From an uncultured Eubacteriales bacterium (GTDB lineage Bacteria; Bacillota; Clostridia; Oscillospirales; Ruminococcaceae), in NCBI GenBank assembly GCA_900319075.1, contig ONMZ01000022.1, positions 1 to 43,123 of the forward strand: DNA of 43,123 bases. Reading direction: 5' to 3'. The notes beneath the pieces were generated by a model. The model saw only the letters and a program-made list of their open reading frames with translations, ran no database searches and was not told where the DNA came from. Below are positions 1 to 43,123 of the stretch, piece after piece. The first letter of the stretch is position 1. Each line of letters starts with the position of its first letter. The translations under genes and the position numbers were made by a program.

Positions 1-214
1 TATCCTTGCATAGCAGTCGGAGAAAGTTCTTCTGGAAAGTATTGTTTTCCGTTCTCTCTTCTAAGCTCTCAGTCATTTTTACTATTTGGGGACTTGTTTC
101 CCAAATAGTAAAAATCATTAAAAGTTTTAGGAAAGGGGTACGGGGAATAACCCTTTTTCAAAAGGGTTTTCCCCGATTACTCCGCAAGGATGCTGCGGTA
201 AATTCTGATTTATA
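1..214 (+). repeat. Dispersed intergenic repeat, copy 1 (two hairpins)
   Basis: This stretch matches, in inverted orientation, the last 180 bases of the window, and its core matches a third copy near 16.05 kb. Two strong stem-loops are visible. The first, at 76-114, has perfect 15-bp arms beginning TTTTTAC and ending GTAAAAA. The second, at 141-175, is built from GGGGAA/TTCCCC and AACCCTTTT/AAAAGGGTT. Conserved flanks include CAGTCATTTTTA before hairpin 1 and GCTGCGGTAAATTCTGATTT at the right end. A 69-codon open frame across it is repeat-derived and has no ribosome binding site, so I do not call it a gene. The left boundary may lie outside the window. Confidence 0.75.
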
Positions 215-218
215 ACAT

Positions 219-257
219 AAAAAACAGCGCTGATACGAAATATCAGCGCTGTTTTTT
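219..257 (-). terminator. Rho-independent terminator of tRNA-Leu
   Basis: A perfect inverted repeat with arms AACAGCGCTGATA / TATCAGCGCTGTT and a 5-base loop is flanked by A-runs and T-runs on its two sides. It can end transcription on both strands. On the minus strand it lies directly after the 3' end of the tRNA-Leu gene. Confidence 0.9.
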
Positions 258-258
258 A

Positions 259-342
259 TGGGGGAAATGGGACTTGAACCCACACGATATCGCTATCGAC
301 GGATTTTGAGTCCGTTGCGTCTGCCAATTCCGCCATTCCCCC
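259..342 (-). tRNA. tRNA-Leu, anticodon CAA
   Basis: Reading the minus strand from 342 gives a class II tRNA of 84 nt. The acceptor stem is GGGGGAA/TTCCCCC with discriminator A. The D arm is of the GCGGAATTGGCAGACGC type. The anticodon stem ACGGA/TCCGT closes the loop CTCAAAA, so the anticodon is CAA (reads UUG). A long variable arm and a T arm with GGTTCAAGTCC follow. The CCA end is not encoded. A promoter lies 16 bases upstream and a terminator follows immediately, so it is a single-gene transcription unit. Confidence 0.95.
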
Positions 343-358
343 GTCAAGTTACCAAAAT

Positions 359-387
359 ATTATATCATATTTAGGAATGCTTGTCAA
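359..387 (-). promoter_or_regulatory. Promoter of tRNA-Leu
   Basis: On the minus strand TTGACA (387-382) and TATAAT (364-359) are separated by exactly 17 bases. This is a consensus housekeeping promoter, placed 16 bases before the tRNA 5' end. Confidence 0.88.
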
Positions 388-455
388 GGCTGCACGTTTT
401 AAAAAAACAAAGGAATTATTTGTGCCCTTTTGCATAAAAATCATTTGAAAAGCTC

Positions 456-484
456 TTGATTTTTGTTTGATTTTGTGGTATACT
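456..484 (+). promoter_or_regulatory. Promoter of the CheY-like gene
   Basis: TTGATT (456-461), a 17-base spacer and TATACT (479-484) precede the start codon at 521. The -10 box is preceded by TGG, giving an extended -10 in the context TGTGGTATACT. Three other promoters in the window share this context. Confidence 0.75.
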
Positions 485-520
485 CATACTGTATCTAATA
501 AACGTATAGGAGGCAATGAT

Positions 521-901
521 ATGACATTACAAGATCTTACAGTTCTGATCTGCGACGACTCGATGTTCGCAAGAAAGAAACTTAGTATGGCCATCGCCAA
601 CATGGGCGTAGGTCAGATATTTGAGGCTGCCGACGGTGCAGAGGCGATCGAAAAGTATGATGAGTGCAATCCCGATGTGGTTTTTATGGACATTATAATG
701 CCCAAGGTAACGGGGATCGACGCTTTGAAAGCCATCGTTGCAAAGCACCCGGATGCAAAGGTCGTAATGGCTTCTTCTGTGGGAACACAAGGACACCTTA
801 AAGATGCTCTTAAAGCAGGTGCGGCAGACTTTTTACAGAAGCCTATAACCGATGAGGATGCGAAAAAGATCCTTGAAAATGCTGCGAAAGGAGTTTTGTA
901 A
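521..901 (+). CDS. CheY-like single-domain response regulator
   Basis: This is a stand-alone receiver domain of 126 residues with no output domain. Expected phospho-relay residues are present: acidic pair D12-D13, phospho-acceptor D57 in the MDIIMP motif, S85/S86 at the switch Ser/Thr position and K107 in the QKP motif. I start it at ATG 521 because AGGAGG (508-513) lies 7 bases upstream; an in-frame start at 467 would place the promoter -10 inside the coding region. Its TAA stop is followed immediately by the ATG of the CheX-like gene, so the two are translated from one transcript. Family knowledge says CheY and CheX/CheC proteins form a response regulator and phosphatase pair. No kinase, receptor or flagellar gene is nearby, so the input and output are unknown. 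Confidence 0.92.
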   Translation: MTLQDLTVLICDDSMFARKKLSMAIANMGVGQIFEAADGAEAIEKYDECNPDVVFMDIIMPKVTGIDALKAIVAKHPDAKVVMASSVGTQGHLKDALKAGAADFLQKPITDEDAKKILENAAKGVL

Positions 902-1786
902 ATGTTTGCACAATTTTTTGGCGGTTATCTTCTCAATAAGGGATTAGTCAGCTCTCAGGACCTTACAACAGCTATCGAGGACAAAAAGAACACCCGTATG
1001 CGTCTTGGTGTGCTTGCGATAAATGCAGGGCTTATGACCGCTCAGCAGGTAGAGCACGTAAACATCACTCAGCAGAGCGTGGATAAAAGATTTGGTGATC
1101 TGGCTGTAGAGCTTGGATATGTTACAAATGATGACGTTGAAAGGCTGCTTTCACAACAGCCCACAGACTACCTGCTTCTGGGACAGACCTTGGTGAATAA
1201 CGGTGTTCTTACAAATTCTCAGTTTGAAGAGGCAATCAACGCATATAAAGCAGAGACTCAGTTCTCTGACGATGACATAAGCGATAACCAGAACGAGGTG
1301 CTTGCAAGGGTCATTAACGACTTCTATCACTTTGACAGCGCTGAAAATGCAAGAATATACACAGATTATGTTACTCTTTTGTTCAAAAACGTCATAAGGT
1401 TTATCGGCGACGATTTTACGCCGCTCAAGTCTCATATGGTCAGAGAATATAACGCAAAGAATCTGGTAAGACAGTCATTTACAGGAAATTATAACTCTGT
1501 TGCCTGCATTGCAGCAGACGACGAGGCTTATAAGGGAATTGCAGAGCGCTTTTCAAAGGAAAGCTTTACCGAGATCGATGATTTTGTGGACGCTACCATT
1601 GGTGAGTTTTTGAATGTGGTAGACGGATTGTTTGCTGTTAATGAGTCCAATGAGTACGGCGTTGAGCTTACAATGAGCCCGCAGGAAGTTGTTAAAGGGA
1701 CCAAGGTGGATTTTGTGAAATCAGGATTCTGTATCCCGGTACAGTTCCCATTCGGAACGGTGGATTTTGTGATCTGCAATCAGTAA
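902..1786 (+). CDS. MshEN-like repeats plus CheX-like phosphatase domain
   Basis: A soluble protein of 294 residues. The N-terminal 115 residues hold three repeats resembling the MshEN/GspE N-terminal motif (R/L-x-G, then L-x5-G-x-h-T): near 34-58 (R34-L35-G36), 63-86 (R63-F64-G65) and 92-115. The C-terminal region, about 135-294, looks like a CheX/CheC-type domain. It carries the E-x2-N-x3-G pattern at E235 and N238, which in that family is the CheY-P phosphatase site. The start directly abuts the stop of the CheY-like gene, strongly suggesting that the receiver is its substrate. MshEN domains in other proteins bind cyclic di-GMP, but whether these repeats do is inference. The CheX assignment rests on motif and context and is moderately sure. 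Confidence 0.75.
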   Translation: MFAQFFGGYLLNKGLVSSQDLTTAIEDKKNTRMRLGVLAINAGLMTAQQVEHVNITQQSVDKRFGDLAVELGYVTNDDVERLLSQQPTDYLLLGQTLVNNGVLTNSQFEEAINAYKAETQFSDDDISDNQNEVLARVINDFYHFDSAENARIYTDYVTLLFKNVIRFIGDDFTPLKSHMVREYNAKNLVRQSFTGNYNSVACIAADDEAYKGIAERFSKESFTEIDDFVDATIGEFLNVVDGLFAVNESNEYGVELTMSPQEVVKGTKVDFVKSGFCIPVQFPFGTVDFVICNQ

Positions 1787-1794
1787 AGAATAAT

Positions 1795-1846
1795 GGAAAA
1801 CAGGCGGCTTGCAATTCCTGCGAGCCGCTTTGCGGTGAAGTTTTCC
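1795..1846 (+). terminator. Two-tier hairpin after the CheX-like gene, weak terminator
   Basis: An outer stem GGAAAAC/GTTTTCC (1795-1801 with 1840-1846) encloses a 10-bp stem GCGGCTTGCA/TGCGAGCCGC with one G-U pair and a 5-base loop. The T-run is short, so it may be an inefficient terminator or a 3'-end stabiliser. Confidence 0.5.
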
Positions 1847-1883
1847 TGCGTTTTGGCAAAAGGCAAGTTTTTTTATAAAACAC

Positions 1884-1912
1884 TTGAAATTTATAGTAGG
1901 ATATGCTATAAT
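1884..1912 (+). promoter_or_regulatory. Promoter of SRP RNA and dnaX
   Basis: TTGAAA (1884-1889), 17 bases, TATAAT (1907-1912). It lies about 40 bases ahead of the 5' strand of the SRP RNA closing helix and is the only clear promoter before dnaX. Confidence 0.85.
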
Positions 1913-1950
1913 GTTAAAGGCTTAAAATGAGTGAATATGATGTTCCTCAT

Positions 1951-2088
1951 CGATCCGAGATATAGGTGTGCGGGTCCTGTGCAATGAAACGCTGTGAACC
2001 ATGTCAGGCGGGGAACCGAGCAGCATTAAGCAGTCTGTTTCGTGTGACACAGTTTCGCCTGCATGCCTATATGTCGGATCGATTTTTT
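1951..2088 (+). ncRNA. ffs: Signal recognition particle RNA (4.5S/scRNA type)
   Basis: The conserved SRP domain apex is present: GTCAGG, then CGG-GGAA-CCG forming a tetraloop hairpin, then AGCAGCATTAAG. The GGTCCTG-TGCAATG segment sits on the 5' side. The ends pair over a long helix in which the strand from 1951 (CGATCCGAGATATAGG...) is complementary to 2048-2081 with few mismatches. T6 (2083-2088) follows this helix, so the closing stem also serves as the intrinsic terminator. Position directly upstream of dnaX is the usual one in Firmicutes. The mature ends are not determined; the core is probably about 1962-2070. Confidence 0.92.
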
Positions 2089-2103
2089 AAGGAGTGTGAA
2101 AAA

Positions 2104-3702
2104 ATGTACCAGGCGCTATATCGTAAATGGAGACCTATGTCTTTTGACGACGTGGTTTCCCAGCCTCATGTTACAACTACCCTTAAAAATCAGATAAAAA
2201 ACGGAAAGACAGCTCACGCATACCTTTTCACAGGTTCAAGAGGAACAGGAAAAACCACCTGCGCCAGGATCTTTGCTAAGGCTGTAAACTGTGAAAATCC
2301 CCATGAGGGTGAACCTTGCCTTGACTGTAAAATATGTAAGGCGGCTGATAACGGCACCCTTGCAGATATAATAGAGATAGATGCGGCTTCAAACTCAAAG
2401 GTGGACGATATTAGAGAGCTTCGTGAGGGAGTTATTTATACACCTGAGATGTGTAAGTATAAGGTGTATATAATCGACGAGGTCCATATGCTTTCCCCGG
2501 GGGCATTCAACGCACTGCTGAAAACTATGGAGGAGCCTCCGGAGCACGTTAAGTTTATTCTTGCTACTACCGAGATACATAAGGTGCCTGCCACCATAGT
2601 ATCAAGATGTCAGCATTTCGATTTTCATAGGATCCGTACCGAGGATATTGTAAGCAGATTGTGCTTTATTTCACAGCAGGAGGGATTTACCCTTGAAAAA
2701 GACGCTGCCGAAATGATAGCAAGGCTCTCAGACGGGGGAATGCGTGACGCTCTTTCGCTGCTTGACCAGTGCGTTGCCTTTGACGATCATATAACCCTGG
2801 AGGTTGTATCCGGTGCTTCCGGGATCGCAGGGCGGGATTACCTTTTTGATATAATCGAGAAAATTGCCGATAAGGATGCAGCCGGGGCACTTGAAGTTGT
2901 GGACAAGCTTTACGGTATGTCCAAGGATCTTAAAGTGCTTGCAAACGAACTGCTGGTGCAGATGAGAAACGTTATGCTGGTAAAAACGGTGGACAACAGC
3001 AAAGAACTTGTGATATGTCTTCCGGATGAATATGAACGGCTGAAGAGTATTGCACAAAAATTGAAGCTGGAGGATATACTGCGTGATATATCCATACTTC
3101 AGCAGTGCAGCGAGAGATTTGCAAGATGTACTTCAAAGCGGATAGAGCTGGAAATGACCTTTATCAAACTTTGTACCGAAACACAGGCCGATCAGGAGAC
3201 AAAGGGTGCAGTGCAAAATACTGCTTCACCGGAGCTTAGCGTACTTATGAAACGTATTGCCTCGCTGGAAAACCGGCTTGCAAACCCGGGCACAGCGGCA
3301 GCACCGGTGAGTGCAGCAGCGCCGGATAAACCTAAACAGTACGACCCGGAGCTTCAAAAGCTCAACGCCGACAACGATAAGCCGCTTAAACAATGGAACG
3401 ATATACTTGCAAGGATAAGAGATAAAAGCCCTGCGATCGGTTCTTTTTTGAAGGATTCGGTGGCGTTTGTAAAGGAAGGGAACCTGTTTCTTATCGTCCA
3501 GAGCGACTTTTATTTAAAAAAATTCAAAGCTTCAAGCGATGCTAATATCATAAACGAAGTGATGAATGAAATGTATGGACAGACTTTCAATATCAAAGTC
3601 AAGTCAGCTAAAAAGGCTGACCCTGCTGATGAAGAAGACCCCACCAATCAGCTTCTTCACAAGGCAATGGACACAGGTATTGAAGTTGAAATAAAAAATT
3701 GA
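2104..3702 (+). CDS. dnaX: DNA polymerase III gamma/tau subunit
   Basis: Clamp-loader ATPase subunit of the replicative polymerase, 532 residues. The AAA+ module shows Walker A GSRGTGKT at 44-51, four zinc-ligand cysteines (C63, C72, C75, C78), Walker B with D125-E126, and the sensor ATTE motif. After about residue 370 the sequence becomes a tau-like C-terminal region with an Ala/Pro-rich linker and a small domain. I chose ATG 2104 because AAGGAG lies at 2089-2094; the longer frame back to 1966 runs through the SRP RNA and cannot be coding. It leads the dnaX-ebfC-recR operon, which supports the assignment. No convincing programmed frameshift site was recognised. Confidence 0.97.
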   Translation: MYQALYRKWRPMSFDDVVSQPHVTTTLKNQIKNGKTAHAYLFTGSRGTGKTTCARIFAKAVNCENPHEGEPCLDCKICKAADNGTLADIIEIDAASNSKVDDIRELREGVIYTPEMCKYKVYIIDEVHMLSPGAFNALLKTMEEPPEHVKFILATTEIHKVPATIVSRCQHFDFHRIRTEDIVSRLCFISQQEGFTLEKDAAEMIARLSDGGMRDALSLLDQCVAFDDHITLEVVSGASGIAGRDYLFDIIEKIADKDAAGALEVVDKLYGMSKDLKVLANELLVQMRNVMLVKTVDNSKELVICLPDEYERLKSIAQKLKLEDILRDISILQQCSERFARCTSKRIELEMTFIKLCTETQADQETKGAVQNTASPELSVLMKRIASLENRLANPGTAAAPVSAAAPDKPKQYDPELQKLNADNDKPLKQWNDILARIRDKSPAIGSFLKDSVAFVKEGNLFLIVQSDFYLKKFKASSDANIINEVMNEMYGQTFNIKVKSAKKADPADEEDPTNQLLHKAMDTGIEVEIKN

Positions 3703-3720
3703 CTGTAAGGAGTTTTTGAA

Positions 3721-4071
3721 ATGAAAGCAAGATTACCACAGGGAATGGGCAAGGGTCCGTCAAATAATATGAACCAGATGCTCAAGCAGGCTCAACAGAT
3801 GCAGGATAAGATCACCGAGCTCCAGGCTGACCTTGAACAAAGAGAGTTTACGGGTACAGCTGGCGGCGGCGTTGTTGAGGTAGTTATCAACGGTAAGAGA
3901 AATGTGCTTAAGCTGAATATCAAGCCTGAGGTGGTTGATCCTAACGATGTGGAGATGCTCCAGGATCTTATTATGAGCGCATTCAATCAGGCTGTAGAAA
4001 CACTTGACAAGATCAGCGACGAGGAAATGAAGCAGCTTACAGGCGGAGTTTCATTCCCCGGACTTTTCTGA
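3721..4071 (+). CDS. ebfC: YbaB/EbfC family nucleoid-associated protein
   Basis: A small DNA-binding protein of 116 residues. It has the family's N-terminal helical segment rich in Gln and Met (MNQMLKQAQQMQDKI), the G-G-G-V-V-E-V beta hairpin near residues 50-55, and the L-K-L-N-I-K-P-E-V motif. An AAGGAG ribosome binding site (3707-3712) precedes the ATG. Placement between dnaX and recR is conserved in very many bacteria. The precise role of the family is unsettled; it binds DNA and is thought to act in nucleoid organisation or repair. The next gene starts one base after its stop. Confidence 0.95.
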   Translation: MKARLPQGMGKGPSNNMNQMLKQAQQMQDKITELQADLEQREFTGTAGGGVVEVVINGKRNVLKLNIKPEVVDPNDVEMLQDLIMSAFNQAVETLDKISDEEMKQLTGGVSFPGLF

Positions 4072-4072
4072 T

Positions 4073-4675
4073 ATGTCTCAGCCTAACGCATTGCCTCTTG
4101 TGCTGCTCACAGAGCAGTTTGCAAAGCTTCCCGGTATAGGCATGAAGTCAGCTCAAAGGCTGGCTTACCATGTAATGTCCATGTCCGAGAAGGATGCAAA
4201 AGCCTTTGCAGACGCTATTTCAAGCGTCCACAGCAAGGTGCATCTGTGCAAAAGATGTCAGAATTTTACTGAAAAAGATATATGCAGTGTGTGCGCCGAC
4301 GGTAAAAGAGATCATTCGCTGGTGTGTGTGGTGGAAAGCCCTAAGGACATAACCGCCTTTGAAGGTTCACGGGAATTTAATGGTGTGTACCATGTTCTCC
4401 ACGGGCTTTTGTCGCCTATGGAAAATGTCGGTCCTCAGGATCTGAAAATAAGTGAGCTTTTAAAGCGTATTGATGCCGAGGGAATCACCGAGGTCATAAT
4501 GGCAACCAACCCCACGGTAGAAGGCGAGAGCACCGCTATGTATATTTCAAAGCTTCTCAAGCCGTTGGGCGTTAAGGTCACAAGGCTTGCCTTTGGCTTA
4601 CCTGTGGGCGGAAGCCTTGAATATGCCGATAAGGAAACACTTAATGAGGCTATAAAAAACCGGAACGAGATATAA
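4073..4675 (+). CDS. recR: Recombination mediator RecR
   Basis: A 200-residue protein, the usual RecR length. It has an N-terminal helix-hairpin-helix (KLPGIGMKSAQR at about 18-29), a C4 zinc finger (C59, C62, C71, C74) and a TOPRIM domain beginning at VCVVESPKD. RecR acts with RecF and RecO to load RecA on gapped DNA. ATG 4073 follows the ebfC stop by one base, consistent with translational coupling, and the gene ends just before a strong terminator, closing the SRP RNA-dnaX-ebfC-recR unit. Confidence 0.97.
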   Translation: MSQPNALPLVLLTEQFAKLPGIGMKSAQRLAYHVMSMSEKDAKAFADAISSVHSKVHLCKRCQNFTEKDICSVCADGKRDHSLVCVVESPKDITAFEGSREFNGVYHVLHGLLSPMENVGPQDLKISELLKRIDAEGITEVIMATNPTVEGESTAMYISKLLKPLGVKVTRLAFGLPVGGSLEYADKETLNEAIKNRNEI

Positions 4676-4677
4676 TA

Positions 4678-4708
4678 AAACTCCCTGTATATCTATACAG
4701 GGAGTTTT
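4678..4708 (+). terminator. Bidirectional terminator between recR and tadA
   Basis: Arms CTCCCTGTAT/ATACAGGGAG with a 4-base loop (4681-4704) are flanked by AAAA and TTTT. The hairpin serves the convergent recR (plus) and tadA (minus) genes. Confidence 0.9.
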
Positions 4709-4715
4709 ATTTATG

Positions 4716-5183
4716 TCATTTTTTGCTTTCTCTGAGTTTTTTGAAAAAGTCTGAAAGTATTTGTGAACACTTCCTTTCAAGTACTCCGCCGATAAACTCC
4801 GGCTTATGGTTGAAGGGAAGTTCAAAAAGATTCACCACCGAGCCGCATGAGCCTGCCTTTGGATCTGCTGCGCCGAACACAACACGCTGTATCCTTGAAT
4901 TTATTATTGCCCCTGCACACATGGGACAAGGTTCAAGGGTAACATAAAGCTCACAGTCTATCAGCCGCCAGCCCCCAAGTTTTCTGCTTGCGGTCTCTAT
5001 GGCGACTATCTCTGCATGGGTGATGGGAGATCTGCCGTATTCACGCCGGTTGAAGCCCCTGCCCACAATTTCCCCGGTGGAGCGCTTTACAACTATTGCG
5101 CCGACGGGCACCTCACCTTGTCCGGCTGCAAGCTCCGCCAGTTCCAAAGCCTTTCGCATATATATCTCATCTCTGTCCATCAT
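4716..5183 (-). CDS. tadA: tRNA-specific adenosine deaminase
   Basis: Zinc deaminase that converts A34 to inosine in tRNA-Arg(ACG). It is 155 residues from the ATG at 5183. Zinc and catalytic residues are H56-A57-E58 (THAEIVAIE) and P85-C86-x2-C89 (PCPMCAGA). The PVGAIVV and N-x-R-E segments around 26-48 are typical of TadA. The frame is open a further 45 codons upstream, but that part lies inside the preceding gene in another frame. Starting at 5183 gives a 4-base ATGA overlap with the upstream stop and leaves a GAGG site 6 bases before the start. A second ATG follows immediately at 5180 and could be used. Confidence 0.95.
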   Translation of the reverse strand: MMDRDEIYMRKALELAELAAGQGEVPVGAIVVKRSTGEIVGRGFNRREYGRSPITHAEIVAIETASRKLGGWRLIDCELYVTLEPCPMCAGAIINSRIQRVVFGAADPKAGSCGSVVNLFELPFNHKPEFIGGVLERKCSQILSDFFKKLRESKK

Positions 5184-6343
5184 TTGAACCTCATTATAAG
5201 AAAGAACATTCCCGCAACTCCCACCAGCCAGATCACAATTGAGTTGGTGGTGAAAAACAGTTTTAGTTTTTCCCCTGTGCTGAGTTCGGAGGGATCGTCC
5301 TTTACGGAAAATGCCCACTTACCGTTGCACATGAGCCGGGCAAAAATAAACGCAGCCACAGACATGATAAAGGTGCAGATGATGACCTCGACTATACGCC
5401 CGTTTGTAAAGCTGTCGATCACCAGCCTTGTAAGTGCATATCCTGATACAGATGCGGTTATACGCATGATTATTGCTGATTTCAGCGAGCCTGTCCTGAT
5501 GGTAAAAAGCCCCAGCGTTGCAGAACAAAGTACTGCGTATCCCATTGAAGAGATGTCGTAATATGATAAGGAGAAAGCTATGCCGGAAACAAGCATGGCA
5601 AAGGTATCTCCGAACTGTCTGAAGGTCTGCATTATCGCTCCACGGAAAAGAAGCTCCGAGACAGCGCTTACAAGTACGCAGTTGAAGATCAGATATATAA
5701 GATCCGAAAGATTGTTGTTAGGGTCATGTATTGCTATTGCGTATACACAGTCAAGGTTTATAAGACCGAAAACCAGGCTGATTATATAGTTGAATACTCT
5801 GCTGAACACCAATATCACAAGGATAAGGAAAATGCCGCTTTTTGAGAGCCTTGCACCCTTTGGGACAGGGGCGGCGACTTTAAGGGGTATGCCTGTGAAC
5901 CTTATAAATATCCCAAAAGCAGCCAGATATTTAAACAGATTCATGCTGCAATACAGCAATACCAGGATCGGGGTGAACTCATATGTGGTAGCGTCAATTT
6001 TGGAATAGTAAATTGCATACGCCCCCGGATCCTGAAATATCCTGTAAAGTATAAGTGATATGATCCCGTCTATTGTCAGCATAAATATCAGTATTATACC
6101 CAACAGACCAAGGCATTTCACCAGGGCTTTGCGCTCTGCGGCGTCTGCGGATCTCTGATAATAACCCTCTCCGTCAACATATGTATGCTCACGTGTGTCG
6201 TGGACAAAGCTGTAACCATAGGGGTTGCCTTTTTTAGTCCTCCACTTGGAGAACTCTTTGTGATAATCGTCAAACTGGTTCTGATAGGTCTTATCCTTTG
6301 CAATATCTATAAGATATTTCTTTTCATCCTCCAAGCGGTCCAC
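5180..6343 (-). CDS. CPBP-family membrane protein with degenerate active site
   Basis: An integral membrane protein of about 387 residues. After a charged N-terminal region of about 75 residues, several hydrophobic helices follow (near 77-100, 124-148, 170-195, 213-232, 248-262 and further). The segment SELLFRG (229-235) aligns with motif 1 (EExxxR) of CAAX/CPBP intramembrane proteases. However, the first Glu is Ser, motif 2 FxxxH reads FSLSY (257-261), and I find no motif 3 histidine in the following helix. It is therefore probably a non-catalytic relative. Two starts are possible: GTG 6343, which has its Shine-Dalgarno too close, or TTG 6334, which lies 8 bases after GAGAGG and is the better-spaced choice. 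It overlaps tadA by 4 bases. Confidence 0.72.
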   Translation of the reverse strand: MDRLEDEKKYLIDIAKDKTYQNQFDDYHKEFSKWRTKKGNPYGYSFVHDTREHTYVDGEGYYQRSADAAERKALVKCLGLLGIILIFMLTIDGIISLILYRIFQDPGAYAIYYSKIDATTYEFTPILVLLYCSMNLFKYLAAFGIFIRFTGIPLKVAAPVPKGARLSKSGIFLILVILVFSRVFNYIISLVFGLINLDCVYAIAIHDPNNNLSDLIYLIFNCVLVSAVSELLFRGAIMQTFRQFGDTFAMLVSGIAFSLSYYDISSMGYAVLCSATLGLFTIRTGSLKSAIIMRITASVSGYALTRLVIDSFTNGRIVEVIICTFIMSVAAFIFARLMCNGKWAFSVKDDPSELSTGEKLKLFFTTNSIVIWLVGVAGMFFLIMRFK

Positions 6344-6409
6344 CTCTCTTTCAGGTTACAGTATAACATATTTTTTTTCATAATTAAAGCCCTGAAGCTC
6401 TTTTTTTGC

Positions 6410-6443
6410 AAAAAAAAAGACCGAAAGCATCTGCATTCGGTCT
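6410..6443 (-). terminator. Terminator after the HD-domain gene
   Basis: On the minus strand, arms AGACCGAA/TTCGGTCT enclose a 10-base loop and are followed by a run of nine T. It lies just downstream of the HD-domain gene stop. Confidence 0.85.
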
Positions 6444-6452
6444 GATATTCAT

Positions 6453-6986
6453 TCAACTTGCTTTGCGCCGGGTTATTTTCTTTGCCTTCCTTTTCATAAC
6501 ATTGCCCAGATGCATACTTATTTCAAGCATAGCGGAATATTTATCTATGGCAACTATAACGTAGCTTTCCGCATATTTTGGCAGCTTTACGGTCAAAGGC
6601 CACATATGCTTTACTATCATGTCCTCCTCACGCTTGTCAACGTTGAAATGTGCCTTTGCATTTTCAAGGGCAGTCTGAGGGTGGGTGAAGCCGTGGGGTT
6701 TCTCACCGGGCTGTCTTTCTCTTGTACGCCAGTCGTACAAAAACAGATCATGTAAAAGTCCTGCCCTTGCAGCAGAACGTGCATCAAGCCCCAGCTTTCT
6801 GCAAACAAGATAGTTGTAATACGAAACGTTCAGACTGTGCTGAAAACAGGTAGTGCTGTAATGGTGACGGTAATTTTTCATCTCGTTGACAACATCGCTG
6901 TCAAGAAGGTCTTTTACAAAATCAAAGTATTCTTTGGTGTGATCTGAATGTTCTATATTATATCTGGAACCAATCGCTTTTGCCAT
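6453..6986 (-). CDS. HD-domain phosphohydrolase family protein
   Basis: A 177-residue soluble protein with the HD metal-dependent phosphohydrolase signature: H50 (FQHSLNVS), the H79-D80 doublet (GLLHDLFLYD), H102, H127 (KHMWP) and D148 (AIDKYS). HD proteins cleave phosphate esters of nucleotides or cyclic nucleotides; the substrate here cannot be told. The C-terminus is strongly basic (KRKAKKITRRK). ATG 6986 follows a GGAGG site. It is a single-gene unit with its own promoter and terminator. Confidence 0.85.
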   Translation of the reverse strand: MAKAIGSRYNIEHSDHTKEYFDFVKDLLDSDVVNEMKNYRHHYSTTCFQHSLNVSYYNYLVCRKLGLDARSAARAGLLHDLFLYDWRTRERQPGEKPHGFTHPQTALENAKAHFNVDKREEDMIVKHMWPLTVKLPKYAESYVIVAIDKYSAMLEISMHLGNVMKRKAKKITRRKAS

Positions 6987-7062
6987 TAGTTTTCCTCCTT
7001 GAATTCCTGTATCAATGTATGGTAAGGTATTCTTGCTGAGCTGTTACATCACTCCATCTTAT

Positions 7063-7091
7063 ATTATAATCTGAAAAAGCAATAATTTCAA
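7063..7091 (-). promoter_or_regulatory. Promoter of the HD-domain gene
   Basis: On the minus strand TTGAAA (7091-7086), 17 bases, TATAAT (7068-7063). It lies about 75 bases ahead of the start codon. Confidence 0.8.
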
Positions 7092-7172
7092 GGCTAATTG
7101 GTGATAATTATATTATGATTTGGGCAACTTTATATAACTAAGGAGTATATCACAAAAAATGCATTATCGAAT

Positions 7173-8075
7173 TTACAAAACGTTCTTACTATCGTAAAAT
7201 TTTGGTATAAAATTGGTGTCGGCTGATGACCTTTGCTGGAAAAATCCCTCAAATCCCAGCTTTACAGCCCGGTCAACAACGCTGTTATATTCAAAAGTCG
7301 AGGTGCGCCGTGAAAGCTCCTTGTATTCAAACGCCTTATAAACAGGTACATACTGGCTCATAAGGCTGATAAGGATATCCTTGTTATCAAAATTTGATGC
7401 AAGCTCGTTCATAAGCTTAATAGAGTCGTGCCTCTGACCGGGCAGCACCAGATGACGCACGATAACGCCCCTTTGCATAACTCCGCTGCTGTCAAACACA
7501 GGACTTCCGGCAATATTCACCATTTCTTTTATTGCGTTAATGGCAACAGGGAAGTAATCGGCGGCAGAGGAATACTTTTGTGAGAGCTCACTACTATAAT
7601 ATTTAAGATCGGGCAGAAATATGCTTACCCTGCCCCGGAGCATTTCAAGTGTCTGTATATTTTCGTATCCGCCGCAATTATACACCACAGGTATCCTCAG
7701 ATCGTCCTTTATTGAGTCAAGGGCAGTACATATCTGTGGGACAAAATGTGTTGGGCTGACCAGGTCGATGTTGGCTGCGCCCATATCCTGAAGCTTTAAA
7801 AATATATCCCCAAGCTCCCCGGTGGTAACTTCAAAGCCTTTTCCCAGAGCTGATATTTCATAGTTCTGACAAAAGCAGCACCGCAGGCTGCAGCCTGAAA
7901 AGAACACGGTGCCTGCTCCTTTTTCCCCAACAAGGCAAGGCTCCTCCCACAAGTGCAGATCCGCCCGTGCTATACGCACTTTGTAAGTTTCCCCGCAAAA
8001 CCCCCGGGATTTTGTTCTGTCAACACCGCAGTTTCTTGGGCAAAGGGTGCAGTGCTCCATTATCCGGCTTGTCAT
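7173..8075 (-). CDS. Radical SAM protein, PflA-like (COG1313 group)
   Basis: A 300-residue radical SAM enzyme. The iron-sulfur motif CxxxCxxC is at C62-C66-C69 (GCSLRCCFCQN). An extra N-terminal cysteine cluster (C9, C12, C16, C27), characteristic of the group often called PflX or AmmeMemoRadiSam-like, precedes it. The rest shows the partial TIM barrel with an NCGGY segment and the PDLKYY segment. It resembles activating enzymes of glycyl radical enzymes, but no glycyl radical enzyme gene is present here, so the substrate is unknown. An AGGTGAT site precedes ATG 8075. It is the last gene of the purL-led minus-strand run, though a hairpin at 8095-8116 separates it from the gene before. Confidence 0.88.
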   Translation of the reverse strand: MTSRIMEHCTLCPRNCGVDRTKSRGFCGETYKVRIARADLHLWEEPCLVGEKGAGTVFFSGCSLRCCFCQNYEISALGKGFEVTTGELGDIFLKLQDMGAANIDLVSPTHFVPQICTALDSIKDDLRIPVVYNCGGYENIQTLEMLRGRVSIFLPDLKYYSSELSQKYSSAADYFPVAINAIKEMVNIAGSPVFDSSGVMQRGVIVRHLVLPGQRHDSIKLMNELASNFDNKDILISLMSQYVPVYKAFEYKELSRRTSTFEYNSVVDRAVKLGFEGFFQQRSSADTNFIPKFYDSKNVL

Positions 8076-8094
8076 TTTATCACCTCATAAACAA

Positions 8095-8116
8095 AACAGG
8101 GGGCAGTCCCCCTGTT
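8095..8116 (-). terminator. Hairpin between the zinc-ribbon and radical SAM genes
   Basis: Inverted repeat AACAGGGGG/CCCCCTGTT with a 4-base loop. On the minus strand it is followed by TTGTTT, a poor T-run, so it is probably a partial terminator or attenuator within the minus-strand gene run. Confidence 0.6.
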
Positions 8117-8125
8117 ATTGTTTTA

Positions 8126-9310
8126 TCATACTTTGATTTTGAATCTGCAAGATTCCTTTGCGCCTGCCCCTTTGATGGATAAGTCGAAATACATCAGCTT
8201 TGAATCCTTGTGTCCAAGCAGAGTGAAGGTCATCTCTGTTCCGTTGTCTGTCAGCTCTATTTTTTTGTTCACCGGAATAAATGAGTAGCTGAGCGATCCG
8301 TAAGCATCCGATTTTTCCAGACATTGCAGCGTTGCACTAACAACCGTAGGATCCTTTTGTATCTCGGTGTAGCTTGCTCCCTTTTCTATCCTCACCTTGA
8401 CAGTCGCCTCGATCCATGGGTCTTGCTGCTTTGTAAAATCGGTTGCCCATTTCAGCAGATCGTTACTGATCTCCGAGGTCTTTTTGGGCTTGCTTACGCA
8501 GCTGATAAACTCGCAGCTGTAATGTCCCATCGTTGTGCTGGATCTGGTCTGTGATTCAGTCGTGGTCGTCTGTTTTGTCGTTTTTGCAGTCGTCGTCCGC
8601 TGGGTCCTCTGTGTCTGCTGTGTAACGGTGTAAGCGGGATCATTCCGGTTTTGCTCGTAGCGATCCCTGATCTGGGAAATAACCACCGCTGTAACAAATA
8701 TGAAAATAAAAAATATCAGAAATGTGGTAGCCGCTGCGCTGTTTTTCTTTTTGGGCTTGCCGGTATTGGCGGCAGTATAGCGCTGATAAACAGCCTGCTG
8801 CAAGGGCACCGAGTTCCTCTGTGCAAACACCTGTCCGGCGTTGGTAAAGCCGCTGCCAGAGTTGGTCTGTGATGAGGGGGGAGGGTTATAGCCTTTGCGC
8901 TGCTGCTGGGAGATATATCTTTGATATGCCGATTGCTGCTGAGGCTGCTGGGGCTGCTGGGGCTGGTTATAAAGGGATGACAAGCTTTTGTCGTTTTCAT
9001 AATAATCATTTCTTACAAAGCGTGACTGATCGTAGCGGTTATTAAAGTCACTCAGATCAAGCCCTGCGTTAGCCCTGCTGCCAAAGTTCTCCCTTGCAAA
9101 GGAGTTGCGCCGTTCCTCTCTCAGTTCTCTTTGCACAAACGATTCGCCGGTATCTCTCAGACCTGCGCTGAAGCTCCTGCCGTGGGAATGTTCGCTTGAG
9201 GAATATCTTTCACAGGAAATATCGTCATCTCTTGCGGTAAAGCATTCCGGACAGATCACCTCGTCCTTGCTTTTAAATCTGTATCCGCAGATCTTGCATT
9301 TTTTACCCAA
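8126..9310 (-). CDS. Zinc-ribbon, single-pass membrane protein of unknown function
   Basis: A 394-residue protein with a clear modular layout. Residues 1-25 are a zinc ribbon (C5, C8, C20, C23). Residues 30-190 are a low-complexity, Gln/Pro/Arg/Tyr-rich region with a PQQPQQPQQQ tract. One transmembrane helix lies at about 192-212. A Thr/Gln-rich linker follows (about 225-262), then a C-terminal extracytoplasmic domain of about 130 residues. The N-in orientation is inferred from the positive KPKKK before the helix. The start is TTG 9310, with GAGGTG 6 bases upstream; no ATG is better placed. I do not recognise the C-terminal domain. Confidence 0.8.
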   Translation of the reverse strand: MGKKCKICGYRFKSKDEVICPECFTARDDDISCERYSSSEHSHGRSFSAGLRDTGESFVQRELREERRNSFARENFGSRANAGLDLSDFNNRYDQSRFVRNDYYENDKSLSSLYNQPQQPQQPQQQSAYQRYISQQQRKGYNPPPSSQTNSGSGFTNAGQVFAQRNSVPLQQAVYQRYTAANTGKPKKKNSAAATTFLIFFIFIFVTAVVISQIRDRYEQNRNDPAYTVTQQTQRTQRTTTAKTTKQTTTTESQTRSSTTMGHYSCEFISCVSKPKKTSEISNDLLKWATDFTKQQDPWIEATVKVRIEKGASYTEIQKDPTVVSATLQCLEKSDAYGSLSYSFIPVNKKIELTDNGTEMTFTLLGHKDSKLMYFDLSIKGAGAKESCRFKIKV

Positions 9311-9323
9311 TCAAAACACCTCT

Positions 9324-10211
9324 TTAACCGAGCTTTATGATCTGTGTGCCACTTGTTACCGGATCGCAGACCCAAGCCTGTGCATAATCGTTTTTTATTA
9401 TCTCAAGTGCAGCTTTTGCCTTTTGGGGATGATCGAACACCCCAAAGACAGCCGAGCCGCTGCCCGTCATAAGCGAGCCGAGCGCCCCTGCACCGAGCAG
9501 GTCGTCTTTTGCCTTGTGTATCTGTTTTTCCTGCGCTGCAAATTCAAGTGCGTTGAACATTTTGCCGCACATACCCTTTATATCGCCTTTGTTCAGCCTG
9601 CTGACAAACGCCTTGGTGTCGCATTTGGGCACATTTGTCAGACTGTCATACTTTTTGAATGCCTCAGGTGTTGATATGCTCACCTCCGGCTTTACCACAA
9701 CAAAAGCACATCTTGGCAGCGCAAGCTCAGTCATTATCTCGCCCACGCCCCTGCAAAGCTGCGTTCCGCCCTTGATACAAAACGGAACATCTGCGCCCAG
9801 CACCGCACCTATCTCAAAAAGCTGCTTTTTTTTGAGGTTCGTTTCAAACATCGTATCCAGAGCACAAAGGGTCGCCGCACAGTCTGCACTGCCCCCTGCC
9901 ATTCCCGCCATTGAGGGAAGTCGCTTTTCAACATTTACCGTGATACCGCCGGTTTTCAGGTTCGTGTACCTTTCAAAAGCCTCTATTGCCTTCCATATAA
10001 GGTTTGTTCTGTCTGTGGGGAACCACGCTTTTTCGCACAATATCTTATTTTCGCCTGTGCCGTTTACCTGAAGATCCAGCGTGTCAAACAGGCTCACCGA
10101 CTGCATCACCGTTTCAAGCTGGTGATAGCCGTCGGTGTTTATCCCAACGATGTCGAGCATCAGGTTCAGCTTGCCGAAGGCAACTGCCGTGCAGCTATTG
10201 TATCTTGCCAT
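9324..10211 (-). CDS. ispE: 4-diphosphocytidyl-2-C-methyl-D-erythritol kinase
   Basis: GHMP-family kinase of the non-mevalonate (MEP) isoprenoid pathway, 295 residues. Family features are the N-terminal substrate-binding segment with K14 and N16 (FGKLNLMLDI), the ATP-binding glycine-rich motif LPSMAGMAGGSADCAA (98-113), the GADVPFCIKGG segment and the C-terminal MTGSGSAVFG. It overlaps the end of the aminotransferase gene by 17 bases and has AGAGGA ahead of its ATG, so the two are coupled. The same pathway's IspH is encoded at 36.6 kb as part of a fusion. Confidence 0.95.
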   Translation of the reverse strand: MARYNSCTAVAFGKLNLMLDIVGINTDGYHQLETVMQSVSLFDTLDLQVNGTGENKILCEKAWFPTDRTNLIWKAIEAFERYTNLKTGGITVNVEKRLPSMAGMAGGSADCAATLCALDTMFETNLKKKQLFEIGAVLGADVPFCIKGGTQLCRGVGEIMTELALPRCAFVVVKPEVSISTPEAFKKYDSLTNVPKCDTKAFVSRLNKGDIKGMCGKMFNALEFAAQEKQIHKAKDDLLGAGALGSLMTGSGSAVFGVFDHPQKAKAALEIIKNDYAQAWVCDPVTSGTQIIKLG

Positions 10212-11379
10212 TTTTCAGTTCCTCTAAAAACTCACCTATGCGCTTGACGGCTTCACGCAGGTGATTTATGGAGTAAGCATAGGACACCCGTACAAAGCCC
10301 TCTCCGCAGCTGCCGAATGCATCGCCCGGCACCACAGCGACTTTCTTGCTGAAAATAAGCTTTTCACAGAATTCTGCACTGCTCAGACCTGTGCTTTTTA
10401 TACATGGGAACACATAGAATGCACCCTGTGGCGTAAAGCAGTCAAGCCCCAGTTTATTGAAAGCATCAACAACATAACGCCTTCTCATATCATATTCATT
10501 TTTCATCTTTTCTATGTCGCCGGTGCAGCTTTGCAGGGCTGTAACAGCGGCATACTGGCTCACAGTAGGAGAGCACATTATTGCGTACTGGTGAAGTTTC
10601 AGCAGCTGTGAAACGATAGGCTCCGGTCCGCCCACAAAGCCCAGACGCCAGCCGGTCATGGCAAAGCTTTTTGAAAATCCGTTTATTACTACCGTGCGTT
10701 CTCTCATACCTTCTATCTGAGCAAAGGAAACGTGTTTGCCTGAATATGTAAGCTCGGAATATATCTCGTCGGAAAGCACGATTATATTTGTATCCTTCAG
10801 CACCTGTGCGATGCTTTCAAGGTCCTCACGGCGCATTATCGCACCGGTCGGATTGTTGGGAAAGGGGAGGATAAGAAGCTTTGTTTTGTCGCTTATATTT
10901 TCCCTCAGCTCCTGTGCTGTAAGGCGGAACTCGTTTTCCACTTTGGTTTGAATGCCCACTGCCTTGCCGCCGCATATTTCCACTATGGGGGAGTAGCACA
11001 CAAAGCTCGGCTCAACCACCAGCACCTCATCTCCCGGCTCCACCATGCTGCGTATGCAAAGGTCGATACCCTCCGAGCCGCCCACCGTCACGATCACCTC
11101 GTGTTCTGGGTCGTAGTGAGTGTCGATGGTGCGTTCAAAGTATTTAGAGATCTCTTTTCTCAGCTCTATAAGCCCCGAATTTGCCGTATAGCAGGTCTTG
11201 CCCATTTCAAGCACATCTATTGCCTGCTTGCGTATAAGCCAGGGTGTTTTGAAGTCAGGCTCACCCACGCCCAGCGAGATCACGCCCTCCATTCCCTGAG
11301 CGATGTCAAAGAATTTTCTTATGCCTGAGGGTTTCATTTCCCGGATAGTCCTGCTAAGCGCCTTTTCGTAATCTATCAT
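10195..11379 (-). CDS. Class I/II PLP-dependent aminotransferase
   Basis: A 394-residue fold-type I aminotransferase. PLP contacts visible are N176 in PNNPTG, D204 and Y207 in SDEIYSEL, the Schiff-base lysine K237 in GFSKSFAMTGWR, and R245. The length and the N-terminal GVGEPDF motif match the aspartate/aromatic aminotransferase group. The true amino acid substrate cannot be read from sequence. Its ATG overlaps the stop of the Lrp/AsnC regulator by ATGA, suggesting that the regulator and enzyme act on the same amino acid. Confidence 0.93.
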   Translation of the reverse strand: MIDYEKALSRTIREMKPSGIRKFFDIAQGMEGVISLGVGEPDFKTPWLIRKQAIDVLEMGKTCYTANSGLIELRKEISKYFERTIDTHYDPEHEVIVTVGGSEGIDLCIRSMVEPGDEVLVVEPSFVCYSPIVEICGGKAVGIQTKVENEFRLTAQELRENISDKTKLLILPFPNNPTGAIMRREDLESIAQVLKDTNIIVLSDEIYSELTYSGKHVSFAQIEGMRERTVVINGFSKSFAMTGWRLGFVGGPEPIVSQLLKLHQYAIMCSPTVSQYAAVTALQSCTGDIEKMKNEYDMRRRYVVDAFNKLGLDCFTPQGAFYVFPCIKSTGLSSAEFCEKLIFSKKVAVVPGDAFGSCGEGFVRVSYAYSINHLREAVKRIGEFLEELKNGKIQ

Positions 11380-11852
11380 CAGAACATTCCTCTTTCGTCC
11401 TTTTCATCACTGCCTATAATTATGCCGTTATCTTTATACACCCTTAGTCCGAAATGGGTGGTAGTTTCCTGAACGGCGGCGATAGTTGCCAGACGCTGTG
11501 AAACGAAAAGGGAAATGTCTCTGATATTCTTTCCGGTGACCTCAACGATAATATCATATGTTCCCGACATAAGGCGCACAGCCTCTACCTGTTCATAGGC
11601 GGATATCTGCCGTGCGATCTCGTCAAAGCCGGACTGTGACTGGGGGGTAACTTTCAATTCGATAAGGGCAAATACGCTGTTGGGGTCATATGCGCTCTCG
11701 TCGATGATGGCGGTATAGCCTTGTATTATACCCTCGTTTTCCAGTCTTTCTATTTCCTGTTTTACCTCCTGTTCGCTTTTGCCCAGCATCACCGCAAGTT
11801 CGCTGTTGCTCATCCGGGCATTGCTTTTCAGAAGTCCGATAAGTCTGTCCAT
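11379..11852 (-). CDS. Lrp/AsnC family transcriptional regulator
   Basis: 157 residues: an N-terminal winged helix-turn-helix (LLKSNARMSNSELAVMLG...VKQEIERLENEGIIQGY) and a C-terminal RAM ligand-binding domain (ALIELKV...VRLMSGTYDIIVEV). Lrp-type proteins sense amino acids as octamers. I start at ATG 11852 because GGAGG lies just upstream; the longer frame reaches into the preceding DUF1294 gene. It is tightly linked to the aminotransferase downstream, which is the most likely regulated target. Confidence 0.92.
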   Translation of the reverse strand: MDRLIGLLKSNARMSNSELAVMLGKSEQEVKQEIERLENEGIIQGYTAIIDESAYDPNSVFALIELKVTPQSQSGFDEIARQISAYEQVEAVRLMSGTYDIIVEVTGKNIRDISLFVSQRLATIAAVQETTTHFGLRVYKDNGIIIGSDEKDERGMF

Positions 11853-11878
11853 TGTTCTTTCCCTCCGTTCAATAGGTT

Positions 11879-12166
11879 TTACATTACAAATATGCACACC
11901 CCTGCGATTATCCACAAAACAAGCAGGCATGGCACACAAAACAGAAATTTCAGCTTTCTTGTCTTATGGTGCCAAAAGAACATTCCGCAAAGGGAGCCTA
12001 TCCCTCCGCCGATGGCGGCAAACATTATAAGAGTCAGCTCGGGGATACGCCAGCGTTTTTTTCTTGCCCGCCTTTTGTCTATGCCGTAAGCGATAAACGC
12101 CGCAAGGTTGACTATGGCAAGGTACACCAGCACCCCGGTCATATGGTTTGTAAGAAAATATTTCAT
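11879..12166 (-). CDS. DUF1294 family small membrane protein
   Basis: A 95-residue protein with three hydrophobic segments and the DUF1294 hallmarks. These are Y-x-IDKRRARKKRWRIPE in the cytoplasmic loop, the GGGIGSLCGM helix and the W-HHKTRK-x2-F motif. Function is unknown in the literature I can recall. It starts 19 bases after the purL stop with a short GGAG site and is probably co-transcribed with purL. Confidence 0.87.
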   Translation of the reverse strand: MKYFLTNHMTGVLVYLAIVNLAAFIAYGIDKRRARKKRWRIPELTLIMFAAIGGGIGSLCGMFFWHHKTRKLKFLFCVPCLLVLWIIAGVCIFVM

Positions 12167-12184
12167 ATTAACTCCGAAACGGTA

Positions 12185-15100
12185 TTATTTGAAATAGTTT
12201 ACACCGCTTTCAAATATCTTCTGGTCTTTGTTTCCGCAAACGTTCTTTGCGATGTCTGTTCCAATACGCTCTGAGTGACCCATCTTGCCCAGCACTCTGC
12301 CGTCAGGGGAGGTGATACCCTCGATAGCCTCAAATGAGGTGTTTGGGTTGCACTGGATATCAAATGTGGGCTCGCCGTCAAAGTCAACATACTGTGTTGC
12401 GATCTGACCGTTCTTTGCAAGCTTGCTTATCTCCTCTGCCGAGGCAACGAATCTGCCCTCACCATGGGAGATCGCCACATTGTGTATATCTCCCACATTG
12501 CAGCCGTAAAGCCAGGGTGACTTGTTGGAGGCGATCCTTGTGTTGACCATTTTTGACTGGTGTCTTGCGATCTTATTGAATGTAAGCGTAGGAGAATCCG
12601 GGCGCATATCAACTATCTCGCCGTAAGGAACAAGACCCAGCTTGATAAGTGCCTGGAAACCGTTACAGATACCGAGCATAAGTCCGTCACGCTTTTGCAG
12701 CAGCTCATGCACTGCATCTTTAAGACGTGGGTTACGCAGGAAAGAAACGATGAACTTTGCGCTTCCCTCAGGCTCGTCACCGCCGCTGAATCCGCCGGGG
12801 AGCATAATTATCTGAGACTGTCTTATCTTTGCCTCCATAGCCTCCACAGATTCTTTTATAGCAGACATATTAAGGTTTCTTATTACCATTGTGTCAACCT
12901 GTGCACCTGCACGTTCAAACACTCTTGCGGTGTCGTATTCGCAGTTCGTTCCCGGGAATACAGGGATAAGCACTCTCGGTTTAGCTGTCTTTATTGCAGG
13001 TGAAAGTCTGTCTGTGGCTGTGAAGGAGTATTTTTCAGGTTTGCTTGTAGGCTCTTTCACATGAACGGGGTATACAGGCTCCAGCTTATCTGCCCACTGT
13101 TTATAAAGACCGGTAAGATTTACGTTGTAGTTGTTATTGATGACCAGATAATCCTCAATGGTAACACCGATAACTCTTTCCTCTGTCTGAACGTCCTGTG
13201 CAAGCTCGATAACGAATGCTCCGTAGCAAGCTCTGTAAAGCTCGTCAGCCGATACATCGTCTGTGAACTTGAATCCTATGCGGTTTCCGAACGCCATTTT
13301 AGCGATAGCCTCCGAAACGCCGCCGAAGGAAACTGCCCAGCAGGAAAGCACCTTACCCTCGTCGATAAGTGCCTCGACCTTTTTGAATACCTCCTTGAGG
13401 GAGTCAAAGTCGATAAGCTTGTTCTCATCGTATTTAGGCTTGATAAGGATGACCTTTGAGCCTGTCTTTTTAAACTCCTGAGAAACCACCTTGTCTGAGG
13501 TGGACATGGAAACTGCGAAGGAAACCAGCGTAGGCGGAACGTCTATCTCCTCAAAGGTACCCGACATTGAGTCCTTTCCGCCGATAGAGCCGCAGCCAAG
13601 GGCTATCTGTGCCTTATAAGCTCCAAGCAGAGCGGACAAAGGCTGTCCCCATCTGTCCGGGTCGTTTTTGGTCCTTTCAAAGTATTCCTGGAAGGTGAGC
13701 CAGCACTGTTCATATTTACCGCCCGTTGCCACTACCTTTGCCACAGAGCTTACAACTGCGCTGACAGCACCGTGATAGGGGCTGATAGATGAAAGATACG
13801 GGTCAAAGCCCCACGCCATAACAGAGGTGGTCTTTGTCTGTCCGTGGAGCACAGGGATCTTTGCAGCCATAGCCTGAGACGGAGTATCCTGGAACTTTCC
13901 GCCGTAAGGCATAAGCACGCTTCCTGCGCCTATGGTGCTGTCAAATCTCTCAACAAGGCCCTTTTGCGAGCAGATGTTGAGGTTTGAGATCATTGCGCCC
14001 CATCTGTCTGCGCTGTCCTCGGTTTCGGCAACCGTGTCAAAGATCGGTGTTGCAATATTTATATCCGTGTGCTTTTCTGCACCGTTTGAGTTAAGGAATT
14101 CTCTTGAAAGGGAAACGATAGTGTTTCCGTTCCAGTGCATTTCCAGCCTTGGCTCTGCAGTTACCTCAGCCACAAGTGTAGCTTCAAGGTTTTCCTTGTC
14201 AGCCTCAGCCATGAACTTTTCAAGGTCTGATCTTGCGATCACCACAGCCATTCTTTCCTGAGATTCGGAAATAGCAAGCTCTGTTCCGTCAAGTCCGTCA
14301 TATTTTTTTGGCACAGCGTCAAGGTTTATCTGTAAGCCGTCCGCCAGCTCTCCGATAGCCACCGATACGCCGCCTGCTCCAAAATCGTTGCAGCGCTTTA
14401 TCATAGCGGTAACTTCCGGGTTTCTGAACAGTCTTTGCAGCTTTCTTTCCTCGGGAGCGTTACCCTTTTGTACCTCTGCGCCGCAGCTTTCCAACGAGTG
14501 CAGGGTGTGGGACTTGGAAGAGCCTGTTGCGCCGCCGCAGCCGTCACGGCCGGTTTTGCCGCCAAGAAGGATCACGATATCTCCCGGTGCGGGACGCTCA
14601 CGCCTTACATTTGCCGCAGGAGCAGCACCGATGACCGCACCTATCTCCATTCTCTTAGCAACGTATCCGGGGTGATAGATCTCGTTGACCATGCCTGTTG
14701 CAAGGCCTATCTGGTTGCCGTAGGAGGAGTAACCGTTAGCTGCGCCCACAACTATCTTACGCTGTGGGAGCTTTCCGGGTATAGTATCCTCTACAGGTAC
14801 CAGCGGATTGCCTGCACCCGTTACACGCATAGCCTGATAAACATAAGAACGTCCCGAAAGGGGATCTCTTATAGCACCTCCCAGACAGGTAGCCGCACCG
14901 CCGAAAGGCTCGATCTCGGTAGGGTGGTTATGTGTTTCGTTTTTAAACATCAAAAGCCAGTCTTCCTGTGTGCCGTCAACGTCCACCTTTATCTTTACCG
15001 AGCAGGCGTTTATCTCCTCGCTCTCGTCAAGATCTTTGAGCAGACCTGCTTTTTTAAGCTGTTTTGCACCTATGCATGCAAGATCCATAAGGGTGATGGG

Positions 15101-15898
15101 CTTGTCTGTTCTGCCGGCATAAAGGTCTTTTCTTGTGTTTATATAATCTGCAAAAGTATCGGCGATGTAATCTGACTGTATATTAACATTGTCGATGATC
15201 GTAGAAAATGTGGTGTGACGGCAGTGGTCAGACCAGTAGGTGTCTATCATTCTGATCTCTGTAATAGTCGGGTTGCGCTTTTCCGTATCACGGAAATAGT
15301 CACGGCAGAAGCGTATGTCGTCCAGGTCCATTGCCAGACCCAGCTCTCCCAGCATATCCTTCAGATCGTCGTCGGTGGAATAGATAAAGCCGTCGATGGT
15401 CTCCACCGTGGTCGGTATAGCGTATTTTATATCCAGCGTTTCAAAGGGCTCAAGACCTGCCTCTCTTGACTCAACAGGGTTTATCATATAGCTTTTTATC
15501 TGAGCTACCTGTTCGTCGGAAAGGTTGCCGGTGACTATGTATATCCTGGCTGATCTTATAGAAGGTCTTTTTCCTCCGGTAAGCAGCGAGATACACTGTG
15601 CACAGGAATCTGCACGCTGGTCAAACTGTCCGGGCAGATATTCAACAGCAAAGACAAAATCGTTATCTCTCAGCTGCGGCAGGTGGTCATAGGTATAATC
15701 CACCGCAGGCTCCGAGAACACCACAGGTGTTGCAAGGTCAAAATCCTCTTTTGACATACCCTGGGCATCGTAGCGGTTGATAACTCTGAGTCCTTCGAGT
15801 TCTTCAAGCCCAAGAGCGGATTTGATATCTCCGATAAGCGATGATGCTTCCACCGCAAATTCAGGCTTTTTTTCCACATATATTCTGTAAACAGACAT
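12185..15898 (-). CDS. purL: Phosphoribosylformylglycinamidine synthase, one-chain (PurL plus glutaminase)
   Basis: Fourth step of purine synthesis, FGAR to FGAM, using glutamine and ATP. At 1237 residues it is the large single-chain type, with the PurS-like N-terminal part, the duplicated AIR-synthase-like catalytic halves and a C-terminal class I glutamine amidotransferase. Visible signatures are DHCRHTTF, FKNETHNHPTEIEPFGGAATCLGG, GGKTGRDGCGG and the nucleophile C1078 in MLGICNGFQ; the HGEGRF segment is also present. I start at ATG 15898 (GGGAGATG site upstream); the frame extends to 16021 but crosses the promoter. No other purine genes are in the window. It leads the minus-strand run that continues to 7.2 kb. 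Confidence 0.97.
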   Translation of the reverse strand: MSVYRIYVEKKPEFAVEASSLIGDIKSALGLEELEGLRVINRYDAQGMSKEDFDLATPVVFSEPAVDYTYDHLPQLRDNDFVFAVEYLPGQFDQRADSCAQCISLLTGGKRPSIRSARIYIVTGNLSDEQVAQIKSYMINPVESREAGLEPFETLDIKYAIPTTVETIDGFIYSTDDDLKDMLGELGLAMDLDDIRFCRDYFRDTEKRNPTITEIRMIDTYWSDHCRHTTFSTIIDNVNIQSDYIADTFADYINTRKDLYAGRTDKPITLMDLACIGAKQLKKAGLLKDLDESEEINACSVKIKVDVDGTQEDWLLMFKNETHNHPTEIEPFGGAATCLGGAIRDPLSGRSYVYQAMRVTGAGNPLVPVEDTIPGKLPQRKIVVGAANGYSSYGNQIGLATGMVNEIYHPGYVAKRMEIGAVIGAAPAANVRRERPAPGDIVILLGGKTGRDGCGGATGSSKSHTLHSLESCGAEVQKGNAPEERKLQRLFRNPEVTAMIKRCNDFGAGGVSVAIGELADGLQINLDAVPKKYDGLDGTELAISESQERMAVVIARSDLEKFMAEADKENLEATLVAEVTAEPRLEMHWNGNTIVSLSREFLNSNGAEKHTDINIATPIFDTVAETEDSADRWGAMISNLNICSQKGLVERFDSTIGAGSVLMPYGGKFQDTPSQAMAAKIPVLHGQTKTTSVMAWGFDPYLSSISPYHGAVSAVVSSVAKVVATGGKYEQCWLTFQEYFERTKNDPDRWGQPLSALLGAYKAQIALGCGSIGGKDSMSGTFEEIDVPPTLVSFAVSMSTSDKVVSQEFKKTGSKVILIKPKYDENKLIDFDSLKEVFKKVEALIDEGKVLSCWAVSFGGVSEAIAKMAFGNRIGFKFTDDVSADELYRACYGAFVIELAQDVQTEERVIGVTIEDYLVINNNYNVNLTGLYKQWADKLEPVYPVHVKEPTSKPEKYSFTATDRLSPAIKTAKPRVLIPVFPGTNCEYDTARVFERAGAQVDTMVIRNLNMSAIKESVEAMEAKIRQSQIIMLPGGFSGGDEPEGSAKFIVSFLRNPRLKDAVHELLQKRDGLMLGICNGFQALIKLGLVPYGEIVDMRPDSPTLTFNKIARHQSKMVNTRIASNKSPWLYGCNVGDIHNVAISHGEGRFVASAEEISKLAKNGQIATQYVDFDGEPTFDIQCNPNTSFEAIEGITSPDGRVLGKMGHSERIGTDIAKNVCGNKDQKIFESGVNYFK

Positions 15899-15928
15899 AG
15901 TCACATCTCCCTTTAAATAGATAAGAAT

Positions 15929-15958
15929 ATTATACACTATTATAATGGTTTTTGTCAA
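15929..15958 (-). promoter_or_regulatory. Promoter of purL
   Basis: On the minus strand TTGACA (15958-15953), 18 bases, TATAAT (15934-15929). The leader before the start codon is short, about 25 bases, so there is no room for a purine riboswitch. Confidence 0.82.
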
Positions 15959-16029
15959 CAACACATGACCCAAAACAGCAGATTTCCCAAAAGAAAAAAG
16001 ACCGCACCATATGGACTGCACTTATACAG

Positions 16030-16180
16030 AAGCATTATAAACTCTTTTTGGGGAAAACCCTTTTGCAAAAGGGTTATTCCCCAAACCCCTTTCCTAAAAC
16101 TCTTAACCATCGGGGTTTAAAATAGTTATGGTCAAGAAACGCAGTTAGGAAACAGTCCTTCGCAATAAAAAGATATTCCT
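16030..16180 (-). repeat. Dispersed intergenic repeat, copy 2 (diverged)
   Basis: The segment 16049-16084 forms the same GGGGAA/AACCCTTTT hairpin as the repeats at the window ends, followed by the shared CCCCTTTCCTAAAACTCTTAA. Beyond that the match is lost: the TTTTTAC hairpin is absent, and only ACCAT/ATGGT could pair in its place. With 15899-16250 being otherwise gene-free, this repeat and the purL promoter account for most of that gap. The hairpin may also stop mtaB transcription. Boundaries are approximate. Confidence 0.65.
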
Positions 16181-16250
16181 CAAAACAATTCATAAGGCTT
16201 CTATATAAGCACTGCCAGTATGTGTGCGCTCTTTTGCGGACAGATGATGC

Positions 16251-17549
16251 TTAGTCCTCCTGTGCGATACAATGATCTCCCTCGACACCGGTTATGGTAA
16301 CAGTTTTTGTTTGCCAGCGCCAGGAACGATCCTGCGCTTGCTTCACCACAACAGGGGTATAGTTCATTGTGTAGCCTCTGTGGAAGCCGTCGCCTTTTTC
16401 CTTTTCAAAAAGCACCTTTACCCTTTTGCCTATGTTTGAAACAAGAAAATCTCTGCGGATCCGGCTGCATACATTTCCCAGATGCTGTGCACGCTGCTCC
16501 TTGATCCGGTTGGGCAGCTGCTGATCAAATTTTTCCGCAGCGGTGCCTTTTCTCACCGAGTACGGGAAAATGTGTACCTTTTCAAAGCCGATCTCTTTTA
16601 CAAATTCTACCGTCCGTTCAAAATCTTCGTCGGTCTCTCCGGCAAAGCCTACCATTATATCCGTGGTGATGACACAATCGTTAAAAGCCCTGCGGAGCTT
16701 TGTGCAAAGCTCTTTGTACTGTGCACAGGTGTATTTTCTGTTCATCTTCTTCAAGGTCTTGTCGCATCCGCTTTGAAGGGAAAGGTGAAACTGAGGACAA
16801 AGCTTTTCAAGCCTGCTCATTCTTTCAATGTCTTCATCAAGGAGCATTTCCGGCTCCATGGAGCTTAAACGCACTCTTTCTATCCCCTGTACCCCGCAGG
16901 CGGTCTCGACAGCATCGACCAGCCTTGTGCCGTCGCAAAAGTCCTTTCCGTAGCAGCAAAGGTTTATCCCCGTGAGCACGACCTCTTTATATCCCCCTCG
17001 GGCAAGCCCCTGGACTTCCTTTTTCAGCTCATCAACCGGCTTTGAGCGTATATGCCCCCTTGCATAGGGGATTATGCAGTAAGAACAGTATTGGTCGCAC
17101 CCGTCCTGGATCTTTATATATGCCCTTGTCTTAGCTTCCGACGGCTTGTTCTCCATAGGCTGGAAGGATTCGCCCTTTTGGTGCTGTCCGATGCTGATGA
17201 TTTTCTTTCTGCTTGTCAGATACTCCTGTATCAGCAATGGTATATCCTGCTTTGAGGTGCCTGTGACAATGTGACACCCCTTGAGCTCGGAGGCTTTTTC
17301 GGGAAATGCCTGTGCAAAACACCCGGTAACGACAACTATACTGTCCGGGGCGATCCGTTTTATCCTGTTAAGCAGCTGTTTGAACTTGCTGTCAGAGCGT
17401 GAGGTAACGGTGCAGGTGTTGATGATGCAAATGTCTGCACCGGATGGGTCATCTGCCGTTTCAAAGCCCTGTGAAGCGAGCTTTTGCCGTAGATTTTCTG
17501 TTTCGTATTGGTTTACCTTGCAGCCGAAGGTGTAATAGTATATCTTCAT
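16251..17549 (-). CDS. mtaB: tRNA (N6-threonylcarbamoyladenosine 37) methylthiotransferase
   Basis: Radical SAM methylthiotransferase that adds a methylthio group to t6A37 of tRNA, 432 residues. The N-terminal UPF0004 domain holds cluster cysteines C10, C46 and C77. The radical SAM motif is C151-x3-C155-x2-C158 (GCDQYCSYCIIPYARG). A C-terminal TRAM-like segment follows (VLFEKEKGDGFHRGYTMNYTPVVV). The start TFGCKVNQYE favours MtaB over MiaB or RimO. The promoter is divergent from the HPr-like gene, and the leader contains a nested hairpin at 17574-17616. Confidence 0.94.
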   Translation of the reverse strand: MKIYYYTFGCKVNQYETENLRQKLASQGFETADDPSGADICIINTCTVTSRSDSKFKQLLNRIKRIAPDSIVVVTGCFAQAFPEKASELKGCHIVTGTSKQDIPLLIQEYLTSRKKIISIGQHQKGESFQPMENKPSEAKTRAYIKIQDGCDQYCSYCIIPYARGHIRSKPVDELKKEVQGLARGGYKEVVLTGINLCCYGKDFCDGTRLVDAVETACGVQGIERVRLSSMEPEMLLDEDIERMSRLEKLCPQFHLSLQSGCDKTLKKMNRKYTCAQYKELCTKLRRAFNDCVITTDIMVGFAGETDEDFERTVEFVKEIGFEKVHIFPYSVRKGTAAEKFDQQLPNRIKEQRAQHLGNVCSRIRRDFLVSNIGKRVKVLFEKEKGDGFHRGYTMNYTPVVVKQAQDRSWRWQTKTVTITGVEGDHCIAQED

Positions 17550-17573
17550 ATGGCAAAATCCTTAAAATCGACA

Positions 17574-17616
17574 ATGTGCACAAATTAGACACAATTCAGT
17601 TGTGCATGGTGCACAT
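17574..17616 (-). promoter_or_regulatory. Leader hairpin upstream of mtaB
   Basis: Outer arms ATGTGCAC/GTGCACAT (8 bp, 17574-17581 with 17609-17616) enclose a small stem CACAA/TTGTG. It lies in the mtaB 5' leader between promoter and start codon, 24 bases before the ATG. A role in mRNA stability or translation is possible but not shown. Confidence 0.5.
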
Positions 17617-17647
17617 ATTTAATTGGAGTGTTTTGTTTCCTTTGAGT

Positions 17648-17676
17648 ATTGTACCATATTTTATTTTTTTTTGCAA
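17648..17676 (-). promoter_or_regulatory. Promoter of mtaB
   Basis: On the minus strand TTGCAA (17676-17671), 17 bases, TACAAT (17653-17648), preceded by TGG. It sits back to back with the promoter of the first HPr-like gene. Confidence 0.7.
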
Positions 17677-17683
17677 ATTTTCA

Positions 17684-17711
17684 TTGACAAACGCAAAAAG
17701 GTGCGTATAAT
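17684..17711 (+). promoter_or_regulatory. Promoter of first HPr-like gene
   Basis: TTGACA (17684-17689), 16 bases, TATAAT (17706-17711). The leader includes a small hairpin with arms GCAGG/CCTGC soon after the predicted start of transcription. Confidence 0.82.
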
Positions 17712-17796
17712 GGGAGTTGCAGGAACACAAAGGACCTGCGGAAAGTAAAATGGATTAAGACGAAAGTCGAAAAAACAGTTTAAGGAGGAACGGTTT

Positions 17797-18027
17797 ATGA
17801 AAAAGACAATGGTAATGTTGGATTCCATCTCAGCGGTTAAGGATTTTGTCAGCATCGTATCAGCATACGATTATGACGTGGATCTCGCTTCTGGCAGATA
17901 CGCAGTAGATGCAAAATCTATCATGGGTATCTTCAGTCTTGATCTGTCCAAGCCGATCCAGCTTACAGCTCACACTGATGATGCAGACAAGTTCTTTACG
18001 GAGATCGCAAAGTACATCGTAGGCTAA
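17797..18027 (+). CDS. HPr-fold protein lacking the phospho-histidine (first of two)
   Basis: 76 residues. The middle, Y-D-V-D-L (26-30) through VDAKSIMGIFSLDL (37-50), matches HPr of the sugar phosphotransferase system. This includes the serine (S41) equivalent to Ser46, which HPr kinase phosphorylates in Firmicutes. The active-site loop that should carry His15 and Arg17 is missing or replaced; the region after LDS (8-10) reads ISAVKDF. It therefore cannot act as an ordinary PTS phosphocarrier and may be a regulatory relative like Crh (inference). TAAGGAGG lies 8 bases before ATG 17797. A paralogue follows 0.5 kb downstream. Confidence 0.82.
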   Translation: MKKTMVMLDSISAVKDFVSIVSAYDYDVDLASGRYAVDAKSIMGIFSLDLSKPIQLTAHTDDADKFFTEIAKYIVG

Positions 18028-18074
18028 GCTGAGACAACTGTGAACGATGCCGCATATAATAAGTGAGGCGTCAA

Positions 18075-18275
18075 GACTTTCAGCACAGAAAATGTGCGTG
18101 AAATGCTTTGGGCGAAAGCCCTGTTCGCTGAAAAAAACGGGAAAGGCCCGCAGAATAACCGCAGACCGGCTTGATTGAAAAAACAAGCCGGTCTTGCATT
18201 ATAGAGACGGGAAACCCCAAATTAGAGAAAACAAACGTGGAAAAACACGTTTGTGCACAATGAACAAGAGAAAGG
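18075..18275 (+). other. Hairpin-rich stretch between the two HPr-like genes
   Basis: The 518 bases between the two genes have no credible gene. They contain GCACA/TGTGC (18083-18097), GGGC-GAAA-GCCC (18110-18121) and an enclosing TTTCA/TGAAA stem (18078-18133). CGGG/CCCG follows, then an 11-bp stem AGACCGGCTTG/CAAGCCGGTCT (18163-18194) and a 9-bp stem ACAAACGTG/CACGTTTGT near 18230-18253. The 18163-18194 stem could terminate the first gene, although its T-run is poor. The whole could be a structured 3' UTR or a separate small RNA. The promoter of the second gene ends the region. Confidence 0.45.
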
Positions 18276-18399
18276 GCTTGTTTTTGGCTCTTGTAGTGCA
18301 TGAATTTGTTTATTGTTAAACGGCGTAAATTATTAGTAAACACTTTCGACAAATTGACAGGTCGAAGTTGTACAAAGCAACAAAAAGTTCATAAAAATA

Positions 18400-18429
18400 T
18401 TGACATTTCTTATTATTTAGTGTTACAAT
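18400..18429 (+). promoter_or_regulatory. Promoter of second HPr-like gene
   Basis: TTGACA (18400-18405), 18 bases, TACAAT (18424-18429), with a leader of about 110 bases before the start codon. Confidence 0.72.
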
Positions 18430-18545
18430 GTAGACAATTTCAGATGTTATTTTTGGTTGATTTGTCAAGTTGAATGAATGGCCCGTTGAAAGGGAAAACA
18501 AAAAACTATGTGAGAGAGTCAATTTCAGGCAAAGGAGGAACAACT

Positions 18546-18776
18546 ATGAAAGCGTATATCAAGCTCGATTCATTTCAGGACATTATGAGACTTAACGATG
18601 TGGCAAGAAGCTGCGACTACGATATGTTTATCGAATGCGGCGCTATCAGGGTTAATCCTAAGTCTGTTATGGGTATTTTCAGCATAGGCACAAAAAAGGT
18701 TGTGCTGCTGACAACACGTAATAATGACAGAGCTGCGTTTCTGGAGAAATTCGGAAGCTTTATAAACGAGGGTTAA
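18546..18776 (+). CDS. HPr-fold protein lacking the phospho-histidine (second of two)
   Basis: 76 residues, paralogous to the protein at 17.8 kb. The shared elements are KLDS (6-9), C-D-Y-D (23-26), the Ser46-type motif VNPKSVMGIFSIG (36-48, S40) and a C-terminal helix ending in FGSFINEG. The His15 loop is again absent. The frame is open upstream to 18474, but AAAGGAGG at 18531-18538 sets the start at ATG 18546. It has its own promoter and a strong terminator, so the paralogues can be expressed separately. Function is unknown; a serine-phosphorylated regulator is the natural guess. Confidence 0.8.
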   Translation: MKAYIKLDSFQDIMRLNDVARSCDYDMFIECGAIRVNPKSVMGIFSIGTKKVVLLTTRNNDRAAFLEKFGSFINEG

Positions 18777-18793
18777 TCAAAATATGGGGTAAT

Positions 18794-18837
18794 AAAACAC
18801 ATGGCCGCAGCGCAAAGCAGCGGTCTGTGTTTTTTTT
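18794..18837 (+). terminator. Terminator after the second HPr-like gene
   Basis: Stem AAAACACA/TGTGTTTT plus inner CCGC/GCGG, followed by a run of eight T. Confidence 0.88.
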
Positions 18838-18857
18838 GCGTAAAAAGGATATAATTA

Positions 18858-18886
18858 TTGACAAATGTTCATATGTGTGGTACAAT
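18858..18886 (+). promoter_or_regulatory. Promoter of the DUF4234-DUF2752 pair
   Basis: TTGACA (18858-18863), 17 bases, TACAAT (18881-18886), with the extended context TGTGTGG before the -10. Confidence 0.82.
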
Positions 18887-18946
18887 TACTGTGGCTGAGA
18901 TGAGATTTCGTCATAGCAGAATAAGTTGAAAAGGAGAGTTTTAGTT

Positions 18947-19390
18947 ATGAAATGTTTTTCCTGCGGAGCAGACAATATTGACGGAGCGGCTACTTGCCAG
19001 AACTGCGGAGCACCGCTGAATCAGGGACCACAGATCCAGCTTCAGAAAAGGGATGTAGTCAAGGCAGTTATCTTTTCCATCATAACTCTTGGCATCTATG
19101 CGATCTACTGGTTTGTAAAGATGACCGATGAGATCAACGGCTCAATAGGCAATCCAAGTGACGCATCCGGTGTAACTGCATTCCTGCTTACACTTGTTAC
19201 TTGTGGTATTTACGGATTTTACTGGTCTTATAAAAAGGGCGAGATAATTGACAACTACTATGCCGGCAAAGGTCTGCCAAAGCCAAACAATGCGGTTATC
19301 TATCTTGTTCTTTCCCTTTTTGGTTTGAGTATAGTTACGTATGCACTTTTGCAGAACGAGCTTAATAAAATAGCAGCTGGTGAGATCTGA
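18947..19390 (+). CDS. Zinc-ribbon DUF4234 membrane protein
   Basis: 147 residues. A zinc ribbon (C3, C6, C17, C20) is followed by a short linker and a DUF4234-type membrane domain with two similar helices ending in aromatic motifs (GIYAIYWFVKM at about 52-62 and GIYGFYWSYKKG at about 86-97), then a third helix. ATG 18947 follows AAAAGGAGA with good spacing; the frame extends a few codons upstream without a site. Function is unknown. The following DUF2752 gene overlaps its end, and DUF2752 genes commonly neighbour small membrane proteins of this kind. Confidence 0.83.
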   Translation: MKCFSCGADNIDGAATCQNCGAPLNQGPQIQLQKRDVVKAVIFSIITLGIYAIYWFVKMTDEINGSIGNPSDASGVTAFLLTLVTCGIYGFYWSYKKGEIIDNYYAGKGLPKPNNAVIYLVLSLFGLSIVTYALLQNELNKIAAGEI

Positions 19391-19760
19391 TAATCTGAGA
19401 AAGACCATACTCAGACGCTATCTGGTAGCCCTTGCGATCCTTGCAGGGTATTATGCCGAGATAAAGCTTATAGGGTTTGAGCTGAAATGCCCCATAAGAG
19501 CGGCAACAGGGCTGCGCTGCCCGGGATGCGGCGTAAGCAGGATGTTTTTACATTTAAGCCATGCAGAGTTTTCTGCTGCATTCAATTGTAATCAGGTCTT
19601 GTTTTTCCTCGTTCCCATGTTTGCGGTAACGGCGCTGATAAAGGTAATATGGCTTCCCGAGGTGCTTATGCCTCAAAGCAAGTATTATCGCTTGGGTGTG
19701 GTATTTATCATTGTGATCCTGCTTGCATTTGGCGTACTGAGAAACGTTTTTGACTTTTAA
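19380..19760 (+). CDS. DUF2752 family membrane protein
   Basis: 126 residues with three hydrophobic segments and the DUF2752 signature CPIRAATGLRCPGCGVSRMF (about 37-56). Two CP motifs around a TG and a terminal PGCG-x2-R probably form a metal or redox site at the membrane surface. The start codon is taken as GTG 19380, which overlaps the DUF4234 stop by 11 bases; no good ribosome binding site is visible, so the exact start is uncertain. Function is unknown. Confidence 0.82.
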   Translation: MRSDNLRKTILRRYLVALAILAGYYAEIKLIGFELKCPIRAATGLRCPGCGVSRMFLHLSHAEFSAAFNCNQVLFFLVPMFAVTALIKVIWLPEVLMPQSKYYRLGVVFIIVILLAFGVLRNVFDF

Positions 19761-19800
19761 ATGCTTCGATCACGCCGTGATATTAGATCAAATATGCAAT

Positions 19801-19837
19801 AAAATAACTCCTATGTTTTTTCATAGGAGTTATTTTT
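19801..19837 (+). terminator. Bidirectional terminator between DUF2752 and OGG genes
   Basis: Arms AAATAACTCCTATG/CATAGGAGTTATTT with a T-rich loop, flanked by A and T runs. It serves the convergent genes on both sides. Confidence 0.9.
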
Positions 19838-19850
19838 GTGTATCGGTGTT

Positions 19851-20666
19851 TTAAATGGAACTGTGTGTGCTTCGTATGTAATGGAAAAGATACTGCTGGG
19901 CTATGCCCTCAATGCCCTTTGTGCATTCCGGCAGACCGGCGGGATACCACTGTGCCATTACTCTTTTTACCCAAACGTCTTTAGGAAAAGCATCTGTGCG
20001 GTAAAACCCGAAAAGCAGCGCACAATCTGCCACCTTGGGACCTACGCCTTTTATCGTCATCAGCTTTTGCCTTGCCTCGTCAAGGGGCATATTTCGTACC
20101 GTCTTAAGCTCTATCTCGCCGCTGAGCACCTTTGAAACAGCGTCAACAAGGTATTTTGCACGAAAACCGGAGCGCAGATAGCCAAGGCTTTCAACCGTTT
20201 CATCTTTCATCATTTCGGCGCTTGGGTAGCCGCCGTAATGGCCGCACAAACGCCCGATTATGCCCTTTATACGGGGAATGTTGTTGTTCTGGCTGATTAT
20301 AAAGGAGGAAAGTGCCTCCCAGCTGTCCTGTTTCAGAATCCGTATACCGCCAGCGTAAGCACAAGCCTTTGAAAGGGTTGCGTCCTCGCTGAGCTGTGAT
20401 TTTAAACTGCCGTAATCTGTCCAAAGGTCAAAATAATCCGCCCAGACTTCAAAAAGCTCTTGTTCGTTAGTATCATGCAGGCGGAAAAGATCGCTGCCGT
20501 TTTCGCAGCTTATGGTCAGCTGCTTATTGAGGAATGCTCCGTGATAGGCGTTATCCGCAATTTTCTCCCACCTGAAAGCCTGACCGCAGTCAAGGGTATC
20601 GTCAAGGGCAAAGTCACTTTGGCGCAGCAAAATGTCCCTGCCGTCGATCTTATAGTCAATATCCAT
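19851..20666 (-). CDS. ogg: 8-oxoguanine DNA glycosylase (OGG1-type)
   Basis: Base-excision repair enzyme of the HhH-GPD superfamily, 271 residues from ATG 20666. It has the OGG N-terminal domain (D-x-GQAFRW), the IISQNNNI motif, the hairpin TIKGVGPKVADC with catalytic lysine K211, and the catalytic aspartate D230 in PKDVWVKR. The K...D pair and QNNN motif mark it as a bifunctional OGG1-like glycosylase rather than AlkA or EndoIII; no iron-sulfur cysteines are present. An upstream ATG at 20681 is in frame, but GGAG lies 9 bases before 20666, so the shorter start is better supported. Confidence 0.9.
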   Translation of the reverse strand: MDIDYKIDGRDILLRQSDFALDDTLDCGQAFRWEKIADNAYHGAFLNKQLTISCENGSDLFRLHDTNEQELFEVWADYFDLWTDYGSLKSQLSEDATLSKACAYAGGIRILKQDSWEALSSFIISQNNNIPRIKGIIGRLCGHYGGYPSAEMMKDETVESLGYLRSGFRAKYLVDAVSKVLSGEIELKTVRNMPLDEARQKLMTIKGVGPKVADCALLFGFYRTDAFPKDVWVKRVMAQWYPAGLPECTKGIEGIAQQYLFHYIRSTHSSI

Positions 20667-20742
20667 TATTTCACGCTCCATATTTCCGATTTTCCGGTGC
20701 TGCTGTGCATTTTTCCCATATCCCTTAATTTACATAAAATAC

Positions 20743-20771
20743 TTGAAAAGCCCTTTAAAATACATTATATT
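20743..20771 (+). promoter_or_regulatory. Possible promoter of the DUF6062 gene
   Basis: TTGAAA (20743-20748), 17 bases, TATATT (20766-20771), about 40 bases before the start codon. A TATAAT at 20771-20776 overlaps it but would need a 22-base spacer. Confidence 0.55.
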
Positions 20772-20810
20772 ATAATCAAGCCGATTTTTCAAGAGGAAAG
20801 GACAGGTTAT

Positions 20811-21491
20811 ATGAGAGAAAGTATACTTACAATACCCGTTACCGAGATCTTCGAGCCAAAGTGCGGCTGCCCCATATGCAGACTCAGGGATATGCTTGAA
20901 AGCAGGACGGTGGAGTACATAATGGGTGCGGCGATGATGGAGCCTGACGTGCGGATAGAAACGAATAAGCTTGGGTTTTGTCACCTCCACTTTGAGCAGA
21001 TGAGGGAGTGCAAAAACAGGCTGTCTCTTGCGCTTATGATACAAACGCACCTTCAGCATCTTCAGCAGGAGCTGTCAAAGAAAAGCTTGTTTCATGGCAA
21101 AAGCGCAAAGCGAAAGACTGTCTCGGCGGTGAACGAGAGCTGTTTTGTATGCTCAAAGATAGACTGGGGAATGAGCAGGATAATGCGGACACTGTTTGAG
21201 ATGTACCAGCAGCAGGAGGAGTTCAGAAAGCTGTTTGATGAGCAGCAGATGCTTTGCCTGCCCCATTATGAGCTGCTGATGGAAATGATGGAAACAAACC
21301 TTGACAAAAAGCTGCACAAGCAGTTTTCGCAAGCCTGCGGCGAGCTTATGAAAAAGTATCTTGATGAGCTTGAAAAGGACGTTTCACACTTTTGCAAGAT
21401 GTATGATTACCGAAACACGGGAGCGAATGCTGACTGGGGCAACTCAAAGGACTCGGTGGAGCGTGCCATAAAATTTCTGACCACACGATAA
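20811..21491 (+). CDS. DUF6062 family protein with duplicated CxxC...CxxH motif
   Basis: 226 residues, soluble, resembling the DUF6062 family of clostridia. Two pseudo-repeats are visible. C20-x2-C23 is followed 34 residues later by C57-x2-H60, and C111-x2-C114 by C149-x2-H152 35 residues later. Each set could bind one zinc. The hallmark string TVEYIMGAAMMEPDVR (33-48) is present. Most of the rest is predicted helical with a Gln/Glu-rich segment near 131-146. An AGAGGAAAGGA site precedes ATG 20811; the frame continues upstream only because the opposite-strand OGG gene leaves it open. Function is unknown. Confidence 0.82.
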   Translation: MRESILTIPVTEIFEPKCGCPICRLRDMLESRTVEYIMGAAMMEPDVRIETNKLGFCHLHFEQMRECKNRLSLALMIQTHLQHLQQELSKKSLFHGKSAKRKTVSAVNESCFVCSKIDWGMSRIMRTLFEMYQQQEEFRKLFDEQQMLCLPHYELLMEMMETNLDKKLHKQFSQACGELMKKYLDELEKDVSHFCKMYDYRNTGANADWGNSKDSVERAIKFLTTR

Positions 21492-21824
21492 TTTTCGTTC
21501 ACTTTCGTCAAGCGTCCGATGGGATGATTATTTTTGCCGGGTTTGTATAAAAGTACAAAAGAATGGACATAATCTGCATGACGGACAGGATGCTATCGCA
21601 CGGACAATCAAGTGTACGTTTATTTGGACAAATCAAAAATAATTGTAAATTTTTTGCCGAACAAAATAACAGTCTTTGCAAAAGTCCATAGATAAAAGGC
21701 GTGCTTGTCAAGTGGAAAAAACCGTTCTCTTGAATTAACAAATCGTTCATAAATAGCATCGCATTTTATTACATAAAATGACAGTTTTCGACCCTTTCAG
21801 ACAGTCCAAAGATGAAAAAGTGGG

Positions 21825-21955
21825 TTTTCAACACCCTTCAAATGCTTAAAACTAAGCTCTTTTTCAAAGATTTCAACGGGTTTTTCAACATAAACACATG
21901 GTAGGATTGTTGAAAACTGCCCCGTTTTCAACAATAAAGTTGAAAATGTTGAAAA
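21825..21955. promoter_or_regulatory. Array of TTTTCAAC/GTTGAAAA motifs, candidate operator
   Basis: Within 131 bases six copies of the octamer TTTTCAAC or its complement occur, at 21825, 21882, 21909(-), 21925, 21939(-) and 21948(-). There is also a 7-base copy at 21871. Two of them lie in a perfect 12-bp inverted repeat, ATTGTTGAAAAC/GTTTTCAACAAT (21906-21917 with 21924-21935). No T-run follows, so it is not an intrinsic terminator. The array ends 20 bases before a TATAAT (21975-21980) ahead of the small membrane-protein gene. The rest of the 530-base gap from 21492 is AT-rich and shows no gene; several GGACA words occur at 21560-21640. Confidence 0.55.
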
Positions 21956-22023
21956 CTCCTTGTGTTTTCTTACATATAATGGTTTATATATGTAATATTT
22001 AGAAATTGGAGCGGCTTTAAGTT

Positions 22024-22305
22024 ATGATCAAGGGTATAAATAAACAAATCATTGAGATAAAGTGTCCTAAAAATGAACAGTTTGAAAAGATTTTGTTGTT
22101 TGTGAACGCCGACAAAGCAGGGGCATCCGGGGTGGAAACGGACGAAAAAGCGAAATGCATTGCGAAAAGTTTTCTTGCAGAAAAAAGTGCCCACCACGGA
22201 GGGGTGAGTGTGAAATGTGCTTTGAAAAAACACAGCGGCGTTATCGGTCTGACTGTGGCAGGTGCTGCATTGACCACTCTGTGCTTAGTTCTCTTTTTCT
22301 TCTGA
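22024..22305 (+). CDS. Small tail-anchored protein of unknown function
   Basis: 93 residues. Residues 1-65 are hydrophilic with alternating strand and helix character (EIKCPKNEQFEKILLFVNADK). Residues 70-93 form one hydrophobic helix ending at the C-terminus (VIGLTVAGAALTTLCLVLFFF), so the protein should be anchored in the membrane with its N-terminal domain in the cytoplasm. A GGAG lies 12 bases before ATG 22024, which is a long spacing. I recognise no family. The context is notable: the motif array at 21825-21955 precedes it and a long RNA-like hairpin follows. Confidence 0.65.
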   Translation: MIKGINKQIIEIKCPKNEQFEKILLFVNADKAGASGVETDEKAKCIAKSFLAEKSAHHGGVSVKCALKKHSGVIGLTVAGAALTTLCLVLFFF

Positions 22306-22340
22306 AACTACGATCGGGGCCGATTTTTGAAGATGGAAAT

Positions 22341-22459
22341 AAAACCTCTTTGTTTAAGGGGGAAACCTATAAGGAAGACAAGGAAGTTTGCCTGACTGCG
22401 TAGGCGGCGGACTTTTCTTCCCTCACTGTTTCTCCCGACAAAGCTCTAAAAGGTTTTTT
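22341..22459 (+). ncRNA. Candidate structured RNA, 119-nt imperfect hairpin with T-run
   Basis: Five nested helices can be drawn: AAAACC/GGTTTT (22341-22346 with 22452-22457), CTTTGT/ACAAAG (22348 with 22438-22443), and GGGGGAAAC/GTTTCTCCC (22358 with 22428-22436, one G-U). Inside these are GGAAGA/TCTTCC (22373 with 22416-22421) and AGTTTGCC/GGCGGACT (22385 with 22406-22413, two G-U). A 13-base apical loop caps it, internal loops separate the helices, and the last helix runs into T6. It occupies most of the gap between the tail-anchored protein and rlmB. A 6S-like RNA is conceivable, but I cannot identify conserved 6S sequence. Confidence 0.55.
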
Positions 22460-22553
22460 CCCGGCTGCTCTGCAGGGGTACTGTTAAAATTGACGATATG
22501 ACATTATATAAGAAGGCAAATTGATAAAATTTCACGAAAATTCTCGAAAGCTA

Positions 22554-22582
22554 TTGGCTTTTGAGTTTTTTTGTGTTATAAT
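22554..22582 (+). promoter_or_regulatory. Promoter of rlmB operon
   Basis: TTGGCT (22554-22559), 17 bases, TATAAT (22577-22582), about 40 bases before the rlmB start. Confidence 0.65.
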
Positions 22583-22621
22583 AAATCGGTGTGTAATAAA
22601 AAGTTGGAAAGAGATAAAAAT

Positions 22622-23401
22622 ATGATAGAAAAAAACAGAGATAATGCAAAAATGGCTGAAACCGATCAGTGGGAAAGCCAGCTTATAGTTGGCAGAAATC
22701 CTGTGATCGAGGCTTTGAAGGCAGATAAACTCATAGATGTGATATATGTAAATTCCGCTGCCACAGGCTCGATAACACTTATCTGCAAAATGGCAAAGGA
22801 AAAGAATATCCTTGTAAAGCGGGTAAATGAGGTAAAGCTGAATAATATGGCAAAGGGCGCTTCGCATCAGGGAGTGATCGCTGTTGGAGCCTGTGCGGAA
22901 TATGTCGAGCCGCAGAGGCTTTTGGAGATAGCCTCTGAAAGGGGCGAGGATCCGTTTATTATCATTTGTGACGAGATAGAGGATCCCCACAATCTGGGTG
23001 CCATAATCAGGACGGCTGAGGCTGCGGGGGCGCACGGGCTGATAATTCCCAAGCGCAGGAGCGCAACGCTTAACCACACGGTTTTCAAATCCTCTGCCGG
23101 GGCGGCAAGCTGGCTGCCTGTGGCAAGGGTGGCAAATCTTGCTGCAACGGTGGATATGCTGAAGAAAAACGGAGTATGGATATTCGGAACGGATGGAAGC
23201 GGCGAAAGCTATGACAGGGTGAAAATAGACGGTCCGGTGGGACTGGTGATAGGTTCCGAGGGCTTTGGAATGAGCCGTTTGATGAAGGAAAAATGCGACT
23301 TTCTTTTAAGTCTTCCCATGGCGGGAAAGATAACCTCGCTCAACGCTTCGGTGGCGGCAGGAATATTTATGTATGAGATAGTAAGGCAGCGCAACAAATA
23401 A
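22622..23401 (+). CDS. rlmB: TrmH/RlmB family 23S rRNA 2'-O-methyltransferase
   Basis: SPOUT-class RNA 2'-O-ribose methyltransferase, 259 residues. The N-terminal substrate-binding part (VGRNPVIEAL at 23-32) is followed by the knotted SpoU domain. Its motifs are D-x-IEDPHNLGAIIRTAEAAGAHG (motif 1), GLVIGSEGFGM (motif 2) and LPMAGKITSLNASVAAGI (motif 3). The best match is RlmB, which methylates G2251 of 23S rRNA, but other TrmH members cannot be excluded. I use ATG 22622 (GGAAAGAGAT site) rather than the upstream in-frame start at 22571, which overlaps the promoter. The next gene follows after 19 bases. Confidence 0.92.
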   Translation: MIEKNRDNAKMAETDQWESQLIVGRNPVIEALKADKLIDVIYVNSAATGSITLICKMAKEKNILVKRVNEVKLNNMAKGASHQGVIAVGACAEYVEPQRLLEIASERGEDPFIIICDEIEDPHNLGAIIRTAEAAGAHGLIIPKRRSATLNHTVFKSSAGAASWLPVARVANLAATVDMLKKNGVWIFGTDGSGESYDRVKIDGPVGLVIGSEGFGMSRLMKEKCDFLLSLPMAGKITSLNASVAAGIFMYEIVRQRNK

Positions 23402-23420
23402 AAACGGGAGTTGATTTATC

Positions 23421-25886
23421 TTGGATAAGGATTTCTCAATCGAAGAGCTTTTATCTGAATATAACGAAAGACTGGACAGGCTTGGAGGGAAAAAGAAAGA
23501 GCCTGAAAAGGAGCCTGAGGAGCCTGCGGAGGAAAGCGCTGAGCAGGTAAAGGCTATGGCAGGCTTTACCTCGGAATTTGACAGCCAGCCGGACAGGTGG
23601 ATCCCGCCGGAGAGCCAGGAGGAGATAAAACCTGTTATCCCCCAGCAGCTGCCGGAGGATGAGATCGGGCAGAAAGATGACCAGCCGGCGGATCAGAACG
23701 AGTTTACACGCAGTACCGGCAATCCGGACGAGCTGCCTGCGGATATGCCTGCCGAGCAGGAGCTTATCCAGCAGATGGGTGAGCAGGATCAGCAGCAGGA
23801 CGAACAGGAAGAACGCAGAGAAAGAAACGAGCGCAACGCCGCAGTTATCAGCAACCTGTCCAAGATGAAAAAGCAGAAAACAAGACGTGGAGAGAATGTT
23901 TCACCAAAAAACAGAGCAAGCCTTAAAGATCTGAAGCTGGGTCTTACAGGCAAGATCATACCAAAGACAGAGGAATTTGACAAGGCGCAGATACCCGATA
24001 ATAACACCAGCTTTGAGGAGCGCTCGGAGTTTTTGTCCAAACGCAGACGCAAAAAGGTGGAAAATTTCAGGCTGGATACCGATGAGACAGGCGGTGAGAC
24101 CGTTGACAGGACCCCGGGCGGCAAGACGGCTTCGAGGGACGAATTTGAAAGCTTTGAACAGGCGCCTGAGCTTTTGTCGGATATTCTTGAGCTGAAAATG
24201 AGCCTGCGCCGCAGACTTCTGGTGCTTGTTATTGCGGCGGCTCTGGGAATACTTCTTACGCTGGCAAACGATTTCAGGATAGCGCTTTTGAGCATATTCG
24301 ACAGAACTGTTCACCCGGCAGTCTATACGGTGCTGAACGTGTTGTTGGGAGGCGTGGCCGTCTTTGAGGGCTATACGGTCATCAGGTCGGGAATAAAAAA
24401 TCTTATCAACGCAAATGCGGATTGTGATTCCATTGCGGCGATAGGAATGATAAGCGGATTGTTCTCCGGCTTTATGGCTCTTTTCTCCACAGGCTCGGTA
24501 AGCGGAAGATATTATCACATATACATAGTTGTGGGCATAGTCGGACTTGTTTGCAACACTATCGGCAAGCTCCTGATAGTGGACCGCACGGAAAACAATT
24601 TCAGATATATCGCCGGAGAGTACGACAGATACGCTGTGAAAACAGTGGAAAACGAAGATGTTGCGGCAAACTTCACCCAGGGATATGTTGACGAATATCC
24701 TATGCTTGCAAAGATGCAGAAAACAGAGTTTGTCAAGGACTTTATGAAAAACAGCTACTGTACAGATGCTGCGGACGCCCTTTCAAGGAGAGTAAGCCCG
24801 ATGATACTGCTGTGCGGACTGCTTCTGGGTCTTTTGTCCTTTGTGTTTGACAAGGGAGCGTCTTCGCCGGTGGATAAGATACTTGTGGCTCTGGCAGCTT
24901 ATGCGGGAACGGTAAGCATGTGCTCGTCGGCAGCGCTGATATTCGTTGTGAATATCCCTATGACAAGAGCATCTCAGAAATATCTGAAACACTCGGCAAT
25001 AATGATGGGATATAATTCGGTGGACGAGTTTTCACAGACCAACTCTGTGCTTGTTGAAGCAAAACAGCTTTTCCCCATGGGAATGGTCGACTTTATCAAA
25101 CTCAAGATGCTTTCCACCACCTCTCTTGAGGAATGTATACTTATGGCAGCAAGCCTTTCATGTCAGGCGGACAGCGTGCTGAAATCTGCCTTTTATAAGA
25201 TGCTGCGTGGAAAGACAGAGATGCTTTATCCTGTGGAAAGCTATATATATGAGGACGGACAGGGTCTTTCGGGCTGGATAGAGAATAAAAGGATACTCCT
25301 TGGGACCAGAGAGCTTATGGAAAACCACTCTATCGAGGGACTTCCCCCCCTTGCAAAGGAAATAGAGTACGCAGGAGAAAATGCTGCGGTTTATCTGTCC
25401 ATCTCCGGCGTTGTTACCACTCTTTTTGTGGTCAGGGCAGTTGCGAGCCCTTCCATCTCCAGCTGGATGCAGGAGCTTGAAAATGAGGGCGTTGTTACGG
25501 TGATAAGGACGGTGGACAGCTTCCTTACCAAGGACTTTATCTGTGATTCATTCGGCATTGAACCCGCAAGTATAAAATTTCTGCCTTTCAGGTATCATAA
25601 GGATTATGACGAGCAGACGGATTATGTTCCCAAAACACCTGCGTCGATGGTATGCAGCGGCCATTTCCAATCCCTGGCTATGCTTATACTGGGAGCAAAA
25701 AGGCTTAAAAACGCAGCAGATCTTGGAGTGGCTTTCCAGTTCGGCGGTATGACAATGGGCGCACTTTTATGCCTTATAATGAGTATAACCGGAGCGTTTG
25801 CCCAGATAAGCGCATCTGCGGTGCTGGGGTATAATATGCTTATGGTGATCGTTGCGATGCTCGTTCAGCAGTTCAAAAAGGTTTAA
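23421..25886 (+). CDS. P-type-ATPase-like membrane protein without catalytic motifs
   Basis: 821 residues. Residues 1-255 are a hydrophilic, probably disordered Glu/Gln/Lys-rich cytoplasmic extension. Hydrophobic helices follow near 264-282, 286-315, 337-357, 365-385, 460-476 and 486-511, then a cytoplasmic region (515-770), then two more at 776-796 and 800-816. The order matches metal-type (P1B) P-type ATPases. The CPC-A-L segment aligns with CSSAALIFVVNIP (501-513). The phosphorylation motif DKTGTLT is replaced by EAKQLFP (546-552), the nucleotide-domain G-x-G signature by EDGQGLSGWI...LLGTRELM (611-633), and the GDGxND hinge by LGAKRLKNAADLGVAF (757-772). It cannot form the aspartyl-phosphate and is presumably a non-transporting relative. 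Start TTG 23421 with CGGGAG 10 bases upstream. Confidence 0.72.
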   Translation: MDKDFSIEELLSEYNERLDRLGGKKKEPEKEPEEPAEESAEQVKAMAGFTSEFDSQPDRWIPPESQEEIKPVIPQQLPEDEIGQKDDQPADQNEFTRSTGNPDELPADMPAEQELIQQMGEQDQQQDEQEERRERNERNAAVISNLSKMKKQKTRRGENVSPKNRASLKDLKLGLTGKIIPKTEEFDKAQIPDNNTSFEERSEFLSKRRRKKVENFRLDTDETGGETVDRTPGGKTASRDEFESFEQAPELLSDILELKMSLRRRLLVLVIAAALGILLTLANDFRIALLSIFDRTVHPAVYTVLNVLLGGVAVFEGYTVIRSGIKNLINANADCDSIAAIGMISGLFSGFMALFSTGSVSGRYYHIYIVVGIVGLVCNTIGKLLIVDRTENNFRYIAGEYDRYAVKTVENEDVAANFTQGYVDEYPMLAKMQKTEFVKDFMKNSYCTDAADALSRRVSPMILLCGLLLGLLSFVFDKGASSPVDKILVALAAYAGTVSMCSSAALIFVVNIPMTRASQKYLKHSAIMMGYNSVDEFSQTNSVLVEAKQLFPMGMVDFIKLKMLSTTSLEECILMAASLSCQADSVLKSAFYKMLRGKTEMLYPVESYIYEDGQGLSGWIENKRILLGTRELMENHSIEGLPPLAKEIEYAGENAAVYLSISGVVTTLFVVRAVASPSISSWMQELENEGVVTVIRTVDSFLTKDFICDSFGIEPASIKFLPFRYHKDYDEQTDYVPKTPASMVCSGHFQSLAMLILGAKRLKNAADLGVAFQFGGMTMGALLCLIMSITGAFAQISASAVLGYNMLMVIVAMLVQQFKKV

Positions 25887-25909
25887 GAAAAAAGAAGGAG
25901 GCGAAAAAG

Positions 25910-27058
25910 ATGAGGTCAGGCGTAAGGATCCTGCTGCTGGCAGCGGCAGCAGCTTTGTGCTTTACTCTTGCAGGCTGTGAAAAGAAAAATGACAGCGGCG
26001 GGCAGGAATCCTCATCCTCGTCAGCCCCGGATTCCTCTGCAAATCCATCGACAGTTTCGGTAAAGAAATATACATTCCCCGAGTTCATGAGATCTCAGAA
26101 GGAACCGGATATGCTGTCCAGAGAGGTATATAAGAGCTTTGACAAGGACAGCGCAGAAACGACGGTAAAAGAGCAGCCTTTTAAGGATTATCAATGCAAA
26201 AAGTCCATCGGCGGAATGTTTTATACTTACAGTGAGGGCGAGTACGTGGGGCTTATCGATTCCGCCGGGAATGTTGTCATCAAGGCGGATAAGATATATG
26301 ATATAACTGCGGTCTCCGGCGATCTGATCGCTTGCTATTCCGACAAGGAACACAAAAAACCTTCGGATTATTACTACGTGACAAGCAGCGGCATGGCGGT
26401 CAAAGCCGACAGCAGCACCACCGGCTTCAGAGCAAATGCCATAACCGTGAACGCCCATACCGAACAGGCACCGGGAACACCAGAACCGGTACAGAGGTTC
26501 ACACTGGACATTGATCCTCGTGCTGTGAGAACTCCCACGGTGGAATATCCCGCAGGGAACAGCCTTTGGGATACCCTTGAAAAGTGCGAACCCCAGGCAA
26601 TAAATACAACGAAAAGCTACCGGGCATACTATAAGGCTACACGAAGCGGTGCGTCTTATTATATCTGTTTTGACGAATATTACAACTATTATGTCTATGA
26701 AGCGTCGTACGCAAGGATAAGAATGAAGATAGGCAGCGATATAGGTGAGTGTTACGTTCAGAGCTTTGACGATTATACGGAGCTTTCTAAAATGGTCAAA
26801 AGCTTCGGTAAAGCAGGATCGACTGTTATGCCTGACGGCAACGAGGGACTTGATTATGTCCAGATAACCTTCGGCATAAATTCAGCAGATCAGTACGCTA
26901 TGACAATGTCCTCGGACGGGTGGTGTTTTGTGGATAACCTTACCCATGTGAACCAGCCGGACAACAAGTTTTTCGCCTGCTACGACAAGGACAGCTTTGT
27001 GAGCCTTGTACAATGGGTGGATCAGGTGGTTTCCAAGGAGTATGCGGCAAAGAAATAA
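25910..27058 (+). CDS. Lipoprotein of unknown function
   Basis: 382 residues. It has a signal peptide with lipobox LAGC (20-23), so it is predicted to be a diacylglyceryl-anchored extracytoplasmic protein. A Ser/Asp/Ala-rich linker (24-50) follows. Residues 112-145 (VGLIDSAGNVVIKADKIYDI) resemble a WG-type beta repeat. The C-terminal half is Tyr-rich and probably a beta-sandwich domain. AAGGAGGCG precedes ATG 25910, 24 bases after the pseudo-ATPase stop, so the two are co-transcribed and may act together at the membrane (inference). The gene ends before a terminator. Confidence 0.83.
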   Translation: MRSGVRILLLAAAAALCFTLAGCEKKNDSGGQESSSSSAPDSSANPSTVSVKKYTFPEFMRSQKEPDMLSREVYKSFDKDSAETTVKEQPFKDYQCKKSIGGMFYTYSEGEYVGLIDSAGNVVIKADKIYDITAVSGDLIACYSDKEHKKPSDYYYVTSSGMAVKADSSTTGFRANAITVNAHTEQAPGTPEPVQRFTLDIDPRAVRTPTVEYPAGNSLWDTLEKCEPQAINTTKSYRAYYKATRSGASYYICFDEYYNYYVYEASYARIRMKIGSDIGECYVQSFDDYTELSKMVKSFGKAGSTVMPDGNEGLDYVQITFGINSADQYAMTMSSDGWCFVDNLTHVNQPDNKFFACYDKDSFVSLVQWVDQVVSKEYAAKK

Positions 27059-27074
27059 GAAATATGACCTACGA

Positions 27075-27105
27075 TGCAGGAACATGACACAGTTCCTGCA
27101 TTTTT
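27075..27105 (+). terminator. Terminator after the lipoprotein gene
   Basis: Arms TGCAGGAAC/GTTCCTGCA with an 8-base loop and T5. It closes the rlmB, pseudo-ATPase, lipoprotein unit. Confidence 0.9.
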
Positions 27106-27128
27106 CGTAAAAACAAGGGACTTTGCGG

Positions 27129-27157
27129 TTGACAATGAGGGGGTTGTGTGGTATACT
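27129..27157 (+). promoter_or_regulatory. Promoter of the TepA-like gene
   Basis: TTGACA (27129-27134), 17 bases, TATACT (27152-27157) with the extended context TTGTGTGG before the -10. Confidence 0.85.
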
Positions 27158-27232
27158 TAAATAGGTTATGACGGCGTTTTTGCATATTTTTCACACCGCT
27201 GCGAATACTCTTTTTAGAAGGAGAGTGAGCGT

Positions 27233-27964
27233 ATGTGTGAAAGCAGCGAAAAGGAAGCTTGTGTGCAGGAGGAAAAAAGGGACGATATATTGGAATTCGG
27301 CAGCGTGATGCTGTCAAATGCAAAGCACAATATCCATTGTCTGAACATAATCGGACAGGTGGAGGGTCACTATATCCTTCCGGCACAGAACAAGACCACA
27401 AAGTATGAACATATAATACCTGCTCTGGTAGCTATCGAGCAGGACAGGACCATTGAGGGACTGGTAATTATCCTTAACACCGTAGGCGGCGACGTGGAAG
27501 CCGGACTTGCCATTTCAGAGCTTATCGCAAGCATGAAAACTCCCACGGTTTCCCTTGTGGTGGGGGGAGGGCACTCTATCGGCGTTCCTTTGGCGGTGAG
27601 TGCAAAAAGGTCGTTTATTGTTCCAAGCGCAACTATGACCATCCACCCTGTAAGGATGAACGGAACAGTGTTGGGAGTTCCCCAGACCCTTTCCTACTTT
27701 GACAAGATGCAGGAAAGGATCGTGCGGTTCGTTTGCCACAATTCAAAAATGTCACCGGAGCGTTTCAGAGAGCTTATGCTCGCCACCGGACAGCTCGTTA
27801 TGGACGTGGGCTCGGTCATTGACGGAGAAACGGCTGTGAGAGAGGGTCTTATAGATGAGCTTGGGGGACTTAGCGATGTTATAGAATGTCTGTACGATAT
27901 GATAGAAAACAGTTCGGAAAAAGAGGTGATAGGCTGTGATCTTCACGGTGATCGACCTTTATGA
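27233..27964 (+). CDS. tepA: ClpP-fold serine peptidase, TepA-like
   Basis: 243 residues in the ClpP/crotonase-fold peptidase group. The ClpP-type N-V-G-G-x-V-E-A-G-L motif (82-91) is present. The catalytic serine is S115 in GGGHSIGVPLA and the catalytic histidine is H138 in TIHPVR; the aspartate is expected further on. TepA of Bacillus is a membrane-associated ClpP relative linked to protein translocation. The order tepA-small gene-ftsK/spoIIIE is also found around Bacillus tepA and spoIIIE, which supports the call; here uppP is inserted. An AGAAGGAGAG site precedes ATG 27233. Confidence 0.85.
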   Translation: MCESSEKEACVQEEKRDDILEFGSVMLSNAKHNIHCLNIIGQVEGHYILPAQNKTTKYEHIIPALVAIEQDRTIEGLVIILNTVGGDVEAGLAISELIASMKTPTVSLVVGGGHSIGVPLAVSAKRSFIVPSATMTIHPVRMNGTVLGVPQTLSYFDKMQERIVRFVCHNSKMSPERFRELMLATGQLVMDVGSVIDGETAVREGLIDELGGLSDVIECLYDMIENSSEKEVIGCDLHGDRPL

Positions 27965-28112
27965 TGTGTTTAGGACCGACCTTTTCCCCTGCACCCAGTG
28001 CAACCCCTGCACCCATTGCAACCCCTGCACCTATTGCAGGGAGCAAAAGCGAAGGGAAATGTTCAGCACCTGTCCGGGGGATTATCTGAGTAAGGACGGA
28101 TTTTATCTTTAG
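27936..28112 (+). CDS. 58-residue cysteine-repeat peptide, possibly YlzJ-like
   Basis: A short gene beginning at GTG 27936 with a strong AGAGGTGAT site (27922-27930) and a 29-base overlap with the end of the TepA-like gene. The product starts MIFTVIDLYDVF and then has six cysteines at every third position: C-T-Q-C-N-P-C-T-H-C-N-P-C-T-Y-C (19-34). The DNA of this part is an 18-base tandem repeat, about 2.7 copies. A further cysteine lies at C46. In Bacillus the gene at this place is ylzJ, whose product also begins MILYT, so it may be a YlzJ-family member with an inserted repeat. Function is unknown; metal binding is plausible. Confidence 0.68.
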   Translation: MIFTVIDLYDVFRTDLFPCTQCNPCTHCNPCTYCREQKRREMFSTCPGDYLSKDGFYL

Positions 28113-28146
28113 AAAAATGATATAAATTGTGTGGGAGGAAATAATA

Positions 28147-29010
28147 ATGAGTTTGATAAGTGCCATATTCCAGGCTATCATTCAGGGACTTACAGAGTTT
28201 CTGCCGGTTTCCAGCTCGGGACATCTTTCTCTTTATCAGCATTTTACCGGCAACAGCGGAGAAGGAGCACTTTTCTTTTCTGCGGTCCTGCACCTGGGCA
28301 CCCTGCTTGCGGTGTTTGTTGCATACCGTGTAAGGATCATAAATATGATAAAAGAGTTTTTCTCCATGATAGGGGATATAAGCCACAAGAAGTTTTCGCT
28401 CAAAGAGGCTAACGCCGACAGAAGAATGGTGGTCATGGTCATCGCTTCTACCCTTTGTCTGCTGCCTTTTGCTATATTCAAGGGCTGGTTCGAGTCGGTG
28501 GCGGAGGATTCAAGCATTTTTGCAGAGGGTCTTTGCTTTTTGTACACCGCAGCGATCCTTTTCCTTTCCACAAAATGCATGAACGGCAGAAAAAAGGCAG
28601 GCAATATCACCGGGAGAGATTCGGTGGTCATAGGACTTTTCCAGGGAGTCGCTTTGCTTCCGGGAGTTTCAAGGTCAGGCTCTACCATAAGCGCCGGACT
28701 TTTCTGCGGCTTGTCAAGAGCTACGGCTGTGGAGTATTCCTTTATCCTGGGAATGCCTGCAATACTTGCAGGCTGTCTGTCTGAGCTTTTGAAGGCAATA
28801 AAGGAAGGGGCAGCTATCCAGTGGGGTCATTGCTTTATTGGTTTTGTAGTTGCTGCCGCTGTGGGTCTGGGTGCTATCAAGCTTATAAACTGGCTGGTAA
28901 AGTCAGACAGGTTCAAGATATTTGCCATCTATACCTTGGCTTTGGGCGGCGTTGTGCTGCTTATCTCCATAATCGAGGCAATAAAGGGCTCGCCTATCAC
29001 TTTTGCATAA
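28147..29010 (+). CDS. uppP: Undecaprenyl-diphosphatase
   Basis: Integral membrane phosphatase (BacA family) that regenerates undecaprenyl phosphate for cell-wall synthesis and confers bacitracin tolerance, 287 residues. Both active-site motifs are present: GLTEFLPVSSSGHL (14-27) and PGVSRSGSTISAG (about 174-186). Several hydrophobic helices follow the usual pattern. I start at ATG 28147 because GGGAGGA lies 7 bases upstream; a GTG at 28129 is in frame but has no site. A terminator follows. It fits with the penicillin-binding protein and lipid genes further on. Confidence 0.96.
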   Translation: MSLISAIFQAIIQGLTEFLPVSSSGHLSLYQHFTGNSGEGALFFSAVLHLGTLLAVFVAYRVRIINMIKEFFSMIGDISHKKFSLKEANADRRMVVMVIASTLCLLPFAIFKGWFESVAEDSSIFAEGLCFLYTAAILFLSTKCMNGRKKAGNITGRDSVVIGLFQGVALLPGVSRSGSTISAGLFCGLSRATAVEYSFILGMPAILAGCLSELLKAIKEGAAIQWGHCFIGFVVAAAVGLGAIKLINWLVKSDRFKIFAIYTLALGGVVLLISIIEAIKGSPITFA

Positions 29011-29026
29011 TACATAGCATATATGA

Positions 29027-29059
29027 CAAAAAAGTCTGAAAGGGTTTTCAGACTTTTTT
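29027..29059 (+). terminator. Terminator after uppP
   Basis: Arms AAAAAAGTCTGAAA/TTTCAGACTTTTTT around a short loop, ending in T6. Confidence 0.92.
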
Positions 29060-29100
29060 GCGACTTTTAACAGTTATTTTTGAAAGGAAAATGTTTTAAT

Positions 29101-31785
29101 ATGGCGGCAAAAAACACTTCGGCTACCACAAAAAAGAATACCGCTAAAAAGACCTCGGGTGCAAAGACTGCTGCTAAAAAGACAGCTGCAAAGACCAAAA
29201 CAGGCGCTAAAAAGTCCGCAGCAAACACAGACGCAAGAAAAAATGTCAAGACCAGAGAGAACCGGAGATTCTGGTCGTTTATCCTGTTCTTTTTCGGGAT
29301 ATTCGAGCTTTTTGCGACTTTTATCAAAGGCGACGGTCTGTGGTTCAAACTTTACAGCTTCAACAGAGGTATGTTCGGCATATCTGTGTTCCTCCTTGCA
29401 CCTATGTTTATTTATGTTGCGCTGATGATAGCTTCGGACTATACAAAAAATACCCTTCTTGCGAAAGTTATTGAGGGGACTGTGCTTATGCTCCTTTTCA
29501 GTGCAGCAGCCCAGATAATCATGGTTGGAAGCGTTGAGGGAAGCTCGGTGGCAAGAAAGCTGGAATGGCTTTTTGATAACGGTAAAAAGCTGAACGGAGG
29601 CGGCGTAGCAAGCGCAGCACTGGGCTGGCCGCTGCTTGCCCTTTTCAAGCGTGTGGGCGCAGCGATAATCATACTTCTTATGATCTTTACCTTTATCATG
29701 CTCCTTACGGATCTGACCTTGCCCCAGCTTTTCAGAGCCATCTCAAAGCCCTTTAAAAAGGGCTACGATGCGGTCAACGAGGAAAGATATAACCGTGCGG
29801 AAAGAGCGGAGAATAAAGCTCAGAACAATCCCCACGCCCCTGCGGCACAAAGACAGGATATGCCCCAGGGATCACCTTTCAAAGCTCATAAGGCGCCAAG
29901 GAGACGTCTGCGTAAGGGCAAGTCAGACGCAGAGGTGGACTTTGCAAGGTATCTTGAACAGGAAAAGAAGGAAAGAGAGCTTCAGCAGAGAGAGGGCGTG
30001 CCCGATTACATAGAGTACGACTATATGGATATTGATCCGAAACAGCTGCCGGAGCTTGATATAAAGCCTAAGGCGGAAAAGGAAGAAAGCAAGGAGAACG
30101 AACAGGATAAAAAGGACCTTCAGGATATAATAGCCAAAGCGGTGGAAAGAGCGGGACAGCCGAAGGAGGAACCCGTGGATAAAAACGAAGAGCTGCCTTT
30201 GCAGACCGAGCAGCCGGATCAGGTGGAGGTCCATGTGGAAAAAAGCGGCCAGACCACCCTTTTTGAGCAGGAGGAAAAGGTGCCTGCATATGTAAATCCC
30301 CCTGTGGATATACTTAAATACGCAAAGAGCAAGGTGCCTAGTGAGGTCACTCAGGAGGAGATAAACGAAAAGGCGGACAAGCTTGTGTCCACACTGGAGA
30401 CCTATGCCGCCAAGGCAAGGATAGTGGGAGTTTTCCACGGTCCTTCGGTAACAAGATACGAGATCGAGCCCGCAGCCGGAGTGAGGGTGAACAAGATAAC
30501 CGGTCTTTCAGAGGATATTGCCCTTAACCTTGCTGCCACCAGCGTTCGTATCGCACCTGTACCGGGCAAACCGTGTATCGGTGTCGAGGTGCCAAATACC
30601 CACAGGGAAATGGTGTCCCTGCGTGAGCTTATCGACAGCGAAGAGTACCGTAACGCAAAGGGCAAGCTTACCTTTGCGGTGGGCAAGGATATCGAGGGCA
30701 ACATCGTTATCGGTGACATTGCAAAAATGCCGCATCTGCTTGTTGCAGGTACTACCGGCTCAGGTAAATCGGTGTTTACAAACTCTATTATCCTAAGTAT
30801 TTTGTACCACGCTTCTCCCGACGAGGTCAAGCTTATACTTATTGACCCTAAGAAGGTGGAATTTCCTATATACAACAATATACCTCATCTGCTTATCCCT
30901 GTTGTTACCGAGCCGCTGAAGGCCGCAGGTGCGCTGGGCTGGGCACTTAACGAAACTATCAAGCGTTACAACAGGCTGGAGGCGAACCATGTCAAAAGCT
31001 TGTTTGAGTATAATGCGATGGTCAAGCAGGAGCGGAAAAAGCCGGAGGATCAGCGTAATGAGGAGATAGCAAAGCTTGATATACTGCCTCAGATAGTTAT
31101 TGTTATCGACGAGTTTGCCGACCTTATGATGGCGGCAAAGAGCGAGGTGGAGGATACCGTATGCCGTATCGCCCAGATCGCAAGAGCCGCAGGCATACAC
31201 ATGATAATTGCCACACAGTCCCCGAGAAAGGACGTTATTACGGGACTTATCAAGTCAAATATCCCATCAAGGGTCGCATTGAGCGTTTCCAGCATTATGG
31301 ATTCACGTGTTATTTTTGACTACGGCGGAGCGGAAAAACTCCTTGGCAACGGAGATCTGCTTTACAAGCCGGTGGGTGTTAAAAACCCCATAAGAATACA
31401 AAGCGGATATGCCTCCACTGAGGAGATAAGCGCAGTTGTGGAGTTTCTCAAAAGCGAGCACCCAACACAGTACAGCGAGGAAGTTATGCACGGGGTCGAG
31501 GAGAATATTCCGCAGGTCAAAGGAACTTCGGACGACGGCGGTTCGGATAGTGTTGTGGTAAACGCCGATGACGAGCTTATAGATCAGGCTATCTCCATAA
31601 TAGTCCAGACGGGACAGGCATCTACATCCTTTTTGCAAAGAAAGCTTAAACTTGGCTTTTCAAGGGCGTCACGCATTATGGACGAGATAGAGGAAATGGG
31701 GATCATAGGCCCCCAGGAAGGCTCTAAGCCCAGAGAGGTGCTTATAAGCCAGCAGGAATGGATAGAAATGAGAGCAAGAAGATAA
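29101..31785 (+). CDS. ftsK: DNA translocase FtsK/SpoIIIE
   Basis: Septum-located DNA pump, 894 residues. The N-terminus (2-45) is an unusual Lys/Ala/Thr-rich tail resembling histone H1 tails. About four membrane helices follow (near 60-210), then a charged linker (to about 390). The motor carries Walker A GTTGSGKS (550-557), Walker B IVIVIDEFADLMM and the IPSRVAL segment. A C-terminal gamma winged-helix domain (QASTSFLQRKLKLGFSRASRIMDEIE) reads polar sequences on the chromosome. AAAGGA precedes ATG 29101; a TTG at 29080 is in frame but has no site. Whether it serves vegetative division, sporulation or both is unknown. Confidence 0.95.
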   Translation: MAAKNTSATTKKNTAKKTSGAKTAAKKTAAKTKTGAKKSAANTDARKNVKTRENRRFWSFILFFFGIFELFATFIKGDGLWFKLYSFNRGMFGISVFLLAPMFIYVALMIASDYTKNTLLAKVIEGTVLMLLFSAAAQIIMVGSVEGSSVARKLEWLFDNGKKLNGGGVASAALGWPLLALFKRVGAAIIILLMIFTFIMLLTDLTLPQLFRAISKPFKKGYDAVNEERYNRAERAENKAQNNPHAPAAQRQDMPQGSPFKAHKAPRRRLRKGKSDAEVDFARYLEQEKKERELQQREGVPDYIEYDYMDIDPKQLPELDIKPKAEKEESKENEQDKKDLQDIIAKAVERAGQPKEEPVDKNEELPLQTEQPDQVEVHVEKSGQTTLFEQEEKVPAYVNPPVDILKYAKSKVPSEVTQEEINEKADKLVSTLETYAAKARIVGVFHGPSVTRYEIEPAAGVRVNKITGLSEDIALNLAATSVRIAPVPGKPCIGVEVPNTHREMVSLRELIDSEEYRNAKGKLTFAVGKDIEGNIVIGDIAKMPHLLVAGTTGSGKSVFTNSIILSILYHASPDEVKLILIDPKKVEFPIYNNIPHLLIPVVTEPLKAAGALGWALNETIKRYNRLEANHVKSLFEYNAMVKQERKKPEDQRNEEIAKLDILPQIVIVIDEFADLMMAAKSEVEDTVCRIAQIARAAGIHMIIATQSPRKDVITGLIKSNIPSRVALSVSSIMDSRVIFDYGGAEKLLGNGDLLYKPVGVKNPIRIQSGYASTEEISAVVEFLKSEHPTQYSEEVMHGVEENIPQVKGTSDDGGSDSVVVNADDELIDQAISIIVQTGQASTSFLQRKLKLGFSRASRIMDEIEEMGIIGPQEGSKPREVLISQQEWIEMRARR

Positions 31786-31810
31786 AAATATGACAGGGGG
31801 GCGGCGGAAG

Positions 31811-32830
31811 ATGCAGCAAAACAGAAATAAGCTTAGTATGCAGCCCTCAAAACAGACCGGACAGGATAACTCTCAGACGCTGATCGTTATCGGCGTGGGG
31901 CTTATTGTGCTGGCTCTGGCAGTTTTCGGCATTTTATTCTTGTTTTCAAAAGGCAGCGGCAGCTCCGGCGGGGAAAGCAGCGGGGGTGAACAAAGTTTAT
32001 CAGCAAACAGTGCTGATAAAAGCGAGGCTGACCAAAACGGAAACAGCAGCACCCCGGAGGGCTCTGCACAGGTAAAGGTCCATTTTATCGACGTGGGTCA
32101 GGGGGACTGTACCCTTGTGATGTCCCGTGGTGAGGCAATGCTTATCGACAGCGGTGAGCGTGACGACAGCGACAGGGTGATAAAATACCTTAAAGAGCAG
32201 GGGATCACAAAGCTCAGCTGCATCATTGTCACACACCCACATACCGACCATATGGGGGAAATGCCGGATATACTCAAAGCATTTAAGACGGATAAGTTTA
32301 TTATGCCAAAGGTGCCGGACAATATGGTCCCCACCATTATGAGATACGAAAAAATGCTTAAACAGATAAAAAACCAGGGGCTGGAGATCAGCTGGTCAAG
32401 CAACAGCGAGTTCCGGCTGGGTGATGCGGTGATAAATACATATACCCCCAAAGGACAGTTCGAGGAGCTCAACGATTATTCCACCGTGGTGAAAATAAGC
32501 TGCGGCAGCAGAAAATTCCTTATTATGGGAGATACAGAAAAGGAAGAAGAATCTGACCTGCTGGCACAGAAATTCGATTTCAGGGCAGATGTTTTGAAAG
32601 TTCCTCACCACGGGAGCTATAAGGGTACCACAAGCGAACTGCTCAAAGCGGTGGGCGCACAGTATGCTGTTATATGCTGCGGAAAGAACAATGATTACGG
32701 GCACCCTCACGATTCAACCTTAAAGCGTATAAAAAAGTTTGTCAGCAACGTTTATATCACCAAGGACAACGGCGATATCGTCTTTACCACAGACGGCAAA
32801 AGCCTTACGGTGACAACGCAAAGGGGATGA
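31811..32830 (+). CDS. Membrane-anchored ComEC-like metallo-beta-lactamase-fold protein
   Basis: 339 residues. One N-terminal transmembrane helix (about 23-46) is followed by a Gly/Ser-rich linker and an extracytoplasmic MBL domain. It begins VHFIDVGQGDCTLV, as in the C-terminal domain of the competence protein ComEC, with the metal site H142-x-H144-x-D146-H147 and a later KVPHHGS. The family includes nucleases and phosphodiesterases; the substrate here is unknown. ATG 31811 is preceded by a purine-rich site (GGCGGAAG), while ATG 31790 is possible but lacks one. The DUF3006 gene follows immediately, a pairing often seen for such proteins. Confidence 0.87.
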   Translation: MQQNRNKLSMQPSKQTGQDNSQTLIVIGVGLIVLALAVFGILFLFSKGSGSSGGESSGGEQSLSANSADKSEADQNGNSSTPEGSAQVKVHFIDVGQGDCTLVMSRGEAMLIDSGERDDSDRVIKYLKEQGITKLSCIIVTHPHTDHMGEMPDILKAFKTDKFIMPKVPDNMVPTIMRYEKMLKQIKNQGLEISWSSNSEFRLGDAVINTYTPKGQFEELNDYSTVVKISCGSRKFLIMGDTEKEEESDLLAQKFDFRADVLKVPHHGSYKGTTSELLKAVGAQYAVICCGKNNDYGHPHDSTLKRIKKFVSNVYITKDNGDIVFTTDGKSLTVTTQRG

Positions 32831-32834
32831 GCCT

Positions 32835-33059
32835 ATGGGATTTGAATTGACTGTCGACAGGATAGAGAAGGTTAAGGACGGCTACGTTGTCGCAGGAGAA
32901 CGAGATCAGCAGGATGTGAAAATAAAGGTTAAAAAGCTTTACGGCGCTAAAGAAGGAGATATTGTTGAGTGCAGCGGTGGAAAGCTGACTGTGCTCAGAG
33001 AAAAAACAAACAAGCGCCGTGAACAGATTTTAAAGCTGCAAAAGGAATTGTCTGACTAA
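32835..33059 (+). CDS. DUF3006 family protein
   Basis: 74 residues with the DUF3006 outline: a beta-rich start (LTVDRIEKVKDGYVVAGE), then GAKEGDIVEC, and a C-terminal basic helix (TNKRREQILKLQKEL). Family members usually lie next to ComEC-like MBL proteins, as here, where it begins 5 bases after the MBL stop. Function is not established. Confidence 0.83.
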   Translation: MGFELTVDRIEKVKDGYVVAGERDQQDVKIKVKKLYGAKEGDIVECSGGKLTVLREKTNKRREQILKLQKELSD

Positions 33060-33079
33060 ATCCGGGGGAGGGCATTAAG

Positions 33080-33952
33080 ATGAACAAGGATCTGTTTTCA
33101 CTTATAAACGAAAAGCTGCCGAGCTTTTCAAAAGGACATAAGCTTATTGCAAATTATATTCTTGCTCACTATGATAAAGCAGCCTTTATGACTGCACAAA
33201 AGCTGGGCAAGACCGTAGGCGTCAGCGAGTCTACCGTGGTCAGATTTGCCACGATGCTGGGGTGCGACGGGTATCCGGGTCTGCAAAGATCCCTGCAGGA
33301 CCTTATGCGCTCCAGACTTACTGCTGTGCAGAGGATAGAGGTCACATCCGGTCAGATGAACGGCGACGATGTCCTTGACAGGGTGCTTAACCTGGATATC
33401 GACAGGATAAGAAGGACCCTTGAGGTGACTTCAAAGACTGACTTTAACAGAGCTGTGGACCAGATAATCTCCTGTAACACCATTTACATAATGGGAGCGA
33501 GAAGCTCAGCCGCCCTGGCAGAGTTTTTAGGGTATTATCTCTCTCTTGTATTTCCCAGGGTGAAGATCGTACCCTCTATAACCACCTCGGAGCTTTTTGA
33601 AAGAATAATGCACATTGACGAAAGGGACGTAATGATAGGCATATCATTCCCCAGATACTCCAGACAGACGGTAAAGGCTCTTGACTTTGCAAAACACAAC
33701 GGAGCAAAGGTCATCGCTGTGACCGACTCGGCGTCATCGCCTATTGCAAAATATGCCGACAGCCTGCTGCTGGCAAGGAGCGATATGGCGTCCTTCGTGG
33801 ACTCTCTTGTGGCGCCTTTGAGCCTGATAAATGCCCTTATCGTTGCAGTTTCAATAAAGAACGTGGACAAGGTCTCGGCAACCTTTGAGAGGCTCGAACA
33901 GGTATGGGATGAGTACGATGTCTATACTAACAGCGAGGAAGAGGGACAATGA
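33080..33952 (+). CDS. MurR/RpiR family transcriptional regulator
   Basis: 290 residues. The N-terminal RpiR helix-turn-helix (KTVGVSESTVVRFATMLGCDGYPGLQRSL, about 46-74) is followed by a SIS sugar-phosphate-binding domain (about 120-255) with the IYIMGARSSAALAEF and AVTDSASSPIAK segments. Such regulators sense phosphosugars. No sugar metabolism gene adjoins, so the target is unclear; autoregulation or control of the flavoprotein downstream, which overlaps by ATGA, is possible. A GGGGGAGGG site precedes ATG 33080. Confidence 0.93.
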   Translation: MNKDLFSLINEKLPSFSKGHKLIANYILAHYDKAAFMTAQKLGKTVGVSESTVVRFATMLGCDGYPGLQRSLQDLMRSRLTAVQRIEVTSGQMNGDDVLDRVLNLDIDRIRRTLEVTSKTDFNRAVDQIISCNTIYIMGARSSAALAEFLGYYLSLVFPRVKIVPSITTSELFERIMHIDERDVMIGISFPRYSRQTVKALDFAKHNGAKVIAVTDSASSPIAKYADSLLLARSDMASFVDSLVAPLSLINALIVAVSIKNVDKVSATFERLEQVWDEYDVYTNSEEEGQ

Positions 33953-35181
33953 GCCTTGATTGCATAGTAATAGGCGGCGGAGCTGCGGGATTGTTCTGCG
34001 CTGTGAAACTGGCGCAAAGGGGCAAGAAAACAGCCGTTATAGAACACATGGACAGATGCGGAAGAAAGCTTGCCATCACCGGCAAGGGCAGATGCAACGT
34101 AACAAACAACTGCGATGCACAAACGGTGATGAACAACATTCCACGCAACCCGAAATTTATGTTTTCTGCCTTGCAGGGCTTTGCTCCGGCTGATACAATG
34201 AGCTTTTTTGAGGGACTCGGAGTGCCCCTTAAAACCGAGCGGGGAGGCAGGGTTTTCCCCTGCAGCGACAAGGCGGAGGATATTGTCAGCGCCCTTGTAA
34301 AAGCAGCGGAGAAAGCCGGGGTCAGGACGGTTTATGACCGGGCGGAGGAGCTTATTATCCGGGACGGCACCGTAAAGGGCGTGAGATGTACACACGCAGA
34401 GTATTATGCGCCTAATGTTGTGGTAGCCACAGGAGGAAGGTCTTATCCCAAAACCGGTTCAACGGGAGACGGCTATAAATTTGCACAGCAGGCATCTCAT
34501 AGTGTGACCCCCATCATGGCATCTCTTTGTCCTATGGTCACAAAAGAACATGAAGAATGTGCCGGTGCTATGGGGTTGTCCCTTAAAAACTGCATCCTTT
34601 CCCTTTACGAGCAGGGGAGGAAAAAGCCCGTTTACAGCGAGCTCGGCGAGATGCTTTTTACCCATTTCGGCCTGTCGGGGCCTCTTGTGCTTTCGGCAAG
34701 CGCCCATATGGGCGACACAAATAAAAAGAATTACCTTGTCAGGATAGATCTGAAACCGGCTCTGAGTGAAAAACAGCTTGACCAGCGCATACTGCGTGAT
34801 TTTTCAAGCTTTGAGAACAGAGAGTTCCAAAACAGTCTGGTAAAGCTTCTGCCTGCAAAGCTTATCCCTGTTATAGTCGGGCGAAGCGGTATCGCCGGGG
34901 ATAAAAGAGTAAATCAGATCACCAAAAACGAGCGGCTTGAGCTTGTAAGGTGCATTAAAGGACTTGAGTATAATATACTCAGGCTCAGACCTGTGGACGA
35001 GGCGATCATCACCCGGGGCGGTGTCAGAGTCGGAGAGATAGACCCGGGTACTATGGCTTCCAAGCTTTGCAAGGGGTTGTATTTTATAGGCGAGGTGCTG
35101 GATGTTGACGCTTATACCGGCGGCTTCAATCTTCAGATAGCTTTCTCTACCGCAAACAGCTGCGCTGTGAATATGGCGTAG
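33949..35181 (+). CDS. HI0933/YhiN family FAD-dependent oxidoreductase
   Basis: 410 residues. An N-terminal Rossmann FAD site (IGGGAAGLFCAVKLAQRGKK, about 7-26) with a glutamate at the end of strand 2 (VIE), the family signature GKGRCNVTNN near residue 45, a second FAD element VVATGGRSYPKTGSTGDG, and the C-terminal FIGEVLDVDAYTGGFNLQIAFSTA. Members are flavoproteins of unknown substrate. The ATG overlaps the regulator stop by 4 bases. Confidence 0.92.
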   Translation: MSLDCIVIGGGAAGLFCAVKLAQRGKKTAVIEHMDRCGRKLAITGKGRCNVTNNCDAQTVMNNIPRNPKFMFSALQGFAPADTMSFFEGLGVPLKTERGGRVFPCSDKAEDIVSALVKAAEKAGVRTVYDRAEELIIRDGTVKGVRCTHAEYYAPNVVVATGGRSYPKTGSTGDGYKFAQQASHSVTPIMASLCPMVTKEHEECAGAMGLSLKNCILSLYEQGRKKPVYSELGEMLFTHFGLSGPLVLSASAHMGDTNKKNYLVRIDLKPALSEKQLDQRILRDFSSFENREFQNSLVKLLPAKLIPVIVGRSGIAGDKRVNQITKNERLELVRCIKGLEYNILRLRPVDEAIITRGGVRVGEIDPGTMASKLCKGLYFIGEVLDVDAYTGGFNLQIAFSTANSCAVNMA

Positions 35182-35220
35182 GGAGAAGTGCTGATATATA
35201 CTGAAAGGAATGTGGAAAGA

Positions 35221-36588
35221 ATGAATATAAATGTTGCTCTGGACGGACCTTCGGGTGCGGGAAAATCCACGATAGCAAAGGCTGTGGCGAAAAAACTTGA
35301 ATATGTGTATGTGGACACAGGTGCTCTTTACCGTGCCGTGGCTTACTATGTGATCTCAAACGGCATAGATCCACAGGACGAGGAGGCTGTTGTGAGCTGT
35401 CTTGACAAGATAAAGGTTAGCCTTGAATATATCGGCGGCGCACAGCACGTTATGCTTTTCGGAGAGGACGTTTCGGACAAGATAAGGACCCCGGAGATAT
35501 CCATGGGAGCCTCGGCAGTTTCTGCCAAACCAAAGGTAAGAGAATTTCTCTTTGATCTTCAGCAGGATATTGCAAGAAAAAACAATATAATCATGGACGG
35601 GCGTGATATCGGAACGGTGGTGCTGCCCAATGCCCAGGTCAAGATATTTCTCACCGCAACTGCGGAGGAAAGGGCAAACAGACGCTTCAAGGAGCTTCAG
35701 GAAAAGGGTGACCCTTCAACCTATGAGCAGGTGCTTGAGGACATTAAGCAGAGGGATTATAACGACACCCACCGTGAAACAGCACCGCTGAAAAAGGCTG
35801 ACGATGCCATTGAGGTTGACTCGACGAAAATGAGCCTTAAAGAAGTCATAGATACTATCGTGGGCATAATAAAGGACAAGACAAAGTCGTCCGGAAACGG
35901 AAAAAGCGGCGGGGAAAAGGTTTCCTCAAAGGCAAGCAGAGAGCTTATGCCCCCAAGACCTATAAGTAAGAAAAAACATCTGAACTTTTTTCATCTGTTC
36001 TTCTATAATTTTCTCAGGTATATCGTTATTTTTCTGTACCACTGTTTTTACAATATCAAGTGGGAAGGCAAGGAGAACGTTCCAAAGGACGGCGGAAATA
36101 TCTTTGCATCAAACCACAGAAGCTACCAGGACCCTGTGTTTACCGCATTGGGCGCAAGGATCCCGATCTCGTATATGGCTAAGGAAGAGCTGTTTCATAA
36201 AAATATTTTCTTTACAGCGCTTATAAAATTTTTCGGTGCGTTTCCCGTTGAGCGTGGAAAGGGCGATATGACAGTCATTGATACCTCTATCGAAAAGCTG
36301 GAAAATGGCAGAAACCTTGAGATCTTCCCCGAAGGCACACGTTCAAAGGACGGCAAGGTCGGTAAGGGCAAAACAGGTGTCGCTCTTGTCGCTGCAGTGG
36401 CTCAGACCAAGGTGGTTCCCGTGGGGATCAATTTTAAAGGGGAAAAACTTAAATTCAGAAGTAAAGTAGTCATAAGATACGGTAAGCCTATCATACCGTC
36501 GGAAATAGGAGTAACAGGGACTACTGCCAAAGATTTGAAAATTATCAAAAATGAAATAATGAAAAGAATAACGGAGTTAGTACATTAA
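35221..36588 (+). CDS. cmk-plsC: Cytidylate kinase fused to PlsC-like acyltransferase
   Basis: 455 residues in two enzymes. Residues 1-222 are cytidylate kinase: P-loop GPSGAGKST (9-17), the D-T-G-A-L-Y-R motif, and DGRDIGTVVLP. After a basic, Ser/Gly-rich linker (about 222-265) and a hydrophobic segment near 267-285 comes a lysophosphatidic-acid acyltransferase domain. It has H299-x4-D304 (NHRSYQDP) and FPEGTRSKDG. The kinase makes CDP from CMP, and CMP is released by phospholipid synthesis, so the fusion links nucleotide salvage with lipid synthesis. In many clostridia cmk, plsC and ispH-rpsA are neighbouring separate genes. The start is ATG 35221 with AAAGGA upstream. Confidence 0.93.
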   Translation: MNINVALDGPSGAGKSTIAKAVAKKLEYVYVDTGALYRAVAYYVISNGIDPQDEEAVVSCLDKIKVSLEYIGGAQHVMLFGEDVSDKIRTPEISMGASAVSAKPKVREFLFDLQQDIARKNNIIMDGRDIGTVVLPNAQVKIFLTATAEERANRRFKELQEKGDPSTYEQVLEDIKQRDYNDTHRETAPLKKADDAIEVDSTKMSLKEVIDTIVGIIKDKTKSSGNGKSGGEKVSSKASRELMPPRPISKKKHLNFFHLFFYNFLRYIVIFLYHCFYNIKWEGKENVPKDGGNIFASNHRSYQDPVFTALGARIPISYMAKEELFHKNIFFTALIKFFGAFPVERGKGDMTVIDTSIEKLENGRNLEIFPEGTRSKDGKVGKGKTGVALVAAVAQTKVVPVGINFKGEKLKFRSKVVIRYGKPIIPSEIGVTGTTAKDLKIIKNEIMKRITELVH

Positions 36589-38673
36589 ATGTTAACAAAG
36601 TGTAAAATTTCTGTCGCAGCAACAGCAGGATTTTGTTTTGGTGTAGACAATGCCGTAAAAATAGTGTATAATGAACTGGATAAGCGAAATAATGTGGTCA
36701 CACTCGGACCCATCATCCATAATTCCGACGTGGTGGAGGATCTGCGTCAAAAGGGCGCAGTACCGGTGGAGCTTGAACAGGTCCGTGAAGGACAGACTGT
36801 TATCATCCGCTCGCACGGAGTCGGTCTTGACGTCTATGAAAAGCTTGAACGAGCCGGCGCACAGATCGTGGATGCCACCTGCCCGTTTGTGGCAAGGATC
36901 CACAGTATAGCCTTTGAAAAGTCAAAGGAAGGATGTACGGTACTTATCGCAGGGGACGGACAGCACCCTGAGGTAAGGGGCATTATGGCTCATTGTGTGG
37001 GAGAAAGCTATGCTTTCACAAACCTTGAAGAGCTTGAAAGTCTGGTCAGACAAAAGGACCTTGAGGGAAAAAAGACAGTCCTTTTGGCGCAGACGACCTT
37101 TAACAGAGCCGTCTGGGAGGAATGCAGCGCAGCGGCGGATAAGCTGCTGGGAAATGTGGAGATATTCCAGACCATATGCAGTGCGACCAACGAAAGACAG
37201 CGTGAAACAGGAGAGCTTGCCAGGCAAAGCGACCTTATGGTCATAGTCGGAGGCAGACACAGCTCAAACACGCATAAGCTGTATTCAATAGCACAGCAGT
37301 ATTGTACAAGCGTTCTGGTGGAGAACGCAAAAGAACTTCGTCAGTGCCGGTTAAAGCTTGACGCAGTGAGATCCGTAGGGATTTCCGCAGGTGCCTCAAC
37401 ACCTGCTTATATAATCAAGGAGGTAGAACAAACCATGAGTGATTTACTGAATAATGTTGATGAGGAATTTAACTGGGAAGAGGAGATGGAAAAATCTCTG
37501 AAGCCAATACATATCGGAAAGAGAGTAACAGGTATCGTGCTGTCGGTGAACAATAACGAAGTTTATGTTGACCTTGGCACCAAGCAGCAGGGCATGATCC
37601 CGGCAAGCGAGCTGAGTGATGACCCGAGCAAAAAGCCTGAGGATATTGTAAGCGTTGGCGATGAGCTTGATCTTATCGTTCTTAAGACCAATGACCAGGA
37701 CGGCGTTGTAACACTTTCAAAGAAAAAGGTGGATGCTGCCGCAGGCTTTGAGAAGATCGTTGCCGCAAAAGAGGCTGACGAAGTGCTTACAGGCGTTGTT
37801 ACAAACGTTATCAAGGGCGGCGTGCTTGTATCATGCAACGGTGTAAAGGTATTCGTTCCTGCATCTCAGGCTGCTCCAAAGAGAGATTTCAACCTTGATG
37901 AGCTGCTGAAAAAGGAAGTTGAGTTCAAGATCCTTGAGGTCAACGAGGCTAAGCAAAGAGCAGTCGGTTCCATCAGGATCGTTGCAAGAGAGGCAAAGGC
38001 TGCCGCACAGACAAAGTTCTTTGAGAACACCCAGCCGGGCGAAGAAGTTGAGGGCGTTGTTAAATCTATTACAGATTACGGCGTATTCGTAGATCTTGGC
38101 GGTGTAGACGGACTTGTCAGAAGAATAGATCTTTCATGGAACAGAGACAAGCATCCTTCCGAGGTGGTTTCTGTCGGAGATAAGATCACAGTAAGGATCA
38201 AGGATATTGATACCGAAAACAAGAAGATATCTCTGATCTATAAGAAGGATTCCGAGAATCCTTGGGAGATATTCAAGGCAAATTATGAGGTAGGTCAGGT
38301 AGTTAAGGCAAAGATCGTTTCTATCACAGCCTTTGGTGCGTTCGCACAGATCATTGAGGGTATCGACGGTCTTATCCATATCTCACAGATCGCCAATAAG
38401 AGGGTTGACAATGTCAACGATATACTCACAGTTGGAGAAGAGGTAGAGTGTAAGATCACCGAGATCGATCCTGATAAGAAGCGTATAAGCCTGTCTATCA
38501 GAGCCCTGCTCCCTGAGGAAGAGCAAGAGGTACAGGCTGCTGAGCAGCAGGAGGATGAAGTACAGCAGACTCCTGATGAACAGGCTGAACAGCAAGAAGT
38601 TCCTGCACAGGATGAACCTGCTGCACAAGAGGCTGCTGAGCAGGCGCCTGCTGATGAAACAACAGACGCTTAA
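36589..38673 (+). CDS. ispH-rpsA: IspH (HMBPP reductase) fused to ribosomal protein S1
   Basis: 694 residues. Residues 1-282 are IspH, the last MEP-pathway enzyme, with iron-sulfur ligands C16 (GFCFGV), C98 (DATCPF) and C197 (ICSATNERQ), and catalytic residues H44, H76, H126 and E128. Residues 305-640 hold four S1 RNA-binding domains, beginning near IGKRVTGIVLSV, VLTGVVTNVIKGG, EEVEGVVKSITDYG and GQVVKAKIVSITAFG. The C-terminal 50 residues are Glu/Gln-rich and acidic. This bifunctional arrangement is known in clostridia. It starts on the base after the Cmk-PlsC stop codon, and a terminator follows the gene. Confidence 0.95.
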   Translation: MLTKCKISVAATAGFCFGVDNAVKIVYNELDKRNNVVTLGPIIHNSDVVEDLRQKGAVPVELEQVREGQTVIIRSHGVGLDVYEKLERAGAQIVDATCPFVARIHSIAFEKSKEGCTVLIAGDGQHPEVRGIMAHCVGESYAFTNLEELESLVRQKDLEGKKTVLLAQTTFNRAVWEECSAAADKLLGNVEIFQTICSATNERQRETGELARQSDLMVIVGGRHSSNTHKLYSIAQQYCTSVLVENAKELRQCRLKLDAVRSVGISAGASTPAYIIKEVEQTMSDLLNNVDEEFNWEEEMEKSLKPIHIGKRVTGIVLSVNNNEVYVDLGTKQQGMIPASELSDDPSKKPEDIVSVGDELDLIVLKTNDQDGVVTLSKKKVDAAAGFEKIVAAKEADEVLTGVVTNVIKGGVLVSCNGVKVFVPASQAAPKRDFNLDELLKKEVEFKILEVNEAKQRAVGSIRIVAREAKAAAQTKFFENTQPGEEVEGVVKSITDYGVFVDLGGVDGLVRRIDLSWNRDKHPSEVVSVGDKITVRIKDIDTENKKISLIYKKDSENPWEIFKANYEVGQVVKAKIVSITAFGAFAQIIEGIDGLIHISQIANKRVDNVNDILTVGEEVECKITEIDPDKKRISLSIRALLPEEEQEVQAAEQQEDEVQQTPDEQAEQQEVPAQDEPAAQEAAEQAPADETTDA

Positions 38674-38688
38674 CTAAGCAAGATAATG

Positions 38689-38716
38689 CGGGGGCGAGGC
38701 ATCGTCCCCGATTTTA
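38689..38716 (+). terminator. Terminator after ispH-rpsA
   Basis: Arms CGGGGGCGA/TCGTCCCCG (one G-U pair) with a 4-base loop, then ATTTTAT. It ends the long run that begins with ftsK. Confidence 0.85.
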
Positions 38717-38810
38717 TGTTGAAAACGGTGTCAAAATGCGGCAAACATACCCTTTTACAGCGTTTTTATTGTTTGAAATGACAAAAATACAGAAGAAAAG
38801 ATAAAAAGAC

Positions 38811-38839
38811 TTAACTTTTTCATTCGTGTGTGGTATACT
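38811..38839 (+). promoter_or_regulatory. Promoter of the penicillin-binding protein gene
   Basis: TTAACT (38811-38816), 17 bases, TATACT (38834-38839), with the extended context GTGTGTGG ahead of the -10. Confidence 0.75.
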
Positions 38840-38869
38840 AAAAGAAAAAACACAAGAAAGGCTGCTTTT

Positions 38870-41089
38870 ATGGAAGACAGAAGAAGAGATGTTCCAAACA
38901 GGGCAAGGGGCAGAAGGAAAAGATCAAAATCAAGATCTGCCATGGGTATAGTGTCAAGAGTGCTCAAGACCCTTGGAACAGTTATTTTATCAGTATTTCT
39001 GATCGTGATAATCACATCGTGTATTTTTGCAACGGTGCTGACGATATATGTGCTGAATTTTGCGGATACTACGTCAACAGTCAGCCTTGATCAGGTTGCG
39101 GACAGCAATATCTCAAGATTTTTGTATGAAAATCCCGAGTATGACGAGAAGGATCCTACTTCACAGCAATATAAGCTTTATTATGCTCTCAGAAATCAGA
39201 GCAGACATATTCTGTGGACAGATATAGAAAATATACCTCAGCATGTGCAGGACGCCTTTGTTTATAGTGAGGACGAGCGTTTTTATCAGCATGACGGTAT
39301 CGACTTCAAGCGTACGATCGGTGCGTTCATTAACATCTTTATCCCTCTTTATCCGGGAAGACAGGGCGGTTCTACCATCACCCAGCAGACCATCAAGAAT
39401 GTTACCGGAGATAAGGAAGCCGCAGGTATCCAGGGTATCGAGAGAAAGGTCCGGGAGATATTCCGAACCATTAACGTCGAAAAGACTAACCGAAAAGAGG
39501 ATATTCTTCAGTGCTATCTGAATATCATACCCCTTGGCACCTCAAAGCACGATATTGCCGGAGTTCAGGCGGCGGCAAACTTCTATTACGGAAAAGATAT
39601 AAAGGACGTTGATCTGGCGGAAGCTGCTTCGCTTGCAGCCATGACCACCGCACCGGCAGCCTATAACCCGCTTGAGGGCGGCAAGGAAAACTATATAAGA
39701 CGTAAGGTGTGCCTGGATAAAATGCTTGAAAACGGCGCTATATCGGAAGATGAACACGATCAGGCGCTTAACGAAAAAATCAAGATCGTTGGTAATTTCG
39801 ATTTCTCAAGTGCCACGGTTTACGATGATGAGACCAAGGATCAGGGCGTTACAGACTACTTTATGGATGAAGCCCTTACAGAGGCCGAAAACAGAATATC
39901 CAAATATTATGGAATTACTATAGATGAAGCCTCCCAAAGGCTCTTCAGCGGCGGTTTCAACATCTACACCACTGTTGATTACAATCTCCAGAAGAAGCTG
40001 GAAAAGGGTATGCAGAACCCTGCCAACTTCACTGCGTACTCACTTGCAGAGGACAACCTTATGTCCGCTTCAATAGCTATGGATTATACGGGAAATGTCA
40101 AAGCTGTTGTGGGAAGCAGAAAACCTAAGAAGGAAATGCGTGTGTTCAACACCGCAACACAGGGCGTAAGATCTCCCGGATCAACCATAAAGCCTATTGC
40201 ATCTTATGCACCTGCCCTTGAACAGAACCTTATTACATGGTCAACTATTTTTAAGGATTCGCCTATTGTTGTTAAAGACGACAAGGGTAAGGATATGCAG
40301 TGGCCGGATAACTACTCCGAGACCGGCGGACATAACTGGAGCAACCGGAATATGTACACCTGGCAGATGCTGGCGCAGTCCAAGAATACTGCACCTGCAC
40401 AGCTGATACAAAAGCTCACTCCTGAGTATTCGTATAATTTCCTGAAGGAAAAGCTGGATATAACCACACTTGAAGAGACAGATGCCCACACCTATTCCGG
40501 TGTAACAGTCGGCGGTTTAACAAACGGAACCCATCTTGAAGAACTGGTGGGAGCGTATATGATCTTCGGCAACGGCGGAAAGAAGTATGAGGTGTCCTAT
40601 ATCTCCAGCATCGAGGATGCATCCGGTAAGGTCATCTATGAGAAACCTGACGGATATAAACAGGCTATATCTGAATCCACAGCCTATATTATGAACAGAA
40701 TGATGCAGAACGTTGTAAACGATCCTACCGGTACGGGAAGAAACGCAAAGCTTGTTACCACCGATCTGGTGGCTAAGACAGGTACATCTACCGAATGGAA
40801 GGACCTTACTTTCGTGGGATGTACTCCGGACTATGTATCGGGCGTATGGATCGGTTATGACAATCACAAGCAGATCCCTACACAAAGCTATTATAACAGC
40901 GACCAGCTGTGGAAAAACCTTTTTGGAGAATATTTTGAAAGCGAACCGGATAAGACATTCACTATGCCTGATTCGGTAGTTAAAACAAAATATTGCAAAA
41001 CCACCGGACTTGTGGCTTCTAAGACCTGCGGGAATACTGCGGAGGGATACTTTAAGAAGTCAGAGCTGTCCAAGGTCTGCAACCATTGA
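38870..41089 (+). CDS. Class A penicillin-binding protein (PBP1A-type)
   Basis: Bifunctional peptidoglycan polymerase and crosslinker, 739 residues. A basic cytoplasmic tail (1-25) precedes one membrane helix (about 38-62). The glycosyltransferase 51 domain has catalytic E134 in SEDERFYQHDG and the GGSTITQQTIKN motif. The transpeptidase domain has the nucleophile S438 in GSTIKP, the SKN motif and KTGTS. The final residues include four cysteines (KYCKTTGLVASKTCG and VCNH). I start at ATG 38870 with AAGAAAGG upstream; a start at 38828 would overlap the -10 region. It is followed by its own terminator. Confidence 0.95.
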   Translation: MEDRRRDVPNRARGRRKRSKSRSAMGIVSRVLKTLGTVILSVFLIVIITSCIFATVLTIYVLNFADTTSTVSLDQVADSNISRFLYENPEYDEKDPTSQQYKLYYALRNQSRHILWTDIENIPQHVQDAFVYSEDERFYQHDGIDFKRTIGAFINIFIPLYPGRQGGSTITQQTIKNVTGDKEAAGIQGIERKVREIFRTINVEKTNRKEDILQCYLNIIPLGTSKHDIAGVQAAANFYYGKDIKDVDLAEAASLAAMTTAPAAYNPLEGGKENYIRRKVCLDKMLENGAISEDEHDQALNEKIKIVGNFDFSSATVYDDETKDQGVTDYFMDEALTEAENRISKYYGITIDEASQRLFSGGFNIYTTVDYNLQKKLEKGMQNPANFTAYSLAEDNLMSASIAMDYTGNVKAVVGSRKPKKEMRVFNTATQGVRSPGSTIKPIASYAPALEQNLITWSTIFKDSPIVVKDDKGKDMQWPDNYSETGGHNWSNRNMYTWQMLAQSKNTAPAQLIQKLTPEYSYNFLKEKLDITTLEETDAHTYSGVTVGGLTNGTHLEELVGAYMIFGNGGKKYEVSYISSIEDASGKVIYEKPDGYKQAISESTAYIMNRMMQNVVNDPTGTGRNAKLVTTDLVAKTGTSTEWKDLTFVGCTPDYVSGVWIGYDNHKQIPTQSYYNSDQLWKNLFGEYFESEPDKTFTMPDSVVKTKYCKTTGLVASKTCGNTAEGYFKKSELSKVCNH

Positions 41090-41102
41090 CAGATAATAAA
41101 CT

Positions 41103-41139
41103 ATACCCCCACATCAGAGTGATCTGGGGGTATTTTTTT
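41103..41139 (+). terminator. Terminator after the penicillin-binding protein gene
   Basis: Arms ATACCCCCA/TGGGGGTAT plus inner ATCA/TGAT around GAG, followed by T7. Confidence 0.9.
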
Positions 41140-41152
41140 AGAAAGGATAAGC

Positions 41153-42268
41153 ATGGATAAGATCAGACTGTGTGTGCCTTGCCATTTCGGGCTGGAGAGG
41201 GTAGTCGCTTTTGAGGCGAAAAAAGCAGGCGGAGATAATATCGCCATCACCGATGGAAAGGTAAGCTTTGAGGGGGACTTTGAGACCCTGGCAAAGGCAA
41301 ATCTCTGGATCTCGGCAGGAGAGCGAGTTCTTATTGAGCTTGCAAGCTTTGAGGCAAAAAGCTTTGAGCAGCTTTTCGAGGGTGTCAAAGGGATACACCT
41401 TGAGCAGTTCGTGGGCAAAAATGATGCGTTCCCGGTCAAGGGAAGCTGCCTCAATTCAAAGCTGCATTCTGTTCCCGACTGCCAGAGAATAATAAAAAAA
41501 GCCTGTGTTAAGAGGCTTGAAAGGGTGTACGGGATAAGCTATTTTGAGGAGACCGGTGCAAAACATCAGATCCAGTTCAACATTCTTAAAGATAAGGCAA
41601 GTATCTATCTGGACACTTCGGGAGAGGGCCTGCATAAGCGTGGATACCGGCGCAATTCAAATGACGCCCCCATAAAGGAAACCCTTGCCGCAGGTATCAT
41701 CGACCTGGCGAGAGTCAGGGAGAACACGACCGTTTGTGACCCGATGTGCGGCTCGGGAACCTTTCTTATCGAGTCGGCATACAAGGCGATGAATATTGCC
41801 TGCGGATTGAGAAGAAATTTTGCCGCCCAGCAGTGGGAACAGATACCCCAAAGTGTCTGGCAGAACGCAAGGGCTGAGGCTATGGATCTTATAAAGAGAG
41901 ACTGCGGGTTTAAGGGCTACGGCTTTGACATTGACGAACTTGCAATTGACCTTACAAGCGCTAACGCCAAAAAAGCCGGAGTATCCGGCAGGATAGAGGT
42001 CAGGCAGCAGGATATTTCAAAGCTTGCGCTGCCGGGTAAATGCACGCTGTTTTGCAATCCGCCGTACGGTGAGAGGCTGCTGGATATAAAGTCGGCAGAG
42101 GAGCTTTACAAAAAGATGGGACAGGTCATAAGTCCCTCAAAGGATAACCCGTGCTATATCATTTCGCCCCACGAGGAGTTTGAAAAGTTCTTCGGCAAAA
42201 AAGCGGACAAAAAGCGAAAGCTGTATAACGGAATGATAAAGTGCGATCTTTATATGTATTTCAGATAG
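41153..42268 (+). CDS. THUMP-domain 23S rRNA guanine-N2 methyltransferase (RlmL/YpsC-like)
   Basis: 371 residues. An N-terminal ferredoxin-like plus THUMP region (about 1-160) is followed by a Rossmann methyltransferase domain. Motif I is VCDPMCGSGTFLIESA (about 197-212), motif III the FDIDELAIDLTSAN segment, and the catalytic motif IV NPPYGERL. The layout is that of the N2-guanine methyltransferase RlmL and its Bacillus relative YpsC; which base is modified is inferred. AAAGGA lies 6 bases before ATG 41153, directly after the preceding terminator, so its promoter is unclear and read-through is possible. Confidence 0.9.
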   Translation: MDKIRLCVPCHFGLERVVAFEAKKAGGDNIAITDGKVSFEGDFETLAKANLWISAGERVLIELASFEAKSFEQLFEGVKGIHLEQFVGKNDAFPVKGSCLNSKLHSVPDCQRIIKKACVKRLERVYGISYFEETGAKHQIQFNILKDKASIYLDTSGEGLHKRGYRRNSNDAPIKETLAAGIIDLARVRENTTVCDPMCGSGTFLIESAYKAMNIACGLRRNFAAQQWEQIPQSVWQNARAEAMDLIKRDCGFKGYGFDIDELAIDLTSANAKKAGVSGRIEVRQQDISKLALPGKCTLFCNPPYGERLLDIKSAEELYKKMGQVISPSKDNPCYIISPHEEFEKFFGKKADKKRKLYNGMIKCDLYMYFR

Positions 42269-42279
42269 GGGAGAGTAAA

Positions 42280-42939
42280 ATGAAACTGAACGAACTTGAC
42301 GCAGTAGTTTTTGATATGGACGGAATTATTTTTGACACCGAAACCATCGCCCTGCGAAGCTGGCAGGACGCTGCGGACGCTCACGGGCTGGGGGATATTA
42401 GCGAAACGGCAATGAAATGTGTGGGCAGAAGTACCGTTGACACGCTGAAGATCTTTGAAGAGGCTTACGGTGACAAGGTGAGCATCGAGCAGATGCACGT
42501 GGAGTGCATAGCTCGCTTCAAGGAGATAGTGAAGACCGAGGGAATGCCCATCAAGAAGGGTGCGAGGGAGCTGCTTGAATACTTAAAGCAAAGCGGTGCA
42601 AAGGTCGCACTTGCGTCGTCTACGAGCTATGAAACGGTCGTTGCGGAGCTTAAAGATGCAGACCTTTTGGAGTATTTCAAGGTGATCGTCGGCGGAGATA
42701 TGATAAAGAATTCAAAGCCCGAGCCGGAGATTTATCTGCTTGCCTGCGAGAAGCTGGGTGCCGACCCGAAAAAGTCGGCGGCGGTGGAGGATTCCCGAAA
42801 CGGTATAATCTCGGCGAGCAGGGCAGGAATGTACCCCTTCCTTGTGCCGGATATTATCGAGCCTGACGAGGAGATGCTAAAGCTTTCGCACAAGAAATTC
42901 GCAGACCTGCTTGAAGTAAAAGACTATTTGCAGGCATAA
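42280..42939 (+). CDS. HAD-family phosphatase, beta-phosphoglucomutase-like
   Basis: 219 residues of the HAD superfamily with a cap of the beta-phosphoglucomutase/PGP type. Motif I is FDMDGIIFDTE (about 10-20, nucleophile and acid both Asp), motif II the ALASSTS serine/threonine, motif III K in KNSKPEPEIY, and motif IV VEDSRNG. Substrates of such proteins are sugar or nucleotide phosphates; the sequence does not decide. I start at ATG 42280 with GGGGAGAG upstream; the frame also opens at 42241 inside the preceding gene. It is co-directional with the methyltransferase, 11 bases apart. Confidence 0.92.
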   Translation: MKLNELDAVVFDMDGIIFDTETIALRSWQDAADAHGLGDISETAMKCVGRSTVDTLKIFEEAYGDKVSIEQMHVECIARFKEIVKTEGMPIKKGARELLEYLKQSGAKVALASSTSYETVVAELKDADLLEYFKVIVGGDMIKNSKPEPEIYLLACEKLGADPKKSAAVEDSRNGIISASRAGMYPFLVPDIIEPDEEMLKLSHKKFADLLEVKDYLQA

Positions 42940-42940
42940 A

Positions 42941-43123
42941 TCAGAATTTACCGCAGCACCCTTGCGTGGCAGCTGGGGGAAACCCTTTTGGAGAAGGGTT
43001 ATCCCCCAGACCCCCTTCCTAAATCTCTTAATGATTTTTACACATCGGGCATATTGCCCGATATGTAAAAATGACTGAAAAGTTCAAAAAGAGAGTATGA
43101 GGAAAAACTTTTCCCAAGAGAAT
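42941..43123 (-). repeat. Dispersed intergenic repeat, copy 3 (inverted relative to copy 1)
   Basis: Read on the minus strand this is the same element as bases 1-214. The right flank GCTGCGGTAAATTCTGATTT matches. The GGGGGAAACCC-type hairpin is at 42973-43009. The TTTTTAC...GTAAAAA hairpin is at 43035-43071, and CAGTCATTTTTA follows. The inner part of the second hairpin differs from copy 1 (ATCGGGCA instead of TATTTGGG) but still pairs. It may act as the terminator of the HAD gene. The end of the element may lie outside the window. Confidence 0.75.

Follow-up and report, generated by a model that had tools for sequence, protein, structure and literature searches.

A P1B-ATPase fold without its pump motifs, retained across a bacterial order as a candidate membrane sensor or scaffold

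What keeps a gene in place when its product has the outline of a metal pump and has lost the residues with which such pumps work? The question is raised by a locus in a 43,123-nucleotide stretch of DNA from an uncultured Eubacteriales bacterium of the order Oscillospirales (contig ONMZ01000022.1), here called the window. The initial annotation had read one open frame in it as a P-type ATPase fold deprived of its phosphorylation site and maintained, perhaps as a sensor or scaffold, in a non-pumping form. We find that maintenance in a non-pumping form is supported by purifying selection, by the loss of the pump motifs throughout the order and by a P1B fold that is kept. We refer to the protein as the pseudo-P1B-ATPase.

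The gene and its predicted fold

The frame is intact, as had been claimed, and its parts are the following.

23421..25886 (+): pseudo-P1B-ATPase gene; 821 aa, TTG start, no internal stop
23433..23462 (+): N-terminal motif FSIEELLSEY, residues 5-14; predicted helix 7-20
23484..24125 (+): charged linker, residues 22-235; from the predicted model and composition
24153..24614 (+): membrane helices MA, MB, M1 and M2, residues 245-398; from the predicted model
24615..24767 (+): shrunken A domain, TGES absent, residues 399-449; from shortened landmark spacing
24768..24989 (+): M3-M4, CPC absent, residues 450-523; from alignment
25056..25076 (+): EAKQLFP in the place of DKTGTLT, residues 546-552; LFP is the family's own motif
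25110..25439 (+): N domain, residues 564-673; G615 and G628 kept, canonical Glu and His lost
25440..25664 (+): remainder of the P domain, residues 674-748; D699 of TGD kept, GDGxND segment gone
25665..25883 (+): M5-M6, residues 749-821; canonical N..YN of M5 lost

A TTG start stands at the same place in many Ruminococcus-type members (23421 in the window; L071-L148), others using ATG or GTG, and it might limit expression.

The 821-aa protein had no Pfam match at E 1, and its NCBIfam CopA match (E 9.1e-10) scored 37 bits against a cut-off of 1316, far below it. PADLOC and PHROGs gave no match at 0.01, on which ground we rejected anti-phage defence and phage origin. The protein matches no family model in Pfam, PHROGs or PADLOC, and none scores above cut-off in NCBIfam. 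The CopA model was nonetheless matched at 0.01 by all 23 members of a family set, and the sole superfamily model of Pfam to appear was the general HAD hydrolase, in 3 of the 23 at E 0.0057 or weaker. The closest solved structure in a phmmer search of the PDB was LpCopA (3rfu; E 5.1e-11, residues 457-723). A profile of the 23 members reached E 6.8e-19 against the PDB, and the 11 distinct sequences that it matched are all named copper- or cation-transporting ATPases.

Structure prediction had been proposed as the check that could point away from a P-type protein. The predicted model, which was built from an alignment of close relatives and carries no information on binding, instead takes the P1B fold with its eight-helix topology on fold comparison, and the modelled N domain matches 2voy_J at 2.4 A across 114 residues.

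Ahead of the membrane part, the initial annotation had described about 255 hydrophilic residues forming a disordered tail. The hydrophilic character stands (D, E, K and R make up 97 of the first 240 residues), while the length comes to about 244, the first membrane helix starting near residue 245. Disorder holds for part of the tail only: in the model, pLDDT is below 50 at residues 1-5, 22-123, parts of 155-183, and 220-238, helices are predicted at 7-20, 121-154 and 198-216, and many members share a start motif. This motif, of the type F-S-V-D-D-I-L-x-E-Y, lies mostly four or five residues past the start. A strict pattern found it in 54 of 117 distinct ORFs and missed it in 63; a looser one found it in 47 of 80 Ruminococcus-type loci, leaving 33 without it.

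Perhaps the motif is a docking element common to other proteins? Near the N terminus of other ORFs it occurred twice only, in loci L036 and L143, each time directly upstream of the remaining family gene, and we read these two ORFs as the front parts of broken family copies. It was also absent from the 477,105 residues of other ORFs that lie beyond position 100. Searched for as a DNA pattern, the motif had a single match in the window's genome, the pseudo-P1B-ATPase gene itself, and 43 matches in 25 of 41 genomes, compared with 14 for a reversed control pattern. We inspected 30 of the 43 as loci, plus the one from the window's genome. Every inspected match within about 50 residues of the first start codon belonged to the pseudo-P1B-ATPase family, and a shared docking motif was rejected on this evidence; the remaining matches fell inside other frames, apart from L214, where the frame spans 36 codons and has no start.

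Motif loss, new conservation and selection

Residues were counted in 133 distinct aligned family members and 27 canonical pumps. Whole-protein score alone had placed 21 canonical pumps with the family, and the sets were then split by DKTGT. That split makes the count of DKTGT circular, and membership was therefore tested again with coverage as the sole criterion: none of the 132 sequences matching at least 400 model positions contains DKTGT, and the 27 canonical pumps match partly, at up to 128 bits. This test omits the truncated member L051 (565 aa), which also has no DKTGT. Close homologues with an intact DKTGT, the expected mark of a recent decay product, were thus sought and none was found among full-length members. 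In a tree, the two sets (133 and 27) are parted by one split with support 1.0; the midpoint root lies inside the family, and hence the tree leaves its monophyly undemonstrated.

Alignment confirmed that E546-A-K-Q-L-F-P552 lies opposite DKTGTLT. The absence of the motif is constant across homologues, and the Glu at 546, whose constancy had been in question, is not: the position of the phosphorylated Asp holds Glu in 13 members, Asp in 90 and another residue in 30. Of the rest of DKTGT, Lys, Gly and the second Thr occur in 0/133 and the first Thr in 5/133, while the last three positions of DKTGTLT have become L (111/133), F (123/133) and P (122/133). TGES, the CPC of M4, the GDGxND hinge, and the N-domain His of HP together with its preceding Glu (S585 and S580 in the window protein) are each found in 0/133 family members versus 27/27 canonical pumps. 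The Lys of LPxxK survives in one member of 133. In the N..YN of M5, the first N is kept in 10, the Y in 1 and the last N in none of the 133, the window protein having G769, G776 and M777. The absence of CPC had been placed at C501-S502-S503; the absence stands, and the alignment puts CPC on S502-S503-A504, an immaterial shift of one residue.

Whole segments are gone as well. The A-domain stretch between flanking landmarks measures 70 residues (54-78) versus 135 in canonical pumps and is thus halved. From the Asp of TGD to M5 there are 71 residues (0-74, the zero being taken as a truncated copy), where canonical pumps have a median of 103; the P domain is short by about 32 residues, which bears out the earlier statement that the GDGxND stretch had been lost.

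Other positions are kept, and some are newly conserved. The N-domain GxG and the next Gly are found as G613 in 95, G615 in 132 and G628 in 133 of 133 members, all three being present in the window protein, and D699, the Asp of TGD, in 131/133. D336-S337 and G382-K383 are common to the family and canonical P1B pumps. New conserved positions include E611 (108 of 133), D612 (112), W619 (109), R624 (108) and H636 (108), joined by K562 (119/133) and P642 (125/133). The glycines, the Glu and the His of the canonical N domain presumably line the ATP site in CopA. By entropies that ignore relatedness and come from uneven sampling with many Ruminococcus sequences, the N domain varies more than any other folded part in the canonical set (1.54; others 0.74-1.41); among the folded parts of the family, conservation is highest in the N domain (1.75) and the LFP segment (1.80), with the rest at 2.20-2.31. 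The trend is weaker in 47 distant members (N 2.33, P1 2.31, M5-M6 2.55, others 2.66-2.85).

Could the gene simply be a decaying pseudogene, or the product of a recent loss? The lost catalytic motifs would suit such an origin, as would an in-frame TGA in genome G058 and a frame break in L143. These are two seemingly broken family genes, L036 (from G058; 4164-6560) and L143 (9175-11948). Against decay, frames are open in the other best matches listed, DKTGT is missing from all 132 sequences of the coverage test, and the gene occurs in 240/247 genomes of the order. The dN/dS check that had been suggested gave evidence of strong purifying selection. By the Nei-Gojobori method, omega for the folded part was 0.04 against a relative of 91% identity (dS 0.63); five more pairs with dS <1 gave 0.02-0.06, and pairs with dS >1, being saturated or nearly so, were left out. 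In the same six pairs, omega was 0.01-0.03 for the N domain and 0.11-0.20 for the N-terminal 235 residues. Selection and distribution contradict decay, to which we give virtually no credence.

Distribution and the rlmB neighbourhood

In an initial search, 59 of 61 related genomes had matches, some second matches being ordinary pumps. The A3 profile, built from 34 order-wide members, matched at E 1e-60 or better in 240 of 247 genomes of the order and in 132 of 135 genera, and nearly every sampled genome of the order has one strong match. Among the seven genomes missed, G349 has a divergent match downstream of rlmB (model positions 5-574, E 8.5e-56). In G204, rlmB lies about 420 bases from the contig end, so that the pseudo-P1B-ATPase gene would lie past the contig; the other five have neither rlmB nor the gene. 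By record names, the best 80 of 415 encoding stretches come from Ruminococcus (R. albus, R. bicirculans) and other Oscillospiraceae.

Outside the order, the pseudo-P1B-ATPase was not detected in our class and phylum samples. In the class sample, 6 genomes of the order scored above 500 bits over nearly the whole model; the best match in the 141 other genomes had 130 bits, covered model positions 216-502 only and was an ordinary pump. In the phylum sample, 3 of 249 genomes matched at E 1e-40, all three from the order, 226 of the non-matching genomes having no listed kinship. The genome samples share some genomes.

A link to sporulation was considered and rejected. Spo0A scored above cut-off in 86 of 97 genomes, and all 11 others, one of which (G046) has a partial Spo0A match at a contig end, keep the pseudo-P1B-ATPase gene. 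The four genomes without the gene in this sample all have Spo0A.

Upstream of the gene, the window contains the following.

22543..22582 (+): terminator-like hairpin and promoter-like site ahead of rlmB; consensus matches only, in a region with 17 promoter-like sites versus 8.8 expected and 12 terminator-like sites versus 6.8 expected
22571..23401 (+): rlmB, SpoU-family rRNA methyltransferase (PF00588, 1.1e-43); profile alignment A4 from 22616

Of the two flanking genes named in the initial annotation, rlmB, 19 nt upstream in the window, proved to be a conserved neighbour. The lipoprotein-like gene is present but was matched in the closest relatives only, and was dropped as a partner for that reason. 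Upstream rlmB on the same strand was found in 28/30 (L001-L030), 28/30 (L031-L060) and 79/80 (L071-L150) loci, with median gaps of 18-21 nt; some species occur in more than one set, and L030 and L031 denote one and the same place. Gaps are widest in L036 and L143 (1107 and 804 nt), where the front fragment of the broken gene separates its remainder from rlmB. Three of the five loci without an upstream rlmB are at contig edges, and L035 and L054 are true misses. Order-wide, 28 of 30 loci lie beside rlmB. The two genes also tend to be missing together: at E 1e-50, rlmB has no match in 6 of 247 genomes, and the pseudo-P1B-ATPase gene is also missing from 5 of the 6, including both sampled genomes of one genus (g163). 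Since the genes adjoin, one deletion or one missing contig could explain this, and the adjacency may be inherited gene order. A functional link to RlmB is suggestive only.

The window holds further features of its own. A 93-aa ORF (22024-22305, +) with a hydrophobic C terminus and no Pfam match above cut-off lies upstream of rlmB in many relatives. A DUF6062 protein (20460-21491, +) is found near rlmB in many Ruminococcus-type loci, sometimes on the opposite strand. Genes for a ClpP-like protein, then BacA/UppP, then FtsK (27233-31785, +) keep their order in the closest relatives. Farther along, LytB/IspH is fused to S1 RNA-binding domains (36589-38673, +). A bacterial small SRP RNA (Rfam RF00169; 1968-2067, +) overlaps the start of a long dnaX ORF called from its first start codon, so that the true dnaX start is probably further in.

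Candidate functions and known systems

The loss of the phosphorylation-cycle and metal-path motifs, combined with strong selection and order-wide presence, makes a non-pumping protein well supported at the level of sequence, and the pseudo-P1B-ATPase probably performs some other job. Given the preserved N domain and the N-terminal motif, that job would lie in binding and recruiting. We lean towards a pseudo-P1B-ATPase of ancient origin that does not pump and has been kept, in a role that we infer, as a sensor or scaffold anchored in the membrane. A copper-type P-type ATPase would have lost its phosphorylation chemistry and its metal path, most simply before the order diversified, and would have been retained as an eight-helix membrane protein. 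The parts chiefly guarded by selection would now be the cytosolic N domain, the LFP segment and the short N-terminal motif that many members bear on a long tether. Such a protein would neither pump nor hydrolyse ATP. Its N domain, with two old glycines and the new E611-D612, W619, R624 and H636, may bind a ligand or a protein, and the N-terminal motif may recruit a cytosolic partner to the membrane, possibly one from the rRNA or ribosome sphere of RlmB.

Might the protein still hydrolyse ATP, as a cryptic pump whose phosphorylation loop (Glu or Asp at 546) and metal path have changed? The kept P1B fold, D699, G615 and G628, and the Asp at 546 in 90 of 133 members would be in keeping with this, and from sequence alone some acyl-phosphate chemistry may occur in other members. 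However, the Lys, Gly and second Thr of DKTGT, TGES, the N-domain Glu and His, GDGxND and CPC all stand at 0/133, the first Thr of DKTGT and the Lys of LPxxK are almost as rare (5 and 1), and the M5 residues are lost. Position 546 is Glu in 13 members and neither Asp nor Glu in 30, and the A and P domains are shortened to match the motif losses. We consider a cryptic pump very improbable. A non-pumping conduit for lipids, ions or peptides, or an inhibitory subunit of another transporter, is modelled on other dead transporters that regulate live ones, and would fit the kept membrane part with its conserved polar R265, D336, S337 and K383. The membrane helices are, however, less constrained than the N domain, and no transporter gene is conserved at a fixed position in 30 loci, an ABC-transporter ATPase-like ORF (identity by eye) appearing in 7 of them at scattered positions; we regard such a role as rather unlikely.

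Another candidate role is that of a partner dedicated to RlmB or the ribosome, through which rRNA modification or ribosome assembly would be anchored at the membrane. It draws on the conserved rlmB neighbour, the co-absence in 5 of 6 genomes and an EF-G-like ORF (identity by eye) directly downstream in 6 of 30 distant loci. Adjacency is no proof of a physical link, though, G277 keeps the pseudo-P1B-ATPase gene with no rlmB detected, and rlmB is widespread in other orders that do not have the gene. This makes a dedicated partnership possible, if on balance unlikely. The sensor-or-scaffold reading has a bolder form, and we doubt that it holds in full: the order would depend on a dead copper pump turned membrane sensor, whose N-domain pocket (E611, D612, W619, R624, R630, H636 and the old glycines) would bind a nucleotide-like signal while the N-terminal FSxDDILxEY helix, on its disordered tether, captured an rRNA-maturation partner made from the RlmB operon.

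Among kinases and proteases, dead relatives are well known as regulators. The pseudo-P1B-ATPase is a candidate core function for the bacteria of a gut order, and it offers a natural experiment in which the N domain of a pump is preserved without the catalytic cycle. With the CopA-type P1B-ATPases (LpCopA 3rfu, ATP7B, HMA4) it shares the eight-helix topology, the A/P/N layout, the N-domain glycines, the Asp of TGD and sequence similarity from M3 to the P domain. It differs from them in having no DKTGT, TGES, CPC, HP or GDGxND, in its halved A domain, in a P domain about 32 residues shorter and in its long charged N-terminal tether. In the accessible part of a review of the P-type subfamilies P1-P6, whose superfamily fold is common to the pseudo-P1B-ATPase, DKTGT is taken as the signature and no dead bacterial branch appears (PMC10654040). 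In the open-licence literature we found no description of the family and no comparable dead bacterial branch of P-type ATPases.

Human TMEM94, which we take to be the same protein as ERMA, is the nearest precedent found for a P-type fold without a visible cycle. TMEM94 has a P-type-like fold with A-, P- and N-like domains, TGES is absent, and no catalytic cycle was seen across six structures (PMC12134183). A later paper on ERMA lists TMEM94 and, in the portion available, argues that ERMA is a real ER Mg2+ ATPase (PMC13322241). Unlike the pseudo-P1B-ATPase, TMEM94 is eukaryotic, has ten helices and keeps an Asp proposed as its phosphorylation site (PMC12134183); the likeness lies in the fold and in the missing cycle.
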